Assembly (NCBI RefSeq): GCF_014268445.2
Contig: NZ_CP077089.1
Span: forward strand, 3,837,501 to 3,901,500
Length of the DNA stretch: 64,000 bases
Source: Pseudomonas tensinigenes
GTDB taxonomy: Bacteria > Pseudomonadota > Gammaproteobacteria > Pseudomonadales > Pseudomonadaceae
Reading direction: 5' to 3'
This document shows positions 1 through 64,000 of the stretch, one piece after another. Position 1 is the stretch's first letter, and each line of letters opens with the position of its first letter. The notes beneath the pieces were generated by a model. It saw only the letters and a list, made by a program, of their open reading frames with translations. It had not been told where the DNA came from and searched no databases. Position numbers and translations under genes: made by a program.

Positions 1-80
1 CCACGCGCGTGCTGGGCATGGCGTACTGGGAAGAGCTGGATCGTCGAGTCGTCGACACCTGGCTCACGCCCGAGCAATGA
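1..80 (+). CDS. C-terminal end of an unidentified protein (partial)
   Basis: An open frame runs in from the window edge and ends at TGA 78-80. The last residues read ..MAYWEELDRRVVDTWLTPEQ. Codon use is typical of the region. Too little is present to assign a family. It lies on the same strand as the diguanylate cyclase that follows, with about 150 bases between. Confidence 0.6.
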   Translation, partial: TRVLGMAYWEELDRRVVDTWLTPEQ

Positions 81-227
81 CCGATCCGCGCAGTGGTTGG
101 GGCGGCGGCGAGCAACCGCGCCCTCCCCGCTGCCAGTGGTCTGCGCGGCAACACGACCTCTGCGAAAAAGCCGCCCGAACGCTTACAATCGCCGGTCTCA
201 CTGCCAATCAGACAGGCTCATCCAGAA

Positions 228-1385
228 ATGCCGCTCGACCCACCTACGATGCTGACCATTTCCATCGCCCTCGCAGCCGCCGCCGCGCTGTATCTGGCGA
301 TCGAGTGGCGCAGCATTCGTGAGCCTTCGCTACTGTTCTGGAGCGCCGGTTTCGCCACCATCACCGTCGGTTCCACCCTGGCCCTGTTGCGCAGCAGCGG
401 TTTTCTGCTGATCGGCATCTGGTTTGCCAACGGGCTGCTGGTGACCGCGCATTTTCTGTTCCTGCTCGGCGTGGCACGCTTTACCCAGATACGGCTGTCG
501 CCGGCCTGGTACCTGATCTTCGTCACCTGGCTGGTCATGCTGTTGCTGCCGGACGGGCCGCTGTGGTCGAAGGTCATGTTGGCGGCCAATTCGCTGCTGG
601 TGGCACTGGCGACGCTCAAGGCCAGCTCACTGCTGCGCCCCCACGGCAAGTCGTTGAGCGTCGGCGCGGTGCAGTTGCGTTACGTTTTGCTCGGTCACGG
701 GATCTTCTATGTGGCCAAAGCCCTGACCGTGGTGATCCCCGGCACGCTGATCGATCTGGCGGCGTTTCGTGGCGAGATCATCCAGATTTCCCTGGTCGAA
801 GGTGCGATGGCGATCATGTTGATCGCCCTGTCGATGACCGGCACCGAACGCTATCGCCGGGAAAAACAGATCGCCCGCCTCGCCGAGCGTGATCCGCTGA
901 CCGCCCTGTACAACCGCCGCGCTCTGGAAAAACGCGCACCGCGCCTGCTCGAACAGGTTTCGCCGGAGCATCCCGGCGCCCTGCTGCTGATCGACATCGA
1001 CAACTTCAAACTGGTCAACGACCAGTACGGCCACACCGCCGGGGATCGTTTGCTGATCGCACTGAGCGAGATGATCCGCTCGGTGCTGCCGCGCAATGCG
1101 CTGACGGCGCGTCTGGGCGGTGACGAGTTTGTCATCCTACTCAACAGCACATCAGGCGAGCGCGTCATGGAACTGGGCAATACATTGCGCGAGCAGTTTC
1201 TGAGCACCACCTCACAGACATTCCCCACTACCGCGGCCGTGACACTGAGCATCGGCGCCAGCCTGTTCGACAACACGCCCGTCAACCTGACGGCACTGAT
1301 CGAACAAGGCGACGCGGCACTCTACGAATCGAAACGCGGCGGGCGCAATCGCCTGCGCCTGACCGGACTCACTACGCCAGGATAA
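228..1385 (+). CDS. Membrane-anchored diguanylate cyclase (GGDEF)
   Basis: Predicted to make c-di-GMP from two GTP at the inner membrane. The first ~200 residues are hydrophobic with about six membrane segments and no recognised sensor domain. A GGDEF domain follows, beginning near RDPLTALYNRR and carrying an intact GGDEF active-site loop near residue 297. The frame is open further upstream (ATG 93), but that extension has non-coding character. ATG 228 or ATG 249 are the realistic starts and I chose 228. No RxxD inhibitory site was identified with confidence. It is followed after 8 bases by the thioesterase gene, so the two may be co-transcribed. Confidence 0.85.
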   Translation: MPLDPPTMLTISIALAAAAALYLAIEWRSIREPSLLFWSAGFATITVGSTLALLRSSGFLLIGIWFANGLLVTAHFLFLLGVARFTQIRLSPAWYLIFVTWLVMLLLPDGPLWSKVMLAANSLLVALATLKASSLLRPHGKSLSVGAVQLRYVLLGHGIFYVAKALTVVIPGTLIDLAAFRGEIIQISLVEGAMAIMLIALSMTGTERYRREKQIARLAERDPLTALYNRRALEKRAPRLLEQVSPEHPGALLLIDIDNFKLVNDQYGHTAGDRLLIALSEMIRSVLPRNALTARLGGDEFVILLNSTSGERVMELGNTLREQFLSTTSQTFPTTAAVTLSIGASLFDNTPVNLTALIEQGDAALYESKRGGRNRLRLTGLTTPG

Positions 1386-1393
1386 TAAAAACC

Positions 1394-1909
1394 ATGTCCA
1401 GCCTCGATACTCCCCTGCAAGACCTCGCTGCCCCCGAAGGCGTCTGCTACGGCTGCGGCGGCCGCAATCCACACGGCTTGCACGTCAAAAGCCATTGGCA
1501 TGAAGACGGCGTGCACGTCATTGCCGAACACCTGCCGGAGGCCAAGTACTGCGGCTGGCCGGATCTGGTCTACGGGGGGCTGATCGCCATGCTGGTCGAC
1601 TGCCATTCCAACTGGGCGGCGATGGCTTACCACTACCGTGCGGAGAACCGCGAACCTGGCAGCCTGCCGCGTATCGACTGTGTCACCGGTAACCTCGGCA
1701 TCAAGTTCATCAAACCAACACCGATGGGCGTACCGCTGACTCTGCGCGCGAAAGTCGAGGGTGACGTCGGACGCAAGACGCGGGTGATCTGTGAGGTGTT
1801 TGCCGGGGATCTGCTGACGGCAGTGGGTGATTCGGTGTTTGTGCGGGTCGATACAGGGCAACTGGCGGATTCGGCGCATGGGCGAAAAAGCCAAAGCCCC
1901 TCACCCTAA
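1394..1909 (+). CDS. PaaI/hotdog-fold thioesterase-like protein
   Basis: A 171-residue protein with the hotdog thioesterase pattern: a Cys-rich N-terminal YGCGGRNPHGLH segment, then the central-helix region with YGGLIAMLVDCHSNW, where D is the likely catalytic acid, and the strand segment TPMGVPLTLRAKVEG. It probably hydrolyses an acyl-CoA, but the substrate cannot be read from sequence. The start ATG lies 8 bases after the diguanylate cyclase stop, suggesting an operon. The C-terminal tail enters the intergenic repeat that follows, so the last ~10 residues may be repeat-derived. Confidence 0.75.
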   Translation: MSSLDTPLQDLAAPEGVCYGCGGRNPHGLHVKSHWHEDGVHVIAEHLPEAKYCGWPDLVYGGLIAMLVDCHSNWAAMAYHYRAENREPGSLPRIDCVTGNLGIKFIKPTPMGVPLTLRAKVEGDVGRKTRVICEVFAGDLLTAVGDSVFVRVDTGQLADSAHGRKSQSPSP

Positions 1910-2160
1910 CCCTCTCCCATAGGGAGAGGGGACTGACCGAGTTGTTTGGTTGAAATACGCCGACCTGAGATATCGAGCCGAACTCGGGTTTTGCAAAATC
2001 CTCACCTCAGCCCTCTCCTTGGGAAAAGGAGACTGACCGAGGTGGCTGGTTGAAATACGCCGACCTGAGATATCGAGTCGAACTAGGATTTTGAAAAGCT
2101 CACAAATCGGCTCCCTCTCCTAGGGGAGAGGGCTGGGCGGGCGGCGTTCCGATGAGGGGT
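1897..2160. repeat. Intergenic repeat cluster with CTCTCCC palindromes
   Basis: Contains two tandem near-copies of a ~60-base unit (CTGACCGAG..TGGTTGAAATACG..GATATCGAG..CGAACT, at ~1932-1992 and ~2032-2092). Each is preceded by a CCCTCTCC..GGAGAGG-type hairpin. A third hairpin at ~2110-2140 is followed by GGCGGGCGGCGTTCCGATGAGGGG. The third part reappears in reverse orientation near 25310-25390, so this is a dispersed family. It could act as a bidirectional terminator between the convergent genes. Confidence 0.8.
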
Positions 2161-2192
2161 GAATCCACCGCCGAACTCAATGTGAAACCGGC

Positions 2193-4391
2193 TTAAACCT
2201 GCTTCACATTCGCCCGCGCCGTATGCAACTTCTTATAGCTCTCGATCAAGCGCAAATGCCGATCCAGCCCTTCCAGCTTCATGCTGGTCGGCGTCAACCC
2301 ATAGAACCGCACGCTGCCGTTAACCGAACCAATCGCAGCATCCATACGCTCGTCGCCAAACATGCGGCGGAAGTTGGCTTCGTAGTCTTCCAGTTCCAGA
2401 TCTTCGTCCAGTTCCATCTCCAACACCACGTTGACTGCTTGATAGAACAAGCCGCGCTCAACGGTGTTGTCGTTGTACTGCAGGAAGGCTTCGACCAGAT
2501 CCTTGGCTTGCTCGTACTTCTGCAGCGCGAGGCAGATCAGCAAGCGCAATTCCAGAATGGTCAACTTGCCCCACGGCGTGTTGTCGTCGAACTCGATGCC
2601 GATCAGCGTGGTGATCTCGGTGTAATCGTCCTGTTCGCTGTTTTCCAGGCCTTGGGCGAGGTTGCGCAGGCCGACTTTGCTCAGGTTGTGCAGGTTGAGG
2701 ATGTCGGCGCGGAATTGCAGGGCTTTGTTGGTGTTGTCCCAGATCAGGTCTTCGACCGGGTAGATCTCCGAGTAGTCCGGCACCAGAATGCGGCAGGCCT
2801 TGGCACCGATGTGCTCGTAGACCGCCATGTAGACTTCCTTGCCCATGTCTTCAAGGATGCCGAACAGCGTCGCGGCTTCTTCGGCGTTGGAGTTTTCGCC
2901 CTGGCCTGAGAAGTCCCACTCGACGAATTCGAAGTCTGGCTTGGCGCTGAAGAAGCGCCACGACACCACGCCGCTGGAGTCGATAAAGTGCTCGACAAAG
3001 TTATTCGGCTCGGTGACCGCCTGACCGGAGAACGTCGGCTGCGGCAAGTCGTTGAGGCCTTCGAAACTGCGACCCTGCAACAGCTCGGTGAGGCTGCGTT
3101 CCAGCGCCACTTCCAGGCTCGGATGCGCGCCGAACGAGGCAAACACGCCGCCGGTGCGTGGGTTCATCAGGGTCACGCACATCACCGGGAATTCACCGCC
3201 CAGCGACGCATCCTTGACCAGCACCGGGAAGCCCTGCTCTTCCAGGCCTTTGATGCCAGCGAGGATGCTCGGGTACTTCTCCAACACTTCTTGCGGCACG
3301 TCCGGCAGGGCCATTTCGCCTTCGAGGATTTCGCGTTTGACTGCGCGCTCGAAGATCTCCGACAGGCACTGCACCTGCGCTTCGGCGAGCGTGTTGCCGG
3401 CGCTCATGCCGTTGCTCAGGTAAAGGTTTTCGATCAGGTTGGACGGGAAGTACACCACTTCATTGTCCGACTGGCGCACAAACGGCAGCGAGCAGATGCC
3501 ACGCTGGGTGTTGCCGGAGTTGGTGTCGAACAGGTTCGAGCCACGCAACTCGCCGTCACGGTTGTAAATCTTCCGGGTGTATTCGTCGAGGATCTCGCTC
3601 GGCAACTCGTCTTTCGGGCCCGGCTTGAACCATTGCTCGTCCGGATAGTGGACGAACTCGGCGTTGGCGATCTCTTCGCCCCAGAACTGGTCGTTGTAGA
3701 AGAAATTGCAGTTCAGGCGCTCGATGAACTCGCCCAATGCCGAGGCCAGTGCGCCCTCTTTGGTCGCGCCCTTGCCGTTGGTGAAGCACATTGGCGAATG
3801 CGCATCGCGGATGTGCAGCGACCAGACGTTGGGCACGATGTTGCGCCACGAGGCGATTTCAATCTTCATGCCCAGATCGGCGAGAATGCCCGACATGTTG
3901 GCGATGGTCTGCTCCAGCGGCAGGTCCTTGCCGGCGATGAAGGTGCCTGCGTCGGAACCGGCCACCGGCATCAACAGCGCCTGAGCATCGGCGTCGAGGT
4001 TTTCGACTTCTTCAATGATGAATTCCGGGCCGGTCTGCACGACCTTCTTCACCGTGCAGCGATCGATGGAACGCAGGATGCCCAGGCGATCTTTCTCAGA
4101 GATGTCCGCCGGCAACTCGACCTGGATCTTGAAGATCTGGTTGTAGCGGTTTTCCGGGTCGACGATGTTGTTCTGCGACAGGCGAATGTTTTCCGTCGGG
4201 ATATTGCGCGTGTCGCAGTACAACTTCACAAAGTACGCCGCACACAACGCCGACGATGCCAGAAAATAGTCGAACGGCCCCGGTGCCGAGCCATCGCCCT
4301 TGTAGCGGATGGGCTGATCGGCGATCACCGTGAAGTCGTCGAACTTGGCTTCAAGTCGAAGGTTGTCGAGAAAGTTGACCTTGATTTCCAT
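2193..4391 (-). CDS. ycaO: OsmC-YcaO fusion protein (YcaO homologue)
   Basis: A 732-residue protein. Residues ~1-135 are an OsmC-like domain with the FDYFLASSALCAAY segment carrying the conserved Cys. From ~150 onward the protein matches E. coli YcaO: FTNGKGATKEGALASALGEFIERLNCN, SNGMSAGNT and SEIFERAVKREI are the YcaO ATP/Mg-binding segments, followed by the helical C-terminal YcaO extension. E. coli YcaO (586 residues) lacks the OsmC part and has been linked to RimO-dependent beta-methylthiolation of ribosomal protein S12. YcaO domains in general activate amide oxygens with ATP. No azole-peptide precursor or cyclase genes lie nearby, so a housekeeping role is more likely than RiPP synthesis. 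Confidence 0.92.
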   Translation of the reverse strand: MEIKVNFLDNLRLEAKFDDFTVIADQPIRYKGDGSAPGPFDYFLASSALCAAYFVKLYCDTRNIPTENIRLSQNNIVDPENRYNQIFKIQVELPADISEKDRLGILRSIDRCTVKKVVQTGPEFIIEEVENLDADAQALLMPVAGSDAGTFIAGKDLPLEQTIANMSGILADLGMKIEIASWRNIVPNVWSLHIRDAHSPMCFTNGKGATKEGALASALGEFIERLNCNFFYNDQFWGEEIANAEFVHYPDEQWFKPGPKDELPSEILDEYTRKIYNRDGELRGSNLFDTNSGNTQRGICSLPFVRQSDNEVVYFPSNLIENLYLSNGMSAGNTLAEAQVQCLSEIFERAVKREILEGEMALPDVPQEVLEKYPSILAGIKGLEEQGFPVLVKDASLGGEFPVMCVTLMNPRTGGVFASFGAHPSLEVALERSLTELLQGRSFEGLNDLPQPTFSGQAVTEPNNFVEHFIDSSGVVSWRFFSAKPDFEFVEWDFSGQGENSNAEEAATLFGILEDMGKEVYMAVYEHIGAKACRILVPDYSEIYPVEDLIWDNTNKALQFRADILNLHNLSKVGLRNLAQGLENSEQDDYTEITTLIGIEFDDNTPWGKLTILELRLLICLALQKYEQAKDLVEAFLQYNDNTVERGLFYQAVNVVLEMELDEDLELEDYEANFRRMFGDERMDAAIGSVNGSVRFYGLTPTSMKLEGLDRHLRLIESYKKLHTARANVKQV

Positions 4392-4612
4392 GCGGGATTA
4401 CCAGAATACGGCTAAACGAATGGCCGCCATTATCCGGTTTTTGCGCGGGAAGTCTTGCCCTTTCGGGATTGGCCGCTGATCGGCGTCCTGCTCTTGGGAA
4501 GACAAATCGCGCGGGGTTCACTACGCTTTCAGAGCAGTCGCCGAGAACAATCTGAACATTGCGCCCGCGCCGTGGTTCTAGATTCAGAAGACAGCGGATC
4601 AAGGACGAGCAC

Positions 4613-7225
4613 ATGGACCTTTCCAGCTATGCAGCCCCGCTTCCACCGCGCCAGAGCGCCGTCACCCGCCGCCTGGCCTTCGCGGTCGGAGCGCTGTTTG
4701 TCAGCGGCGTGATTGCGGCGGCGGTCGCTTTGCTGGGTATCGCCGAGCGCCTGGACAGCGAAGAGATCAACAAAACCCGCTTTTACTCGGCTCGCGCGCT
4801 GGAAAACCGCATCACTGCCTCGAAAAACTACATCACCAGCTACGCCTACTGGACCACCGCCTATGAGCATTTGAGTGGTCAGGTCGACACCGACTGGGCG
4901 TACACCGAGCAGAACCTCGGCAAAACCCTGTTCACCAGTGACGGCTATGACGGCGTGTTCGTCCTCAACCGCCAAGGCACCCGTTACGCGGTAGTGCGCG
5001 GGCAAATGGTCGATGCCGAGCTGTCCGCGTTCGTTCAAGTCAGCGCCACGCAGTTACTCGATCAAGTGTTGGGCCAAGGTGATCTGACCAAGCCGGTCAG
5101 CCGCTATTCACTGTTCGAAGGCTGGCCGGCGCTGGTGTCGGCGGCAGCGATCATTCCCAACGATGAGCGGCCCCTGGGCGATCCGCAGACCTCTTCGGTG
5201 CTGGTCTTCGTCGACAAACTCACGCCGACCAAATTGCGTCTGATTGGCAGCGGTTACGGCTTGAACAACCTGACCCTGGCGCCGGACGAGACGATCGACC
5301 CGCAGCGCCCTCGGGTGCCGCTGGACAGCACCGGTTACAGCCTGGTCGCTGATCTGGAACGGCCCGGGCAACATTTATTGTGGTCATTGCTGCCGCCACT
5401 CGGCGCGACGATTGTGGTGCTGATGCTGCTGACCGCGTACTTCTTCCGTCACGCCTTGCGATCATCGCAGTACGTCGACCAGAGTTTTGCCGTCATGCAA
5501 ACCTCAAATCAAGCACTGGAAAACGCCAACCGGGAGCTGGAAGCCAGCGAAGAACGCTTTCGCGCGGTGGCCGAAGCGGCTTCGGACTGGATCTGGGAAG
5601 TCGATCGCGACCTGGCGCTGACGTACCTGTCGGCGCGCTTCAGCGAAGTGACCGGTTACCCGCAAACCCTGTGGCTGGGGCAAGACATCGGCCAGTTGCT
5701 GTTTTGCGACACCACGCCACTGGAACTGTGGCTGAAGAAACTCACCGAAGAAAACAGCGCCAGCGATTTACGCTGCACCTACCGTGACCACGCCGGCCAG
5801 CAACGCCACTGTCGACTGTCCGCCCGGCCGATCTTCGCCAAATACGCGGTCATCGGCTATCGCGGCACCGCCAGCGACATTACCGACGAAGTCGCCGCCC
5901 ATGCGCAGATCCAGCATTTGTCGATGCACGACGCCCTCACCGGCCTGCCCAATCGCAACAAACTCGCGCGTTATCTGGATGAAGCGCTGCTGCTCAAGGA
6001 ACACGCGCCGCCACTGTCGTTGCTGATGATCGACCTCGATAACTTCAAACCGATCAACGATTCACTTGGCCATCCGGCCGGTGATGCCGTATTGCAGGAA
6101 GTCGCTGTGCGCCTGCGTGAATGCACCCGCGAGCATGACATCGTCGCGCGACTGGGCGGCGACGAATTCATCGTGGTGCTCAACGGCATGGACAGTCCGC
6201 ACGAAATCGACAAATTCTGCACCCGTCTGATCGGCAGCCTGCATCAACCGGTGGTCTTCGAGCATCATCCGCTGCATATCGGCGCCAGCATCGGCATCGC
6301 GCTCAGCCGACGCCACGGGTATGTGCCCAGCGATCTGATCCGTTATGCCGACATCGCTCTGTATCAGGCCAAATCCGAGGGCAAGAACACTTGGTGTTAT
6401 TTCGAAGCGCACATGAGCGATCAGATCCAGACGCGCCGGCAGATGGAGGATGACTTGCGTCACGCGCTCAAACACAACGAATTCATCCTGCACTATCAGC
6501 CGCGCTACAAGGTCGATGGCAAGCACATCGTTTCGGTCGAAGCGCTGGTGCGCTGGCAACACCCGACCAAGGGCTTGCTGGGTCCGGACTTGTTCATTCC
6601 CTTGGCAGAGCAGACCGACCTGATCGTCCCGCTCGGTCGCTGGGTGCTGCGCGAAGCCTGCGAAACCGCGCTGGGCTGGCCGGAGGATATTCTGCTCTCG
6701 GTCAATCTGTCGCCGGCGCAGTTTGCCGTCAGCGATGTGGTCGAGGATGTTCGCGAAGTGCTGGTGCAAACCCGCTTCCCGGCCAGTCGCCTGGAGCTGG
6801 AGATTACCGAGAACGTAATGCTCAATGATACCGACGGCGCCCTGACCACGATGAATGCCCTGAAAGAACTCGGCGTGCGCCTGAACATGGACGACTTCGG
6901 CACCGGGTACTCTTCGCTCGGCTACCTGCGCGCCTATCCGTTCGACGGGATCAAGATCGACAAGCGCTTCATTGCCTCTATCAGCAGCGGCACCAATGAT
7001 CGCGCGGTGGTGCAGGCGATCATCGGCCTGGGCAAAGCCATGGGCCTGACCGTGACCGCCGAAGGCGTCGAGACCGAAGAGCAGCTGGATATTCTCGGGG
7101 TCGATCAATGTAACGAAGTGCAGGGTTACTTCATGAGCCGGCCGATCGACAAAGCAGCCTTTGCGCGGTTGCTACAAGATTCCAGAAGCGCCACCCTGAA
7201 AGCGAAAAAGGGTCGCGTGACTTGA
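4613..7225 (+). CDS. CHASE4-PAS-GGDEF-EAL c-di-GMP signalling protein
   Basis: An 870-residue membrane sensor. One N-terminal membrane helix (~20-45) is followed by a periplasmic CHASE4-type domain (~50-240), a second helix (~255-280), a PAS domain (~310-435, beginning ERFRAVAEAASDWIWEVD), then GGDEF and EAL domains. Both signatures are intact: GGDEF in RLGGDEFIVVL, EAL in VSVEALVRWQHP, with DDFGTGYSSLGYL and AEGVET loops. It could synthesise or degrade c-di-GMP, and which activity dominates is unknown. ATG 4613 is preferred because AAGGACG precedes it at a good distance. It is divergent from the OsmC-YcaO gene, with a 221-base shared upstream region. Confidence 0.9.
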   Translation: MDLSSYAAPLPPRQSAVTRRLAFAVGALFVSGVIAAAVALLGIAERLDSEEINKTRFYSARALENRITASKNYITSYAYWTTAYEHLSGQVDTDWAYTEQNLGKTLFTSDGYDGVFVLNRQGTRYAVVRGQMVDAELSAFVQVSATQLLDQVLGQGDLTKPVSRYSLFEGWPALVSAAAIIPNDERPLGDPQTSSVLVFVDKLTPTKLRLIGSGYGLNNLTLAPDETIDPQRPRVPLDSTGYSLVADLERPGQHLLWSLLPPLGATIVVLMLLTAYFFRHALRSSQYVDQSFAVMQTSNQALENANRELEASEERFRAVAEAASDWIWEVDRDLALTYLSARFSEVTGYPQTLWLGQDIGQLLFCDTTPLELWLKKLTEENSASDLRCTYRDHAGQQRHCRLSARPIFAKYAVIGYRGTASDITDEVAAHAQIQHLSMHDALTGLPNRNKLARYLDEALLLKEHAPPLSLLMIDLDNFKPINDSLGHPAGDAVLQEVAVRLRECTREHDIVARLGGDEFIVVLNGMDSPHEIDKFCTRLIGSLHQPVVFEHHPLHIGASIGIALSRRHGYVPSDLIRYADIALYQAKSEGKNTWCYFEAHMSDQIQTRRQMEDDLRHALKHNEFILHYQPRYKVDGKHIVSVEALVRWQHPTKGLLGPDLFIPLAEQTDLIVPLGRWVLREACETALGWPEDILLSVNLSPAQFAVSDVVEDVREVLVQTRFPASRLELEITENVMLNDTDGALTTMNALKELGVRLNMDDFGTGYSSLGYLRAYPFDGIKIDKRFIASISSGTNDRAVVQAIIGLGKAMGLTVTAEGVETEEQLDILGVDQCNEVQGYFMSRPIDKAAFARLLQDSRSATLKAKKGRVT

Positions 7226-7230
7226 GCGAT

Positions 7231-7455
7231 TCAACCGTTGATTCGACTCGAGTCAGCGGTAAACACGTTGCCCGCATCACGCACCAACTGCCGCCACTCG
7301 GCGCTGGTGATCAGCCCTTGCTCTTCCATTTCATCGGCAGCCTTGAGCAGTTCGTCGTACTGTTGTTCCGGGTCCAGGCGCATCTGCGTTTGCGTCGCCA
7401 GTTTTCGCCATGCTGCCAGTTTTTCTTGTTTTTCTTGTTTGCGCTGATTGAACAT
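7231..7455 (-). CDS. Small charged hypothetical protein
   Basis: A 74-residue protein, largely helical and rich in Glu, Gln and Lys (MFNQRKQEKQEKLAAWRK..). It has no signal peptide or membrane segment. The ATG at 7455 follows a GGAAGTCCCC region with a weak ribosome site. It is convergent with the GGDEF-EAL gene, only 5 bases separating the two stops. I do not recognise a characterised family. Codon bias supports it being real. Confidence 0.6.
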   Translation of the reverse strand: MFNQRKQEKQEKLAAWRKLATQTQMRLDPEQQYDELLKAADEMEEQGLITSAEWRQLVRDAGNVFTADSSRING

Positions 7456-7587
7456 CGGGGGTGATCTCGTGGGGGACTTCCTTGATAGAAAGACACGAGA
7501 TCGCAGTGGTTCAGCACAATCGACGGATGGACTGCTTGCTTCTAAAGGACTTGCCGATCAGCAATCATGGATACACCACTGAACCTT

Positions 7588-7677
7588 GTAGGAGTGAGCC
7601 TGCTCGCGATAGCGGATTGCCTGTGGCGGATGTGTTGGCTGGCACACCGCTATCGCGAGCAGGCTCACTCCTACAGG
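7588..7677. repeat. REPIN (paired REP palindromes)
   Basis: TGTAGGAGTGAGCCTGCTCG on the left is matched by an inverted copy ending CACTCCTACA on the right, with ~45 bases between. This is the paired inverted REP doublet spread by RAYT transposases in fluorescent pseudomonads. Confidence 0.85.
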
Positions 7678-7692
7678 GATTGGGGCGGTTTG

Positions 7693-8508
7693 TCAGAACT
7701 TCTCGGCCACGCGCCGGTATGGATAATCCGGATCCCGGTATTTGCCCGGTTTCTGCCGTTTGGGCAATTCGACCTTCTCGCGTTTCACATCCTCATAAGG
7801 AATGCTACTGAGCACATCGGTGATGATGTTCAGCCGTGCACGGCGCTTGTCGTTGGAATCGGCCACCCGCCACGGCGCGTGTTCGGTGTCGGTGTACTTG
7901 AACATGTCATCCCGTGCCCGTGAGTAGTCGTACCAGCGACTGTAGGACTTAAGATCCATCGGTGTCAGTTTCCAGGTCTTGCGTCCGTCGTTGATGCGCG
8001 CCTCAAGCCGGCGGGTCTGCTCTTCGGGACTGACTTCCAGCCAATACTTGAGCAGGATCACCCCGGACTGGACGATGGCGTGTTCGACCCACGGAACGGA
8101 CTTGAGAAACTTGTCAGCCTGCTCGTCCGTACAGAAGCCCATCACCCGTTCGACGCCAGCGCGGTTGTACCAACTGCGGTCGAAGATCACCACTTCACCG
8201 CCCGCTGGCAGATAAGGCAAATAACGCTGCACATACATCTGGCTTTTCTCGCGATCGGTCGGCGCCGGCAGCGCCACCACGCGGAAGACACGCGGGCTGA
8301 CGCGTTCGGTCAGTGCCTTGATCGTGCCACCCTTGCCGGCGCCATCACGCCCTTCGAAGACAATGCAGACCTTGACGCCCTTGGCGATCACCCACTCCTG
8401 CAACTTGACCAGTTCGACGTGCAGCTTGCGCAACTGCTCAAGGTAATCCTTGTTTTTCAACTTGGGACTTTCAGGCGCCTTGGCGGCGTTCTTTTTGTCT
8501 TTTGCCAT
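7693..8508 (-). CDS. ppk2: Polyphosphate kinase 2 (PPK2)
   Basis: Transfers phosphate between polyphosphate and nucleotides in the cytoplasm. A 271-residue, single-domain PPK2. The Walker A is in FEGRDGAGKGGT (residues 51-62), with lid-region RYLPYLPAGGEVVIFDRSWYNR (Walker B FDRSWYNR). An EERR-like lid region follows in RRLEARINDGRKTWKLTPMD. The frame is open to 8658, but ATG 8508 (MAKDKK) is the start because GGGCCAAGG precedes it and homologues begin here. It stands alone between two convergent or divergent genes. Whether it prefers ADP, GDP or AMP is not deducible here. Confidence 0.93.
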   Translation of the reverse strand: MAKDKKNAAKAPESPKLKNKDYLEQLRKLHVELVKLQEWVIAKGVKVCIVFEGRDGAGKGGTIKALTERVSPRVFRVVALPAPTDREKSQMYVQRYLPYLPAGGEVVIFDRSWYNRAGVERVMGFCTDEQADKFLKSVPWVEHAIVQSGVILLKYWLEVSPEEQTRRLEARINDGRKTWKLTPMDLKSYSRWYDYSRARDDMFKYTDTEHAPWRVADSNDKRRARLNIITDVLSSIPYEDVKREKVELPKRQKPGKYRDPDYPYRRVAEKF

Positions 8509-8697
8509 GACCTTGGCCCTCTCCAATAAATGCAGAAACAGACTGTTGATTGACGGGATGCACCAGACACGTGAGGTTAGTTCATGCCGTGCTGTTTGCC
8601 ATTGCCGGGCAAAAAGCCAAATTGCCATGTGTTTCGTTCGTTCTTTGTTACGTCGCACTGTTCATTGCCCTGCCCTTGTCTGCCTGGAGTTTTCTCG

Positions 8698-10824
8698 ATG
8701 CCCGCGTCCAAATCACTGCCCGCCGCCCTGCTCGGCTTGGCCCTCGCCTGCCCGGCAATGGCCGAGACTCAAGGTCTGGAATTGGGGCAAGTGCTGATTT
8801 CGGCCGACGAGCAAAGCGTTTCAGACGCGAGCGTCGAAGAAGCCAAAACCCGCCTCGAACAGGTGCCCGGCGGCACCAACGTGGTCGACATGCGTCAGCC
8901 ATTGCAGGGCCGGGTGGCGAGCAATCAGGATGTGCTGGCTTATCAGCCCGGGGTTTATGCGCAGTCGGCGGGCAACGAAGGCGTGAAGATCTCGGTGCGC
9001 GGCTCGGGCATCAACCGCGCGCCGGGCGCGCATGCGTCGGGGCTGTATACGATGCTCGACGGCCTGCCTCTGACTGGCCCGGGCGGCACGCCGTATGAAT
9101 TGCTCGAACCGCTGTGGGTCGATCACGTTGAAGTACTACGCGGCGCCAACGGCTTTGATCGCGGTTCGCTGGCCTTGGGCGGCGCCATCGACTACGTCAG
9201 CCACACCGGTTACACCGCGCCGAAACTGCAGGTGCGCTACGCCACCGGCAGCCACGGCTATCAGCAGCGCCAGGTCAGTTCCGGGCAAGTGCTCGGCGAT
9301 TTCGATTACTACGTGTCGCTCACCGATTCCAACGCCGACGGCTATCAGGATCACACCGCCAGCGAGAGCAAAGGCCTGATCGCCAACTTCGGCTATCGTT
9401 TCAACCCGAACCTGGAAACCCGCTTCTATATCCGCTACCGCGAAACCGACAACGACCTCGCCGGCCGAGTGACCAAGCATTCGATCGAACACTCGCCTCG
9501 GGCGGCGAATCCATCCTATGTGGCGCGCGATGACAGCCGCAAACAGCCGGGCAGCACGTTCATCGGCAACAAGACCACCTATTACATCGACGACGATTCG
9601 AGCATCCAGACCGGCCTCGTTTACCACGACTACCCGATGGACCTGCGTGAAGGCCCGAACCGCTTGAAGGTCGCCTACACCGACGTCAGCGGCACCTTCG
9701 ATTACAAACGCCGCGATACGATTTTCGGCATGGAAAGCCGCAGCAATGTCGGCTTGCGCGTGACCAAACATTTGCCCAACGACGGCGCCAGCGAGTTCGT
9801 GCGCATCCCCACCGGCAACACCGCCAGCTACGTGCCGGGCACGCGCATGCGCAACTTCACCTATCAGGGTTCCGACACCGTTCTGCACTTTGGCAACGAT
9901 CTGGAAATCGCCGACGACCTCTGGCTGACTACCGGCCTCGCCGCCATCTACACCCGCCGCGAAAGCGCTGTGACCTACCCACAGAGCGGCGGCAAAACCA
10001 GCATGAACGACTGGGACTACGCACCGCGCCTTGGCCTGCGCTACCAGATCACCCCGGATCTGCAGGTGTTCGGCAACCTCAGCCGCTCGGTTGAGGCGCC
10101 GCATCCGTGGTCGTTGATTTACAGCTCCAACGTGCGTTTCCCGGCGGGCAACGGAGCTGCGACCGGTACGCAGAAAGACCCGATCAAACTGCAGAACCAG
10201 ACCGCGACCACACTGGAACTGGGCGGCCGTGGCGACAGCGCCGTCGGCGAATGGAGCCTGGCGTGGTACTACGCGCAAGTACGGCATGAATTGTTGTCGG
10301 TGTTGCCGGATCCCAACGCTGTCACACCGTATGAGCTCAACGCCAGCCCGACCGTGCACCAAGGCATCGAAGCGAGCCTCAACAGCAAACTCTGGTCGGC
10401 CGCCGATGGCCGTCAGTTGAGCTTGCGTCAGGCGTATACCTTCAGCGATTTCCACTATCGCGATGATGATCGTTTTGGTGACAACCGCTTGCCGGGGTTG
10501 CCGATGCATTACTACCAGGGCGAATTGCGTTACGACTGGCCGCTGGGTTTCTTTGCGGCGGTGAATACGCAACTGGTGTCCAAAGTTGCGGTGGATTACG
10601 CCAACAGTTACTACGCCGATCCTTACGCACTGTTCGGCGCGACGCTGGGGTACAACGCGCCGAAGGGTGACTGGCAGGGTTGGGTGGATATGCGCAATTT
10701 GACCAACAAGCACTACGCGGCGACGGTCACGCCGGGGTATGACGACAAAGGCCTGGATGCCGCACGGTCGACGCCGGGTGAAGGGATGGGGGTTTATGTC
10801 GGGGTTTCGTGGAGTCTGCTCTGA
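8698..10824 (+). CDS. TonB-dependent outer-membrane receptor
   Basis: A 708-residue receptor that would import a ligand, probably an iron chelate, across the outer membrane using TonB energy. It has a signal peptide (residues 1-~21, ending PAMA), then a plug domain with VKISVRGSGINR and VEVLRGANGFDRGSLALGGAIDYVS, and a 22-strand barrel rich in aromatic and Asp/Asn turns. There is no STN signalling domain, so it is not a FecA/PupB-type transducer. The C-terminus ends WSLL rather than the usual terminal Phe or Trp, a small oddity. Start ATG 8698 follows GGAG. No adjacent sigma/anti-sigma or siderophore genes. Confidence 0.92.
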   Translation: MPASKSLPAALLGLALACPAMAETQGLELGQVLISADEQSVSDASVEEAKTRLEQVPGGTNVVDMRQPLQGRVASNQDVLAYQPGVYAQSAGNEGVKISVRGSGINRAPGAHASGLYTMLDGLPLTGPGGTPYELLEPLWVDHVEVLRGANGFDRGSLALGGAIDYVSHTGYTAPKLQVRYATGSHGYQQRQVSSGQVLGDFDYYVSLTDSNADGYQDHTASESKGLIANFGYRFNPNLETRFYIRYRETDNDLAGRVTKHSIEHSPRAANPSYVARDDSRKQPGSTFIGNKTTYYIDDDSSIQTGLVYHDYPMDLREGPNRLKVAYTDVSGTFDYKRRDTIFGMESRSNVGLRVTKHLPNDGASEFVRIPTGNTASYVPGTRMRNFTYQGSDTVLHFGNDLEIADDLWLTTGLAAIYTRRESAVTYPQSGGKTSMNDWDYAPRLGLRYQITPDLQVFGNLSRSVEAPHPWSLIYSSNVRFPAGNGAATGTQKDPIKLQNQTATTLELGGRGDSAVGEWSLAWYYAQVRHELLSVLPDPNAVTPYELNASPTVHQGIEASLNSKLWSAADGRQLSLRQAYTFSDFHYRDDDRFGDNRLPGLPMHYYQGELRYDWPLGFFAAVNTQLVSKVAVDYANSYYADPYALFGATLGYNAPKGDWQGWVDMRNLTNKHYAATVTPGYDDKGLDAARSTPGEGMGVYVGVSWSLL

Positions 10825-10832
10825 TACCTAAC

Positions 10833-10924
10833 CCTGTGGGAGCCAGCCTGCTGGCGATGGCGGTGTGTCTGTTGCGAAGAAGCTAACTGACCCACCACCA
10901 TCGCTTGCAGGCAAGCTCCCACAG
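10833..10924. repeat. REPIN
   Basis: CTGTGGGAGCCAGCCTGCTGGCGATGG on the left and its inverted partner CCATCGCTTGCAGGCAAGCTCCCACAG on the right, divergent from perfect, directly downstream of the TonB receptor gene. It may also help end that transcript. Confidence 0.8.
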
Positions 10925-11051
10925 TGATTTGCGCTGCACCCGAATTTTATGATCTATACACAAACCGGTGGCAACAGGTTTGCCCGCGAAGATCTTAGCC
11001 GAACACGCGTCGATGTACCTGTTCTATGCCCTGTTTCAGAACGAGTCACGG

Positions 11052-11852
11052 ATGAACACCATGGATACCCAACCAGAAAACCTGCTGGAAAAAAGCCTCA
11101 AACTGGCCGCCGACGAACCGGCACATCGTCCCGAGTTTTTCAACACCCTGTTGAATTCGAACGTTTACATTCTCGGCACCGCCGGAGAGGCAGACGGCCA
11201 CGTCAATCTCCAAGCCGGCAGCAACATCAGCATCGCCCATTGGCAAAAACCGGACGGCACACCGGTCATCCCGTTTTTCTCGTCACTGCAAACACTGCAA
11301 CAGTCCATCGACAGCGAGCAGTCCTACCTCGAGATACCCGCCCGATCGTTGTTCGAAATCACACTGGGCGCCCTGCTCTGTCTGAATCCGAAGTCGCCGT
11401 ACGGCAAAGAGTTTTTCCCGCAAGAGGTGCACAATTTGCTCGCCGATGCCGTTGGCCAGACCGCCACGCAACGCACGGTCGAGAAAGAAACCAAGGTGTT
11501 GCTCGGCCAGCCCACCGAATACCCATCCCAAATGGTCCACTCGCTCGCGCAATTGCTCGCCAAGCATTCCAATGTGAAGCGCGCGTTTCTCGCATTGATG
11601 CATGACACCTCGCAGGGTGAAAAACCGCACTTGATCGTGGGTATCGAGGCGGACGGCGATATTGACCGTGTTATGCGTGAGGCGGGGAATGTTGCCGGAG
11701 ATACCGCGCCGCAGGGAGAGCCGGTTGATTTGTGCCGGGTGTCCCCAGGTGAAGCCGGCCTGAGTGATTACTTTCTCAGGGAAACCACGCCCTTCTATGA
11801 GCGCAAGTGGGGCAATAAACTGCGTTCTTTCCTGGGGTTTGGTAAAGCGTGA
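11052..11852 (+). CDS. sseB: SseB-family protein (enhanced serine sensitivity)
   Basis: A 266-residue cytoplasmic protein matching the two-part SseB family. The N-terminal SseB domain spans ~10-130 (EFFNTLLNSNVYILG, VIPFFSSLQTLQ, YLEIPARSLFEIT) and the C-terminal domain is the KVLLGQPTEYPSQMVHSLAQLLAKHSNVKRAFLALMHD stretch. E. coli SseB affects serine sensitivity by an unclear route. ATG 11052 is chosen as the start because the region upstream is REPIN-derived. ATG 11061 (MDTQP) is an alternative. It heads a run of small plus-strand genes to 13867. Confidence 0.8.
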   Translation: MNTMDTQPENLLEKSLKLAADEPAHRPEFFNTLLNSNVYILGTAGEADGHVNLQAGSNISIAHWQKPDGTPVIPFFSSLQTLQQSIDSEQSYLEIPARSLFEITLGALLCLNPKSPYGKEFFPQEVHNLLADAVGQTATQRTVEKETKVLLGQPTEYPSQMVHSLAQLLAKHSNVKRAFLALMHDTSQGEKPHLIVGIEADGDIDRVMREAGNVAGDTAPQGEPVDLCRVSPGEAGLSDYFLRETTPFYERKWGNKLRSFLGFGKA

Positions 11853-11906
11853 TTGAACATGCACCAAAACCCAACCCTCTCCAATGCCCACCGAGTCAGG
11901 AAATGA

Positions 11907-12557
11907 ATGAACTTCACCGATGAAATGGCGGCCGCTTTTCCTGCGGGCAATCCGATGCCCGCACGCCTTCGCCAAGCACTTGAGTTGTTGGAAGAACATG
12001 GTTGCGTGCGCAGTCACCGCGATGGCACACGCTATATGACGCTGCATCCGGACCCTGCACACAGCGATGTGGCGACAACCGTTTTTTACCTGCCAGTACC
12101 TGCCGACACCGCCCGCTGGACTAACAGCGATGATCCTGACGTAAACCAGCGCCTGACCCTATTCCTCAGAACCGGTGGGGACGGCTCGTGGGCCGGGCTG
12201 TGGCTGGACGACAGCGGGCAACAGCGATTCGTCCATCTGGGATCAGGATCCGGGTCAACGATGCTTTGCGTCCTGACCGACACGACTGAAGACTTGTTGA
12301 GGCTGCTGGCTATCGGTTACGACGAGCTCTGCTGGCCGGAGCAGTTTCAACTGACACCGGATCAAGTACGCGAAGAAGAATACGCCGAAGACGATTACCC
12401 TCCTCCGCCTCTTCTGTTGCGAGGCCACGTCGAGCGAACGCTCGGGCTGAGCATACCGGCGCGAGCAGCGGATCTGGTCCGCGGTACAGAGTGCATGGAT
12501 GTGAGCGAATCGAACGACCCCTTCTGGAACTGGCTCAAGCAGGTCAGTCGGCATTAA
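11907..12557 (+). CDS. Hypothetical protein, possibly SMI1/KNR4 (SUKH)-like
   Basis: A 216-residue soluble protein. AGGA ends 5 bases before ATG 11907. Visible features are a hydrophobic-aromatic core with GSWAGLWLDDSGQQRFVHLG, then LLRLLAIGYDELCWPEQF, which resembles SUKH-superfamily immunity or scaffold proteins. The C-terminal FWNWLKQV adds an aromatic tail. The resemblance is by eye and weak. It sits 54 bases after sseB and before two lipoprotein genes. No cognate polymorphic toxin is visible next to it. Confidence 0.55.
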   Translation: MNFTDEMAAAFPAGNPMPARLRQALELLEEHGCVRSHRDGTRYMTLHPDPAHSDVATTVFYLPVPADTARWTNSDDPDVNQRLTLFLRTGGDGSWAGLWLDDSGQQRFVHLGSGSGSTMLCVLTDTTEDLLRLLAIGYDELCWPEQFQLTPDQVREEEYAEDDYPPPPLLLRGHVERTLGLSIPARAADLVRGTECMDVSESNDPFWNWLKQVSRH

Positions 12558-12621
12558 TGGCGACACTGTTCGATCACTTCCACTCCAAACCAGTACTCGC
12601 CCCTCCCAAGGAAGGCATGTT

Positions 12622-13335
12622 GTGAATGACGTTAAACCCGACAATCGAAACACCCTGAATCGCGCTTGGCCGCTGTTTTTGCTGCTGGCATCGACAGCTC
12701 TGCTTAACACGGGCTGCTCCCATCCTCCGCCGCCGATCGAACGCGACCCCTGCCTGGATGAAGGCCCAAGCCACAGTGCCGCTTACGATGACTGCGTGGT
12801 TGACCGTAATGACGAACGCGCTGCTGCACTCAATGCCATTCTTGGCAATGGCCCAGATCTTTACCCGCAAATGCGCCTCGCCGAGCCGGGCGAGGACACT
12901 TTTCAGGCGTCCGACTATCCGGACATCCCCAGCCCCATGAGTTACCGGACTGCTCGCTCAATTTCCGCGACGGAGCAGCAGGCGCTGCTGTTCAAGATGA
13001 GAGTCCGCTGGAATTACACCTCCAGGAAACTCCTGCCGCGACCTCGTGATCTTGTACGCATGAATGAGATGGAGGCCCTTTTACTGTCGGCCGCGGCGGA
13101 TGACGGGCTCGCGAAGTGGGTGTGCACGGTCACTGGAGAACACCGTCGGGAGTGGATCTTCTACGCCCGAAGTGACACTGATTTCATGAACCGGATGCAG
13201 GCGCTGCTGGCACCGAGCGGACCTTATCCTGTCGAATGGAGCGGTCGTAAAGAGCCTGCGCGCAATGCCGAGAGGGCCAATAGTGCCGACCCGTCCGGAG
13301 AAATCCGCATTACCCCGAAACGGTGTTTGGAGTGA
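12622..13335 (+). CDS. DUF695-like lipoprotein, GTG start
   Basis: A 237-residue protein with a charged N-terminus, a hydrophobic stretch (17-30) and a lipobox-like LLNTGC at about residues 27-32, so probably a lipoprotein. The distal half (~150-205) has VCTVTGEHRREWIFYARSD, a pattern of DUF695 proteins. GTG 12622 is the start because AAGGAAGG sits 6 bases upstream and no ATG fits the frame there. The N of the lipobox is unusual, so lipidation is inferred with caution. Confidence 0.7.
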   Translation: MNDVKPDNRNTLNRAWPLFLLLASTALLNTGCSHPPPPIERDPCLDEGPSHSAAYDDCVVDRNDERAAALNAILGNGPDLYPQMRLAEPGEDTFQASDYPDIPSPMSYRTARSISATEQQALLFKMRVRWNYTSRKLLPRPRDLVRMNEMEALLLSAAADDGLAKWVCTVTGEHRREWIFYARSDTDFMNRMQALLAPSGPYPVEWSGRKEPARNAERANSADPSGEIRITPKRCLE

Positions 13336-13393
13336 GAGACAGGGACACTTGTGGCGCTCTCTGCACTTACAGATCATTCAAGGAAAAATGCTC

Positions 13394-13867
13394 ATGAGCA
13401 TGAAAAAAATTATGCTGGCTGTATTGGCCGCAGCGGCGCTGGCGGGTTGTGGGGGTAACAAGGACAAGGCGCAGGCGTTCGTCGAGTCCAGTGGCATGAC
13501 CAAGCAATACACCAGCATGGTCGAGACCGCGTCCAGCGGTTATGCCTCCCGCTACCCGATGCTCGAACACGAGCAAATTCGCAACGTCGTGCGAGAGAAC
13601 ATCGATCCTGACGACCTGAAGGGCATGGTCGTGGAAATCTATGCCAATCACTTCAACAACGAGGAGCTTGACCTGCTGACTCGCGCCAACCAGCATCCCG
13701 AGCAGGCGATGACGATCATCCTGAGTTCGAAAAAGGGCCGCGATCTGGCCGAAAAATTCATGGCCGTCCAGAGCACCCTCGCTAAAGATATGCGAGATGC
13801 AATGGCCGACAGCGATGAGGCAATCATCGATGCGCTGGATGATTTGAAGGATCAAGCGCAGGGCTAA
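13394..13867 (+). CDS. Small lipoprotein, DUF2059-like
   Basis: A 157-residue protein. The signal sequence MSMKKIMLAVLAAAALAGC ends in a clean lipobox (LAGC), so it should be lipidated. The mature part is helical and contains an NHFNNEELDLLTR..ILSSKKGRDLAEKF segment like DUF2059, whose function is unknown. Three in-frame ATGs lie at 13388, 13394 and 13400. AAGGA at ~13380 gives the best spacing to 13394. It lies 58 bases after the DUF695-like gene. A hairpin at 13891 follows. Confidence 0.75.
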   Translation: MSMKKIMLAVLAAAALAGCGGNKDKAQAFVESSGMTKQYTSMVETASSGYASRYPMLEHEQIRNVVRENIDPDDLKGMVVEIYANHFNNEELDLLTRANQHPEQAMTIILSSKKGRDLAEKFMAVQSTLAKDMRDAMADSDEAIIDALDDLKDQAQG

Positions 13868-13890
13868 AACGGCGCCATGAGCGCTCGCCT

Positions 13891-13912
13891 CTTCGCGGGC
13901 TTGCCCGCGAAG
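13891..13912. terminator. Perfect hairpin between convergent genes
   Basis: CTTCGCGGGC-TT-GCCCGCGAAG, a perfect 10-bp stem resembling a single REP half. It lies after the lipoprotein gene and before the convergent msrA stop. There is no clear T-run, so termination would be weak or factor-assisted. Confidence 0.5.
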
Positions 13913-13972
13913 TCGGAAACTCATTCAGCCTTACAACCAATGAAGTGTCGCTGAAAGAAAGGCGCGTGCCCC

Positions 13973-14479
13973 TCACCCGCGCTTCGGCAGCTTCCAGTTC
14001 GGCCGAATGAAATGGCAGGTGTAGCCATTCGGAATGCGCTCAAGGTAATCCTGATGCTCCGGCTCCGCTTCCCAGAACGGCCCCGCCGGTTCGATTTCAG
14101 TCACCACGCGGCCCGGCCACAGTTTTGAGGCGTCGACATCGGCAGCCGTGTCTTCAGCGACATCGCGCTGTTCTTCGCTGAGGTAGTAAATCGCCGAGCG
14201 ATAGCTGCGACCGAGATCATTGCCCTGACGGTTTGGCGTGCTCGGGTCGTGGATCTGGAAGAAAAACTCGAGGATCTGTCGATAGCTGATCACCGCCGGA
14301 TCGAAGGTGATTTCGATGGCTTCGGCGTGATCGCCATGGTTGCGATAAGTGGCGTTCGGCACATCGCCGCCGCTGTAACCGACGCGGGTCTGCAACACAC
14401 CGGGATAACGCCGCAGCAGATCCTGCATGCCCCAGAAGCAGCCGCCAGCGAGGATGGCGGTTTCGGTTTGAGTGGTCAT
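13973..14479 (-). CDS. msrA: Peptide-methionine (S)-S-oxide reductase MsrA
   Basis: Repairs methionine-S-sulfoxide in proteins using thioredoxin. A 168-residue MsrA with the GCFWG catalytic motif (Cys14), [21 protein letters not shown] and the [27 protein letters not shown] segment, all typical. The frame is open to 14701, but ATG 14479 is the start, giving the usual length, with AGGAA upstream. No msrB is fused or adjacent. Confidence 0.95.
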
Positions 14480-14564
14480 GGCGTGTCGTTCCTCTTCGGG
14501 GTGTTGGATATAGCGATGGTTATGAGGGCGGGTTGGCGGATTCCAAGGGGCTGAGCCAATAGAA

Positions 14565-14858
14565 CTACTGACGCGCTGAAACCTGATTGGCTTCCTCGAG
14601 CAAAGAACCCGTAATCCTTCGGCCGCTGTAATCACTGACAAAGTAATTGATTCGGTTAGCCAGATGCTGAATCGATAACCAGCCCAAACCGTGGTAGTCA
14701 CGCATTTCCTCGGCGTTGAGCTTGATCATGGACTGGTACCCCAAAAAAGACGCTTCACATTCAACGAGGATGTAGACAGAACCATCTGCGACCTTGAAAA
14801 GTCGCCAGTAGCTGTCGTTGGTGTGATATGCCGCGGGGGTGAGTCGAACCAGTTCCAT
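14565..14858 (-). CDS. Hypothetical protein, 97 residues
   Basis: A soluble protein beginning [20 protein letters not shown]. It has a beta-rich first half ([22 protein letters not shown]) and a helical [27 protein letters not shown] segment. The open frame continues upstream to 15224 in the same phase, but that part overlaps the MFS gene and is not coding in character. ATG 14858 with GGAA upstream is the likely start. Family not recognised. Confidence 0.6.
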
Positions 14859-15034
14859 GATTGAATTCCGTGGGCTTTCTTTTGGTTTCGAGACCATAAC
14901 ATGGCTGCAAAGCCACGGTTTTAGATGAGACGCTTCTGGCCGGTTGCCGACGTCGACGACATTCAGATTCAGGTCAAAAGCGCTAAGCGTGCCATGGTCG
15001 CCCTCGAGGCTCACGCAGTGCGCGCATCCGGGCA

Positions 15035-16252
15035 TCAGTGCCCGGCAACCGCAACCGCTCCAGCAACACGCGGCCCCGATCTGAACCCATGCACCCGCGC
15101 GCCGAAGGCAATGGCAAACCCTACGCTCACCAGCACCACCATGGCCCAGGGAAACGAGGCAACGCCCCAGCGGTCGAGCAACACCCCGCCGACCACCCCG
15201 CTGCCGGCAATCGCGCTGTTCCACGCCACCACATTCAACGACAGCGCGACATCGGCGCCGTCACCAGCAGCATCCGCCAGTGCCGTCTGCAACAAAGTCG
15301 CCGCGCCGCCAAAACTCAATCCCCACACCGACACGCCGATGTAAATCACCTGCGGCACATGCCCCATAAATCCCAGCACCACGCAAACACCAGCGAAGGT
15401 AGCGAGGCTCACCAACACCGTTTTGCGCAACAGCGGCTCAACCAGTTTCGCGGTCAGCCAGATCCCCGCCAGCGCGGCGATGCCGAACACCAGCAACACC
15501 AGATCCACGCGATCGGCCAACCCCGCCGGCGCCACGAACGGCGCAATGTAGGTGTAGAGAATGTTGTGCGCCAGCATCCAGCTGATCACCACCGCCAGCA
15601 CCGGTCGGACGCCCGGCGTCGTCAGCACATCGCGCAGCGACAGGCGCTGATGCGCAGGCTGTGGTGGATAGTCGGGGACTTTCACCAGCACCCATACGAT
15701 CAAAATCAAAGTCAGCCCGGACATAATGCCGAACGTCGTACGCCAACCGACCAGCCCTCCCAGCCATGTGCCGAGCGGCACCCCCAAAGACAAGGCAATC
15801 GGCGTACCGACCATGGCCAGCGCCAACGCCTTGCCCTGTTGATCCGGCTCGACCATGCGCCGCGCATAACCAGCCAACAGACTCCACGCCAACCCTGCCG
15901 CCACCCCCGCAAAGAAACGCGCCACCAGCGTCACGCCATAATGCGACGACAGCGCCGTGATTGAGTTGAACAGCAGAAAACCAACGATGGTCAGCAGCAA
16001 CACATTGCGTCGACGCCAGCCACGAGTGGCAATGGTCATCGGGATCACCGCCAGCACCGAGCCCAGCGCGTACGCGGTGACCATTTGCCCGGCCATGGAA
16101 GGCGAAATCGCCAGACCATCACTGATCAGCGGCAACAGCCCGGCGGGCAGGGTTTCGGTGACGATGCAGATAAAACCGGTCATAGCCAGCGCCAGCAAGG
16201 CGCCGATGGGCAGGCTTTTCGGCGCTGCCGATAGAGTCATTGAGGGTGTCAC
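15035..16252 (-). CDS. MFS transporter, AraJ/sugar-efflux type
   Basis: A 405-residue inner-membrane proton-coupled exporter with 12 predicted helices. Motif A-like sequence RGWRRRNVLLL follows helix 2, and the helix 4-5 region has GYARRMVEPDQQGKALALAMVGTPIALSLGVPLG, typical of the DHA1 AraJ/YdeA group. GTG 16252 is preferred because AGGAG ends 6 bases upstream. ATG 16240 is an alternative. It is divergent from a TetR gene 131 bases away, which very likely represses it. The substrate is unknown. Confidence 0.88.
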   Translation of the reverse strand: MTPSMTLSAAPKSLPIGALLALAMTGFICIVTETLPAGLLPLISDGLAISPSMAGQMVTAYALGSVLAVIPMTIATRGWRRRNVLLLTIVGFLLFNSITALSSHYGVTLVARFFAGVAAGLAWSLLAGYARRMVEPDQQGKALALAMVGTPIALSLGVPLGTWLGGLVGWRTTFGIMSGLTLILIVWVLVKVPDYPPQPAHQRLSLRDVLTTPGVRPVLAVVISWMLAHNILYTYIAPFVAPAGLADRVDLVLLVFGIAALAGIWLTAKLVEPLLRKTVLVSLATFAGVCVVLGFMGHVPQVIYIGVSVWGLSFGGAATLLQTALADAAGDGADVALSLNVVAWNSAIAGSGVVGGVLLDRWGVASFPWAMVVLVSVGFAIAFGARVHGFRSGPRVAGAVAVAGH

Positions 16253-16326
16253 AGGAAACTCCTTGAGTTTGGAAATTCAGACTTGCGTACCGATCGATAT
16301 AAAATACTGGCGGCAGCCGAGGCACG

Positions 16327-16355
16327 TTGTCAACGACTTATGTATCGACTAGTAT
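16327..16355 (+). promoter_or_regulatory. Candidate sigma-70 promoter of the TetR gene
   Basis: TTGTCA at 16327-16332, a 17-base spacer, and TAGTAT at 16350-16355, 28 bases before the TetR ATG. GTAT repeats (16342-16345 and 16352-16355) around the -10 could be part of a TetR operator, but no perfect palindrome is visible. Confidence 0.45.
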
Positions 16356-16383
16356 CCAAATCACTTTCCGAGGAGTCTTTGCT

Positions 16384-17019
16384 ATGGCCAGAACCGGCCG
16401 CCCCCGCGCATTCAATCGCGACAACGCCGTCGACCAGGCCATGCAATTGTTCTGGCAACACGGCTACGACTCGACATCCCTCGCCCTGTTGAAGGCTGAA
16501 CTGGGCGGCGGCATTTCCGCGCCGAGCTTCTACGCCGCGTTCGGCTCCAAAGAAGCCCTGTTCGACGAATGCGTGCAGCGTTACCTGGCGACCTTCGCCC
16601 AAGTCACCGAATGCCTATGGGACGAAACCCTGCCGCCACGCCAAGCCATCGAAACCGCACTGCGCCAGTCAGCACGCATGCAGTGCGACGACGGCCACCC
16701 GAAAGGCTGCATGGTCACCCTTGGCGTCATGAGCGCACCCAGCCCGGAAAACGCCCACGTCGCTCAAGCACTCACCCACTCCCGCGCCCGAACCCGCGCC
16801 GGGATTGTGGCGTGTGTCGAACGTGGTGTGAGTGAAGGACTGTTAGCGGACGACACGAACGCCGCCGCCATGGCGACGGTGTTCGACAGTTTCCTGCAGG
16901 GGATTTCCATCCTTGCTCGGGATGACACGCCGATTGAGAGTATTGATGCGGCGATTACGCAGGTGATGCGGACGTGGGATGTAGCGGCGGTGAGTCAGCC
17001 TTCATTGGATTTTCAGTGA
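16384..17019 (+). CDS. TetR/AcrR family transcriptional regulator
   Basis: A 211-residue repressor-type protein. The N-terminal HTH (residues ~5-55) begins MARTGRPRAFNRDNAVDQAMQLFW and includes SAPSFYAAFGSKEALFDECV. The C-terminal ligand domain has the CLWDETLPP..GCMVTLG pattern seen in regulators of MFS or oxidoreductase genes. Start ATG 16384 follows GAGGAG. Its divergent arrangement with the MFS gene suggests control of both genes from the 131-base interval. Confidence 0.88.
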   Translation: MARTGRPRAFNRDNAVDQAMQLFWQHGYDSTSLALLKAELGGGISAPSFYAAFGSKEALFDECVQRYLATFAQVTECLWDETLPPRQAIETALRQSARMQCDDGHPKGCMVTLGVMSAPSPENAHVAQALTHSRARTRAGIVACVERGVSEGLLADDTNAAAMATVFDSFLQGISILARDDTPIESIDAAITQVMRTWDVAAVSQPSLDFQ

Positions 17020-17052
17020 CTGAAAGGCTCGCGTAGCTAAAAAACCGGGCGG

Positions 17053-17418
17053 CTACGCGGCCGCCTCAACATAACTCGACTCCCCGCCACCCTCGGCCCC
17101 CGACAACCAACCCCACACAAACCGCAACGTCGTCCGCCCCGCCTCATCAACCCCCACCACGCCCCGCGACCAACCCGCGCGAATCTCGCCATCCGTGGTG
17201 ATGCACTGATAAAGCAGCTCGATACTGTCCGGCCCGGTCACCCGCCCGACCTGGTTGCCCATGCGAATATGCCCACCCGCATAAGTCCCCCAAACCGCCG
17301 CGCCTTCGACGAAGTATTCAAACACCGTGCGTGCATCGGACAAGCCCTGAGCGTTATTCGCCACGGAAAACCGACGGTTGTGCAAACGCTCGATGACTTG
17401 CGAAAAAGCAGATTCCAT
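17053..17418 (-). CDS. Small protein of the family often mislabelled 'N-acetylglutamate synthase'
   Basis: A 121-residue beta-rich protein with LHNRRFSVANNAQG, VFEYFVEGAAVWGTYAGGHIRMGNQVGRV, LLYQCITTDGEIRAGWSRG and a Trp-rich VWGWLSG. This layout matches a widespread small protein group carried in databases as 'n-acetylglutamate synthase' with no supporting catalytic evidence. Function is unknown. ATG 17418 is preferred over GTG 17427 because AAGGA is 10 bases upstream of the ATG and only one base from the GTG. Confidence 0.7.
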   Translation of the reverse strand: MESAFSQVIERLHNRRFSVANNAQGLSDARTVFEYFVEGAAVWGTYAGGHIRMGNQVGRVTGPDSIELLYQCITTDGEIRAGWSRGVVGVDEAGRTTLRFVWGWLSGAEGGGESSYVEAAA

Positions 17419-17607
17419 AAACCACACATCCTTAGTCGAGAAGATCCATTCCAGCCTGCGGGCATCCTAATCCATTACTTCCGCGCAGCAAGGCTCTACA
17501 GCCGTTTTCTGCCAACCCAACCGCACAGCCACGTTTGACGGTCCTACCCGCCCCACCTAGTCTGCCCAAACACCCTGACAGCCAAAACCGAGTTCACGAG
17601 AGGCAAG

Positions 17608-18168
17608 ATGAGCAACTTCCCAATCGTCGCCACCGTCCTCTCAATGATCCTCGGGCTCTCCGTCACCCGCCTGCTGCTCGGCGCATTAACGGTGTTCCGC
17701 ATCCGCCGCGTAGCCAAGCCAGATTGGGTGGCACTGGTCTGGGCGGTGATGCTGTTTACCATGCAGCTGCAATTCTGGTGGGCCGTCAACGCACTGTCGG
17801 CGGTGAAACAGACCTTCTCGTTTCTCGAATTTCTACTGTTGGTGATGCTGACACTGTCGCTGTTCGTCACGGCGGCGTTGCTGCTGCCGAGCCGCAGTGA
17901 GGATGAGCAGAACGGATTGCGCGTGTATTTCGAACAGGATGGGCGCTATGCATTGCTGTCGCTGTCCACGTATCTGTGCCTGGGGCTGATCGTGAATGTC
18001 ACGCTGTTTGAGGCATCGCCGGTGGCGCTTTGGGGTTTGCTGGATGTGATCATGATTGTGTTGCCGATTGGCGCGTTTGTGGCTCGGTCGCGTACAGCGT
18101 ATGCGGGGATTACGCTGATTTATGTGCCTATTAATGTGATCGACATGCTGATTTCGCTGGCGAATTAA
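17608..18168 (+). CDS. Inner-membrane protein of unknown function
   Basis: A 186-residue protein with five or six hydrophobic helices (about 5-27, 42-60, 70-95, 112-130, 135-155, 160-182) separated by short charged loops such as PSRSEDEQNG. ATG 17608 follows AGAGGCAAG. No transporter or enzyme motif was found. An inverted repeat GCGAGAG..CTCTCGC (18181-18222) follows the stop. Confidence 0.7.
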   Translation: MSNFPIVATVLSMILGLSVTRLLLGALTVFRIRRVAKPDWVALVWAVMLFTMQLQFWWAVNALSAVKQTFSFLEFLLLVMLTLSLFVTAALLLPSRSEDEQNGLRVYFEQDGRYALLSLSTYLCLGLIVNVTLFEASPVALWGLLDVIMIVLPIGAFVARSRTAYAGITLIYVPINVIDMLISLAN

Positions 18169-18180
18169 CTCCCACCTGTA

Positions 18181-18222
18181 GCGAGAGGACTTGCCCCCGA
18201 TGGATCGCGAAACGGCTCTCGC
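18181..18222. terminator. Inverted repeat after the membrane protein gene
   Basis: GCGAGAG at 18181-18187 pairs with CTCTCGC at 18216-18222. It looks like a degenerate REP and has no T-tract. Confidence 0.35.
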
Positions 18223-18286
18223 TCATCCACTCTCCGAAGACATCGCAAAACAGCTCTAACTGCCCTGTTGAAGCAATTCCTGGACT

Positions 18287-18629
18287 TTGTTTAAAGACAC
18301 CCCAAGTTACGTCATCCCAACCTACAACGCCTTGCGCCGTTGCCTACGACTACGCCAGAATCCGCCGGCTTGTGCGCCTCGGATGCGGGTTCTATTGTGG
18401 GTCGGTCACTGAACAGCAGTGATCGGGTTTGGTAGCCCGACTTTCCCAGGCGCATTGCGCACCTTTCGCAGAGATCGTTTTTTTGATCTCCGCTTTATGG
18501 TGGCCATGCGTAGGGCGTCCTCGGACGCGCCGGGCTCCTGGGCCGGTCTACCAACCTGTGCATGGCCGCCACCCCTCGTTTGGTAGCGAAGTGTGATGGC
18601 TCCTTAATCGTTTCCCAGGAGTTTCATCT
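18287..18629 (+). promoter_or_regulatory. Structured leader RNA of DUF6124 gene, copy 1
   Basis: Homologous to the leaders at 48250-48594 and 50110-50456. The 5' part is near-constant (CTACAACG..CGCCAGAATCCGCCGGC). Then come hairpin TCACTG/CAGTGA (18407-18423), loop L1 TTTGGTAG (18428-18435) closed by GGG/CCC, decoy E1 TTTCCCAGG (18442-18450), hairpin GAGATC/GATCTC (18471-18490), stem GGTGGCCATGC (18499) with GCATGG..CCACC (18560-18573), inner hairpin GCGTC-CTCG-GACGC (18515-18528), antisense E2 CTCCTGGG (18535-18542), M CTACCAA (18548-18554), L3 TTTGGTAG (18579-18586) and E3 CCCAGGAG (18614-18621), which holds the Shine-Dalgarno of ATG 18630. E2 is fully complementary to E3, and M to L1 and L3. 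A promoter-like TTGAAG-N17-TTAAAG lies at ~18268. Confidence 0.75.
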
Positions 18630-18992
18630 ATGTTCAAAATTACGCCGAATCCGCCAGAAATCGATCCGATTGCGGGCGACGAATCCCCAGACGCCAAGAA
18701 ATTCAACGAAGCCGTCGACCGCGCCCTCTCCCATTACCTCGGCCCTGCCCCGGAAATCATGCTCACCCCGTACCAAACCAACAAGATGTTCATCGCCAAC
18801 CCGAACACCAAGACTGAGGAATTGCTGGTGAATGCCAGTGAATCACTCGGCTCGGCATCGGTGATGCTTGGGGATGTGATCGGGCTGGTGCAGGGACCGG
18901 CACGCAAGACGCTGCAAGGCATTGCGCAGGTGGTAATGCTTGGGGAGTTGGCGGTGAATCGGGCGTTGGATAACGTAGTGCCGACGGAATAA
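18630..18992 (+). CDS. DUF6124 family protein, copy 1
   Basis: A 120-residue soluble protein of a Pseudomonas-restricted family. It has the Pro-rich start MFKITPNPPEIDP, a central NPNTKTEELLVNASESLGSASVML helix and a C-terminal helix ending IAQVVMLGELAVNRALDNVVPTE, which is nearly identical in the three window copies. No catalytic motif, signal or membrane segment. The N-terminal third and middle differ from copies 2 and 3. The start is fixed by the AGGAG in the leader. Function unknown. The shared complex leader suggests tightly controlled translation. Confidence 0.88.
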   Translation: MFKITPNPPEIDPIAGDESPDAKKFNEAVDRALSHYLGPAPEIMLTPYQTNKMFIANPNTKTEELLVNASESLGSASVMLGDVIGLVQGPARKTLQGIAQVVMLGELAVNRALDNVVPTE

Positions 18993-18998
18993 CGAAAA

Positions 18999-19034
18999 AA
19001 CCTCCATGACGGTTGGGATACCGTCATGGAGGTT
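18999..19034. terminator. Strong hairpin after DUF6124 copy 1
   Basis: A perfect 15-bp stem (18999-19013 with 19020-19034) around loop TGGGAT. The stem is preceded by an A-run, so on the minus strand it has a T-run and is a canonical intrinsic terminator. On the plus strand only TT follows. Confidence 0.7.
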
Positions 19035-19236
19035 GATCAGACATGCCGACCAAGACTGAAAGTAAATCCGTCCCCTTTTTGTCCCATCTTTTTACAACCA
19101 TGGCAGACATTCAAATAAGTGCTAGAGTTCTAAAGGAATTTTTACGCTGCGTTCCTGTGAGATTTAAGCCCTCAAACCAATATCAATATTGCGCATCGAA
19201 AATATAAATTAAAATAATCTCCAAAGAAAATTAGAC

Positions 19237-21096
19237 ATGTCGGAAGAACTGGGAAGTGAAGCACATAAAACCCGACCTGACTTAGATCCCGAAGCCCACT
19301 CCAAAGCAGAGAAAGTAAAACAAGATTTAAACTCCATCATACATCTAATTGAAAATAACGACCCTACTTTAAAAACCAAGAAAATCAAAAAGAAATTACA
19401 TCACCTTATAGAAACATGTATCGCTCACGGCATCCTAAAAGAAGACACGCCAAAAAAAGCCATTGAATTATTAGCGTTTGACATAGACGTAGATGCAGTA
19501 CTACAACACTTAACTCAAGACATGAGAGATGATTGGTTTTTTGATGTCCTCCAGCACAGAGACTTAATTGAAAACAAAAAACAGCTGCATGAAAACCTTC
19601 AGAGTCTAATACTAGATGGCAACGGAAAATATCAAGGCGCAATTAGAACCGTGTACGACATTCCCAAAAAAAGCATTGGGTTAAGATATTCTCTAGAAAC
19701 AGACTTTTACGATCGTTTTATTTACCAGGCCATCTGCTCATTTCTGATCCCATATTATGACCCATTATTGTCACATAGAGTGCTTGGACATAGATACAAC
19801 AAGAACAGATCATCCGAGCGCTACATATTTAAAAGCCGCATCGATCTTTGGACCACTTTCGAAGGAGTGACCAAAACCTCTCTTCAAAACAATCAGACCC
19901 TACTAGTAACAGACCTCATAAATTATTTCGAAAACATATCAATTGACTCAATAAGATCAGCCTTTGAAGAGAGCATAGACAAAATCGCAGCAACCGGGCC
20001 AAAAAAACTAATGATACGAAATGCAATAAATACACTCTGCGAACTCTTAAGTCGCTGGGGATTTAATGAAAAACATGGCCTGCCACAGAATCGAGATGCA
20101 TCATCATTTATTGCGAATGTTGTCCTGAACTCTGTTGACCAAACCATGGTTTCTCTTAAATACGATTACTACAGATACGTTGACGACATTAGAATCATAT
20201 GCAGCTCACCACAAGCAGCCAAAATTGCGCTGACTGAATTAATCAATCAACTCCGAAAAATCGGAATGAATATCAACTCTGCAAAAACCAATATCCTAAC
20301 CAGCAATAGCGCTACTGAAGAAATCAGTGAAAGCTTTCCCACTTCAGACGACCGCAGCCAAACAATTGACAGTATGTGGCGATCCAGAAGTAGAAGAGTT
20401 ATAGCTAGATCTGCAAAATATATTCACCAGTTACTCCGAGAATGCATTAATGAAAAACAGTCTCAATCAAGACAGTTTCGCTTCGCCATAAATCGGCTCA
20501 TTCAGCTTACAGAAGCCAACTTATTTGATATACACACAGACATAGCAGTAGAGCTTAAGCAATTATTAATTAAAACCTTAGAGGACCACGCAGCATCTAC
20601 AGACCAGTACTGCCGCATATTATGGGCATTAAAGCCGTCTTCAGATGAACTTGAAACAATATCCGCCTACCTTCAAGATCATGATCGCTCTATTTATTCT
20701 TGGCAGAATTTTCACTTATGGCTATTGCTTGCAAGAGCAAAATTCAAAAACAATGAAATTATAGGCTTCGCCAGAAAAAAACTTACCGAAAACTTACTTC
20801 ACTCCGAATGCTCCGCCATATTTATCTACTTACGCTGCACCAATGAGACGGATCATCTTCGTCCATTAATTCAAGAGTTCAGCAATGACTGGCCTTTCTA
20901 TCATCAGAGAAATTTCCTTCTCGCCATAAACGAGTTCGACAAAGAAGATGTCGCCGAGTTGCTACCAAAGATTGGCACAAAACTTATGTGGACTGGCTTA
21001 CGCGCGAAGCCTTACTTTGAGAATGGAATACCTTTACTTGACAGAGAGCCGGCCAGCGCTTTAAGCATTTACGAGGAAATAAGTCCTTATGAATAA
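19237..21096 (+). CDS. Reverse transcriptase (unclassified UG/Abi-like)
   Basis: A 619-residue RNA-directed DNA polymerase homologue. Motifs in order: motif A VTDLINYFENI (Asp226), motif B HGLPQNRDASSFIANVVL (~280-297), motif C YRYVDDIRI (YVDD 314-317), motif D LRKIGMNINSAKTN (~339-352). Residues ~1-130 are a Lys-rich helical extension. Residues ~370-619 form a long helical region without group II intron maturase or HNH domains, like the helical extensions of abortive-infection/defence RTs. Both catalytic Asp of YVDD are present, so it should be active. The DNA is strikingly A+T-rich against its neighbours, indicating horizontal origin. It overlaps the PolA gene by 8 bases. I cannot assign it to a named DRT type, and retron membership is not supported by a recognised msr-msd. 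Confidence 0.9.
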   Translation: MSEELGSEAHKTRPDLDPEAHSKAEKVKQDLNSIIHLIENNDPTLKTKKIKKKLHHLIETCIAHGILKEDTPKKAIELLAFDIDVDAVLQHLTQDMRDDWFFDVLQHRDLIENKKQLHENLQSLILDGNGKYQGAIRTVYDIPKKSIGLRYSLETDFYDRFIYQAICSFLIPYYDPLLSHRVLGHRYNKNRSSERYIFKSRIDLWTTFEGVTKTSLQNNQTLLVTDLINYFENISIDSIRSAFEESIDKIAATGPKKLMIRNAINTLCELLSRWGFNEKHGLPQNRDASSFIANVVLNSVDQTMVSLKYDYYRYVDDIRIICSSPQAAKIALTELINQLRKIGMNINSAKTNILTSNSATEEISESFPTSDDRSQTIDSMWRSRSRRVIARSAKYIHQLLRECINEKQSQSRQFRFAINRLIQLTEANLFDIHTDIAVELKQLLIKTLEDHAASTDQYCRILWALKPSSDELETISAYLQDHDRSIYSWQNFHLWLLLARAKFKNNEIIGFARKKLTENLLHSECSAIFIYLRCTNETDHLRPLIQEFSNDWPFYHQRNFLLAINEFDKEDVAELLPKIGTKLMWTGLRAKPYFENGIPLLDREPASALSIYEEISPYE

Positions 21097-22633
21097 CAAT
21101 AAAAAAGCACTACTTTTCATTCACGACTACACTGAACAGGGCAATGATTTATTTTATTTATGGGACGGAGCTCAGATTGGAGAGGTGACAGCCGAAAAAC
21201 TTGTCACGGATGATGCAGAGATCATTTGTCATGACTATTGGTTAATAGCACCAGCGATATATAGAACAACCCAGCAACTACCAAAAATCATTACCGACGT
21301 TGAAGAACTCCGAATCTCGACATCTGGCAAAAAGACCGATAGAGAACTAAAAGAAAAAACTGACATTGCACAGTCGTTAAAGGCGCGGGTTGATGCGGAC
21401 ACGATCAAAAAATATCTTGCCATTTTCCACCGAAAATCTGCGGTAGATGACAGCATTCTCACTACAATAGGCCAAGCTTTGCTAGAACTATCAGAGGAGA
21501 TAGAAATATTAGCAAAGAAACTTGACGAATGGGATCGCTTCATCAAGATAGAACGACCAATAACAGAGCAATTAATACAATCAGCAGCTAAAGGCATTGC
21601 AATAAACGAAGAAAAACTTCGCTTACACAAGAAAAATATTGAATTTGATTATTACATGACACTGAAGTCCTTCTCATCAAAATACAATGTGCCGTTAGAA
21701 ATACCGTCAGACGCTGAAATCATTAACTATCTTGAACCAAAAGGGTATGATTTTTCCGGAGTAAACGTTGACTACGTTTTAAAATTCGTACCGATGCAGG
21801 ACGACTTCGCCATAGATCTTTTAAAGCTCATGAAAATTGCAAAATCGAGAAAGGTACTCAACCTGATCCCTTTAAGTCAAAGAAGGATATATCCTATAAC
21901 AGATGTTTTCGGCTCAGTCACCTCTCGCATATACTTCAAAGACCCTTCATTACAAAATCTAGCTAAACAGCACAGAAATATACTAGCGCCGGATAAAGGA
22001 AAATTATTTTCCTACGTCGACTTTGATCAGTATGAAGCTGGGATAATGGGCATATTATCTGGTGACAGCGAAATCCTGAGACTTTATGCCAGCGGCGACC
22101 TTTACGAAACCGTTGCAGAGGAAGTTTTTGGTAATAAAACCAATCGGAAGGAGGCGAAAAGGCTATTTCTCTCATACGCTTACGGAATGCGAAAACAAAG
22201 CCTTTATGATGCAGCATCAAACTACGGTGCAAATAGACAGGCAGCAAAAGATTTTTTTAACAAATTCTCTGTTTTCGAGAAATGGAAAGTCGCTATACAT
22301 TCGGAATTTCAACAACAAGGCTATGTCAAAACCTCCTTAGGAAACCATATGCAACGTGAAATAATCGGACCTTTATCTGAACAAGAAAAGAGATCTTCCG
22401 TGAGTCAAATAGTACAAGGCACCGCATCTCTCATATTCAAAAAAACACTTTTAAACCTGAGGAGCGAAACCAACGTTCAAATCAAAGTACCAATGCATGA
22501 CGCCGTACTTTTCCAACATGATGAAAAATTCAACGCTGAGACGGTCGCGCAAATATTCTCCTCTACCATGACCGAGCATTTCGAGGGAAAAATTCAAGGA
22601 AAAGCATCAATTAGTGAGTTTTTTGAGAATTAA
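21089..22633 (+). CDS. Family A DNA polymerase (PolA-like), paired with the RT
   Basis: A 514-residue protein with the polymerase I palm and fingers but no 5' nuclease domain. VFGSVTSRIYFKDPSLQNLAKQHR (~273-296) matches the Pol I template-primer region. Motif A is YVDFDQYEAGIM (Asp311, Glu316; canonical DYSQIELR). Motif B is RKEAKRLFLSYAYGM (Arg353, Lys357, Tyr365). QIVQGTASLIFKK is the O-helix follow-on, and motif C is VPMHDAVLF (His470-Asp471; the usual Glu is Ala). The first ~150 residues may be a degenerate proofreading domain, with only one DxE-like site (DVE at 70-72). The ATG lies inside the RT gene's last codons, so translation is coupled. Same low-G+C composition. Likely a partner in second-strand or processive synthesis for the RT. 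Confidence 0.9.
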   Translation: MNNNKKALLFIHDYTEQGNDLFYLWDGAQIGEVTAEKLVTDDAEIICHDYWLIAPAIYRTTQQLPKIITDVEELRISTSGKKTDRELKEKTDIAQSLKARVDADTIKKYLAIFHRKSAVDDSILTTIGQALLELSEEIEILAKKLDEWDRFIKIERPITEQLIQSAAKGIAINEEKLRLHKKNIEFDYYMTLKSFSSKYNVPLEIPSDAEIINYLEPKGYDFSGVNVDYVLKFVPMQDDFAIDLLKLMKIAKSRKVLNLIPLSQRRIYPITDVFGSVTSRIYFKDPSLQNLAKQHRNILAPDKGKLFSYVDFDQYEAGIMGILSGDSEILRLYASGDLYETVAEEVFGNKTNRKEAKRLFLSYAYGMRKQSLYDAASNYGANRQAAKDFFNKFSVFEKWKVAIHSEFQQQGYVKTSLGNHMQREIIGPLSEQEKRSSVSQIVQGTASLIFKKTLLNLRSETNVQIKVPMHDAVLFQHDEKFNAETVAQIFSSTMTEHFEGKIQGKASISEFFEN

Positions 22634-22652
22634 CGTTCGACAATATTAGTAG

Positions 22653-22685
22653 ACAGACACTTTGAGCCTTGGTGTTTGTGTCTGT
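22653..22685 (+). terminator. Terminator of the RT-PolA operon
   Basis: ACAGACAC (22653-22660) pairs with GTGTCTGT (22678-22685), followed by TT. It lies 20 bases after the PolA stop. The remainder to 22917 holds no gene. A short G+C-rich in-frame stretch near 22800-22890 (..KLPLEQELTTTVTDPADLD..) may be a remnant of a native gene cut by the insertion. Confidence 0.65.
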
Positions 22686-22917
22686 TTAAGGTGCCTTATA
22701 TGCGTATTATGATGAGGATCACTTAGGCAAGCATCTGCTCCAACCATGCCTTTCCTAATTTTAAGTCCGCATCGACTGACTAGGGATCGTCGGCGCTAGT
22801 GGGCAAGCTGCCTCTTGAGCAGGAGTTGACCACCACCGTCACCGATCCGGCCGACCTCGACCCCGCATGCAAGTCGACTCACAGGAATTAGTGGCTTTGT
22901 CGAACGCCAATGAGCCT

Positions 22918-23721
22918 TCACCTCTTCGTCTTAAACAACTTACTCACGTAATACCTCAAACTCCACCGATCCTTCGGCCGCGGCTTATAGTGCGTTTTAT
23001 TCCTCTGCCCCGGCTCCCCACCCACCCCACTCGCCGTGTAGTAATAAAGCGCAATCGACCGCCGAGTGATGTGCTCCGGCGTAGTCAACGGCTCCGGATG
23101 CCCGTGATTGCTGTCCTTATCCGTATTGAAAATCACACACCGGTTATAAATCGGCAGCACCTTCTTCAGGCAATTCTTCATCCCCACATCCCAAAGCTCC
23201 AGGTTGCCGCCGTACGCCTCCTGCCAGTCCTCGGTCAGGTAAATGATCACGTTCAGTCGTCGTTCAACGTTGAGCTTTTTGTTCAGCCGAAAATCCGAGT
23301 GCACGCCGAGGAAGCCGCCGGTTTTGGTTTCGTGCAGGCCACCACCTGCGAAGTAGGGATCAGGAATCAGCCCTTGAATACCGGTGAGTTTTTCGAGGAA
23401 TTCCAGCATGGGTGCGGAGTTGAAGGTGTTGAAGACGTTCTTCAGGTACGGGCTGCAGGCGTTGGGGCTGATCTGGCGTTTGAGTTGGCCTTTGTAGCCG
23501 CGCTCGTAGATTTGTTCGTTGTTGGTCGGTTCGACCGGGAAGTGTTCGCGGATGCTGGCGATGACGTCTGCTTGCAGGAAGTTGTCGATGACGATGTGCG
23601 GGAATGGTGTGGCTTGGGTGTATTCGTGGGTCAGCAATTCGCCGAAAGCGCTGGCGGCGTTTTGGTCGAAGTCGAGTTCGGGGGTCAGGGTGATGGGGAG
23701 TGTTTGTATGTTGGCTTGCAT
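22918..23721 (-). CDS. 2-oxoglutarate/Fe(II)-dependent oxygenase
   Basis: A 267-residue prolyl-4-hydroxylase-type oxygenase. Iron ligands are visible as HSD in GFLGVHSDFRLNKKL and the distal His in NHGHPEPL. The 2-oxoglutarate-binding Arg is in TRRSIALYYY. The upstream PFPHIVIDNFLQADV is typical of the double-stranded beta-helix entry. The substrate is unknown. Related genes often act in surface-glycan or peptide modification, but no such cluster is here. The gene resumes normal high-G+C composition right after the A+T-rich island. It is divergent from the AraC gene. Confidence 0.85.
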   Translation of the reverse strand: MQANIQTLPITLTPELDFDQNAASAFGELLTHEYTQATPFPHIVIDNFLQADVIASIREHFPVEPTNNEQIYERGYKGQLKRQISPNACSPYLKNVFNTFNSAPMLEFLEKLTGIQGLIPDPYFAGGGLHETKTGGFLGVHSDFRLNKKLNVERRLNVIIYLTEDWQEAYGGNLELWDVGMKNCLKKVLPIYNRCVIFNTDKDSNHGHPEPLTTPEHITRRSIALYYYTASGVGGEPGQRNKTHYKPRPKDRWSLRYYVSKLFKTKR

Positions 23722-23981
23722 TGCCGCTCCGATGATCTTTATGGCTTTCAGGGCTGGTCAAACAGGGCTTGGCGCGGTGCCTCTGTTTGTTCGCTGAGTC
23801 GAGTGGCGAGCAGGTTGCCATGTTGGCAATGGCCTGCCGAGTGTCCTTTGCTTAAACGTGGCGCTGCGGTGTTACGGCATGTTTCTAGCTGTCACAAACG
23901 CGTCATATTTCCTCTGCTAATCTCTTCGGCGCCCTGCCCTACACCCCAGTCCTAGAGCCCCCAACCGAAGGTGCCGCCAAG

Positions 23982-24953
23982 GTGTTTCCGTCTCCCGTTC
24001 GCCAGCAAATCATCCTGCGCTCCGACAACCTCCGTTCGGACGACTTCGGTGCACTGTTTTCCCGATTGTTTGGCAATCGTTATGCCGACAATCCGCCGCT
24101 GCCGTCGAACATCATTATTGGCGGTGTTTACGGGCGCCATGATGGCGTGAGTTTTCGGCGGATGCATTATCACGGTGATTTCACCGTCGCTTTCCCCGAT
24201 CCACAGGATGAGATCACGTTCGTCATTCCCACTGCTGGCAAGATCGTTTTCAACCACGCTACTGAGTCCATCGGTATGTCGCACGTGGGGCTGGCGATCG
24301 ATAAGGCGGATATCCGTTCGATGCGCTTTCTGGATGATCACGCGCATCACGGGATGTCGATCAATCGTCTTCAGCTCACCGAGCGGCTATCGGCGCTATT
24401 GGATAAGCCGATTCTGCAGAAGATTGTTTTTGAGCCGAGTGTGGATCTGAATTCGGCGGCGTTTCAGGGGATCAAGGCGTTGATTGATCTGGCCACGGGG
24501 ACGGAGTTTGATCTGCTGATCAACAGCGGAACGTTGATGCCGTCGCGGTTGCGCGAGATGTTGGTCGATGCGGTGCTGGAGGCTTGGCCGCATAACTTTT
24601 CCGAGGCATTGCAGCGGCCGGCGCCGATGGTTGCGCCAAAGCATGTGAAGTTGGCGGTGGAGTTTATTCAGGCGCATCCGGAGCAGTTGGTCAGTGGCGT
24701 GGATCTGGCGCGGTTGAGTCATGTGAGTCAGCGCGCATTGCAGGAAGGGTTTCGGCGGTTTGTCGGGATGTCGATTGTGGCGTATCAGCGGCAGGTGCGG
24801 CTGGAGCGGGCTTATGAGGATTTGAAGCGGCGGGGTTCGGGGTCGGTGACGGAGGTGGCGTTGCGGTTTGGGTTTAGCAATGTGGGGCGGTTTTGTCGGT
24901 ATTTTCAGGGGGCTTATGGGGTGAGTCCGGCGGAGTTTCGGGCTCGGGGGTGA
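23982..24953 (+). CDS. AraC-family transcriptional regulator
   Basis: A 323-residue regulator. The N-terminal ligand-like domain (~1-200) has RRMHYHGDFTVAFPDPQDEITFVIPTAGKI. The C-terminal double HTH (~215-320) has VDLARLSHVSQRALQEGFRRFVGMS and VTEVALRFGFSNVGRFCRYFQGAYGVSPAEF. GTG 23982 is the only fitting start near the reading-frame opening, and AAGG lies upstream. The local target is unclear. It could regulate the divergent oxygenase gene or genes elsewhere. Confidence 0.85.
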   Translation: MFPSPVRQQIILRSDNLRSDDFGALFSRLFGNRYADNPPLPSNIIIGGVYGRHDGVSFRRMHYHGDFTVAFPDPQDEITFVIPTAGKIVFNHATESIGMSHVGLAIDKADIRSMRFLDDHAHHGMSINRLQLTERLSALLDKPILQKIVFEPSVDLNSAAFQGIKALIDLATGTEFDLLINSGTLMPSRLREMLVDAVLEAWPHNFSEALQRPAPMVAPKHVKLAVEFIQAHPEQLVSGVDLARLSHVSQRALQEGFRRFVGMSIVAYQRQVRLERAYEDLKRRGSGSVTEVALRFGFSNVGRFCRYFQGAYGVSPAEFRARG

Positions 24954-25114
24954 TTGGGTAACAGGTTTGCAAGGTAACTTGTGGTGAGAAGATTTAGCTA
25001 AACGTCGCACCCCGCCGATGGGTCGCTAAGCGTGGGGATGACACGCCGGCGCGGTTGATCGAGGAGTGGGCGCGGAGGCGTTTGGCCGAGTTGGCCAGTT
25101 GATTTTGCGTTAAC

Positions 25115-25480
25115 TGCTTTCCCCTCACCCTAGCCCTCTCCCCAAGGAGAGGGAACCGAGCCGGGGATATTGAAGATCTACACCGACCCGAGAGTCTTGC
25201 TTTGAATCCATAATCGCCTCGATCTTTCAGGTCGATGCATGACGCAAGACGCCTCGGTCAGTCCCCTACAAGCGAAAGGGACACTCGCAGGTTTTGTGGT
25301 GGGGCTGCCCCTCATCGGAACGCCGCCCGCCCATCCCTCTCCCGAGGGAGAGGGAGCCGATTGGTGGGCTTTTCAAAATTTGAGCTCGACTCGGTATGCC
25401 ACGTCGGTGTAACTCTTCCAATCCACGCGGTCAGTCCCCTCTTCCTTCGGGAGAGGGTTAGGGTGAGGGGCTTTTGATTG
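25115..25480. repeat. Intergenic repeat cluster, inverted relative to 1897-2160
   Basis: Begins with CCCTCACCCTAGCCCTCTCC and ends with the inverse GGGAGAGGGTTAGGGTGAGG, with a further CCCTCTCCCGAGGGAGAGGG palindrome at ~25337. The segment around 25310-25390 is the reverse complement of the 2090-2155 part of the first cluster (GGCGGGCGGCGTTCCGATGA). The 24954-25649 interval holds only this cluster and a REPIN; no gene was found. Confidence 0.8.
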
Positions 25481-25504
25481 GCTGCTATCGGATGGAATCA
25501 AATG

Positions 25505-25594
25505 TGTGGGAGCGGGCTTGCTCGCGAATGCGGTGGGTCAGTCGATGTTGGTGTTGGCTGATCTGGCGCTTTCGCGAGCAAGCTCGCTCCCACA
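25505..25594. repeat. REPIN
   Basis: GTGGGAGCGGGCTTGCTCGC on the left and an inverted GCGAGCAAGCTCGCTCCCAC on the right with ~45 bases between, 55 bases from the autotransporter stop codon. Confidence 0.85.
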
Positions 25595-25649
25595 TTGGGT
25601 TTTGGGGCGTTTGTTGGATGGGGTCGTCCTTCCTTGACCCCGTTTTGTT

Positions 25650-27569
25650 TTAGAACGCGTAACTGGCCTTGAGGCCGCCGTTGAAGCCGTGGCTGTCGCC
25701 GCCGCCATTGGCGCCGACTTCTGCGCCGAGGCTCAGGGCGCCGAGGTTGGCCATGAGGTTGACGCCGCCGCTGAATTGGTCGCGGTTGTCGAAGGCCGCG
25801 CGTTGTTCGATGTCGAGGCCTAGCAGGTGGCTTTGGCTGTCGACCTGGTTGTTGCCCAGTGTGCGTTCGTAACCCACTTGCACGCCCGGCACCAGTTGCC
25901 ATGCGCCCATCGCCACCGGGGCGAAGGCGACGTTGAGGTTGGCGACGGCGCTGCGGCGGGTGGCGCTGTTGTCGTCGACGTCGAGGGCCAGTTCGCTGCC
26001 CTTCTCTTTGAAGCCGTTGAGGTCTAGGTGGCTGACTCGGAAACCGAGGCTTGGCTCGAAGGTCATGCCGTTGATTGGGGCGCGGTAGCCGAGGGCGACG
26101 GTGGCGCCGGTGAGGTCGCCGTGGGTGTCGCCTTTTGCAGTGCCGAGGCCGCCGCCGAGGTCGCGTTTGCTGTCGTAGTCGACGTAGCCGGCGCTGGCGT
26201 TGGCATCGAGGAACAGGCCTTGTTCGAGGCTGGTGAAGCCGTAGCGGGCGCCGACGTTGAGGAAGGTGAAGTCGGTATCGGCTTCACCACCCGCGCCGCC
26301 GACGCTGCCCTTGCTGTAACCGAAGCCGCCGCGTGCGCTGAGTTGTTCGCTGTAGCGCTGGGTGATGCCGACCATCAGGCCTTGGCTGTGTTCGTTGCTG
26401 CTCTCGGCGTGGGCCGAGCCGTCGGTGCCGAGGTAGCCGGCGAGCGCGGTGGTCCAGAGGCGGTATTGGCCGACCTTGAGGTCAGTGCCGCTGGCGAATG
26501 GCGCGGCGGCTTGTTCGATCATTGCGTTTTGGCGCAGCAGGTAGCTGGCGGCGTCGGCGTGTACCTGGCCGCCGACCTGGGATTCGACACCGCCGAGGGT
26601 GCCAGCGTCGATGGCCGATTGCAGGTAGTAGTTGTAGGCGCTGTAGGTGCCGGACAGATCGGTATTCTGCAATTGGCGAAGCAATTCGGCGCCAGCGGCG
26701 GCGTTGCCGATCAGCCCCGCCTGACCCGGCAGGCTGTTGTATTCGACGAGTTTGCCGCGCAGGACGTAAATGGTTTCCTGCGACAGGCCGAGGCCTTGTT
26801 TGAGGTAATTGTCCATGCTGCCGTATTGCGCGGTGACTTCGTCGAGACCGGCCTGCAAGTAGCTGGCCTGGACGCCGAGCAACGGCTCATACACGGCGGC
26901 CATACTTGGCGGCATGGCTTTCAACGTGGCGGCGACGCGGGCGGCGGTGTAGTCGTTGGTCGCCAGATAATTGGCCATGATGGTCGCATTGTCGACACCG
27001 GCGATGCTTTGCAACACAGCGGCGGTCCAGCCGGTGCGGTCCTTGCCGGCGGTGCAGTGGAACAGTTGTGCGCCGTCGGTGCTGGCCAGTTCGTTGAACA
27101 GTTTGTTGAACTGGCCGCGCATGCCAGCGTCGCTGACGAACGCGCGGTTGGTCTGCTCCATCATGGCGATGGCGTCGGCGGCGCTTTTGAAGGAGATGTT
27201 GGTGATGTTCGCGCCGGAGGTGGTGCTGCCGATGATGTCGATGTTCTGGTAGGTCGCTCCGCTCAGCATCGTGTCCGGAGTGGCGGCGATTTCGCTGGGG
27301 GTGCGCAGGTCGTAGACGGCTTTGATGCCGAGGCTGTTGAGGGTCGCCAGGTCGGAGGCCGTCGGAGTTACCGCGTTGGCGCGGTAGAACACGCCAGCGC
27401 GCATGGTGCCGTCGTGGGCGGTGGAATACGCGGTGGTGGTGCCGGCGACATCGCGGAAATTGTCCATGCCTTGCAGGCGCGGCGTGTCCAGCAGCACGGG
27501 CTCGGCAGCGTGGGCGGCGGCGATGGACAGGCTCAGTACGGACAGCGAACACAGAAGACGTTGAAACAC
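25650..27569 (-). CDS. Tyrosine-phosphatase/autotransporter fusion
   Basis: A 639-residue protein in three parts. A signal peptide (1-~21, ending AHA) is followed by a tyrosine-phosphatase-like domain of the Y_phosphatase3 type (~25-270: GMDNFRDVAGT, KAVYDLRTPSEI, and the active-site loop HCTAGKDRTG with CX5R) and an alpha-helical linker. The C-terminal autotransporter barrel (~360-639) ends SYAF with a terminal Phe, as needed for BAM insertion. The CX5R loop is intact (C, R, T), so it may dephosphorylate phosphotyrosine or phosphoinositide substrates at the cell surface. A surface-exposed or periplasm-facing phosphatase is inferred from the barrel. No cleavage site was identified. Confidence 0.9.
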   Translation of the reverse strand: MFQRLLCSLSVLSLSIAAAHAAEPVLLDTPRLQGMDNFRDVAGTTTAYSTAHDGTMRAGVFYRANAVTPTASDLATLNSLGIKAVYDLRTPSEIAATPDTMLSGATYQNIDIIGSTTSGANITNISFKSAADAIAMMEQTNRAFVSDAGMRGQFNKLFNELASTDGAQLFHCTAGKDRTGWTAAVLQSIAGVDNATIMANYLATNDYTAARVAATLKAMPPSMAAVYEPLLGVQASYLQAGLDEVTAQYGSMDNYLKQGLGLSQETIYVLRGKLVEYNSLPGQAGLIGNAAAGAELLRQLQNTDLSGTYSAYNYYLQSAIDAGTLGGVESQVGGQVHADAASYLLRQNAMIEQAAAPFASGTDLKVGQYRLWTTALAGYLGTDGSAHAESSNEHSQGLMVGITQRYSEQLSARGGFGYSKGSVGGAGGEADTDFTFLNVGARYGFTSLEQGLFLDANASAGYVDYDSKRDLGGGLGTAKGDTHGDLTGATVALGYRAPINGMTFEPSLGFRVSHLDLNGFKEKGSELALDVDDNSATRRSAVANLNVAFAPVAMGAWQLVPGVQVGYERTLGNNQVDSQSHLLGLDIEQRAAFDNRDQFSGGVNLMANLGALSLGAEVGANGGGDSHGFNGGLKASYAF

Positions 27570-27729
27570 GGTGCAGCCTCATTGTTTAAGCGTTGGGCTG
27601 ATCACTATGGGTAGGCAAGTGATACTGAATATGACAGTTTTGCTTTGAACGGAAATGGCTGCGCGATCGGGCCGTGGGGTGCGCGATTGGTCCATCCGTT
27701 GGAAGGTAACGTCTCAGGGATTAACGAAA

Positions 27730-28179
27730 ATGGACTTTCAGATTAGAACGGCAACCCGCGACGATGCAGCAGTGATCAGTGAACTCATCGTGAGGACTTT
27801 GCATGAGTCCAATGGACGCGACTATTCAGCGCAAATCATCGAGCAAGTGCAGCGCAGCTTTTCACCGCAGGCGATTCTGGCATTGATGGTCAGCCGTCAG
27901 GTTTATGTGGCGACCTTCAATTGGCGCGTCGTGGCAACCGCCAGTCTTGATCAGGACGTGGTGCGCAGCGTGTTTGTCGAGCCTGCGTGGCAGGGCAAAG
28001 GGCTGGGTAAGCGGTTGATGGAAAAGCTTCAGTCTGTCGCCGTCAGCCAAGGTCTTAAAAAGCTGCACGTGCCCTCTTCGATCACGGCTGAAGGTTTTTA
28101 CCGAACGCTTGGATTCGACAAAATTCGCGACGAATATCACGGTGCCGAACGCACGATTATCATGCAGAAGAGGTTGTGA
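27730..28179 (+). CDS. GNAT-family N-acetyltransferase
   Basis: A 149-residue single GNAT domain. The acetyl-CoA-binding motif A is VVRSVFVEPAWQGKGLGKRLMEKLQ (Q/RxxGxG/A form). The C-terminal GFYRTLGFDKIRDEYHG is the usual beta5-alpha4 turn. Starts at ATG 27730 after AGGG. The longer open frame to 27655 overlaps the promoter region of the divergent autotransporter gene. The acceptor is unknown. Confidence 0.88.
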   Translation: MDFQIRTATRDDAAVISELIVRTLHESNGRDYSAQIIEQVQRSFSPQAILALMVSRQVYVATFNWRVVATASLDQDVVRSVFVEPAWQGKGLGKRLMEKLQSVAVSQGLKKLHVPSSITAEGFYRTLGFDKIRDEYHGAERTIIMQKRL

Positions 28180-28196
28180 CCTGAGCGGCAGAGCCA

Positions 28197-28290
28197 CTGT
28201 AGGACTGAGCCTGCTCGCGATAGCGGTGTGTCAGCCAACCGATGTGCAGGATGACACTGCGCTTTCGCGAGCAGGCTCGCTCCCACAATG
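28197..28290. repeat. REPIN
   Basis: CTGTAGGACTGAGCCTGCTCGCGATAGCG and the inverse CGCTTTCGCGAGCAGGCTCGCTCCCACA frame a ~90-base element between the GNAT gene and the small minus-strand gene. Confidence 0.8.
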
Positions 28291-28297
28291 ACCGGTG

Positions 28298-28534
28298 TCA
28301 GTTGGTCTGGCTGACCACGTTGATGTGCGTGATCCCTACTCGCTCGGCATGTTCGAGGATCTGCTCGGGCGTTGAATCTGCGGTGGGCATGAGCAGGCCG
28401 TTTTCAGCGTCGCCCAAGTGCAGTTCCAGCAGATGCATCGCGGCTTCGTGCTTGGCCAACTGCTGCTCCTTGAGCTCAAGCAGAAAAGTCCTGGGCTCGC
28501 CGTTGAATCGATATTCGATGTGATAGGTGTACAT
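28298..28534 (-). CDS. Small Pseudomonas protein (DUF6555-like)
   Basis: A 78-residue protein starting MYTYHIEYRFNGEPRTFLLE. It resembles the 82-residue protein at 46379-46627 (IEYKLHGQPKSFVIRAKTM..AW), both opening with an IEYRxxGxP strand pair and an aligned helix. I believe this matches a Pseudomonas family of unknown function listed as DUF6555, but that name is from memory. ATG 28534 is preferred over GTG 28564, with GGATGA upstream. Confidence 0.65.
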   Translation of the reverse strand: MYTYHIEYRFNGEPRTFLLELKEQQLAKHEAAMHLLELHLGDAENGLLMPTADSTPEQILEHAERVGITHINVVSQTN

Positions 28535-28706
28535 GATTTCATCCGCGTCAGTAGGAAAAGGCACTGTTTATCCTGACGCGACGGTCAGTTTTTAGTTCAA
28601 ATTGAATCGCCCCTCAGGCCAATCTGGAATTCATGGCAAACTTTTCGCGCGTCGGGGCGTCCTTTTCTTAAACCCCTTACCGGCTGATCTCAGCCAAGGA
28701 CTGGCG

Positions 28707-29147
28707 ATGACCTTCTTTATCTTTCTTCTGGCCTGCGCGGCTGCGGCAACCACCGGCGTGATGTTCAAACCGGGGCCGTGGTACGAAGCGCTGAACAAAC
28801 CTCGCTTCACTCCGCCGAACTGGGCATTCCCGCTGGCCTGGACGATTATCTATCTGCTGCTGGCCTGGGCCGGTTATCGCTTGAGCCTGATCCCCGGCAG
28901 CCAGACCGTGCTGGCCTTGTGGGCGGCGCAGATTGCGCTGAACACGTTGTGGACGCCGGTGTTCTTCGGCGCGCATCAGGTGTTGGCGGCGATGGTGATT
29001 CTCACCGTGTTGTGGCTGGTGGTCGCGGCGATGGTGGTGCTGGCGATACAACTGGACCTGATCACGGGGTTGATCCTGTTTCCTTATCTGGCGTGGCTGT
29101 GTGTTGCCGCTGCGTTGAATTTTTTTATCCTGATCAAGAACCGCTGA
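28707..29147 (+). CDS. tspO: TspO/MBR family tryptophan-rich sensory protein
   Basis: A 146-residue five-helix inner-membrane protein. It carries the family hallmarks GPWYEALNKPRFTPPNWAFPLAWTIIYLLLAWAGYRL and LWAAQIALNTLWTPVFFG. TspO proteins bind porphyrins and tetrapyrroles and relate to stress and light signalling. ATG 28707 follows CAAGGA. The stop TGA shares its last A with the ATG of the downstream hydrolase (TGATG), so the two are translationally coupled. Confidence 0.93.
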   Translation: MTFFIFLLACAAAATTGVMFKPGPWYEALNKPRFTPPNWAFPLAWTIIYLLLAWAGYRLSLIPGSQTVLALWAAQIALNTLWTPVFFGAHQVLAAMVILTVLWLVVAAMVVLAIQLDLITGLILFPYLAWLCVAAALNFFILIKNR

Positions 29148-30133
29148 TGACCAATGCCAATTGGGGTAGTGAAACACCGTGGCCGCAAGGTGAGCGTGAG
29201 TTGGCGCAGGTGCGGGCCTTCAACAGGAAGCTCGCCTGGCTGCCACGCTTCAAGATCCGCAATCGACTGACGCCGCGCTTGATTCAGGCTCTGTTGCGCG
29301 CGAGTCAGATTGGCGGCTCGGGCGCGTTGCGCAAGCTTGGCCTGACCGCTGAGCGCAAGCTGATTGCTAACGTGCCGGTGCGGATCATCCGCCCCAAGGG
29401 CCGGGCGAAAGGCGTGGTGCTGGATTTTCACGGTGGCGGCTGGGTGATCGGCAATGCGCAGATGGACGATAACTTCAACGCGGCCATCGTCAATACCTGC
29501 GAAGTGACGGTGGTTTCGGTCGACTATCGATTAGCGGTTTCAACGCCAATTGAAGGTCTGCTGCAAGACTGCCTCAACGCTACTCGCGGAGTATTGAGTG
29601 ATGCCGAATTTGCCGGTCTGCCTGTTGTAGTGGTCGGTGAATCGGCGGGCGGTCATCTGGCGGCGGCGACCTTGTTGACGCTCAAGCAATGGCCCGATTT
29701 ACTGCAACCCATCCGCGGCGCACTGCTGTATTACGGCGTCTACGACCTGACCGGAACCCCAAGCGTACGCAGTGCGCCTGCCGACACACTGGTGCTGGAC
29801 GGCCCCGGCATGGTCGAGGCGCTACGTCTGCTCACGCCCAACCTGACTGACGAACAGCGCCGTCAGCCACCGTTATCACCTCTGTACGGCGACTTCAGCG
29901 GTTTCCCGCCCGCCCTGCTGTTTGCCGGTGAACTCGATCCGCTGCGCGACGACACCCTCGACATCGCCAAGCGCTGGGCGCAATCAGCGCCGGTCGAAAT
30001 GTACCTGCTGCCCTCCTCGCCCCACGGCTTTATCCACTTCCCCACGGCCATCGCTCAGGGCGTGCTGGCCTATAGCCGGAAATGGATTTCGGCACGCATC
30101 GAGGCCGTTAAGGTGCCTGACGAACTGGCGTAA
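29147..30133 (+). CDS. Alpha/beta hydrolase, hormone-sensitive-lipase type
   Basis: A 328-residue esterase-like enzyme. The oxyanion HGGGW motif lies in VVLDFHGGGWVIGNAQMDD, the nucleophile elbow in GESAGGHLAAA, the Asp in FAGELDPLRDDT and the His in SSPHGFIHFP. This is the HSL/BFAE family fold, acting on short acyl esters. The substrate is unknown. Its start overlaps the tspO stop by one base. Confidence 0.9.
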   Translation: MTNANWGSETPWPQGERELAQVRAFNRKLAWLPRFKIRNRLTPRLIQALLRASQIGGSGALRKLGLTAERKLIANVPVRIIRPKGRAKGVVLDFHGGGWVIGNAQMDDNFNAAIVNTCEVTVVSVDYRLAVSTPIEGLLQDCLNATRGVLSDAEFAGLPVVVVGESAGGHLAAATLLTLKQWPDLLQPIRGALLYYGVYDLTGTPSVRSAPADTLVLDGPGMVEALRLLTPNLTDEQRRQPPLSPLYGDFSGFPPALLFAGELDPLRDDTLDIAKRWAQSAPVEMYLLPSSPHGFIHFPTAIAQGVLAYSRKWISARIEAVKVPDELA

Positions 30134-30143
30134 ACGTTGAGGC

Positions 30144-30338
30144 TCAGGCGAGGTAAAAGAAGTACAGCGCCAAACCCAGCAACTGCATGAGCAACAGGAT
30201 GGAGAGCAAATGATTGCAGCCCTTCCACGCCTTGCTCACCGGTTGGTTTTTTGCCACTCGGTAGCGAAGATAACTGTCGAGTGAAAGTGACGCCGCAGGG
30301 ATCAGCACGAACAGGAACATCAAAAAGAAATTAAACAT
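30144..30338 (-). CDS. Small inner-membrane protein
   Basis: A 64-residue protein with two hydrophobic helices (MFNFFLMFLFVLIPAASLSL and LLSILLLMQLLGLALYFFYL) and a positively charged loop SYLRYRVAKNQPVSKAWKG between them. ATG 30338 has AAAGGAA directly upstream, which supports a real gene. No family recognised. Confidence 0.65.
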   Translation of the reverse strand: MFNFFLMFLFVLIPAASLSLDSYLRYRVAKNQPVSKAWKGCNHLLSILLLMQLLGLALYFFYLA

Positions 30339-30573
30339 TTCCTTTGCCCGTCGACTCCCAACATGAAACCGGATTTGTTCGCTGCATCGTGCACTGCTCA
30401 AGTCGTCTGAGCAGATAGCTTAGCTGATCGGCATGTACCCGGGATCCTTGGGGTTCTGCCACATAGTGATCCCGGGCAATAACACTTAGTGGGGACAAGT
30501 CGGTGACGTGCGATCCCTCAAAGCCGCCATTAAGTGGCAAAATCCCCCGACCCTGATCATTTCGGAGACCACA

Positions 30574-32433
30574 ATGCTTCGCGTGTTTGAACAACGGCTC
30601 GACCCATTTCCTCCCGACGAAGCACCACCTCCGCCCGTCGGCCTGATGCGGTTCCTGTGGGCCTGCACACGTGGCGCACGCGGTTATATCCTCGCGCTGG
30701 CGCTGCTCAGTGCCGGTGTGTCGATCTACGAAGCCTGGTTGTTTTCCTTTCTTGGCCAGGTCGTCGATCTGCTCTCGACGTGGCAGGCCGGCGGCGGGGT
30801 CAACGCGCAAGAAAGTCGCGTGCTGTGGGGCATCGGCATCGTGTTGTTCATCAGCATCGGGCTGGTGGCGCTGCGCACCATGGTTCAGCACCAGATCCTC
30901 GCGATCAATCTGCCGCTGCGGTTGCGCTGGGACTTCCATCGGCTGATGCTGCGACAAAGCCTTTCGTTTTTCTCCGATGAGTTTTCCGGGCGGGTCACGA
31001 CCAAGGTCATGCAGACCGCGCTGGCCGTGCGCGAAGTCCTGTTCACCCTGATCGAAATCGCACCGGGCATCGGCGTTTACTTCATCGCGATCATCGCCCT
31101 CGCTGGCGGTTTTGCCTTGAAACTGATGCTGCCGTTCATTGCCTGGCTCGCATTATTCGGGCTGGCCATGGTTTATTTTGTGCCGCGCCTGGGGAAGGTC
31201 GGCCAGGAACAGGCCGATGCGCGATCATCGATGACCGGGCGCATTGCCGACGCCTACACCAACATCACCACGGTGAAACTGTTCTCGCATTCCAAACGTG
31301 AAGCCCACTTCGCCCGCGCGGCGATGGAGGATTTCAAGCTCACCGGTTTTCGCCAGATGCGTCTGGTCAGTCAGTTCGAAATCGTCAATCAGGCGCTGGT
31401 GGTCGGGCTGATTATCGGTGCCGGCGGCTATGCCCTTTGGCTGTGGCATCTGGGCCAGGTCGGCACCGGCGCGGTGGCGGCGATTACCGCCATGGCGCTG
31501 CGCATCAACGGCATGTCGCACTGGATCATGTGGCAGATGACGTCGCTGTTCGAAAACATCGGCACCGTCCAGGACGGCATGGCCACCCTCACCCGTGGCC
31601 CCAAAGTGCAGGACGCGCCGAACGCCGCCGTGCTGGTGCCGGCGGGCGGCGCGGTAACGTTCGACAAGGTGAACTTCAACTACAACGGCGAACGTCAGGT
31701 CCTCGACAACTTGAGCCTGAATATCCGCCCCGGCGAAAAAATCGGCCTGGTCGGCCGCTCCGGTGCGGGCAAATCGACGCTGATCAATCTGCTGCTGCGC
31801 TTCTACGATGTCGACAGTGGTGAGATTCGCATCGACGGCCAGAACATCGCAAAGGTGAGCCAAGACAGCCTGCGCAGCGCCATCGGCATGGTCACCCAGG
31901 ACACGTCGCTGCTGCACCGCTCGATACGCGACAACATCGCCTACGGCCGCCCGGACGCCACCGACGAAGACATCCGCCGCGCCGCCGCTAACGCACAGGC
32001 CGACGGTTTCATCAGCCAACTCAGCGACAAGCAAGGCCACAGCGGCTACGACACCCTGGTCGGCGAACGCGGCATCAAGCTCTCCGGCGGCCAGCGTCAA
32101 CGCATTGCGATTGCTCGGGTGATGCTGAAGAACGCGCCGATCCTGCTGCTCGACGAAGCCACCAGTGCGCTGGATTCGGAAGTCGAAGTGGCCATTCAGG
32201 AAAGTCTTGATGAAATGATGCAGGGTAAGACCGTCATCGCTATTGCGCATCGGTTGTCGACGATTGCGGCGATGGATCGACTGATTGTCATGGACGAGGG
32301 GCGGATTATCGAGCAAGGGACGCACACTGAGTTGCTGAACAGAAACGGCATTTATGCGCGGCTCTGGCAGCATCAGAGTGGTGGGTTTCTGGGTGAGGAT
32401 CAGGGTGTGGCGGCGGCGATGGATCAGGCTTGA
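30574..32433 (+). CDS. ABC exporter, fused membrane and ATPase domains
   Basis: A 619-residue half-transporter that should work as a homodimer. The N-terminal six-helix ABC transmembrane domain (~40-345) precedes the nucleotide-binding domain (~365-600). Walker A is GLVGRSGAGKSTL, the signature KLSGGQRQRIAIAR, Walker B ILLLDEATSALDSE, and the switch His lies in IAHRLST. It resembles the MsbA/heavy-metal-type single-polypeptide exporters. ATG 30574 follows GGAGACC. No adaptor or outer-membrane partner is adjacent. The substrate is unknown. Confidence 0.92.
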   Translation: MLRVFEQRLDPFPPDEAPPPPVGLMRFLWACTRGARGYILALALLSAGVSIYEAWLFSFLGQVVDLLSTWQAGGGVNAQESRVLWGIGIVLFISIGLVALRTMVQHQILAINLPLRLRWDFHRLMLRQSLSFFSDEFSGRVTTKVMQTALAVREVLFTLIEIAPGIGVYFIAIIALAGGFALKLMLPFIAWLALFGLAMVYFVPRLGKVGQEQADARSSMTGRIADAYTNITTVKLFSHSKREAHFARAAMEDFKLTGFRQMRLVSQFEIVNQALVVGLIIGAGGYALWLWHLGQVGTGAVAAITAMALRINGMSHWIMWQMTSLFENIGTVQDGMATLTRGPKVQDAPNAAVLVPAGGAVTFDKVNFNYNGERQVLDNLSLNIRPGEKIGLVGRSGAGKSTLINLLLRFYDVDSGEIRIDGQNIAKVSQDSLRSAIGMVTQDTSLLHRSIRDNIAYGRPDATDEDIRRAAANAQADGFISQLSDKQGHSGYDTLVGERGIKLSGGQRQRIAIARVMLKNAPILLLDEATSALDSEVEVAIQESLDEMMQGKTVIAIAHRLSTIAAMDRLIVMDEGRIIEQGTHTELLNRNGIYARLWQHQSGGFLGEDQGVAAAMDQA

Positions 32434-32524
32434 GGGTGAAGGACCGAAGGCAATCGCTCATGAACGATTGCCTTCGGCTGAAGCGGACATTCAAGCCCTT
32501 TACTCTTCCAGAATAAACTCCTTG

Positions 32525-33610
32525 TCAGGGCTGCTTCGACAACCGCGCCATCGCATCAGCCAGTGTGTCATCGGCGCCTGCGGACTCACTGGCGATACTT
32601 GCAAGAGCCGCCTGCGCGCCCCGCAGTTGATCGCGGCTTTGCTGAGCCTTCATGACTCGGCCAACACAATGCAGCGTGTCCTGATAACCCTGCTCGATCC
32701 AGGTCGGGATCTTGTCGACATCAAAACCGAGCAGGTCCTGAGCACCGCTCATGAGACCGGTCGCTCGGTTCAGGCTTTGCTGGGGACGAATTTCCAGGAT
32801 GGTCGCCTCCGGAAATCGTTGACGGCTCCATGGAGAACCATCACTCAGGTGAGTGACGATCACCAGGTTGCATCCGGCTTCCAGCAAAGGGGTGATTGGC
32901 GTGTTGCCCTGCATCGTCTGCCAGCCACCTTGACCGCCGTCCGAGAAACGCTTCGCACCCTGTTTGCGCGAGGCGAACAATAGCGGGATTGCAGCAGAAG
33001 CCAGCAAAGCCTGTTTGCGCTCGTCTTCCGGGAGGGACTGTATATGCACGAATTCCGAATCCGGTGTATTGCTCAGCCCCAGCTCGGCGATGAATGCTGA
33101 CGCCAAGTCCTGCAGGCCACCGTTGCTGCGATACAACGACACATAGAGCGGCAGCCCTGTCGCTAGCTGCTTGCTGTCGAGAAACTCATCCATCAGTTGC
33201 TTCAACGGTTGGTCGTCCAGCAAGCCTTCGTCTAGCCCATCAAGCCAGCTCGGCAACTCGAACTCGAAGGCGCCCGCTATTTTCTTCACGGCGTGAACAA
33301 GCCCGAGCACAGCCCCTGCCCCCTGAATCCGCAGGCCCGCTGCAGCCAACAGCGCCAGATATCCAGGCGCTTTCATGCTCAACGGGGAGTCATTGGCCAA
33401 TCTTTCCCAGACAGCCTCAAGGCGCTCGACAGCAACATCCAGCGATGGAGAAGAAGCCAGAACGCCGCCGTTGAGAGCGCCAATGCTGGCCCCTGAAACT
33501 GCGTCGATACGGGTGCCGAGTTCGCGCAAGGCTTTGAGCACACCGACCTGATAAGCTCCCTTTGCCCCGCCACCAGAGAGCACCAGGCCAACTTTCATGG
33601 GCGTATCCAT
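32525..33610 (-). CDS. Patatin-like phospholipase
   Basis: A 361-residue acyl hydrolase of the patatin family. The oxyanion GGGAKG is at residues 13-18, the GxSxG nucleophile in SGASIGALNG (Ser42) and the dyad Asp in SDGGQGG. No secretion signal. ATG 33610 overlaps the stop of the preceding rdcB-like gene (TGATG), so expression is coupled to the dynamin-like pair. Inferred role: membrane-lipid hydrolysis in association with that GTPase system. It is the last gene of the operon. Confidence 0.88.
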   Translation of the reverse strand: MDTPMKVGLVLSGGGAKGAYQVGVLKALRELGTRIDAVSGASIGALNGGVLASSPSLDVAVERLEAVWERLANDSPLSMKAPGYLALLAAAGLRIQGAGAVLGLVHAVKKIAGAFEFELPSWLDGLDEGLLDDQPLKQLMDEFLDSKQLATGLPLYVSLYRSNGGLQDLASAFIAELGLSNTPDSEFVHIQSLPEDERKQALLASAAIPLLFASRKQGAKRFSDGGQGGWQTMQGNTPITPLLEAGCNLVIVTHLSDGSPWSRQRFPEATILEIRPQQSLNRATGLMSGAQDLLGFDVDKIPTWIEQGYQDTLHCVGRVMKAQQSRDQLRGAQAALASIASESAGADDTLADAMARLSKQP

Positions 33611-34515
33611 CACGAAGCCTCCAGAAACAGCTCACTGATCATGGCCTCTGTCACACGTGGCGCACCAATGATGCGGGGCAAATGCACAGGCAACTCTTCG
33701 GGCGTCTGCGACGCCGCAAACGCGAACGGTGTGGAATAAGGATCCGTCCAGTCACCCAGATAACGGATAGCATCTTCGCCGTCAGCAGACACGACACCGC
33801 CAACAGGACGAGCCAGCCATCGGTCGCGAGTCGCGATACGCTCGCCCTGACTGATTCCCGCATCCTTGTTTATCTGAATGATTGCCTGATTGGCCAGACG
33901 CTCAAGCTGTTTTTGTCGTTCGTGCCCGGACACTGTCTGGCAATAGTCGCCAAACGCCCCCCACCGCAGTTCTTCAAGTGCTGCATAGCAGCGCCCGGAC
34001 AGCGTGAACATGTTGAACCGCCCTGCTCCCCACTTGCCGAAAACATCGTCCAGATGCAAGTGTGCCTGCTGTAACCGGTCAATCCTGGCGACATTGCGAT
34101 CCAGATCATCACATCGTTCGTCCAGGCGTTGCGAAAGCAGATTAATGGCCTGGCGGCTCTCTATCGAAAAATCGACGAGGGTGGCGACGTCACGCTTGAG
34201 CGCATTGACCCGGTTGTTGACTTGAACAATCGCATGGTTGCCTTTTGCCAACGACTCGCTCAAGTCTTTCAGCCAGTTCAACGCCCCTTCCACACCATCG
34301 GTGAGGCTTGCGTTGATCTCAGCCTGATTGCGATCACCCTGACCGGTAAAGCCGTCGTAAAGGCGAGCGAAAAATCCATCCCGCTTGGCCATGTAACGTT
34401 GGCGTTCACGCGCGACATCAATGCCGTTGGCAAAGTCCACCACGAATTTTTCGGGCAGACACGTCAGTGTCTGGCAGATATCCGAGCCGGGTGAAATCGG
34501 GGTCTGCTCACTCAT
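33610..34515 (-). CDS. rdcB: RdcB-family partner of the dynamin-like GTPase (YjcZ homologue)
   Basis: A 301-residue mostly helical protein. In E. coli, yjcZ (rdcB) lies next to crfC/yjdA (rdcA), and the two proteins form a GTPase input module for the diguanylate cyclase DgcE. The present protein has the same gene order, a coiled-coil-rich middle (NHAIVQVNNRVNALKRDVATLVDFSIES..LSQRLDERCDDLDRN) and FGKWGAGRFNMFTLSGRCYAALEELRWGAFGDY. It overlaps rdcA by 4 bases (ATGA). Assignment rests on remembered family features plus synteny, and DgcE itself is not in the window. Confidence 0.82.
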   Translation of the reverse strand: MSEQTPISPGSDICQTLTCLPEKFVVDFANGIDVARERQRYMAKRDGFFARLYDGFTGQGDRNQAEINASLTDGVEGALNWLKDLSESLAKGNHAIVQVNNRVNALKRDVATLVDFSIESRQAINLLSQRLDERCDDLDRNVARIDRLQQAHLHLDDVFGKWGAGRFNMFTLSGRCYAALEELRWGAFGDYCQTVSGHERQKQLERLANQAIIQINKDAGISQGERIATRDRWLARPVGGVVSADGEDAIRYLGDWTDPYSTPFAFAASQTPEELPVHLPRIIGAPRVTEAMISELFLEAS

Positions 34516-36926
34516 GCCGCCACCTCAACGCCCGCGGAAGGGACGTCACGTTTGAGCGCATCACTGTCCTTTTGAATACCAGGCACATGGCGCTTGAAGC
34601 CTGCCAGCAGTTCACCCAGTCTTTGCTGCTGCCCTTGATCGGACTGTTTGTCGCGAATACTTTGATTCAGGTCGCTGCGGATGGACTCGACGGTGAGCCT
34701 GAGTTCATCAAAGAAGTTGTCAACACTGGCCTCCAGTGGCTTGGCGATAGTCTCGACCGTGGCACTCGCCAAACCAGCGAACAGATCGGCGACAGACTTT
34801 TCGATGGAGGCCTTCACCTTATTGACGTCGATTTCAAAGTATTCTTCTTTTGATGAATAGGTTTCCCAACCCCAGTCATCTGTGTCGAAGAAGCTGCAAA
34901 TGCCCCCCCACAAGCCACCGGCTCGACGCCGACGGCGCACACTGCGCTGCTTATTTTCGATGACCTCACCCAACACTTCTCCACTGGAAGGTCGCATTGA
35001 AAGCGCTGGCATGGGTGGTAGTTTGATTGCAATGGCAAAGCCGCTACGGTTCAGGCGCTGGTTGAGTTGACTGATAATCTCACTGGCTTGAGTTGAAATG
35101 CCTTGCTCGAACAAGACATGAAAATCTCTCAGAATGAGTTCAGTCTCTGCGACCAGACGTCTCTCATTGAGCGTGATTATCTCGCGGACGCCGTTCTCGA
35201 TACCTTGCGTAATCTCTTTAGCTTTTTCGCGATCGCTGAGTTTGATGACAGGCGTATTTTCATCAAACTCATAGCCGTAGCTCGTCCGTCGTCTTTCCAG
35301 CCTCCGCTGGCTAGCCGCACCTGTAAGCATAGAGAGCAGCCCGGTCAGTGAATCTCTTTTGCGCTCCTGAGGTTGTTGCTCCTCGGTTTCCTTGCCCGCT
35401 TTGAATCCCTCTTGAATCTGGTCGCTGATGGCGGCACGAATTTCAGAAAAGACCTTGTCCATCTTTCCATCAATGGCTTGCAAGGCACGCTCGGCATCCT
35501 TTCGCGTCTTGGCTTCCAGGCCGCTGATGCGCTCTATGTCATTGCGTAGAGAATTGATCTGCTCGCTCAATTCTTCTACGCCCTTTCCCAGCGCAGCATC
35601 TCGAACAGAGAGAAAGTTGTTCAATCTGGCCGCGATGTCAGCGAGCTTGGCGGCAGCAGAAGCCACGGCAAGTGTCGCAGCGCCGGCGTGGGCTTTACGA
35701 ATGATCTGATCCAGAGGGGCCGCGAACAACGAGGCATTCCAGAGTGCGTTGGCCGCTGTTTTCACAGCCTCCGGATTTGTCACCATGCTCGTCCAAAGCA
35801 TGCCGAACGCTGCTTTACCGAAGTCCTCCACCCAGGCGTTCTGCTCGCCGACAATCGTCGGCAAGCAGCCATTGAGTGCCAACTCGCGTCGTGCACGGTT
35901 GGCAAGATCGCCGAATTTTGACGATACGGGGAATACCTGAGAATGCTGTAGTCGACCCTCCATCAATGAATCAGCAACAAGGCGTTTGGTCTGCGCCTCA
36001 TCATCACTGTTGCGATCTTTCTCATCGAACTTGTTGACGAGCGCAAACATCCGCCCTTGAGCTACATCTGCGATTCGCTCCAACTCCTGGCGCACATGCT
36101 GGTCAGCATCCGACTTGAGTTGAGTGAAGTCCAGAACGGCTAAAACAGCCGAGGCGTTTTTCAGTTGCTCGCCAAGCATTTTGCGAAGATGCTGCTGGCC
36201 GGCTTCATTCGGGCCGGGCGTGTCGAGCAAGGTCAAACGGCCCAAACCTTCTGGCATTGCGGCCAAATGGGAAAACTCGACTTCAATAGCGGGGATTTCG
36301 TGAATTTCGTCATAGCTATCAAATGGGAAGTCCACGCCCAACTCGAGCGCTACGCGCACTAGGTCATTCAAGCTTCTGAGGAACCAAAAAATGGCCTCAG
36401 GACCCTGATAGCAGTTGTCAAACCGCTGATTCTCGTCAATTAGCCGCAGCAGGGACTGCATATCCTTGTCGTCAATCAGTTCGTAGGGCAATTGTTGCCC
36501 GGCGGGGTCACGCAACAACTCATGCAACTCAGCTACGACACTGTTGATCGGGCCGATGTTTTCCAGACGCAAAACAGGTTCGATCTGGCCGGGGGTATGA
36601 CGAATAAGCGTCGGTAGAGCGGTCATCGGACGATTTCGATTTGGCAGCACCTCGGTGCCGACAATGGCGTTAATCGTCGTCGATTTACCTGCCTTCATCG
36701 TGCCTACGACGGCCAGCACCATTTCCAGGCGCTGAAGCTTGTCTGCTTCACCCCGGAGCATTTGCAAATCTTTCTGGATGCTGGCCTGGGTAAACGTCTG
36801 GTGCTCATGACCGTGCTCATCAACCACGACGCCGTCTGCATCCTTCATTCGTTGCAGCAGATCGATTTCCACTTCAAGCAAACGCAGGGATTCTTCGCGC
36901 AGCAGTTCGATATTTTGCTCGTACAT
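34512..36926 (-). CDS. rdcA: Dynamin-like GTPase RdcA/CrfC
   Basis: An 804-residue dynamin-family GTPase closely resembling E. coli CrfC (YjdA). G1 is VVGTMKAGKSTTINAIVG (GxxxxGKS, ~74-82), the G2-region Thr lies in NRNRPMTALPTLIRHTPGQ, G3 is LLDTPGPNEAG and G4 LVNKFDEKDRN. Long helical stalk segments follow. The frame is open to GTG 37055, but ATG 36926 is the start: AAGGAG sits 5 bases upstream and the protein then begins MYEQ, as E. coli CrfC begins MYTQ. In E. coli the protein has been linked both to replication-clamp colocalisation and to diguanylate cyclase activation. Confidence 0.92.
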   Translation of the reverse strand: MYEQNIELLREESLRLLEVEIDLLQRMKDADGVVVDEHGHEHQTFTQASIQKDLQMLRGEADKLQRLEMVLAVVGTMKAGKSTTINAIVGTEVLPNRNRPMTALPTLIRHTPGQIEPVLRLENIGPINSVVAELHELLRDPAGQQLPYELIDDKDMQSLLRLIDENQRFDNCYQGPEAIFWFLRSLNDLVRVALELGVDFPFDSYDEIHEIPAIEVEFSHLAAMPEGLGRLTLLDTPGPNEAGQQHLRKMLGEQLKNASAVLAVLDFTQLKSDADQHVRQELERIADVAQGRMFALVNKFDEKDRNSDDEAQTKRLVADSLMEGRLQHSQVFPVSSKFGDLANRARRELALNGCLPTIVGEQNAWVEDFGKAAFGMLWTSMVTNPEAVKTAANALWNASLFAAPLDQIIRKAHAGAATLAVASAAAKLADIAARLNNFLSVRDAALGKGVEELSEQINSLRNDIERISGLEAKTRKDAERALQAIDGKMDKVFSEIRAAISDQIQEGFKAGKETEEQQPQERKRDSLTGLLSMLTGAASQRRLERRRTSYGYEFDENTPVIKLSDREKAKEITQGIENGVREIITLNERRLVAETELILRDFHVLFEQGISTQASEIISQLNQRLNRSGFAIAIKLPPMPALSMRPSSGEVLGEVIENKQRSVRRRRRAGGLWGGICSFFDTDDWGWETYSSKEEYFEIDVNKVKASIEKSVADLFAGLASATVETIAKPLEASVDNFFDELRLTVESIRSDLNQSIRDKQSDQGQQQRLGELLAGFKRHVPGIQKDSDALKRDVPSAGVEVAA

Positions 36927-37064
36927 CTGATCTCCTTGAAAATTAGCGGCCCGGATTGTGGTCCTTGAATCTGCCAATGCTTTACTCACAACAGCTGTCA
37001 CTGCATCAAATAACGAAGGGAACATGGCCAACGCCTCAGAAACTTGAAAACTCACGGTGTGCTA

Positions 37065-38381
37065 TCAGCGAACGTCGTACCCCAACATAAACAACGAACG
37101 CTCCAACATACTTAATGTCACGGGGAAACCCTGAGCGCGCAGCATTTGGCCCGTAGTCCACAGCAAGCGGCTGCTCATCCGCACAAGCTCAGCCCACTCC
37201 CTGTTGCGTGCAGGAATGTCGCTGGAGGTGGTATAGAGGCTTGTGAAAATGAAGAGGTCTTGCGAAGGATTTCTCGTTTCATCCTTTTGGTTCGCGGTCT
37301 TGGTATTCGGGCCCCAGCGAAATGCCAAATCCGCAGGAACCGTGCGCTCAGCATTTGCCAAAAGCCAAGTGCGCGCCAACAACCCCAATGCCGCACCCAC
37401 ACGACCGTCATAAATAATCAAGCTGTCCGGCGCCGCGGCGGCATAGATCTTGGTCATCGCCGAATTCATCAACAGTGTTTTTCCGTTGAAATCGTCCAGC
37501 GGGTCTGCACATGCGCGGTCAAGCAACTTAACGGCCCTGCGGATTGAACGGCACAAGGTCTTGGCTGCCGCCTGCGACTCGACACACTGCAAAGAAGCAT
37601 CGTCAGCCTTTCGCGCTACGCCCCCCCAGGCAAAGATCGCCTTGCACGCAACCAACGCTGCAGCATCATCATTGGCCGCCAGGCTCTTGCGCAGCTCAGC
37701 TGCAATACTCGCAAAATCATGCGGTGCGGCTTTTTCAGGCCAGCAATAGTGTTGATTCGCCTGGCTCAAGCTCTGGCACCACCAATCGCTGGCGCCATGC
37801 CGAGCTCTCCAGTCTTTCCAGGAATGGTGCCTACTGACCTTGTAGCGATGCGAAAACGAACCTGCTGCACCTGTCCATAAACCGCTCAGATACTGAGCAA
37901 AATCAAATTGCCTGGCAGTGAGCAAACCCTTCCCGACTCGTCGTACCGGGTTCGAAAATGAAAGATCATTGGCTGCGAGAGGCGTCACGAGCCAGACAGC
38001 ATTAGGCGTCGATGTGCGAATATCGACCACGCCGAGTGCTTGCAGAATTGGCAGTACGTAATTGATGTTTCGCGTGCCGTACGCTCCGCTCAACGTAACT
38101 CTACTGGCACGACAGAGCGGGCCGGATAGCGTCGGATCATTGTTCGACTTGATCAGGCACGGACTTTCAATCCCATGGCTGTGTTGGTGAAGGTAATTCA
38201 GCGCAGCTTCGAACGCCGATCTGAGCAGGACGTGGCGCTTGGAGGCGACCAATACGATCACCCGGTCATCGGCGAAACCTTCAACGATGTATTCACTGCG
38301 TTGGGACGGAGTCCGAAGTCGACTCAGCTCTCCCATGCGCGACCAGGCACGAGAAATCGTTTGCACCACCCTCTGCGTCAT
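37065..38381 (-). CDS. Hypothetical protein upstream of rdcA
   Basis: A 438-residue soluble protein, starting MTQRVVQTISRAWSRMGELS after AAAGGAA. Features seen: LRTPSQRSEYIVEGFADDRVIVLVASKRHVLLRSAFEAALNYL in the N-terminal third, a Trp-rich WWCQSLSQANQHYCW middle and MNSAMTKIYAAAAPDSLIIYDGRVGAALGLLARTWL near the C-terminus. No nuclease or ATPase motif can be asserted. It lies 138 bases upstream of the rdcA ATG on the same strand, so it is likely part of the same operon. It is absent from the E. coli crfC-yjcZ arrangement as I know it. Confidence 0.7.
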   Translation of the reverse strand: MTQRVVQTISRAWSRMGELSRLRTPSQRSEYIVEGFADDRVIVLVASKRHVLLRSAFEAALNYLHQHSHGIESPCLIKSNNDPTLSGPLCRASRVTLSGAYGTRNINYVLPILQALGVVDIRTSTPNAVWLVTPLAANDLSFSNPVRRVGKGLLTARQFDFAQYLSGLWTGAAGSFSHRYKVSRHHSWKDWRARHGASDWWCQSLSQANQHYCWPEKAAPHDFASIAAELRKSLAANDDAAALVACKAIFAWGGVARKADDASLQCVESQAAAKTLCRSIRRAVKLLDRACADPLDDFNGKTLLMNSAMTKIYAAAAPDSLIIYDGRVGAALGLLARTWLLANAERTVPADLAFRWGPNTKTANQKDETRNPSQDLFIFTSLYTTSSDIPARNREWAELVRMSSRLLWTTGQMLRAQGFPVTLSMLERSLFMLGYDVR

Positions 38382-38719
38382 GCTGATTCCTTTCGATCTC
38401 AAAGCTGCTCGCGACTGACTGAAACTGGCTGGCCGATCCATCTCCAAGATCGCCAATATGATGTCGAAAAGGCGCACGAAGGCGCTCCCTTTCCCATGAT
38501 TCCACTTCAGTCTGCTTTGGCAGCGGCGCCCGATTATGCACAGGAAGACATCGAAATGCCATCACACCAGACACCGACCAAAGTTTTATCGACGCGGCCG
38601 AAACTCAATCAGCAACGGCCCTGATTGGCTTACCGTACGAGTTTCAACGGGTGCGCCAAAAGATGCAGTGGCGCAAGGATTAATGGCACAGTGACCAACG
38701 CTTTGATGAATACTCACTT
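38382..38719. other. 338-base interval without a recognised gene
   Basis: It lies between the start of the 438-residue gene and the thioesterase stop, both minus strand. I see short open frames on both strands but none with a ribosome site or family resemblance. It should contain the promoter of the operon running leftward. No strong hairpin was seen. Confidence 0.4.
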
Positions 38720-39133
38720 TCAACCCATCGGCACCGCAAACACCGCACTGGCCCGCGCAACCGTTCGCTCACCAACATTCAAACTAACTGCAGCAAACGC
38801 CAATTGACGTCCCTTTTTCGAGTACTCCAGACGTACCTCCAGCCACTCATTCATTTTTACCGCGCCGAGATAATCCAGGGTCATGCTCGCGGTGATCAAT
38901 GGCTGTGGAGGGTCGCTGGAAAAGGCCATGGCGTAACCCATCCCGACATCGGCCAATGTCGCCAATACCCCGCCATGCAAGGTGCCACGGCCGTTGGCAT
39001 GGCGTGAGTCAGTCAATAAACCCAGCTCCAATTGCAGCCCGCTGCCGCGCGCGTAGATCGGGCCCAGCAAATCCAGCAACGGGCTGCTGCGGCTGAATGG
39101 GGTGAATCCCTCGGGAATTGCGGTGGCGTCCAT
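38720..39133 (-). CDS. PaaI-family hotdog thioesterase
   Basis: A 137-residue hotdog protein. The diagnostic segment GRGTLHGGVLATLADVGMGYAMAF is the PaaI/YdiI HGG..AD motif with the catalytic Asp in LADVG, followed by the LDYLGAVKMNEWLEVRLEYSKKGRQLAFA strands. Start ATG 39133 follows GGAGGG. It probably cleaves an aryl- or acyl-CoA, and no pathway neighbour indicates which. Confidence 0.88.
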   Translation of the reverse strand: MDATAIPEGFTPFSRSSPLLDLLGPIYARGSGLQLELGLLTDSRHANGRGTLHGGVLATLADVGMGYAMAFSSDPPQPLITASMTLDYLGAVKMNEWLEVRLEYSKKGRQLAFAAVSLNVGERTVARASAVFAVPMG

Positions 39134-39347
39134 GGTCCCTCCGTGTGCCGGCGACTCACCGGCGTCATTGAGCTGAATACTTCGATTCAGTTGGAAGGTT
39201 TATGGGGAATGATGTAACGGGGGAAGAACTATACGGATGCGGAATCTGCACTGATAAACCGTGCGCCCTGAATGGGCGGTACTTACACCCGGGGAGCTGT
39301 CTTGATACCTTGCCGAACCGAAACAGGCTCTTGTTCAAGGAGGAAAA

Positions 39348-39878
39348 TTGCGGATCTACATTACAGGCGCTTCGTGTGCGGGCGTGACGACATTGGGGCA
39401 GAACCTCGCCCTTTTGCTCGACCTGCAACACGTCGATGTCGATGATTATTACTGGCTGCCCACCAATCCTCCGTTCACGACTAAACGACTACCCGATGAA
39501 CGCGTTTCATTGATGCAGCGAGAACTCGGCGACGACGATTGGGTGTTGACCGGCTCGTGTATCAATTGGGGAGATGCGCTGATTGCCCATGCCGATCTGA
39601 TTGTGTTCGTTGTCACACCTACGCCTGTTCGCCTTGAGCGGCTGGCAGTACGGGAAAGGCGCCGCTTTGGAGATCGGATTGCGCCCGGTGGTGATATGCA
39701 TGAAATACATGTGGCCTTTCGAGAATGGGCCTCGCAATACGACAATCCAGACTTTTCAGGACGCAATCGAGCGTGGCACGAGTCGTGGTTATCAGCGCAA
39801 ACAGCCCCGGTGTTGCGAGTTGACGGCATGAGAAGTACTGAAAAAATGGCTGCGGATGTCATTCAGGCTTTGTCGTGA
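39348..39878 (+). CDS. P-loop NTPase, adenylate-kinase-like, TTG start
   Basis: A 176-residue nucleotide-kinase-fold protein. The phosphate-binding loop reads TGASCAGVTTLG, where the usual Lys is Val. Homologues I recall read GASGSGTTT at this position, so lack of Lys is a family trait. DVDDYYWLPTNPPF and the lid-like RERRRFGDRIAPGGDMHEIHVAF follow. TTG 39348 is the start because AAGGAGG lies 4 bases upstream and no ATG or GTG is suitably placed. The weak codon may keep expression low. Function unknown. Confidence 0.8.
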   Translation: MRIYITGASCAGVTTLGQNLALLLDLQHVDVDDYYWLPTNPPFTTKRLPDERVSLMQRELGDDDWVLTGSCINWGDALIAHADLIVFVVTPTPVRLERLAVRERRRFGDRIAPGGDMHEIHVAFREWASQYDNPDFSGRNRAWHESWLSAQTAPVLRVDGMRSTEKMAADVIQALS

Positions 39879-39896
39879 TCGCGGGAACCAGAACGA

Positions 39897-41000
39897 TCAG
39901 CCCGTAGACACTAGATCGCCACCCTCCACCATCCGAACGCTGGCAAACGTCGATTCGTTGCGTGCCTGATCAAACGTCGTCAGCGGCTTGATCATTGACG
40001 GCTGCGTTACCGGTTTACGGCTCATCTCAGAACCGGATCGCTCGTCGCTCGGCGGCACGCCAAAGTGCTCGCGATAGCATTTGGAGAAATGCGGGGTGGA
40101 GACGAAACCGCAAACATACGCCAGCTCAACGATCGACAAGGAGGTTTGCTTGAGCAGCTGTCGCGCGCGAATAAGCCGCAACTTCAAGTAGTAGCGCGAC
40201 GGCGTGCATTGCAGGTATTTCTGAAATAGCCGCTCCAGTTGCCGACGTGACAAATCGACGTATTCAGCCAGGTTATCCAGGTCGATCGGCTCTTCGAGAT
40301 TGGCCTCCATCAAAGCAACAACTTCTTGCAGCTTGGGCTGATGCGTGCCGACCACATGTTTGAGCGGCACTCGCTGATGGTCCTGCTCGGTGCGGATGCG
40401 TTCGTAGACGAACATCTCGGAGATGGCGTTGGATAGCTCACGACCATGATCGCGCGCAATCAGGTGCAGCATCATGTCCAGCGGCGCGGTTCCGCCGGAG
40501 CTGGTGAAACGGTTGCGATCGAGGGTAAACAGGCTGGTGCTGACACTGACGCGCGGGAAAGCTTCCTGCATGGCTGCCAGAAATTCCCAATGCACGCTGC
40601 ACTCGTAGCCGTCGAGCAACCCGGCTTTGGCCAGCGCCCAGCTACCGGTGCACACCCCGCCCAAGCGCTTCGATTGACGCGCCAAGGCTTGCAACCAAGT
40701 CGTGTGCTCGCGGGTAATCGAACTCTGGATGCCGACGCCACCGCAGACGATGACCGTGTCCGCCACAGCGGGATTGCTCCACGCTCCATCCGGCGTGATC
40801 GGCACGCCATCGCTGGCCCAGACCGCCGCGCCATTGGGGCTGAAGGTATGCCAGCGATACAGCGTTCGCCCCGTCAGTTGATTGGCCATGCGCAATGGCT
40901 CGACGGCGGACGCCAGCGACATCAGGGTGAATTTGTCCAGCAGCAGAAAACCAACGGTTTGTGTCTTACCGTCGGCCGCGGTGGGGGTCGATGACATCAT
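39897..41000 (-). CDS. GlxA/AraC regulator resembling GbdR
   Basis: A 367-residue regulator. The N-terminal DJ-1/PfpI-like domain (~15-190) has VGFLLLDKFTLMSLASAVEPLRMANQL, IVCGGVGIQ and GGVCTGSWALAKAGLLDGY. The C-terminal AraC HTH pair (~225-330) has DLDNLAEYVDLSRRQLERLFQKYL and SIVELAYVCGFVSTPHFSKCYREHFGVPP. The whole length, including the ARNESTFASVR tail, is very close to GbdR, the Pseudomonas activator of glycine-betaine catabolism. This may be a paralogue. It sits 86 bases from the amino-acid permease gene on the same strand. Confidence 0.88.
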   Translation of the reverse strand: MMSSTPTAADGKTQTVGFLLLDKFTLMSLASAVEPLRMANQLTGRTLYRWHTFSPNGAAVWASDGVPITPDGAWSNPAVADTVIVCGGVGIQSSITREHTTWLQALARQSKRLGGVCTGSWALAKAGLLDGYECSVHWEFLAAMQEAFPRVSVSTSLFTLDRNRFTSSGGTAPLDMMLHLIARDHGRELSNAISEMFVYERIRTEQDHQRVPLKHVVGTHQPKLQEVVALMEANLEEPIDLDNLAEYVDLSRRQLERLFQKYLQCTPSRYYLKLRLIRARQLLKQTSLSIVELAYVCGFVSTPHFSKCYREHFGVPPSDERSGSEMSRKPVTQPSMIKPLTTFDQARNESTFASVRMVEGGDLVSTG

Positions 41001-41086
41001 GTCCTCATAAAGATCGGCCTGAGATGCAGGCGTCGGTCATATCCCTCGGCCTTCGCCAAGGGAGTATCAGGTTCGGCGCCAAAGCC

Positions 41087-42487
41087 TTACCCCACCGACG
41101 TGACCCTCGCCGCCGGCGCAGGATGACGCGACGTCACCAGGCCGATAAAGGAAATCGCCAGCGCCAAGCCGATGGTTGTGGTGACTTCGGTGCGGTGTTC
41201 CGGGGTAATCATCATCACCGCCAACGCTGCGCAGATGAACACAATCACCAGCCACGTCAGCCAGGGAAACAGCCACATGCGAAAGGTCAGTTCGACGTTG
41301 CGCTGTTGCAAAATCCGCCGCATGCGCAACTGCGACACGGCAATGGCGAGGTAGACCAGCAAGGCAATCGCCCCGGAGCTGGCCAGCAGGAATTGAAACA
41401 GTCCGGCGGGCATGAAATAGCTCCACACGGTGATTGACGCACCGATCACGGTGCTGGCGATGACCGCTGCGCGCGGAACACCTTCCGAGGACGTCGCCTT
41501 CAGCATCTTCGGCGCGTCGCCACGACGACCCAACGAAAACAACATGCGCGAGGCAATGTAGATCGAGGAGTTCATGCAACTGGCTACGGCGATCAGTACG
41601 ACGATGTCGACCATAAACTTGGCATGGGGAATGTTCATGATTTCCAGGGCCCGCTGATAGGAACCTACCGAGGCCAGCAACGGATCATTCCAAGGCACCA
41701 CAGAGATGACCACGAAAATCGACAGCAGGTAAAACACGCCGATACGCCAGATTACCGAACGCGTGGCTTTGGCTATGTTTCGCGACGGGTCATTCGATTC
41801 GGCGGCGGCGATGGTCACCGCTTCGGTACCGATAAAGCTGAACATGATGGTGATGAAAGCGCCGACCACCGCTGACAAGCCGTTGGGTGCAAACCCACCG
41901 TGCTCGGCCATCAGCCCACTCAAACCGCTGACTTCTCTGTCGGGAATACAGCCCATCAACACGGCAAAACCAACGCCGATAAAACCAATGATCGCCACGA
42001 CCTTGGCCATGGCGAACCAGAACTCGAATTCGCCGTACTTGGACACGCTGAACAGGTTGGTCACCACCAGCGCAATGATCGAGCCCAACGCGAACAGCCA
42101 TGCATCAACCTGCGGAAACCATTGGTTGAGTACATGCCCGGCGGCGAGCGCTTCGATAGGAATCACCAGCACCCAGAACCACCAGTAGAGCCAACCGATA
42201 GTGAACCCCGCCCAGCGCCCGATGGCATGGTCGGCATAGGTCGAGAACGAGCCAGTGTCGGGGTTAGCCACCGCCATTTCGCCGAGCATGCGCATGACCA
42301 GCACCACCAGCAAACCGGAAAACAGATAGGCCAGAAGAACCGCCGGCCCCGCCGCCGCAATGGCATGCCCCGAACCTACGAACAAACCGGCGCCGATAAT
42401 CCCGGCGATGGACAACATAGTGACGTGACGAGGCTTGAAGCCCTGCGCCAATTGGCTACTCGAATCCGTTGAGTTCGGGCTGATCAT
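41087..42487 (-). CDS. Amino acid permease, APC/GABA-permease type
   Basis: A 466-residue, 12-helix transporter of the AAT group. The N-terminal FKPRHVTMLSIAGIIGAGLFVGSG is the substrate/Na-site helix 1, followed by MLGEMAVANPDTGSFSTYAD. A later FSFIGTEAVTIAAAESNDPSRNIAKATRSVIWRI is the loop seen in GabP/AnsP/ProY. The frame is open to 42643, but ATG 42487 (MISPNS) gives the family's usual start. Substrate is probably a neutral amino acid, GABA or a related amine. The GbdR-like gene downstream on the same strand may control it. Confidence 0.9.
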   Translation of the reverse strand: MISPNSTDSSSQLAQGFKPRHVTMLSIAGIIGAGLFVGSGHAIAAAGPAVLLAYLFSGLLVVLVMRMLGEMAVANPDTGSFSTYADHAIGRWAGFTIGWLYWWFWVLVIPIEALAAGHVLNQWFPQVDAWLFALGSIIALVVTNLFSVSKYGEFEFWFAMAKVVAIIGFIGVGFAVLMGCIPDREVSGLSGLMAEHGGFAPNGLSAVVGAFITIMFSFIGTEAVTIAAAESNDPSRNIAKATRSVIWRIGVFYLLSIFVVISVVPWNDPLLASVGSYQRALEIMNIPHAKFMVDIVVLIAVASCMNSSIYIASRMLFSLGRRGDAPKMLKATSSEGVPRAAVIASTVIGASITVWSYFMPAGLFQFLLASSGAIALLVYLAIAVSQLRMRRILQQRNVELTFRMWLFPWLTWLVIVFICAALAVMMITPEHRTEVTTTIGLALAISFIGLVTSRHPAPAARVTSVG

Positions 42488-42800
42488 TGGTTTTTTTATT
42501 CTCTGCTGATCGACATTTAAGCAAGTTGACCGGGCAAACGAGTACGCTCGTTGCCTGCTGAACCTCCCGAAAGAAGCCCGTTCAACCGCCGCAGTTCTTA
42601 TCAACCCCATGATCTGAATGGGGTTATTTTGATGTGAAGACACGTCACCTTACCCGGCCTGCCGGACGACTCAATAGCCTGATTGCGCCATGATTGTGTC
42701 TGATATCGACATGCAAAGACCGAACGGTCGAGATCGGCACCAAGCAGTCAGCGAGAAGTCGCAGAATAGTTTGCGGGTTCGTTGTGCCTTGTTCCAACAA
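42488..42800. other. 313-base interval upstream of the permease gene
   Basis: No gene seen. It should hold the promoter for the minus-strand permease. One perfect small palindrome, GACCGAACGGTC (42718-42729), and a pyrimidine/purine-rich ATTGTGTCTGATATCGAC stretch near 42693 are candidate regulator sites without proof. Confidence 0.35.
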
Positions 42801-43439
42801 TCAGCCAAACGCAATACGCAGATGTTTGATCACTTCTTCAATGGAAGGGCCTTGCGCCTGCGGTGGTATCGGGTTTTCCCCAAACTCCCGCCAGACGAAC
42901 AACGTCAGCTCTGCACCGTCAGTCGCTGACGCAGCGCATTCAACGTGGGCAAACGTATCGAGGAGCCGATATCGCGTGTCCTGCCAGAACAGCGCTTCGA
43001 CCCAGTGATAAACCGGAATGAAATGGAAGTGGATCGGTAAACCCGGCTGATGCCCGTAGCGACCGATGTAGAGGTGTTTTGGCGTGAGTTGTCGCTCGAT
43101 GACTTGCTGGGTTTTGGCAAGCAGACCGCCCAACTCGCTCAAGGCATCGGATGACAACTCGGCCAGCGATGTGGTTTCGACCTTCGTCCCCAGCATCAGA
43201 TAGCCGGGAAGCGTGTTCGCCAGATGGTGATTGATGATCCAGTGTTCGGTTTCATGAATGATGAAATTCGGGGCAATTTCCATGTGCCGGAGGTCCTGAA
43301 GCAATTGAGGCCAAAGAGTAACAAAGGACTCGTCACGATGCCTGCGCAGATCCCGATCCCCCGGCAATGTAAACATCATCCGCGCCCGACGCGGCGCGTT
43401 CGGCTCCGCCCACCATGGGCAACAATAGTCATCACTCAT
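42801..43439 (-). CDS. HIT-like protein
   Basis: A 212-residue protein with a histidine-triad-like motif (LPIHFHFIPVYHW, HxHxH form) near residue 140, preceded by FIIHETEHWIINHHLANTLPGYLMLG as in HIT-fold nucleotide hydrolases. The N-terminus has PWWAEPNAPRRARMMF. The open frame continues upstream to 43739 but crosses the promoter of the divergent HEAT gene. ATG 43439 is the likely start although its ribosome site is poor. Substrate unknown. Confidence 0.7.
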   Translation of the reverse strand: MSDDYCCPWWAEPNAPRRARMMFTLPGDRDLRRHRDESFVTLWPQLLQDLRHMEIAPNFIIHETEHWIINHHLANTLPGYLMLGTKVETTSLAELSSDALSELGGLLAKTQQVIERQLTPKHLYIGRYGHQPGLPIHFHFIPVYHWVEALFWQDTRYRLLDTFAHVECAASATDGAELTLFVWREFGENPIPPQAQGPSIEEVIKHLRIAFG

Positions 43440-43595
43440 AAGGCAACGTTTGAAGAGCTTTAAAAAAATCAAGTCGCTCCTGACCGAGTTGAGGTCTTCA
43501 GAAAAACAAGGATTTTTTTGCCCTCCGGCGCAAGTCGCGTAGGCTGGCGCTTTTGCGCAAAAAATCACCCCCGCAAGGACGCACAGGACTGCCCC

Positions 43596-44942
43596 ATGAA
43601 CACCACTCAAGACTGGCTGGCTCGGTTGGCACAAAAGCAAGGACAGTCTTCCACCTATGAAGATTATCGGCGCAACGAGGCGCTGGAGATCCTCACTCGC
43701 CTCGGCAATACCGGCACATGGGCCGACGTGAGCAATCACTCCAACGGTTTTGTTCGAGAGGTTGCGGTGCGAGAACTGTGCAGACAGCCGTCCCCCGAAG
43801 CATTAGCGGTGTTGATCGAACGCCTGAACGATTGGGTCACGCAGGTGCGCGATTTGGCGGCGGCGGGCCTGCAACGCTACTTCTCGCCTGCTCATACACA
43901 GGCCTGGTTGTCCGCTCTTGAACCGGTGATGGCATTGGCAGCGCAACGCCGGGTCGACCACAGTCAGACGCTGTCGACGGTACGCAAAATGCTGCAATCG
44001 GCGGAATGCCGGGATGAGGTGTACGCCGACCTCTTGAATCGCCAGGGCAAAGCCGCGCGCTACCTGTTTACGCTTTTGCTGGAAAACCCTGAAGATCGCG
44101 AAGCCCTGCTCCGCAGCGCTTTGGCTCATCGTGAATTGACCGTACGCTTGATGGCGGTGCCGGCGAGTGCGATGTTGCCGGCGGCACAAAGTCTGCCGTT
44201 GCTCCTCGATGCGATGTCGCGCCCCGGCGGCAAAATCCGTGTGCGCGTGCTGTATGCGCTGCTGCCACTACTTGCCGATCCGAAACCGGTTCTGCGCGAA
44301 GCCTTGCTGGATGTGTCACCAGCCGTCCGCAATCTGGCGCTGTGGGCCGCACCGCGTAATGACGTTGATGCGCATGCCGTCCTCACCGAGCGCCTGAGCC
44401 AGCCTTTGCCCACGGCAAAACAACACTGGCTGGGCGTGATCGGCCTGACCACTGAACTCAATGACACGTTGCCAGAACACTGGCATACAGCCGCACTGCG
44501 CTCGGCCTTTGTCACTGTGCGACAGGCCGCAGCGCGCCTGCTTCGCGCTGATCAATTGCCTGAACTGTTCGCGGCGCTTGATGATCCGTCGGATAAAGTT
44601 TTTTCGGTGGTGATTGCGCAACTGGACAAAGTTGCCTGGTCTTTGTTGATCCGCGGAATGACAGCCAAACTTGACCAAGACTGGCATGAACTCCCGCTGA
44701 CGCGTCGCAACGCCATTTTCCAACTGCTCCCGACCTGGCAACAAATCGGCTACTTGTTAGGTCGCCTCGATACAGGGCATGCGGGGCAAACCTACTGGAT
44801 AGGTCAAATCGAAGGGTGGTGCGACAGGCAGTATCTGGCTGTCGATCCGGTAACGCCCAAGGCCGAGCGCGAAGCAATGCGGGAAAAGCTTCGGGAGTTG
44901 ACGGCAAAGGGGCTGATCCGCTCGGGTGCTCGCTTTTCATGA
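43596..44942 (+). CDS. HEAT-repeat protein
   Basis: A 448-residue soluble protein made of repeated helical pairs, for example VREVAVRELCRQPSPEALAVLIERL, VTQVRDLAAAGLQRYF, VRNLALWAA and VRQAAARLLRADQLPELFAALDD, typical of HEAT/PBS-lyase repeats and therefore a binding scaffold. ATG 43596 follows CAGGA. No enzymatic domain. Partner unknown. Confidence 0.8.
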   Translation: MNTTQDWLARLAQKQGQSSTYEDYRRNEALEILTRLGNTGTWADVSNHSNGFVREVAVRELCRQPSPEALAVLIERLNDWVTQVRDLAAAGLQRYFSPAHTQAWLSALEPVMALAAQRRVDHSQTLSTVRKMLQSAECRDEVYADLLNRQGKAARYLFTLLLENPEDREALLRSALAHRELTVRLMAVPASAMLPAAQSLPLLLDAMSRPGGKIRVRVLYALLPLLADPKPVLREALLDVSPAVRNLALWAAPRNDVDAHAVLTERLSQPLPTAKQHWLGVIGLTTELNDTLPEHWHTAALRSAFVTVRQAAARLLRADQLPELFAALDDPSDKVFSVVIAQLDKVAWSLLIRGMTAKLDQDWHELPLTRRNAIFQLLPTWQQIGYLLGRLDTGHAGQTYWIGQIEGWCDRQYLAVDPVTPKAEREAMREKLRELTAKGLIRSGARFS

Positions 44943-45224
44943 CCCCGCAGCCTCAACAGACAGGACTCAAGATGATCCGCCGGTCATAGACCAGTGATAG
45001 CGTTTGGTGCCGTTCCTCAAACGCCACCTCGGGCCTGACGTACATAGAAAAGCCCCTGGCACCCGATGAACCTGTGGCGCTGCTGCTTCGTCCGGTCTTC
45101 ATCGGGCCAAGTTGTTTTCACCGTTACCGGTTCATTTCGGGACAACGCCTACCTTTCCTCCTTTACATGGAACGACAGTCGATCCTTGTTCTCTACCGCT
45201 GAACCTACAGCGGAGGGATTGACC

Positions 45225-45701
45225 ATGATTGCCCCTGAAACCGGTATGAGAGCGGGTGAGCGATATCGCATAGAAAGCGTCGAGCGTGCGCCGCAATTTC
45301 CTGGATTTTTCCTCGACGGCAAGTATTACCTGGGTCCCGAGTTGCAGACGGCCGTAGGCTGGCTCGAAGGGCAGAATTTCTTGTATGACCAACTCGATCC
45401 CAATGGCGAACCGGTTTATCCAGACAGACTCGTTGGCACGATCACCGGGCGAACGCTGGAACTGGCAGATGGTTTGCGCCTGAGCATCGAGGAAATGCCG
45501 TTTCAGGCAGAAGTCGTTACGCCACTCCAGACGTTTGACGAAGCGAGCATTGCAACCCGACCACTGGCGATATCGCGGCGACATGCAGCAGCAGGCTTGC
45601 GCCAGCCGATGCAACCTTCGGCGCTTCTGGTTGCAGGCGCTGCATTGCTGGTCGGGCTGTGCCTGCTGGCAATCAATCGTTCTGGTCGTCGAGTCAGGTA
45701 G
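45225..45701 (+). CDS. C-terminally anchored hypothetical protein
   Basis: A 158-residue protein. The soluble N-terminal part has FPGFFLDGKYYLGPELQTAVGWLEGQ and VGTITGRTLELADGLRLSIEEMPF. A single C-terminal hydrophobic helix (PSALLVAGAALLVGLCLLAI) is followed by RSGRRVR, consistent with a tail-anchored topology. ATG 45225 follows GGAGGGATTGACC. The longer frame from 45066 has no ribosome site. The 44943-45224 interval upstream shows no gene. Family not recognised. Confidence 0.65.
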   Translation: MIAPETGMRAGERYRIESVERAPQFPGFFLDGKYYLGPELQTAVGWLEGQNFLYDQLDPNGEPVYPDRLVGTITGRTLELADGLRLSIEEMPFQAEVVTPLQTFDEASIATRPLAISRRHAAAGLRQPMQPSALLVAGAALLVGLCLLAINRSGRRVR

Positions 45702-45748
45702 CCTTCGCACGACGCGGGTAGTGGCCGCTGCTTTGTCACGGCCCGCGC

Positions 45749-46183
45749 TCAAAGGCTGATCGCAGAGCCTGCTTCGCGCATGAATATTTCCACGGTTTTC
45801 GGACCGATGCCGTCGAATTCTGCGAGGCGCTTTTCAAAGGCCTGACGATCGGCGCTGGCCTCGACCATATGGCTGACCTTGCCCGCGTATTCATCGTTTA
45901 GCTTGCGGGCCAAGGCGTGAAGACGTACGGCGGTGGTCTCGTCATAACGCACGTAATGCGCCTCCCCGAGCATCGCGACCAGTTCACGATGGCTGCACGC
46001 AGCCAGTTTGCTCGGTGTATCGCGCCCGTGTTTATCAGCGATCACCCGATAGGCTTCGGCAGCGATTTCGGCCTGTATCCGCTTGCCCATCAAGAAACTG
46101 GCAAGCAGCCACTTAAACAGCGCAGCGTCATCGTTGTGCTTGAAATGAATGTTCAAATCCTCGGCGCTGATCGTCTTGTTCAC
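45749..46183 (-). CDS. Helix-hairpin-helix protein, endonuclease III-like fold
   Basis: A 144-residue helical protein. It ends with KRLAEFDGIGPKTVEIFMREA, an HhH motif as in endonuclease III-type glycosylases, but it is shorter and has no iron-sulfur cluster cysteines or the catalytic Lys/Asp pair that I can see, so it may bind DNA without cutting. GTG 46183 is the start, with GGAG about 8 bases upstream. Alternative: a truncated HhH-GPD paralogue. Confidence 0.7.
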   Translation of the reverse strand: MNKTISAEDLNIHFKHNDDAALFKWLLASFLMGKRIQAEIAAEAYRVIADKHGRDTPSKLAACSHRELVAMLGEAHYVRYDETTAVRLHALARKLNDEYAGKVSHMVEASADRQAFEKRLAEFDGIGPKTVEIFMREAGSAISL

Positions 46184-46378
46184 CGGTTATCTCCGGGGCT
46201 GAAATCGTGGGGTATTTTCGTCCGCGTGTGTGCTTGGCAGACGCTTGATCTTTAGGCCGCCGCCGGTTCCAACCGTTCAAAGCAAAGCGTTTGTCAGCAG
46301 CCTGAAACAAACCGCGAAAATCCTTTGAATTTTTTGGGTTGGCAAAACTCATTTGCGTATGAGCGTAAGGAGGAACTC

Positions 46379-46627
46379 ATGAGCAACGTCGACATCTTCG
46401 TCATCGAATACAAACTGCACGGCCAGCCAAAATCATTCGTCATCCGCGCCAAGACCATGCGCAACGCTGACGCATGGCATTGGGCGAGTTGCGACGCCGG
46501 CATTGCACCCATTCCCAAACCCGGCAAGCCACCGTTGAAAGTCATCTCCAAACCCCAGGCCGAGCGGTTCGGCATCACCGAGGTGAAATGGCGCGAAACG
46601 GCAACGGTGGACTGGATGGAGGCTTGA
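46379..46627 (+). CDS. Small Pseudomonas protein (DUF6555-like)
   Basis: An 82-residue protein beginning MSNVDIFVIEYKLHGQPKSFVIRAKTMRNADAWHWAS. It shares the IEYxxxGxPxxF pattern with the protein at 28298-28534. A very strong AAGGAGG precedes the ATG. It ends two bases before the ATG of the GFA gene, so they form an operon. Function unknown. Confidence 0.75.
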   Translation: MSNVDIFVIEYKLHGQPKSFVIRAKTMRNADAWHWASCDAGIAPIPKPGKPPLKVISKPQAERFGITEVKWRETATVDWMEA

Positions 46628-46629
46628 TC

Positions 46630-47022
46630 ATGCTCAAACAGATCGGCACCACACCCATCCGCCGCGACCATCGCGCGAGTTGTCATTGCGGCGCCGTGAT
46701 CCTCGAAATCCACCTGCCCGACGGCCTGCCCACGCCCCATCGCTGCGACTGCTCGTTCTGCAAACGCCGAGGCGCGATCGTCGCGGCAGTGCCGGCGGCT
46801 GACCTGAAAGTGATTCGAGGAAAATCCGCATTGTTGAAGTACAGTTTTGGCCAGCAGGTGGCCGAGCATTTTTTCTGCGGTAACTGCGGCATCTACACCC
46901 ATCACCGACGCAGCACCAACCCGCAGGAGTTTGGTTTCAATGTCGGGTGTCTTGAAGGGGTTAATCCTTATGATTTGGGTGAGGTGCCGGTGGCGGATGG
47001 TGGGGCTTGGCAGTCGCCTTAG
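46630..47022 (+). CDS. GFA-family zinc-binding protein
   Basis: A 130-residue GFA (glutathione-dependent formaldehyde-activating-like) domain. The Cys pattern CHCGAV, CDCSFCKRRG and FFCGNCGIYTHH provides the two structural zinc sites and the catalytic-site region of the family. ATG 46630 is two bases after the stop of the preceding small gene. Most members have no proven activity, so S-hydroxymethylglutathione synthesis is only a possibility. Confidence 0.88.
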   Translation: MLKQIGTTPIRRDHRASCHCGAVILEIHLPDGLPTPHRCDCSFCKRRGAIVAAVPAADLKVIRGKSALLKYSFGQQVAEHFFCGNCGIYTHHRRSTNPQEFGFNVGCLEGVNPYDLGEVPVADGGAWQSP

Positions 47023-47090
47023 CTGGCGAGCGCATCAAGGCTCGCCAGCGGTTCAATGAGCAAGATCGGCATTGCCGAAAGCGACCTGCC

Positions 47091-48098
47091 TTATTGCACC
47101 TTAAGCTCAAGCAACTCACCGCCCTCCTTGCTCAGACGCTCCAGATAAGCACCGGCCTCCAGCAACTGATAAGGAAAGTACAGGCCTGCTGGCGTCGGCG
47201 CTCGACCGTCGAGCCCAAGCAATCGCTCCAGCAGCATGGCGATGCTCAGCCCCGTAAGTGCAGCGGCGCCTGCCGGGTGAACGAGGGCATGCCGGGTGTG
47301 CAACGGTAGCCCTTGATGATCCTCGCCGACCATTTCGATAAGAATTTCGGTCGACATCGGCCGGCCCGCGCGCCGTGATGAACTCACCCCGCTGGCGAGA
47401 TTGAACTGAACATTCGGTGCATCGGTGGCGGCCGCCAGACCAGTGACGTCGATGGACGAGAAACCGCTGGCTTGCATCGGCGTACCGTCCAGCGCACGGA
47501 AGCTGACGTTCTTGTCCTCCCCTTCGCGCCAGACGTAATCGCCCTCGCGCCGAGTCAGGGCGGCAGGCAGCATCTTGTTCAGGTGCTCGAAATCCTTGGC
47601 CACGGTCGGCCCGCCACCGTCCTCCTCGTCGACCAACGCATCAATGCGGATATCGCGCACCCGCGAAAACGACTCGGCAAGGTGCAGCGCCGCCACCGTC
47701 GTTGCACCCACCATCCATTCGTAACCCAGCACGATGGGCGCCGCGTCAGGGCGATGGATGAAACTGGCGATTTGCGGTGCAATCTCGAAAATGCCGGAAG
47801 AAATGCTCAGATGCGGCACCTTGCGCTGCTGCGCGAAACGCAGCCCGGCAAGGGAATGATCCATGTAGAAAACCGCCACGGCGCTGACCGGGCGATCGCC
47901 CAACCCGAGGTCATCGGCAGTTGGGTCAATGACCACCCCCTGCGCCCCGCCCATTTCCTCGGCAGCTTGTTGCGCCTTGGCCAGGTCGCGGCCGCCGATC
48001 AACAACGGGACGTCGGGATAGGCAGCGCGCAGCGCTTCGGCAGAACGGTGGCCAATCGCGCCGGAACCGCCCAGGAATAGAATTGGATGAACTGACAT
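47091..48098 (-). CDS. Saccharopine-dehydrogenase-like NAD(P)-binding protein
   Basis: A 335-residue oxidoreductase-like protein with an N-terminal Rossmann fold (ILFLGGSGAIGHRSAEALRAA..LLIGGRDLAKAQ). The rest has FYMDHSLAGLRFAQQRKVPHLSISSG and a C-terminal dimer-like region. ATG 48098 follows AAGGA. The first ~60 codons and the upstream DNA are repeated at 49780-49964 as a truncated copy. Substrate unknown. Confidence 0.85.
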   Translation of the reverse strand: MSVHPILFLGGSGAIGHRSAEALRAAYPDVPLLIGGRDLAKAQQAAEEMGGAQGVVIDPTADDLGLGDRPVSAVAVFYMDHSLAGLRFAQQRKVPHLSISSGIFEIAPQIASFIHRPDAAPIVLGYEWMVGATTVAALHLAESFSRVRDIRIDALVDEEDGGGPTVAKDFEHLNKMLPAALTRREGDYVWREGEDKNVSFRALDGTPMQASGFSSIDVTGLAAATDAPNVQFNLASGVSSSRRAGRPMSTEILIEMVGEDHQGLPLHTRHALVHPAGAAALTGLSIAMLLERLLGLDGRAPTPAGLYFPYQLLEAGAYLERLSKEGGELLELKVQ

Positions 48099-48249
48099 AG
48101 GTATCCTTCCTCGTCTTTTTGGGGTTGCAACTTAGTGTTGGTGCGTGCCTTGGCGTGAGGGTTCCCCACCATTGGCTGAGCTGGAGGATGGACCGACGAA
48201 TGTCAGTTTGAACAGCGTGTTGATGAGGCGTGTTTAGGAGTTTTTCGTG

Positions 48250-48594
48250 GTTGTTTAAAAGACACGTCGCGTTACCTGCTTAAGGCTACAACGTCTTGCG
48301 CCGTTGCCTACGACTACGCCAGAATCCGCCGGCTTGTGCGTCTGGGGCGCGGGTTTTATCGTTTCCGGGTCACTGAAAAACAGTGATGGGGTTTGGTAGC
48401 CCGCTTCCATATGACGCATAACGTCACCGTGCGCAGATGCTTTTTCAGCATTTGTCTTATGGTGGCCATGCGCAGGGCGTCCTCGGGCGCGCCGGATTTT
48501 CCATATGGGCCGGTCTACCAACCTTCGTATGGCCACCACCTTTCGTTTGGTAGCGAAGGTGATGGTTCCTTAAGTCCCATATGGAGCTTCATCT
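48250..48594 (+). promoter_or_regulatory. Structured leader RNA of DUF6124 gene, copy 2
   Basis: Same architecture as 18287-18629. Hairpin TCACTG/CAGTGA (48370-48386). L1 TTTGGTAG (48392-48399) in a GGG/CCC hairpin. E1 TTCCATATG (48405-48413). Hairpin AGATGC/GCATTT (48435-48453). Stem GGTGGCCATGCG (48461) with CGTATGG..CCACC (48526-48540). Inner hairpin GCGTC-CTCG-GGCGC (48477-48490). E2 CCATATGGG (48501-48509). M CTACCAA (48515-48521). L3 TTTGGTAG (48546-48553). E3 CCCATATGG (48576-48584), running into the GGAG ribosome site of ATG 48595. E2 and E3 are perfectly complementary over 9 bases although they differ completely from copy 1. Confidence 0.75.
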
Positions 48595-48957
48595 ATGTTC
48601 AAACCAACGCCGAATCCACCAGAAACCGATCCAGTCTCACCCTACAAATTCCCAGACTCCCGAACACTCAACGACGCAGCCGAGCGCGCCCTCGATTACT
48701 ACCTCACGCCAACCCAACGCATCATGGGCAGCGACCAGAAACACGCGCCCATGTTTCTGGCCAACGCCGACTACGACAGCGAATCCCTGCTCGTCAACGC
48801 CAGCGAGTCCCTCAGCTCAGCCACCGAAATGCTCTGCAACTTCGCCGCCCTCCTGGACCCAGGTCACCGCAAGACTGCGCTGGGGATTGCGCAAGTGGTG
48901 ATGCTGGGGGAGTTGGCGGTGAATCGAGCGCTGGATAATGTTGTGCCGGTGGATTGA
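48595..48957 (+). CDS. DUF6124 family protein, copy 2
   Basis: A 120-residue protein, nearly identical to copy 3 from residue ~29 onward (AERALDYYLTPTQRIMGSDQ..), but with a different stretch at residues ~14-28. It shares the C-terminal IAQVVMLGELAVNRALDNVVPVD with all copies. The leader contains its ribosome site GGAG. A hairpin CCCTTTGTG/CACAAAGGG (48966-49002) follows and probably terminates. Function unknown. Confidence 0.88.
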   Translation: MFKPTPNPPETDPVSPYKFPDSRTLNDAAERALDYYLTPTQRIMGSDQKHAPMFLANADYDSESLLVNASESLSSATEMLCNFAALLDPGHRKTALGIAQVVMLGELAVNRALDNVVPVD

Positions 48958-48965
48958 GGGGTATT

Positions 48966-49002
48966 CCCTTTGTGGCGGTGGTGTGGCTGCTGTCACAAAG
49001 GG
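48966..49002 (+). terminator. Hairpin after DUF6124 copy 2
   Basis: CCCTTTGTG (48966-48974) pairs with CACAAAGGG (48994-49002). The same element follows copy 3, extended there to 12 perfect base pairs. No T-tract. Confidence 0.5.
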
Positions 49003-49183
49003 ATCAAGATTGCATTGGGCGTCTGCTTTCGGCCAGAAGCGACCGGACTGCCTGATAAATAAATCTGTCCCCATTCCACCCGGCGATGAGTTCCCCTTCC
49101 TTGAACCATGAAGGCAATGTGATAGCATGCGCTCGCCCCCGGAGAGGGGGAATTTTTCTACATCCCGCAAGGAATATGCCCCC

Positions 49184-49402
49184 GTGAAAGACTTCGTCAT
49201 CAGCGTAAACAACACCGTCCTCTATCTCTCCCTGGCGTTCATCTGGCTGGTCGCTATCGTCGCGATTTTCACCAGCGGGTTCCTCCCGGCGCTGGGTATC
49301 TTCGTGGCCGGCACCCTGTGCTGGTGCATCATTTCCGGCTTCTGGTTCGTCCAGTCGGCGACCTACGAAGAACTGCGCAAGCTAAACGCAAACAAAGGCT
49401 GA
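49184..49402 (+). CDS. Small membrane protein, GTG start
   Basis: A 72-residue protein with two hydrophobic helices (TVLYLSLAFIWLVAIVAIF and LPALGIFVAGTLCWCIISGFWFV) and a charged tail. GTG 49184 is used since AAGGA lies ~10 bases upstream and no ATG is in frame. A GCCCCCGGAGAGGGGG hairpin followed by a T-run (~49135-49158) lies just upstream and could attenuate transcription. It lies between the two duplicated segments. Confidence 0.65.
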   Translation: MKDFVISVNNTVLYLSLAFIWLVAIVAIFTSGFLPALGIFVAGTLCWCIISGFWFVQSATYEELRKLNANKG

Positions 49403-49409
49403 AACGTCA

Positions 49410-49434
49410 GGGCGGAGCAGTAAGTGCCCCGCCC
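49410..49434 (+). terminator. Terminator-like hairpin
   Basis: GGGCGG.GCA (49410) pairs with TGC.CCGCCC (49425-49434), 7 bases after the small membrane protein stop. The stretch on to 49733 (~300 bases) contains no recognised gene. Confidence 0.55.
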
Positions 49435-49733
49435 TACCCTGAGCGCTTGGTTCCGTGCCGAGCGCTCTCGCCCACTTTAATGGCTCGCATAAATCCCGCA
49501 TTCTCCGAAATCCTGAAATTCCCGCCATTCCTTTTCTGCCAATAAAAGCCCAGTACTATCTTTCAAGAAATATCCCCGTCCCTTGTTCTCATCCGCTGAG
49601 TGACGAACTAAAGGTGGTTTGGTTTGGGACATTATCTGACTGCGCCATAGCTGACCGACATCAGAACTGCACTCTCATGGCATCTCAACGATTTACCGGT
49701 CGAATACGACTACGTAGAACAAAAAGAAGAAAT

Positions 49734-49772
49734 GGGACAGATTTATTCTCTGAAAATAAATTTGTCCCTTTT
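49734..49772. repeat. GGGACA..TGTCCC inverted repeat at the duplication junction
   Basis: GGGACAGATTTATT is followed by an 8-base loop and AATAAATTTGTCCC, one mismatch in the stem. Half-sites of the same motif occur at ~49056-49075 (AATAAATCTGTCCCC) and at ~19050-19062 (AAATCCGTCCCC). The right duplicated copy starts only ~8 bases after it. Confidence 0.6.
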
Positions 49773-49779
49773 TTACTGA

Positions 49780-49964
49780 TCGGCAGCAGGATCAATGACC
49801 ACGCCCTGCGCCCCGCCCATTTCTTCTGCGGCTTGCTGAGCCTTTGCCAGGTCACGGCCGCCGATCAGTAACGGTACGTCGGGATGGGCGGCGCGTAAGG
49901 CTTTGGCAGAACGGTGGCTGATGGCGTCGGAGCCGCCCAGAAACAGAATTGGATGAACTGACAT
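49780..49964 (-). pseudogene. Truncated copy of the saccharopine-dehydrogenase-like gene
   Basis: Reads MSVHPILFLGGSDAISHRSA.. and matches the first ~61 residues of the gene at 47091-48098. It keeps the start codon and AAGGA-like upstream region, then stops where homology ends near 49780. The glycine motif is altered (GGSGAIG to GGSDAIS), consistent with loss of selection. Confidence 0.88.
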
Positions 49965-50109
49965 AGGTATCCCTCCTCGTCTTTTTGGGTTGCAACTTAT
50001 GTTGGTTGCGTGCCTTGGCGTGAGGGTTCCAAGCCATTGGCTGAGCTGGAGGATGGACCGACGAATGTCAGTTTGAACGGCGTGTTGATGAGGCGTGTTT
50101 AGGAGTTTT

Positions 50110-50456
50110 TTGTGGCTGTTTAAAAGACACGTCGCGTTACCTGCTTAAGGCTACAACGTCTTGCGCCATTGCCTACGACTACGCCAGAATCCGCCGGCTT
50201 GTGCGCCTCAAGGGCCACCGGTAACTTGGTTCGCATCACTGATTCCCAGTGATCGGGTTTAGTAGCCCGTGGTAAATGAAAGTGCACAAGCGTCCATCAA
50301 AAGGTATTCACGTACCTGCACTCGATGGCGGCTGTGCGTAGGGCGCCCTCGGGCGCGCCGGCTTTCTTCTTTTCCCCGGTCTACTAACCTGCGTACAGCT
50401 GCCACCCCCTGTTTAGTAGCTCGGAGCGGCGGCCACACCACAGGAAAAAGAAGAAC
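50110..50456 (+). promoter_or_regulatory. Structured leader RNA of DUF6124 gene, copy 3
   Basis: Same architecture as the other two with changed pairing sequences. Hairpin TCACTG/CAGTGA (~50236-50252). L1 TTTAGTAG (50258-50265). Partial decoy E1 GGTAAATGAAAG (50271-50282). Hairpin AGGTA/TACCT (50302-50317). Stem GGCGGCTGTGCG (50327) with CGTACAG..CCACC (50392-50406), having one C-A mismatch. Inner hairpin GCGCC-CTCG-GGCGC (50343-50356). E2 CTTTCTTCTTTTCC (50362-50375). M CTACTAA (50381-50387). L3 TTTAGTAG (50412-50419). E3 GGAAAAAGAAG (50443-50453), which is the ribosome site of ATG 50457. M, L1 and L3 carry the matched C-to-T and G-to-A changes. Confidence 0.75.
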
Positions 50457-50819
50457 ATGTTCAAGATCACGCCGAACCCGCCGGAAACAGATCCGGCCTC
50501 CCCGTATGAATCCCCCAACTCCAAGAAATTCCACAAAGCCGCCGAACGCGCCCTCGATTACTACCTCACGCCAACCCAACGCATCATGGGCAGCGACCAG
50601 AAACACGCGCCCATGTTTCTGACCAACGCCGACTACGACAGCGAATCCCTACTCGTCAACGCCAGCGAGTCCCTCAGCTCAGCTACCGAAATGCTCTGCA
50701 ACTTCGCCGCCCTCCTGGACCCAGGCCACCGCAAAACTGCGCTGGGGATTGCGCAAGTGGTGATGCTGGGGGAGTTGGCGGTGAATCGAGCGCTGGATAA
50801 TGTTGTGCCGGTGGATTGA
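50457..50819 (+). CDS. DUF6124 family protein, copy 3
   Basis: A 120-residue protein, MFKITPNPPETDPASPYESP.., nearly identical to copy 2 after residue ~29 and with an N-terminus closer to copy 1 (FKIT, SKKFHKAAERAL). Ribosome site AGGAAAAAGAAG is part of the leader switch. A 12-bp hairpin (50825-50867) follows. Function unknown. The 286 bases to the next gene contain TCTGCTTTCGGCCAGAAGC and no other gene. Confidence 0.88.
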   Translation: MFKITPNPPETDPASPYESPNSKKFHKAAERALDYYLTPTQRIMGSDQKHAPMFLTNADYDSESLLVNASESLSSATEMLCNFAALLDPGHRKTALGIAQVVMLGELAVNRALDNVVPVD

Positions 50820-50824
50820 GGGGT

Positions 50825-50867
50825 GATCCCTTTGTGGCGGTGGTGTGGCTGCTGTCACAAAGGGATC
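50825..50867 (+). terminator. Hairpin after DUF6124 copy 3
   Basis: GATCCCTTTGTG pairs perfectly with CACAAAGGGATC across a ~19-base loop, 5 bases past the stop codon. No T-tract. Confidence 0.5.
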
Positions 50868-51105
50868 AAGATTGCATTGGGCGTCTGCTTTCGGCCAGAA
50901 GCAGACCTCAAGGTGTCTCCGGAATCAAAGGTGATTCAGCCCTCCAATAATTACGGCATTTGCAATCCACAACAGAGCAGCGCGGATCTGTCTTGCCCAT
51001 TTGCGCGAAGAAGCAAAAAGCGCGGCCCGTTTTTTCGCAGGCCCAACACCACGTTGCGTTTTATGGCCTATCTTGAAGCGTAACTTCACTCGCAGGACTG
51101 CATAC

Positions 51106-51297
51106 ATGGGCTCTTTTTTGTACGACCTTATCGCCTTCGTCATTTTCGTTCTGGATATCTGGGCAATCATCAATGTGGTGAAAAGCTCGGCAGAAACACC
51201 GAAGAAAGTTTTATGGGTGGCGCTGGTCGCGCTTCTGCCAGTGATCGGCCTGATCATCTGGGCAATAAAAGGCCCTCGTAGCAAAACACGGGTATGA
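51106..51297 (+). CDS. PLDc_N-type small membrane protein
   Basis: A 63-residue protein with two membrane helices. LYDLIAFVIFVLDIWAIINVVKSS and KKVLWVALVALLPVIGLIIWAIKGPR match the phospholipase D N-terminal (PLDc_N) membrane module that also occurs as a stand-alone small protein. ATG 51106 follows AGGA. Function as a stand-alone unit unknown. Confidence 0.8.
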   Translation: MGSFLYDLIAFVIFVLDIWAIINVVKSSAETPKKVLWVALVALLPVIGLIIWAIKGPRSKTRV

Positions 51298-51496
51298 GCC
51301 TCCAAAACGTTCAGTAGCAGGATCACCCCGCTATGAAAGGGGGCGTAAGGTCTCCGGTATTCCTCTAAAAAACACTCAAGCGATCCCCCGCGACGGTTAT
51401 AAATCTGCGGTCATGGGGATGGTTTTCTGATCGCCCAACCTTCGAAAAATCAGCGTCTATACTGCCTCCACGCGACGAATAGCAAGGGATTAGGCA

Positions 51497-52642
51497 ATGT
51501 TAAACACAAACATTTCTGCAAGGGCGCTATCCGGTGGTTTGCTCGATGTGTTGATTCGCGCCGGATTGATCACGGTACTGGTGCTGTTCTGCTTTCAGAT
51601 CTTTGAACCCTTCCTCAATCTGATGCTTTGGGCAGTGATCCTGGCGATCACCCTGTACCCACTGCACACCCTGCTTAAGCGCAAATTGGGCAATAAAGAT
51701 GGCCGCGCCGCGACGCTGATCGTCGTGGTCGCCCTGGCCTTGCTGATGGTGCCGATTTATCTGCTGGGCACCTCAATCACTGAATCGGTCGAAGGCTCCT
51801 TGGCAATTCTCAAGTCCGACACCGTGACCATTCCACTGCCCAACGAAAAAATTGCCACCCTGCCGCTCATTGGCGAACGGCTCTATGCCTTCTGGTTGCA
51901 GTCGGCGACCGACATGAGCAGCGTGGTGATGAAGTTGATGCCGTACATCAAAACAATCGGCTTGACCTTGCTGGGCAAGATGGCTGGAGTTGGCGTGGGC
52001 TTTCTGTTGTTTATCGGTGCCCTGATCATCGCCGGTGTGCTGATGGCCTACGGCGACAACGGCGAACGCAGCGCCATCGCCATCGCCACCCGTCTTTCCG
52101 GCCCGGAGCGCGGCCGACGCATTGCGACACTGTGCACCGCGACCATTCGCGCGGTCGCCCAGGGCGTGGTGGGTATCGCCTTTATCCAGATGCTGCTGGT
52201 GGGCGTCGGCTTCGTGCTTATGGGGGTGCCCGGTGCCGGGCTGCTCGCCATGGTTGCGCTGTTGATGGGGATCATGCAGTTGCCGGTAATCCTCGTGACG
52301 GTGCCGGTAATCGCCTATGTCTTCGCCACTGACGGCACCACGCTCGGTACCGTCGTTTTTTGCATTTACAGCCTGATCGCCGGCATGTCCGACAACGTCC
52401 TCAAGCCATTGATGCTCGGCCGCGGCGTCGACGTGCCGATGCCGGTGATTTTGATCGGTGCGCTGGGCGGTATGGTCAGCGGCGGGTTTATCGGTCTGTT
52501 CATTGGGCCGGTGATGCTGGCGGTCGCCTATCAACTGTTTTGGCAGTGGATCGACGACCAGCCGCACATCGAGGTTCTGGATGAACTATTGAGCGTTGAG
52601 CCACCGCAACGTGGGTCAGCGAACGAGCTCCCGCCGGTCTGA
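51497..52642 (+). CDS. AI-2E family transporter
   Basis: A 381-residue inner-membrane protein with about eight helices, matching the AI-2E (TqsA/PerM) family. It has an N-terminal FEPFLNLMLWAVILAITLYPLHTLL helix pair, a central periplasmic segment, and C-terminal LMGIMQLPVIL..GGMVSGGFIGLFIGPVMLAVAYQLF. ATG 51497 follows AGGGATTAGG. It is followed 5 bases later by the DUF2955-like gene and then a channel gene, so the three form an operon. Substrates of the family are mostly unknown. Confidence 0.88.
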   Translation: MLNTNISARALSGGLLDVLIRAGLITVLVLFCFQIFEPFLNLMLWAVILAITLYPLHTLLKRKLGNKDGRAATLIVVVALALLMVPIYLLGTSITESVEGSLAILKSDTVTIPLPNEKIATLPLIGERLYAFWLQSATDMSSVVMKLMPYIKTIGLTLLGKMAGVGVGFLLFIGALIIAGVLMAYGDNGERSAIAIATRLSGPERGRRIATLCTATIRAVAQGVVGIAFIQMLLVGVGFVLMGVPGAGLLAMVALLMGIMQLPVILVTVPVIAYVFATDGTTLGTVVFCIYSLIAGMSDNVLKPLMLGRGVDVPMPVILIGALGGMVSGGFIGLFIGPVMLAVAYQLFWQWIDDQPHIEVLDELLSVEPPQRGSANELPPV

Positions 52643-52647
52643 GGCGC

Positions 52648-53508
52648 ATGCGCTTGAAGGCATGTCCTGCCCGCATGAGCCGGTTACTGCTGTGTGCCGC
52701 CGTGGGCCTGAGTGGCTGCGTGCGTCTGGGCCTGTTTCTGGTGTTCCGCTATGGCATGCGAGGCTGCAGCGCGCTGGTCGCGACCTTCATGGTGGTCGGC
52801 TTGACGATGATCAGCGCGGCCGGCGCCACCGACTTCGATCTGGCCCTGCAGGTGGTGGTCTCGTTGGTCAAAGGCATGCTGCTGGCGCTCACGGCGGTGT
52901 CGATCAGCCACTGGCTGTTCCCGGATCCCATCGATACACGACCACCCGCCCCCGCACCGACCCTGTCGGCAGATGAGGTCAACTGGCTGGCGTTGCGCGC
53001 CGCGCTGGTGGTGATGCCTGCCTTCCTGTTGGCGCTGATCGATCCGGCCAGCTACATGCCGATCACCATGAAGTCGGTCAACCTCGGCCAACAGAGCACC
53101 GTTACCAGCGCGCGATCTGCCGGGCGGGAACTGCTCGGCTCAACCCTGCTCGGCGGCCTGCTGGCGATTATCTTCTGGTTCGCCCTGGGCCTGTTCGTCA
53201 ATCTGTGGATGTTCTTCCTGTGGATGCTGCTGTTCGGGCTGCTACTGGCCCGAAAACTCTATGGGCTGAGCCCTGGCCGCTACACGCCAGATTTCTGGCT
53301 CAACAGCCTGATGACCATGATCATTCTGCTCGGCCAGTCGGTGCAGGACAGCGCCGCCGGCAAGGATGTCTATACCGCCTTCACGATCCGCATGGGGCTG
53401 TTCATTCTGGTCACGCTGTATGCCTGTGCGATGGTTTATCTGCTTGATAATCGCCGGCAACGTCGCAACGCCTCTAACCCAACCTCTACAGAGGATCGCA
53501 CATGCTGA
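52648..53508 (+). CDS. DUF2955/FUSC-like membrane protein, probably N-terminally shortened
   Basis: A 286-residue protein with hydrophobic segments typical of DUF2955 (GLFLVFRYGMRG, VVGLTMISAAGATDF, LTAVSISHWLFPDP, LLGSTLLGGLLAIIFWF, NLWMFFLWMLLFGLLLARKLY). Full-length relatives I recall have additional helices before the LFRYG segment. Here that part is replaced by ~28 residues (MRLKACPARMSRLLLCAAVG..) immediately after the AI-2E stop. GAGG precedes ATG 52648. It overlaps the next gene by 7 bases. Possibly an aromatic-acid efflux component that has lost its 5' end. Confidence 0.75.
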   Translation: MRLKACPARMSRLLLCAAVGLSGCVRLGLFLVFRYGMRGCSALVATFMVVGLTMISAAGATDFDLALQVVVSLVKGMLLALTAVSISHWLFPDPIDTRPPAPAPTLSADEVNWLALRAALVVMPAFLLALIDPASYMPITMKSVNLGQQSTVTSARSAGRELLGSTLLGGLLAIIFWFALGLFVNLWMFFLWMLLFGLLLARKLYGLSPGRYTPDFWLNSLMTMIILLGQSVQDSAAGKDVYTAFTIRMGLFILVTLYACAMVYLLDNRRQRRNASNPTSTEDRTC

Positions 53509-53948
53509 TCAATTTCCTCGTGGGTCTGCCGGTGATCGTGCTCTGCGTGGTTTTGCAGGCGGTGTTCCTGGCCCTGTGTGCGCGGCGTTATGCGTCGCAG
53601 CAGCGCAAGATGAAGGCGTGCCACTCCAAGACAGATGACGTGCGTTTGTTGTCGATGGTCATGGTGGTGATGCTCATCGGCAACTATGTGCAAATGGCCC
53701 TGTGGGCCTTGCTGTTCCTGCTGCTAGGCGAGTTCAAAGACTTCACCAGCGCGCTGTATTTTTCCGGCGTGACCTTCTCCACGTTGGGCTATGGCGATGT
53801 GGTTCTGAGCCCGCAATGGCGCTTGCTCAGCCCGCTGGAGGCGGCTAATGGCATTCTTATGTTCGGTGTTTCTACGGCAATCATGACCGCTGCCGTCATG
53901 GACATCATCAAACAGAACGCGATTGGCGAACAGGAGCGTTCGCGTTGA
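53502..53948 (+). CDS. Potassium-channel-like two-helix protein
   Basis: A 148-residue ion channel module with three or four hydrophobic helices. A pore loop holds the K+ selectivity filter TLGYGD in SGVTFSTLGYGDVVLSP, preceded by ALLFLLLGEFKDFTSALYF and followed by the inner helix NGILMFGVSTAIMTAAVMDII. No ligand-binding RCK domain. The ATG overlaps the DUF2955-like gene by 7 bases (operon). Confidence 0.88.
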   Translation: MLINFLVGLPVIVLCVVLQAVFLALCARRYASQQRKMKACHSKTDDVRLLSMVMVVMLIGNYVQMALWALLFLLLGEFKDFTSALYFSGVTFSTLGYGDVVLSPQWRLLSPLEAANGILMFGVSTAIMTAAVMDIIKQNAIGEQERSR

Positions 53949-53983
53949 AACATTGCGGCTTAGGCCGCGGCTTTCTTTGATGA

Positions 53984-54040
53984 AGTCGACAATCCGCTTA
54001 TGGCCGAAAGCGGACATTCACGACGATCCGCTTCTGGCCA
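53984..54040. repeat. TCCGCTTNTGGCCNAAA repeat
   Basis: ATCCGCTTATGGCCGAAAGCGGACATTCACGACG is followed by a second half-copy ATCCGCTTCTGGCCAAAA. The related TCTGCTTTCGGCCAGAAGC occurs at 49022-49041 and 50882-50900. This is a common intergenic element with an internal GGCC hairpin. Confidence 0.55.
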
Positions 54041-54098
54041 AAAACAGTCGAAAGCATTCATCGAATGTCACGATTGTGGCTACCTTTGACAAGATCAA

Positions 54099-54686
54099 AT
54101 GACCAAGCGCAATGAGAAAAACCCAATGCAGCACGAAGCACAGCTAAAAACCCTGCTCACTCAGGATCCTGTAAGGATGAAAATCCTGCGCATAGCTCGC
54201 GAGCTGAACTTGCCGGACTGCTGGATTGGCGCCGGCTTCGTGCGCAGCCTGGTGTGAGATCACCTGCATCAGCGCCAGTCTTCAGCGCTGCGCGCAGATA
54301 TCGATATCATCTGGTTCGACCCGGCACGTGCCAGTGCGCAAACCGATTCGGCACTGGCAGGCACACTATCGAGCCTCTGTAGCGAATTGAACTGGTCTGT
54401 AAAAAATCAGGCTCGAATGCACTTGCGCAACGCCGATGCTCCCTATCGCTCCGCTGCCGATGCAATGACCTATTGGCCCGAAACCGCAACCGCCGTCGCT
54501 GTCAGACTTGATCATCACGATGAGATAGAGGTTTTGGCGCCGTTCGGGCTGGAAGATCTGTTCTCGCTGGTGGTGCGGCCAACAGAGCGATTCAGAATCG
54601 AAAAACATGCCATGTTTCTGGACCGCATTCGAGCCAAAGCGTGGCGTGAGACTTGGCCCGACTTGATATTTGTCACGGAGCGGTGA
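54099..54686 (+). pseudogene. Nucleotidyltransferase-family gene with premature stop
   Basis: The frame reads MTKRNEKNPMQHEAQLKTLL..LPDCWIGAGFVRSLV, then TGA at 54255-54257, then DHLHQRQSSALRADIDIIWFDPARA.. to TGA 54684-54686, with no frameshift. Relatives have VW at the interrupted position (VRNxVWDHLH), so a TGG-to-TGA change explains it. The downstream part retains the DIDIIWFD acidic pair and EIEVLAPFGLEDLFSL. Both ATG 54099 and 54126 are possible starts. Codon use after the stop remains gene-like, so the lesion is recent, or it is a sequencing error. Confidence 0.88.
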
Positions 54687-54786
54687 GTTCACACTCTCGC
54701 CGGTTCTTGCCAGGTACGGCCATTCGCAGACAGCAACTTCTAAGGCTATGATCGCAACATTCCAGCCTTTCCCGAACCCAGCCCCA

Positions 54787-55254
54787 ATGCCCACCTCAAA
54801 AACCCGCCCTACCCCCGCCCCGCTCCTCAATCCCGGCGAATCCGTCGTCCTCTTCGATGGCGTCTGCAAACTCTGCAACGGCTGGGCACGTTTCCTTATC
54901 CGCCACGACCACCAACGTCGCGTGCGTCTGGCCGCCGTGCAATCGCCCGAGGGTCAGGAGCTTCTGGCATGGGCCGGCCACCCCATCGACCAATTCGACA
55001 CCATGGCCGTCATCCGCGACCACCATTACTGGGAACGTTCCGACGCTTTCTTCGAGGTCATCAGCCAATTACCCGCCCGCTGGCAACCGTTGCAGTTGCT
55101 GCGCGTTTTCCCCCGCAGCCTGCGCGACTGGGCCTACGACCGTATCGCGCTAAACCGCTATCGCCTGTTCGGCAAATACGACACTTGCCTACTCCCCACT
55201 CCAGATCACGAACAACGCTTCCTGAAAGCCGCAGCACCTACACCAGAAAGCTGA
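54787..55254 (+). CDS. DCC-family thiol-disulfide oxidoreductase (DUF393)
   Basis: A 155-residue protein. The diagnostic DxxCxxC is in VVLFDGVCKLCNGWARFLIRHD at about residues 22-43, followed by RVRLAAVQSPEG and a C-terminal FPRSLRDWAYDRIALNRYRLFGKYDTC. An upstream ATG 54748 is in frame with AAGG, and ATG 54787 (MPTSK) is more in keeping with the family length. Its last 17 bases overlap the convergent DUF2269 gene. Confidence 0.85.
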   Translation: MPTSKTRPTPAPLLNPGESVVLFDGVCKLCNGWARFLIRHDHQRRVRLAAVQSPEGQELLAWAGHPIDQFDTMAVIRDHHYWERSDAFFEVISQLPARWQPLQLLRVFPRSLRDWAYDRIALNRYRLFGKYDTCLLPTPDHEQRFLKAAAPTPES

Positions 55255-55729
55255 ACAACTGCACCGGCGTCATCTTCGTGGACATCATCAGCACGATGAC
55301 AAACATTCCGGCAAAACCCATCACGCCCATCCAGAACCATTTCCGGTACACGGCTTGATACTGCTCATCCAGCGCCGCGCCCACTTCGTTCGCACTCGCC
55401 GCCATCACGCACAGGCGTTTCTGCAACAGCAGCACCGGCAACCACAGCGAGCCGACGCAGAAAAAGATGATCAACGAGGTCAGCACCCACTCGGTGCTCA
55501 TGCTCAGCCCCGACAGGCGCATCAGCAGATAACCGGTGATGATCTGCACGAAACCGGCCGGCGTGGTGATCCACGTGTCGAAGCCGACGACCATGCGCGC
55601 GACGTGGGCGATCACTTGCGGGTTGCGCGTGCGGCTGGCGGCGATCAGGTAGAGGTAGGAGCCCATGCCGAAACCGAACAGAAAAATCGCGGCGATGATG
55701 TGCAGGTACTTCAGGCACAGGTAGAGCAT
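55238..55729 (-). CDS. DUF2269 membrane protein
   Basis: A 163-residue four-helix inner-membrane protein. YLHIIAAIFLFGFGMGSYLYLIAA starts the DUF2269 pattern, then TTPAGFVQIITGYLLMR and WLPVLLLQKRLCVMA. The ATG lies one base after the stop of the saccharopine-dehydrogenase-like gene upstream, so it is the second gene of that operon. It is often found beside such oxidoreductases, but the role is unknown. Confidence 0.82.
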   Translation of the reverse strand: MLYLCLKYLHIIAAIFLFGFGMGSYLYLIAASRTRNPQVIAHVARMVVGFDTWITTPAGFVQIITGYLLMRLSGLSMSTEWVLTSLIIFFCVGSLWLPVLLLQKRLCVMAASANEVGAALDEQYQAVYRKWFWMGVMGFAGMFVIVLMMSTKMTPVQLFSFLV

Positions 55730-55730
55730 G

Positions 55731-56858
55731 TCAGCGCTGCCCGTCCGAGAAGTTCACGATTAGGCTCAGGTTGGCCGGGTCGTTGATCGCGGCCATGTAT
55801 TCGGCGACGCTGATTTCGCCCACGCACGGTCGGGCGCCGGCGGCCGGTACGTAGCCCGAAGCCATTTTTGTCGCCAGGGCCACGGCGGCGCAGCTGGGGA
55901 TTTCCGGGCCTTTGTCGTTCAGGGCGGTGAGTTGCGCGGTCATCGACAGCGGTTTGCCGTCAACGCCGAGGCCTTGAACGTCGATGTACATCGCGCTTTT
56001 GCCATCGCCGAAACGCTCGAAGCGCAGGCCCAGTCGATGCAGTCTGCCGGCCCACAGGGCATGGTCGCGAACAAGTCCGACTTTCAGTGCCTGCGCCAGC
56101 AAGCCGTTGGCGATGCCGCCGAGTTTGAGCCCGGCGCCGGCCTTGAACTTCAGGGTCTGCGCGCCATAACGGCTGGCGAAGATGTCCATGTCCGGGACAT
56201 CAACGTTAGCCAGCAGCCTGGTACCCATCTGCGGCATTTTGCGCAAGGTCAGATCGAGCCAGCCGGATACTTCATGCACCTTGCCGTTTTTGAGTTGCTT
56301 GATCGGTTTGCCGGCATAGGCGAGTACGCCTTCGATGGTCGACAGCCCCGGCATTTTCGCCGATGAGGAAATGCCGTGTTCGATCGAGTCGATGCGGGAA
56401 AAGCGCTGGCGCTGTTCATCGATGATTGCCGACGACAGCGTCGGCACCGAACTGCAACCGCTGAGGATCGCCACGCCAGCCTGTTTCGCCCGCGCATCAA
56501 GCACGTCGATGCCATTGACGAACGTGCGGCAGTCGGCCAGATCGCAGTAGTTCACGCCCGCGTCGATGCAGCTCTCGGCGACGGCATAGGATTGCCCCTG
56601 AAACGGCCCGCCGGTGTGGACGACCAACTGAATGTTCAGCGCTCTCAATGCGGATTTGAACTCGCCGCCCATGGCGTCGCCGCACCAGCCAGCGCAGACG
56701 TTGGCTGAATGACGGTTGAGCTCATCGAGTTTATTTTGCAACTTGCGCGGATCGCGCCCCGAAAGCACCAACTCCACATCCGCCATCAACGCCAGATGCC
56801 GGCACACGATGCTGCCGAAATTTCCGTAACCACCGACCACCATCACCCTGAACGGCAT
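55731..56858 (-). CDS. Saccharopine dehydrogenase-family protein
   Basis: A 375-residue protein with a Rossmann N-terminus (VMVVGGYGNFGSIVCRHLAL..LVLSGRDPRKLQ), then VVHTGGPFQGQSYAVAESCIDAGVNYCDLADCRTFVNGI, the family's second cofactor-proximal motif, and a mixed C-terminal domain. It is related in fold, but not closely in sequence, to the gene at 47091. ATG 56858 follows AGGGAAG. It is co-transcribed with the DUF2269 gene. Substrate unknown. Confidence 0.87.
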   Translation of the reverse strand: MPFRVMVVGGYGNFGSIVCRHLALMADVELVLSGRDPRKLQNKLDELNRHSANVCAGWCGDAMGGEFKSALRALNIQLVVHTGGPFQGQSYAVAESCIDAGVNYCDLADCRTFVNGIDVLDARAKQAGVAILSGCSSVPTLSSAIIDEQRQRFSRIDSIEHGISSSAKMPGLSTIEGVLAYAGKPIKQLKNGKVHEVSGWLDLTLRKMPQMGTRLLANVDVPDMDIFASRYGAQTLKFKAGAGLKLGGIANGLLAQALKVGLVRDHALWAGRLHRLGLRFERFGDGKSAMYIDVQGLGVDGKPLSMTAQLTALNDKGPEIPSCAAVALATKMASGYVPAAGARPCVGEISVAEYMAAINDPANLSLIVNFSDGQR

Positions 56859-57128
56859 GCAATTCTTCCCTAAGTCATTCCATCACACAGGCGTGCAGGA
56901 TATAGGGCTGAACGTCAGCAAGCCATTCAGATCCGTTGCTCGCCACCCATTTGCGCTACTACCGGGTACGCAGCGGAGAAACGCGCGGTTCCGGTTTTGG
57001 AGCTTGATCCATCCATCACACACATTGATCTGCAGCAATATCGGTAAGCCGCTGCCGTCGTAATCTGTCTTTGCTGAAATCAGCCGTGCTGTGCGCACGT
57101 CACAGGCCTGTGGCCAAGGTGGCGACAA

Positions 57129-58715
57129 ATGAATAAAAAACGCATCGTCTGGGGGAGCATTCTCCTGGGGCTTCCGTGTGTCTTGCTGCCAGTGATTCTG
57201 ATGGGCTACCTCGCCTGGATGCTCAATCTGGCGTCTGCTCAGCAGCGTCTGGAAACCCTTGCTGCCGTGGCCTCCAGCCGCGCCAACGGCACGTTCAATG
57301 AAGCCGCCGGAGCACTGAAAGCCATCGCCGGGTCCGAGCTGGCACCGTGCACGCCTGAGAGCATCGATGAGATGCGCCTGCTGACCATCAACACGTTAAC
57401 GGTGAAGTCCGTCGGCTATGTCGAGCAAGAAATCTACGCATGCGGTTCATGGGGCTTAGTCGGCCAACACGTGACACCATGGCGCGAGGACTTCACCACC
57501 GCCGACGGTGTGCGCATATCTCTCGATGTGCAGTCGCGCATCGTCCCTGCCAAACCGATGATGGCGCTGCAATACGCGGCCTTCAATGTGCTGGTCGACC
57601 CCGCGCAATTTCTCCATGTGATGCTGGACGAAGACCTGCACCTGGCAGTCGGCACCGCTGCCGGGGATCTGGTCGGCGTCTCACGCCCGGGCGCCGAACA
57701 TTTTTTGACACGCGTGCATTCCGGCCCCACCTCGGGTCTGCAGGACGGTTACCTCTACACCCTCGTGCACAGCGGCGATTGGGTCGCCATCGCAGCTCTG
57801 TCGCGCCGGGATCTGCTGCAAGGCCTGATCCGCATGGAGATGTTGCTGCTGCCGATCGGCGGGTTGCTGGCCGGCATCCTGGCGCTGCTGATCATCAGGC
57901 GCACCCGTCAATGCCTGTCGCCGCTGGCCGAACTGCAGCAAGCCGTGCGCAATCGTGAGTTCGTCGTTCATTACCAGCCGATCATGGATTTGAGCGAAGG
58001 GACATGCATCGGCGCCGAGGCACTGGTGCGCTGGCAACGTCCGGACGGCAGGCTGGTGCGACCCGACGCGTTCATTCCGATGGCTGAACACAGCGGCCTG
58101 ATCCTGCCAATCACCGATCAAGTGATCGAGTGTGTGATGCGCGATCTCGGCCCGCTGCTGGTCGAACAGCGCGATTTGCACGTGGCAATCAATCTGGCCG
58201 CCGAGGACGTTTGCAGTGGCCGTTTTCTGCCCAAGCTGGAAGCTGCGTTGAGCCAGACCGGCGTGCGTGCGCATCAAATCTGGCTGGAAGCCACCGAACG
58301 CGGTTTTGTCGAAATCGACTCGGCCCGCAACACCGTCAATCAAGCCCGCGCACTGGGTTATCTGGCCGCCATCGACGATTTCGGCACCGGTTTCTCCAGC
58401 CTTCAACACTTGCAGCAATTGCCGCTGGATGTACTGAAGATCGACAAGTCGTTCGTCGACACCATCGACAAGGCCCCTGACGCCGGTTCGGTGATCAACC
58501 ACATCATCGAAATGGCCAAGAGCATGCGCCTGCAGATTGTCGCCGAAGGCATCGAAACCCCGGCGCAGCTGGATTACCTGCGCGATCACGGTGTGCATTT
58601 CGGTCAGGGCTGGTTGTTTGCCAAACCGATGCCGGCCGAAGAGTTTCAGCGGTTCTATCAAGAGCAGGCGAGCGTTGTGATCGATCATGATGCGCAGGAG
58701 CCCGTGCTCCAGTAG
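57129..58715 (+). CDS. CSS-motif EAL phosphodiesterase
   Basis: A 528-residue c-di-GMP phosphodiesterase. One helix (~8-33) is followed by a periplasmic CSS-type domain (~35-240) with Cys residues at APCTPES and YACGSWG that could form the redox-sensitive pair of this family, then a second helix (~243-262) and the EAL domain. EAL is in IGAEALVRWQRPDG, the metal/loop-6 region in AAIDDFGTGFSSLQHLQQLPLDVLKIDKSFV, and AEGIETPAQLDYL and a GxLF-type end are intact. The CSS here reads CGS. No GGDEF domain. ATG 57129 follows AAGGTGG. It is divergent from the saccharopine-dehydrogenase-like gene. Confidence 0.92.
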   Translation: MNKKRIVWGSILLGLPCVLLPVILMGYLAWMLNLASAQQRLETLAAVASSRANGTFNEAAGALKAIAGSELAPCTPESIDEMRLLTINTLTVKSVGYVEQEIYACGSWGLVGQHVTPWREDFTTADGVRISLDVQSRIVPAKPMMALQYAAFNVLVDPAQFLHVMLDEDLHLAVGTAAGDLVGVSRPGAEHFLTRVHSGPTSGLQDGYLYTLVHSGDWVAIAALSRRDLLQGLIRMEMLLLPIGGLLAGILALLIIRRTRQCLSPLAELQQAVRNREFVVHYQPIMDLSEGTCIGAEALVRWQRPDGRLVRPDAFIPMAEHSGLILPITDQVIECVMRDLGPLLVEQRDLHVAINLAAEDVCSGRFLPKLEAALSQTGVRAHQIWLEATERGFVEIDSARNTVNQARALGYLAAIDDFGTGFSSLQHLQQLPLDVLKIDKSFVDTIDKAPDAGSVINHIIEMAKSMRLQIVAEGIETPAQLDYLRDHGVHFGQGWLFAKPMPAEEFQRFYQEQASVVIDHDAQEPVLQ

Positions 58716-58735
58716 GTGTAAGGTTCCCTGCCACC

Positions 58736-58888
58736 CTACCGTTTGGACAAACGAAACACCGTCATCGGCCATTGCACCCGCGGCGTGCCGTCATTGAACA
58801 GACCGACGCGATCCATTTGCGCAGCGGGCAGCCAGAGTGTGCCGTCGCGATCAAGAAACGGCGCATCGACCCAATGCAAGCTGCGCAC
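58736..58888 (-). pseudogene. C-terminal remnant of a Yellow/royal-jelly-like (L-dopachrome tautomerase-related) gene
   Basis: One minus-strand frame reads VRSLHWVDAPFLDRDGTLWL..QMDRVGLFNDG..VQWPMTVFRLSKR and ends at TAG 58736-58738. This looks like the C-terminus of a bacterial royal-jelly-type protein. No N-terminal part exists: upstream of ~58890 a different frame runs from ATG 58983 (MSFGTLVEFGVTPVKVARAP..). The 58716-59035 interval therefore seems to be a composite of gene remnants. Confidence 0.55.
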
Positions 58889-59035
58889 CCGGCCAGCACG
58901 GCTGCAAGCATCAGCCCATACAACGGGGCGCGTGCGACTTTTACAGGCGTGACGCCGAATTCGACCAATGTACCGAACGACATGGATCTGCCTCTGATGT
59001 GGGTTGATGAAAGAAGCGACACACGACGTGTAGGC

Positions 59036-61699
59036 TCAGCAGTTCCAAGGAGCTTCGGCATCGGCGTCGATGGCGTATTTCGCCCGAGCCTGGGCATGTG
59101 CCTGCGGATCGACCGAAGCAAGCGCCGCCAAAACGATGTGATAGCGATCCACCTCAAAGAAGCTGCGCAACTCCGCGCGTGTGTCGCTGCGTCCAAATCC
59201 GTCGGTGCCCAGGCAGATGCACGGCGCCTGTAAATACGGCACCACCAATTGTGCATAGGCGCGCACGTAATCACTGGCTGCCACGACTGGCGCGTGACCG
59301 GGCAGACAATGCAGCAGGTGACTCTGGCACTCGACATCGCCGCCGAACACTTGCTGGCGCTGTACCTCGCGGGCATCCCGGGCGAGTTCGGAGAAGCTGG
59401 TCACGCTCCACACTTCGCTGCTGACTTGCCACTCTTGATCCAGCATGTGCGCGGCGGCAATCACCTCGCGCAGAATCGCTCCCGAACCCAGTAAACGAAC
59501 CGCCGCTACCTCCTCACCATAGCGGGCATAGAGGCGCATGCCGCGAATCACGTCCGCGTGTTCGTCTGGTTCAAGTGAGGCCTGAACGTAGTTCTCGTTG
59601 GTTACCGTCAGGTAATAGAACTCATCCTCTTGCTGCTCAAGCATGCGCCGGCTGCCATGGTCGATGATCACCGCCGCCTCGCTGGCAAATGCCGGGTCGT
59701 AGGCGCGGCAATTGGGCACAGTGGCTGCCATCAACTGACTGGAGCCGTCCTGATGCTGCAGTCCTTCACCGGCCAGCGTTGTGCGCCCCGATGTGGCGCC
59801 GATCAAAAAGCCTCTGGCGCGCTGATCGGCTGCTGCCCAGATCAGATCGCCAATGCGCTGAAAACCGAACATCGAGTAGTAGATGTAGAACGGCAGCATC
59901 GGCTCGCCATTGACGCTGTAGGACGTGGCCGCAGCGATCCAGGAAGAAATCGCACCGGCTTCGGTGATGCCTTCTTCGAGCAGTTGCCCGTCGGTTGATT
60001 CCTTGTAATAGAGCAGCGCGCCGGCATCTTCTGGCTCGTACAACTGGCCGACAGATGAATAAATCCCGATCTGCCGGAACAGATTCGCCATGCCGAATGT
60101 GCGCGCTTCATCGGCGACAATCGGCACAATGCGCGGCCCCAATTGTTTGTCCTTGATCAGATGGGTGAACAGTCGCACCACCGCCATGGTCGTCGAGTTT
60201 TCACGCTCATCGGCCGTCAGCGCAAAACGGCCATAGCTGTCGAGCGGTGGCACTGCTATGGGTGCAGCCACACCGTTGCGCTTGGGCAGGTAACCGCCGA
60301 GTGCCCGTCGCTGCTGATGCAGGTATCGCAGCTCGGGGCTGTCGTCGGCCGGTTTATAGAAGCGCATTTGTGCCACGGCCTCATCGTCCAGCGGCAAGGC
60401 GAAACGATCACGGAAGGCCTTGAGCACCTCGATATCGAGTTTTTTCTGCTGGTGCGAGGTGTTGCGCGACTCGCCGATCTGGCCCATGCCGAAACCTTTC
60501 TTGGTTTTGGCGAGCACCACGGTCGGCCTGCCCTTGTGCTTGCGCGCGGTCTCGAACGCGGCATGCAGCTTGCGAAAGTCGTGACCGCCCCGGCGCAACG
60601 CATCGATCTGCTCCGGGCTCATGTCTGCAACCAACGCCTGCAACTGCGGGTCCTGGTCGAAGAAATGGCTGCGGTTATACGCGCCGTCATTGGCCCCCAG
60701 ATTCTGGTACTCGCCATCCACCATCCCGGCGAAGTGGCGTAACAATGCATGGCCGTCATCGCGGGCAAACAATGGGTCCCAGTCCGAACCCCACAACACC
60801 TTGATCACGTTCCAGCCGGCGCCGCTGAACAGTGACTCCAGTTCCTGAACGATTTGCCCGTTGCCGCGTACGGGTCCGTCGAGACGCTGCAGATTGCAGT
60901 TGATCACGAAGGTGACGTTGTCGAGACTCTCACGCGCTGCCAGCGAAAGCGCCGCGATGGACTCCGGCTCGTCCATCTCGCCATCACCAAAAACGCCCCA
61001 GACATGCCGCCCCTCTGTCGAGGCAATTCCACGATGCTGCAAATACCGCAGGAACCGTGCCTGGTAAATCGCATTGATCGGGCCAATCCCCATTGAGCCC
61101 GTGGGAAACTGCCAGAAGTCGGGCATCAGCCAGGGATGCGGATAGGAACACAATCCGCCGCCCTTCACTTCTTGCCGGTAACGCTCCAGTTGCGACGCCT
61201 GCAAACGCCCTTCAAGAAAGGCCCGCGCGTACACCCCGGGGGCAGAGTGCGCCTGGAAATAAACCAGATCACCCCGCCCGGCTTCGCTGTCCGCACGGAA
61301 AAAGTGATTGAAGCCGACCTCGAAAATTTCCGCCGCCGAGGCGTAACTGGCGATGTGACCGCCCAATTCGCCATAGGCCTTGTTCGCTTTCGCCACCATG
61401 GCCAGGGCGTTCCAGCGAATGATCGAAGTGATGCGCTCCTCCATCACCAGATCCCCGGGATAAACCGGCTGCTGTTCGAGCGCGATGGTGTTCTGGTACA
61501 GCGAATACGCACTCGCCGTCGTTTGCACGCCGAGACGGCTGGCCTGCTCGGCCAGTCGCAGCAGCAAAAACCGCACGCGCGGTCTGCCGCCGACTTTGGC
61601 AACACCTGCCAGGGCTTCCAGCCACTCGTTGGTTTCAATGGCATCGATGTCTTCGTGAACCGGCGTTCCGTGGGTTGGCCGTGGCGCGGTATCTTTCAT
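59036..61699 (-). CDS. Pyruvate dehydrogenase E1-like enzyme (AceE paralogue)
   Basis: An 887-residue homodimeric-type 2-oxoacid dehydrogenase E1, the thiamine-diphosphate decarboxylase of the complex. It has ALAMVAKANKAYGELGGHIASYASAAEIFEVGFNHFF, the ThDP motif GDGEMDEPESIAALSLAARESLDNVTFVINCNLQ, and GFQRIGDLIWAAADQRARGFLIGATSGRTTL. Length matches AceE. No E2 or E3 gene is adjacent, and the neighbours are redox enzymes. It may be a specialised paralogue such as the 2-oxobutyrate enzyme MdeB of methionine breakdown, though no mdeA or mdeR is here. It would need to borrow E2/E3 subunits encoded elsewhere. Confidence 0.92.
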   Translation of the reverse strand: MKDTAPRPTHGTPVHEDIDAIETNEWLEALAGVAKVGGRPRVRFLLLRLAEQASRLGVQTTASAYSLYQNTIALEQQPVYPGDLVMEERITSIIRWNALAMVAKANKAYGELGGHIASYASAAEIFEVGFNHFFRADSEAGRGDLVYFQAHSAPGVYARAFLEGRLQASQLERYRQEVKGGGLCSYPHPWLMPDFWQFPTGSMGIGPINAIYQARFLRYLQHRGIASTEGRHVWGVFGDGEMDEPESIAALSLAARESLDNVTFVINCNLQRLDGPVRGNGQIVQELESLFSGAGWNVIKVLWGSDWDPLFARDDGHALLRHFAGMVDGEYQNLGANDGAYNRSHFFDQDPQLQALVADMSPEQIDALRRGGHDFRKLHAAFETARKHKGRPTVVLAKTKKGFGMGQIGESRNTSHQQKKLDIEVLKAFRDRFALPLDDEAVAQMRFYKPADDSPELRYLHQQRRALGGYLPKRNGVAAPIAVPPLDSYGRFALTADERENSTTMAVVRLFTHLIKDKQLGPRIVPIVADEARTFGMANLFRQIGIYSSVGQLYEPEDAGALLYYKESTDGQLLEEGITEAGAISSWIAAATSYSVNGEPMLPFYIYYSMFGFQRIGDLIWAAADQRARGFLIGATSGRTTLAGEGLQHQDGSSQLMAATVPNCRAYDPAFASEAAVIIDHGSRRMLEQQEDEFYYLTVTNENYVQASLEPDEHADVIRGMRLYARYGEEVAAVRLLGSGAILREVIAAAHMLDQEWQVSSEVWSVTSFSELARDAREVQRQQVFGGDVECQSHLLHCLPGHAPVVAASDYVRAYAQLVVPYLQAPCICLGTDGFGRSDTRAELRSFFEVDRYHIVLAALASVDPQAHAQARAKYAIDADAEAPWNC

Positions 61700-61735
61700 G
61701 GCAGAACACCCTGACAGGTTGAATGGACGACTGGA

Positions 61736-62044
61736 TCAGTTCGAGACGTGCTCAAGAAATATCAGTTGCAGCGGCTCCTCCAGCAGCTCATCCGCCGCGG
61801 CGGCAAAGCGCTTGAAGTAAGGCATGGCGAAATGCGCATCCAGTGCCGCCTGATCCTTGAAGGCCTCGCGCATGTAGAACGTGCCGCGCTGGTCGCGCAG
61901 TTCAAACAACACATAGTCGAGATTGCCCGGCTCTGCGCGTGTCGGTTCCACCAGCGCCAGCAAGCCTTGTTTCAAGGCCTGCTCCTGGCCTGACCTGGCC
62001 TTGAGCACGGCAATCGAGATCAATGCTTCGGCAGACTTGCTCAT
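61736..62044 (-). CDS. Antibiotic biosynthesis monooxygenase-domain (ABM) protein
   Basis: A 102-residue dimeric alpha-beta-barrel protein of the ABM/YgiN quinol-monooxygenase type (ISIAVLKARSGQEQALKQGLLALVEPTRAEPGNLDYVLFE, and FYMREAFKDQAALDAHFAMPYFKRF). ATG 62044 (MSKSAE) follows GGAG at ~9 bases. ATG 62071 is an in-frame alternative inside the nfsB-gene junction. It lies between nfsB and the E1 gene in one minus-strand cluster. Confidence 0.87.
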   Translation of the reverse strand: MSKSAEALISIAVLKARSGQEQALKQGLLALVEPTRAEPGNLDYVLFELRDQRGTFYMREAFKDQAALDAHFAMPYFKRFAAAADELLEEPLQLIFLEHVSN

Positions 62045-62071
62045 CTTCAATACTCCAGGGACCGGTTGCAT

Positions 62072-62725
62072 TCAGAGAAAGGTAAACAGCGACTGGGCCG
62101 GCAAGCGTGACTTGGGCAGGCCTGCGTTGAAGTCTTCGCTGCTGTGATAGCCCAGGCTGACCACGACCAGACTGGTGAAGCCCTGTTCGCGCAGGCCCAG
62201 TTCACTGTCGAGGACTTTGCTGTCGAAACCTTCCATCGGCGTCGCGTCGATACCCAGCGAGGCGGCACCCAGCAGCAATGTGCCCAGCGCGAGGTAGGTC
62301 TGCTTTTCCATCCAGTGCTGCAGGTCTTTCTGATCGAAGCGATGCAGATCGACAAAACCGCGCCGTCCACGCTCCTGCCCTGCTCGCGCCTCGGCATTGT
62401 GAAAACGCCCGTCCATGGCTTCCTGAGCCAGCAACGCTTGCAGGTATTCCTCCGGCAGATGCGTGCGAGTACAAAAGACGATGACGTGCGACGCGTTGAG
62501 TATTTTTGGCTGATTGAAGCTGAACGGTCCCTGGGTACTGTGGGCGATTCGCGCCCGGCTCTGATCACTCTCGGCAACCACGAAATGCCAAGGCTGGGAG
62601 TTGACCGACGACGGGCTGTTGCGCAGTTGTTCCAGCAGCAACTCCAGTGTGTGCCTGGGAATCTTGCGGTCGGCATCGAAAACTTTTGTGGTGAAACGGC
62701 GCTTGGCCAGAGAAACGAGATCCAT
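62072..62725 (-). CDS. nfsB: Oxygen-insensitive NAD(P)H nitroreductase
   Basis: A 217-residue FMN-dependent nitroreductase of the NfsB type. FMN-phosphate-binding RRFTTKVFD is followed by LLLEQLRNSPSSVNSQPWHFVV, TGAASLGIDATPMEGFD-like GTLLLGAASLGIDATPMEGF and FTSLVVVSLGYHSSEDF. It reduces nitroaromatics and quinones by two-electron steps. ATG 62725 follows AGGAG. It is co-oriented with the ABM and royal-jelly-like genes, forming a likely quinone/electrophile-handling operon. Confidence 0.92.
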   Translation of the reverse strand: MDLVSLAKRRFTTKVFDADRKIPRHTLELLLEQLRNSPSSVNSQPWHFVVAESDQSRARIAHSTQGPFSFNQPKILNASHVIVFCTRTHLPEEYLQALLAQEAMDGRFHNAEARAGQERGRRGFVDLHRFDQKDLQHWMEKQTYLALGTLLLGAASLGIDATPMEGFDSKVLDSELGLREQGFTSLVVVSLGYHSSEDFNAGLPKSRLPAQSLFTFL

Positions 62726-62779
62726 GATTGAACTCCTGATCTGAAAAGTGAAAACGCAGAACTCAATGCAGCGTGAAAA

Positions 62780-63952
62780 TCAGCGCGTTGGCGCCGGCGC
62801 TGCGTCGATCTTCAGGCGCATCAGGCTGTAAGGCTTTTGCCGCTGATCCTGCCCGGAACGGAATGCCGCCTGGCGATGCAACTGGTTGGCGATGAAATAC
62901 AGATAGCCATCGGGGCCAATCGACAATGTGTCTGGCCAGAGCAGACGCGGGTCGTGGACCAGCGTTTGCCATTGGCCGTCCGGCAGTCGTTTGCGGATCG
63001 CGTTGTGCTCGTAATCGCCGGCATAGATGGCGCCGGCGGCGTCAGCCTCCAGACCATCGGACGCGCCCTTCTCCCCCAGATCCTGCACGGCAGCCGTCAG
63101 TTGCTGTTCACTGAAGTTGGCATCACGCAGCAACGCGGTGGCCACCGAATACAGGTGCCGACTCGACAGCGGTGTGAAATACAGCGTCTTGCCGTCCGCC
63201 GACAGCGCGATGCCGTCCGAGGCCACGCCCAGCGGTTTGCGCTTGCCGTCCGGACTTTCAACGGTGAGTGGCAGGCCTTCAACCACCGGGACAAACGTCG
63301 GGTCGACCGAGGTTGCCGGCACACCGCTCAAACGGCGCATGGCACTGCCGCTGGCGATGTCCATGACGATGATCGCGCCCGGTCCGCGCAGGGACGAGTC
63401 AGTGAGATAGACCGTCCCCTCGGGGCCTGTGCGAAAGTCGAAACGCATGTCGTTGACGTAGGTGCTCGGCAACATGACGTTGTCCGGGAACACCAGACGC
63501 TTGACGATCTGGTTGGTGACCAGGTCCACCGCGATCAGCTTCGCGCCCTTGGGTTTTGGGTCGGCGAAGCCCGGCGCGGCGGTATCGAGCAACCAGACAC
63601 GGCCCCGCCCGTCGGCCACCACGCTCTGTACGCTGATCAGACCATCACTGGGATCGTTGAGGTTTTCCCGGTTGATCGCCGCGTTCGGGTAAGCCACGAC
63701 TTTGCCGTCGCGGATCTCGCCCACGGTGAACGGCACGTTGTCGCCCCAACGCGGGAAGTTGACGAAGATTCGCCCGGTTTCGGTGACGGTCACGCCGGTG
63801 GGCATCGCGTCATAGAACGCATGGACCTGTTCGAGCGTGCCGAACGATCGGTCGGCGGGGGCATTGGCCGGCAACGCGACGGCGCTGATTGCATGGGCGA
63901 ACGGCGCCGCCATGACCATGGCCAATGCAGCAGAAAGCTTTTTCATACGCAT
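62780..63952 (-). CDS. Secreted Yellow/royal-jelly-like beta-propeller protein
   Basis: A 390-residue protein with a signal peptide (MRMKKLSAALAMVMAAPFAHA) and a six-bladed beta-propeller of the major royal jelly protein/Yellow type. It has TVTETGRIFVNFPRWGDNVPFTVGEI, VWLLDTAAPGF, VYLTDSSLRGPGAIIVMD, DGIALSADGKTLYFTPLSSRHLYSV and SIGPDGYLYFIANQLHR. Members are called L-dopachrome tautomerase-related, with activity untested in bacteria. AGGAG lies 6 bases before ATG 63952. It heads the minus-strand run ending at the E1 gene. Confidence 0.9.
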   Translation of the reverse strand: MRMKKLSAALAMVMAAPFAHAISAVALPANAPADRSFGTLEQVHAFYDAMPTGVTVTETGRIFVNFPRWGDNVPFTVGEIRDGKVVAYPNAAINRENLNDPSDGLISVQSVVADGRGRVWLLDTAAPGFADPKPKGAKLIAVDLVTNQIVKRLVFPDNVMLPSTYVNDMRFDFRTGPEGTVYLTDSSLRGPGAIIVMDIASGSAMRRLSGVPATSVDPTFVPVVEGLPLTVESPDGKRKPLGVASDGIALSADGKTLYFTPLSSRHLYSVATALLRDANFSEQQLTAAVQDLGEKGASDGLEADAAGAIYAGDYEHNAIRKRLPDGQWQTLVHDPRLLWPDTLSIGPDGYLYFIANQLHRQAAFRSGQDQRQKPYSLMRLKIDAAPAPTR

Positions 63953-64000
63953 GAGCTGCTCCTGACCGGCCCGCGTACAGGCCCGTCTGAATGAGTGAAA

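Follow-up and report, generated by a model that had tools for sequence, protein, structure and literature searches.

The leader of a DUF6124 gene in Pseudomonas tensinigenes is an instance of the C4 antisense RNA known from phages P1 and P7 (Rfam RF01695), with an a1b1 element (RF03163) upstream of it. What is new, within the searches made, is the setting: a genus-wide set of C4/DUF6124 cassettes with mostly private pairing codes and discrete alternative leaders. The window analysed here is the whole stretch of 64,000 nucleotides (contig NZ_CP077089.1, positions 3,837,501 to 3,901,500), and all coordinates without another label refer to it. It holds three copies of the cassette, and the leader of copy 1 is composed as follows, with the block names of the original prediction in brackets.

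18370..18398, + strand: promoter-like element of copy 1 (TTGTGC at 18370-18375, 17-nt spacer, TATTGT at 18393-18398)
18392..18443, + strand: c4-a1b1 (RF03163, 49.6 bits with Rfam), the upstream target site of C4
18428..18435, + strand: a1 (L1), TTTGGTAG, within a hairpin loop; exact-register covariation with a' and a2
18442..18450, + strand: b1 (E1), TTTCCCAGG, a weaker copy of the target on the Shine-Dalgarno side
18493..18576, + strand: C4 antisense RNA domain (RF01695, 77.3 bits with Rfam), stems P1, P2 and P3
18535..18542, + strand: b' (E2), CTCCTGGG, the P3 loop
18548..18554, + strand: a' (M), CTACCAA, between P3 and the 3' strand of P1
18579..18586, + strand: a2 (L3), TTTGGTAG, a small hairpin loop
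18614..18621, + strand: b2 (E3), CCCAGGAG, containing the Shine-Dalgarno of the ATG at 18630
18630..18992, + strand: DUF6124 gene copy 1, 120 aa (PF19619, 59.7 bits)

All three window copies pass the RF01695 gathering cut-off of 45 (77.3, 74.7, and 77.9 bits), and copy 1 also lies above that of RF03163 (46.7), with copies 2 and 3 below it. The original prediction knew of no description of this element, a statement that no longer holds, as the layout is that of C4/a1b1 of P1 and P7; a new RNA family was rejected since the Rfam C4 model matches. The pairing is likewise that of C4, a' and b' being complementary to a2 and b2 of the downstream gene and b2 lying at the ribosome site. The target of C4 is typically a phage antirepressor, as in P1 and P7, although the Rfam model does not demand one; behind the window copies stand DUF6124 genes.

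Direct reading of the letters placed all of the predicted blocks where they had been described and found them to pair as claimed. A single antisense block is complementary to one upstream and one downstream sense copy, the order of elements is colinear, the downstream copy overlies the ribosome site, and this matching is kept across the genus. E2 is complementary to all 8 bases of E3 but to 6 (CCCAGG) of E1, and M is complementary to 7 bases of L1 and to 7 of L3. Within the window, TTTGGTAGC occurs 5 times against 0.2 expected, 4 of these occurrences being in copies 1 and 2, and TTTCCCAGG occurs twice against 0.35 expected, a count reached by 3 of 100 shuffles. A chance palindrome was ruled out by the excess of TTTGGTAGC, by cognate pairing in relatives, and by covariation. 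The antisense segments remain exposed inside a domain closed by a 17-bp stem; the minimum-energy fold of the leader leaves this domain closed, both a contacts covary, and the domain folds with a mean z of -4.7 relative to mononucleotide shuffles. The 42 nt directly 5' of C4 (18451-18492) form a hairpin of variable sequence that is also found in other leaders (mean z of -1.64, below -1 in 83 of 128 leaders, with a gene-stretch control at 0.04).

The other two window copies share this organization.

48334..48362, + strand: promoter-like element of copy 2
48356..48407, + strand: c4-a1b1-like site of copy 2 (32.2 bits, below the gathering cut-off of 46.7)
48455..48543, + strand: C4 antisense RNA of copy 2, b' TTTTCCATATGGG (74.7 bits)
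48576..48586, + strand: b2 of copy 2, CCCATATGGAG, an 11-base run with its own b' (cassette 18)
48595..48957, + strand: DUF6124 gene copy 2
50222..50273, + strand: c4-a1b1-like site of copy 3 (26.0 bits, below the gathering cut-off of 46.7)
50321..50409, + strand: C4 antisense RNA of copy 3, a' CTACTAA, b' TTTCTTCTTTTCCCC (77.9 bits)
50457..50819, + strand: DUF6124 gene copy 3

Copies 2 and 3 are near-identical as far as 48340 and again from 48685; the part in between, which spans the promoter, the C4, and the first codons, differs. Next to copy 1, at 19237-22633, lies a candidate defence-type RT system, made up of a reverse transcriptase (PADLOC RT_UG9_small, E 1.9e-248) with its DNA polymerase A-type partner (RTasPolA, E 1.7e-186).

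Across the whole genome we found 48 C4 matches, 47 of them above the cut-off (the exception being cassette 48, at 40.3 bits), and 40 DUF6124 matches, counting fragments. A same-strand C4 lies at most 800 bp upstream of 38 of these 40 genes, one of which is the second gene of a tandem, and 36 of the 48 C4s are involved, for a chance expectation of about 0.3% per gene. The two remaining DUF6124 genes (G000 4437757 and 1109940) have no C4 match even at E up to 1; one of these two (L043, G000 4436257-4439442) stands just 5' of a PrrF sRNA match of 158.4 bits. Behind the other 12 C4s are Bro-N (antirepressor-type) genes (cassettes 1, 26, and 48, the first also matching PHROG anti-repressors), DUF3077 genes (cassettes 11, 19, and 4, the last after a 24-aa leader ORF), and proteins without a Pfam name (cassettes 7, 14, 41, 44, and 47), along with an apparent DUF6124 remnant, judged by eye (cassette 34). 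The genes of cassettes 21 and 30 also appear broken. The start codon lies 45-59 nt 3' of the C4 in 47 of the 48 cassettes, the start of cassette 33 having been misassigned by the script. In cassettes 4 (L004) and 7 (L007), a leader ORF of 24 and 28 aa, respectively, sits between the C4 and a longer gene, an arrangement that recalls icd before ant in P1.

Both components are concentrated in Pseudomonas. Of 119 genomes sampled from the genus, 110 carry C4, which is sporadic elsewhere; at most 33 C4s were scored per genome in this survey, and its per-genome counts are therefore lower bounds. DUF6124 was present in 95 of the same 119 genomes; in the order sample, 2 genomes out of 194 carry it, and both belong to this genus. 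In the class sample, 12 of 229 genomes, including the window's own, carry C4, the others with 1-4 copies each. Among 537 named loci, the first 80 listed are all from Pseudomonas. In other genomes of the genus (L147, L148, L159, L182, and L196, among others), C4 often precedes a conserved small protein of 52-54 aa.

The cassette is also present in viral sequence collections. DUF6124 is encoded at 52 IMG/VR loci, and a C4 lies upstream in 39 of the 40 scanned (the miss being L126), at some loci standing before a preceding DUF6124 gene. Cassette matches numbered none among plasmids and one among phage records (EU982300). Three IMG/VR contigs hold extra C4s some hundred bases before another C4 (L127 2515-2603, L129 2514-2602, and L095 1869-1958); these had no matching a2/b2 of their own, with runs of at most 4 bases, and may be orphans or what is left of an earlier leader. 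Two phage-like contigs have the C4/DUF6124 cassette next to a RelA/SpoT-domain gene (L128 2866-4867) or a Dsr1-like gene (L097 66-3360), and the proximity of both cassettes to a tail-assembly-like gene, judged by eye, looks like a cargo spot.

Within the window's own genome, each C4 matches its own leader. For all four contacts, the mean cognate score lay above the highest value reached in 10,000 permutations (17.4 vs. 12.5 for a'-a2, 19.5 vs. 14.3 for b'-b2, 17.5 vs. 13.8 for a'-a1, and 17.3 vs. 15.3 for b'-b1). When a and b scores were summed, the own target was strictly best for 39 of 48 C4s downstream and for 24 of 48 upstream, and b1 (E1) is the least-kept copy by these own-genome scores. 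By duplex energy, the own partner was strictly best in 21 (b'-b2), 16 (b'-b1), and 13 (a'-a2) of the 48. At fixed register there are 26 different a' seven-mers, a few of which are shifted readings of another. The best b' run, which defines b2, overlaps the Shine-Dalgarno window in 44 of 48 copies, a count that scores cassette 33 as a miss although its start was wrongly picked and its DUF6124 frame is intact.

The same pattern holds elsewhere in the genus. A separate set of 80 loci was taken from the best-scoring C4s of 68 other genomes, one from each plus 12 more, rather than by random draw; an exact a2 and an exact a1 each occur in 76 of them, and mean cognate pairing exceeded each of 5,000 permutations for all four contacts. 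The own target was strictly best at 34 of the 80 downstream and at 26 upstream; orthologues in this set often share a code across genomes.

Covariation links the same blocks. The 128 leaders include 119 distinct ones (effective number 79.5), for which a corrected G was computed over 32,259 column pairs, in a home-made test with sequence weighting and a null that is not tree-based. The top two column pairs were a1-a2 (139.6) and a1-a' (133.0). Of the 15 strongest, 12 link a1, a', and a2, all in exactly the register predicted, and 3 belong to the P2 helix. P2 pairs thus fall within the first 15 and P1 pairs within the first 25, and P3 pairs were not separately seen among the top covarying column pairs of these 119 leaders; column pairs without structural reason score up to 39 (18515-18548). 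Two b1-b' column pairs (18445-18540 and 18443-18541) rank within the first 60, in a register shifted from that of copy 1 because b' loops of unequal length align poorly. The covariation that the original prediction had proposed as its check is therefore very strong for L1/M/L3, and weaker and in a shifted register for E1/E2.

A further concern raised with that prediction was that transcription might start downstream of L1/E1, leaving the upstream copy outside the RNA. Exact matching located a1 in 115 of the 128 leaders, and all 115 have a TAnnnT box 34-40 nt 5' of it, where 9.5 would be expected; 105 of them also have a TTG at -35 spacing. Since this promoter-like box lies at constant distance upstream of a1, E1 is probably in the RNA, and an L1/E1 outside the transcript seems unlikely, although a strict sigma-70 scan of 18200-19080 called no promoter. 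The ends of the C4 domain are also conserved, with GG at positions 7-8 of the match in 119 of 119 leaders and RCC at the 3' end in 116 of 119. RCC is a mark of RNase P substrates, and these ends are what would be expected of such substrates.

Taken together, these observations make it highly probable that the leader is a C4-type antisense cassette, in which a trans-acting C4 pairs over the Shine-Dalgarno in b2 and keeps the ribosome off. Transcription would begin at the promoter 5' of a1 and yield an RNA ordered a1b1 decoy, C4 domain, a2b2 target, and DUF6124 gene, from which RNase P and a second cut would free a C4 of about 80 nt, as suggested by P1/P7 and by the conserved end marks. Covariation and cognate matching both support the predicted contacts, in which the a2 hairpin loop would be bound by the seven a' bases, and b', the loop of P3, would cover the Shine-Dalgarno in b2; by analogy with P1, this pairing would keep the ribosome off DUF6124. 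The least certain step concerns a1b1, a second site with a weaker b side, which may well modulate C4 within the precursor, either damping C4 production or holding C4 in that precursor. A released C4 would act in trans, and paralogues would therefore need separate codes, which most cassettes have. The Bro-N genes behind three cassettes fit the expectation from P1.

A control closer to that of phage P4 could be built from the same parts: C4 would bind a1b1 or a2b2 of the growing RNA and cause an early, Rho-dependent stop, the translation block being secondary. The P4 CI RNA has an equal sense-antisense-sense order and acts by premature termination (PMC4825925), and the 42 nt 5' of C4 fold better than shuffles. 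Elongation control has no need for a b2 placed over the Shine-Dalgarno, which is nevertheless its position in 44 of 48 cassettes, and the + strand of 18200-19080 holds a single, weak terminator-like site, so we regard this reading as unlikely.

Orthologous loci often differ in their leaders. In a close relative (G019), whose upstream gene is 96% identical to that of the window genome, 36 cassettes could be flank-matched (of 48 and 42), with genes about 92% alike; two of the 36 pairs have broken genes, and some were matched by a single flank or by flanks below 85% and may be paralogues (e.g., cassettes 6 and 45). Leaders were nearly identical in 12 of these pairs and different in 24, and C4 identity was distributed accordingly, with 12 pairs at 0.98-1.00, 3 at 0.91-0.94, and 21 at 0.80-0.88. 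A stricter subset, in which 400 bp or more of the upstream flank had to match and genes had to be 0.6 or more identical, retained 11 pairs with kept and 17 with different leaders. Kept leaders had identities of 1.00 in b', 0.98 in a2b2, and 0.92-0.95 in codons, and different leaders had identities of 0.60 in b', 0.56 in b1, 0.70 in a2b2, 0.86 in stems, and 0.90-0.92 in codons. Across the 24 different pairs, C4s scored their own target above that of the orthologue in 45 of 48 comparisons, a' was unchanged in 13 of the 24, and at fixed register an exact a2 and an exact a1 were found in 38 and 37 of the 48 leaders.

At the window's own locus, nine orthologues (the window, G019, and seven named loci) fall into two discrete leader types.

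Leader type A: the window, L291, L293
Leader type B: G019, L292, L294-L297

Leaders of one type are 0.979-0.996 identical and leaders of different types 0.774-0.813, while the ranges of gene identity overlap (0.897-0.975 for pairs of one type, 0.903-0.958 across types). The two types do not follow the gene tree, which requires at least 2 type changes on well-supported branches, although most forks of this tree of nine rows are weak; none of 200 bootstrap trees could be explained by only one change. More broadly, 69 of the 80 listed named loci yield 101 pairs whose genes are 0.88 or more identical, pairs that are non-independent and may include paralogues; position-based leader identity was below 0.90 in 69 of these, 0.90-0.95 in 2, and higher in 30. 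Four address types occur at locus 8, where gene and downstream flank stay the same (o8 with L109-L111; L106; L114; G019). The leader thus behaves as a discrete module, near-constant within a type, with alternative types at orthologous loci whose gene and flanks are kept. We infer, from one genome per species, that leaders would move by recombination and be kept by balancing selection.

As a tentative proposal, more speculative than the mechanism itself, the leaders could be genus-wide RNA specificity alleles with a two-part code, moved as modules and balanced at loci, such that a resident C4 would silence a newcomer of the same code and permit others, a self/non-self system derived from a phage immunity element. 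A related and similarly improbable possibility is that chromosomal C4s are mainly RNA immunity against phages or elements of the same address, DUF6124 being a passenger or an effector released upon entry into a naive cell. Discrete address alleles that alternate at orthologous loci would suit such a role, as would the DUF6124/C4 cassettes in IMG/VR contigs, and the idea has been raised for Acinetobacter C4s (PMC5320573). Viral-contig addresses were, however, identical to bacterial ones in only 4 of 33 cases (33 of 42 C4s having been compared), representing two types, and some contigs of the same type share the downstream flank of a chromosomal locus (L109-L111) and may therefore be host DNA beside a prophage.

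The AlphaFold model of the DUF6124 protein is only moderate (mean pLDDT 72, pTM 0.48), with predicted helices at 20-37, 40-45, 62-84, and 90-114 and a confident C-terminal helical pair; a PDB sequence search yielded nothing better than E 0.23, and no named family matched it in PHROGs, NCBIfam, or PADLOC. A relationship between DUF3077 and DUF6124 is possible, since the protein of cassette 19 scores above the cut-off for DUF3077 and below that for DUF6124. Many copies of a small protein, each with its own antisense RNA, could also suggest a set resembling type-I toxin-antitoxin systems, with a harmful DUF6124 silenced by C4. A predicted helical protein of 120 aa is no small hydrophobic peptide, toxin families were unmatched in the libraries searched (including PHROGs, NCBIfam, and PADLOC), and a few broken genes are retained behind C4s (cassettes 21, 30, and 34), all of which makes this quite improbable.

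Paralogues within the genome bear on whether the leader acts on itself or in trans. Fifteen pairs have genes that are 0.85 or more identical, 10 of them drawn from one group of five cassettes; in 14 of the 15, b' loops are 0.40-0.73 alike and thus as unlike as those of distant pairs (mean 0.53). The gene of cassette 33 was misread in this comparison. Examples include cassettes 6/45 (gene 0.997, b' 0.56), 5/15 (gene 0.969, b' 0.40), and 10/18 (window copies 3 and 2; gene 0.911, b' 0.47). The a' is the same in 4 of the 15 pairs, and cassettes 6 and 45, which share theirs, are poorly insulated (30 and 30 across vs. 35 and 32 for own targets). The exception is the pair 23/24, located 1.46 Mb apart, with identical leaders and different far-upstream sequence. 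The patterns of copies 2/3 and of 23/24 therefore indicate that leaders and genes have been shuffled against each other. Near-identical paralogues with unlike b' would be expected under trans action and are unexplained if a leader reads only itself, and this divergence of codes argues for a C4 acting in trans.

The original prediction had read the leader as a bistable switch in cis, with E2:E3 hiding the ribosome site and E1:E2 freeing it in an unprocessed RNA; its colinear sense/antisense/sense anatomy stands, but a purely cis toggle is less likely than C4-type control, C4 being known as a processed, trans-acting antisense RNA. Such a toggle could draw on the covariation of both L copies with M and on the constant-distance promoter-like box that probably places E1 in the RNA, yet it is very unlikely given that the antisense sits in loops of a very stable closed domain rather than in refolding strands, that RNase P-type marks are conserved, that differing codes in near-identical paralogues would have no reason, that the E1 copy is the least kept, and that the known relative is trans-acting (PMC8546580).

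A classical antisense RNA of phages P1 and P7 is thus found here in dozens of chromosomal copies within a single genus. Its matched codes, which vary at three sites together and have alternatives at one locus, amount to a natural antisense-target library, providing very clean data on RNA-RNA coevolution and a concrete route to asking how an RNA of phage immunity came to serve hosts in many copies. DUF6124 and DUF3077 also gain a regulatory context. In the literature searched (most subscription papers lying outside it), we found no description of the C4/DUF6124 set, no mention of DUF6124, and no C4 antisense RNA in Pseudomonas fluorescens; DUF3077 appeared there in a furfural-tolerance study.

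Among known systems, the closest is C4 of P1 and P7, which is trimmed to about 77 nt by RNase P, with b' blocking ribosome sites and a' conferring specificity (PMC5320573), and which has been termed trans-acting in P1 (PMC8546580). The c4 and c4-a1b1 motifs have been listed from Proteobacteria and their phages (PMC2864571), c4 has been summarized (PMC12197685), and C4 has been listed for Xylella (PMC12189769) and predicted earlier in Pseudomonadales (PMC5320573). The leaders described here share with P1/P7 the P1/P2/P3 fold, a' and b', a1b1 upstream and a2b2 downstream over the ribosome site, the same strand and order, and RNase P-type ends. Unlike P1/P7, where icd and ant follow, they precede DUF6124 in the window copies and DUF3077 or unnamed small proteins in others, and they are chromosomal, with 48 matches in this one genome and addresses that are mostly private and changing. 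The hairpins of a1b1 are also resembled by IsrK of the Salmonella prophage Gifsy-1 (RF01394), to which 18405-18483 is a weak match (28.3 bits against a cut-off of 50) that does not reach membership. The P4 CI RNA, situated between seqA and seqC, likewise has its antisense between two sense copies and is processed from the same transcript; it is known to work by transcription termination, and the likeness is one of layout alone (PMC4825925). The 21 C4-like sRNAs of A. baumannii Group 1 are similarly chromosomal, of high copy number, and variable in their specificity loop, with RNA-seq signs of RNase P-like processing where we see sequence end marks; their targets are left open in the accessible part of that report (PMC5320573), whereas in Pseudomonas the cognate target lies just 3' of the C4 and a' as well as b' differ from code to code.
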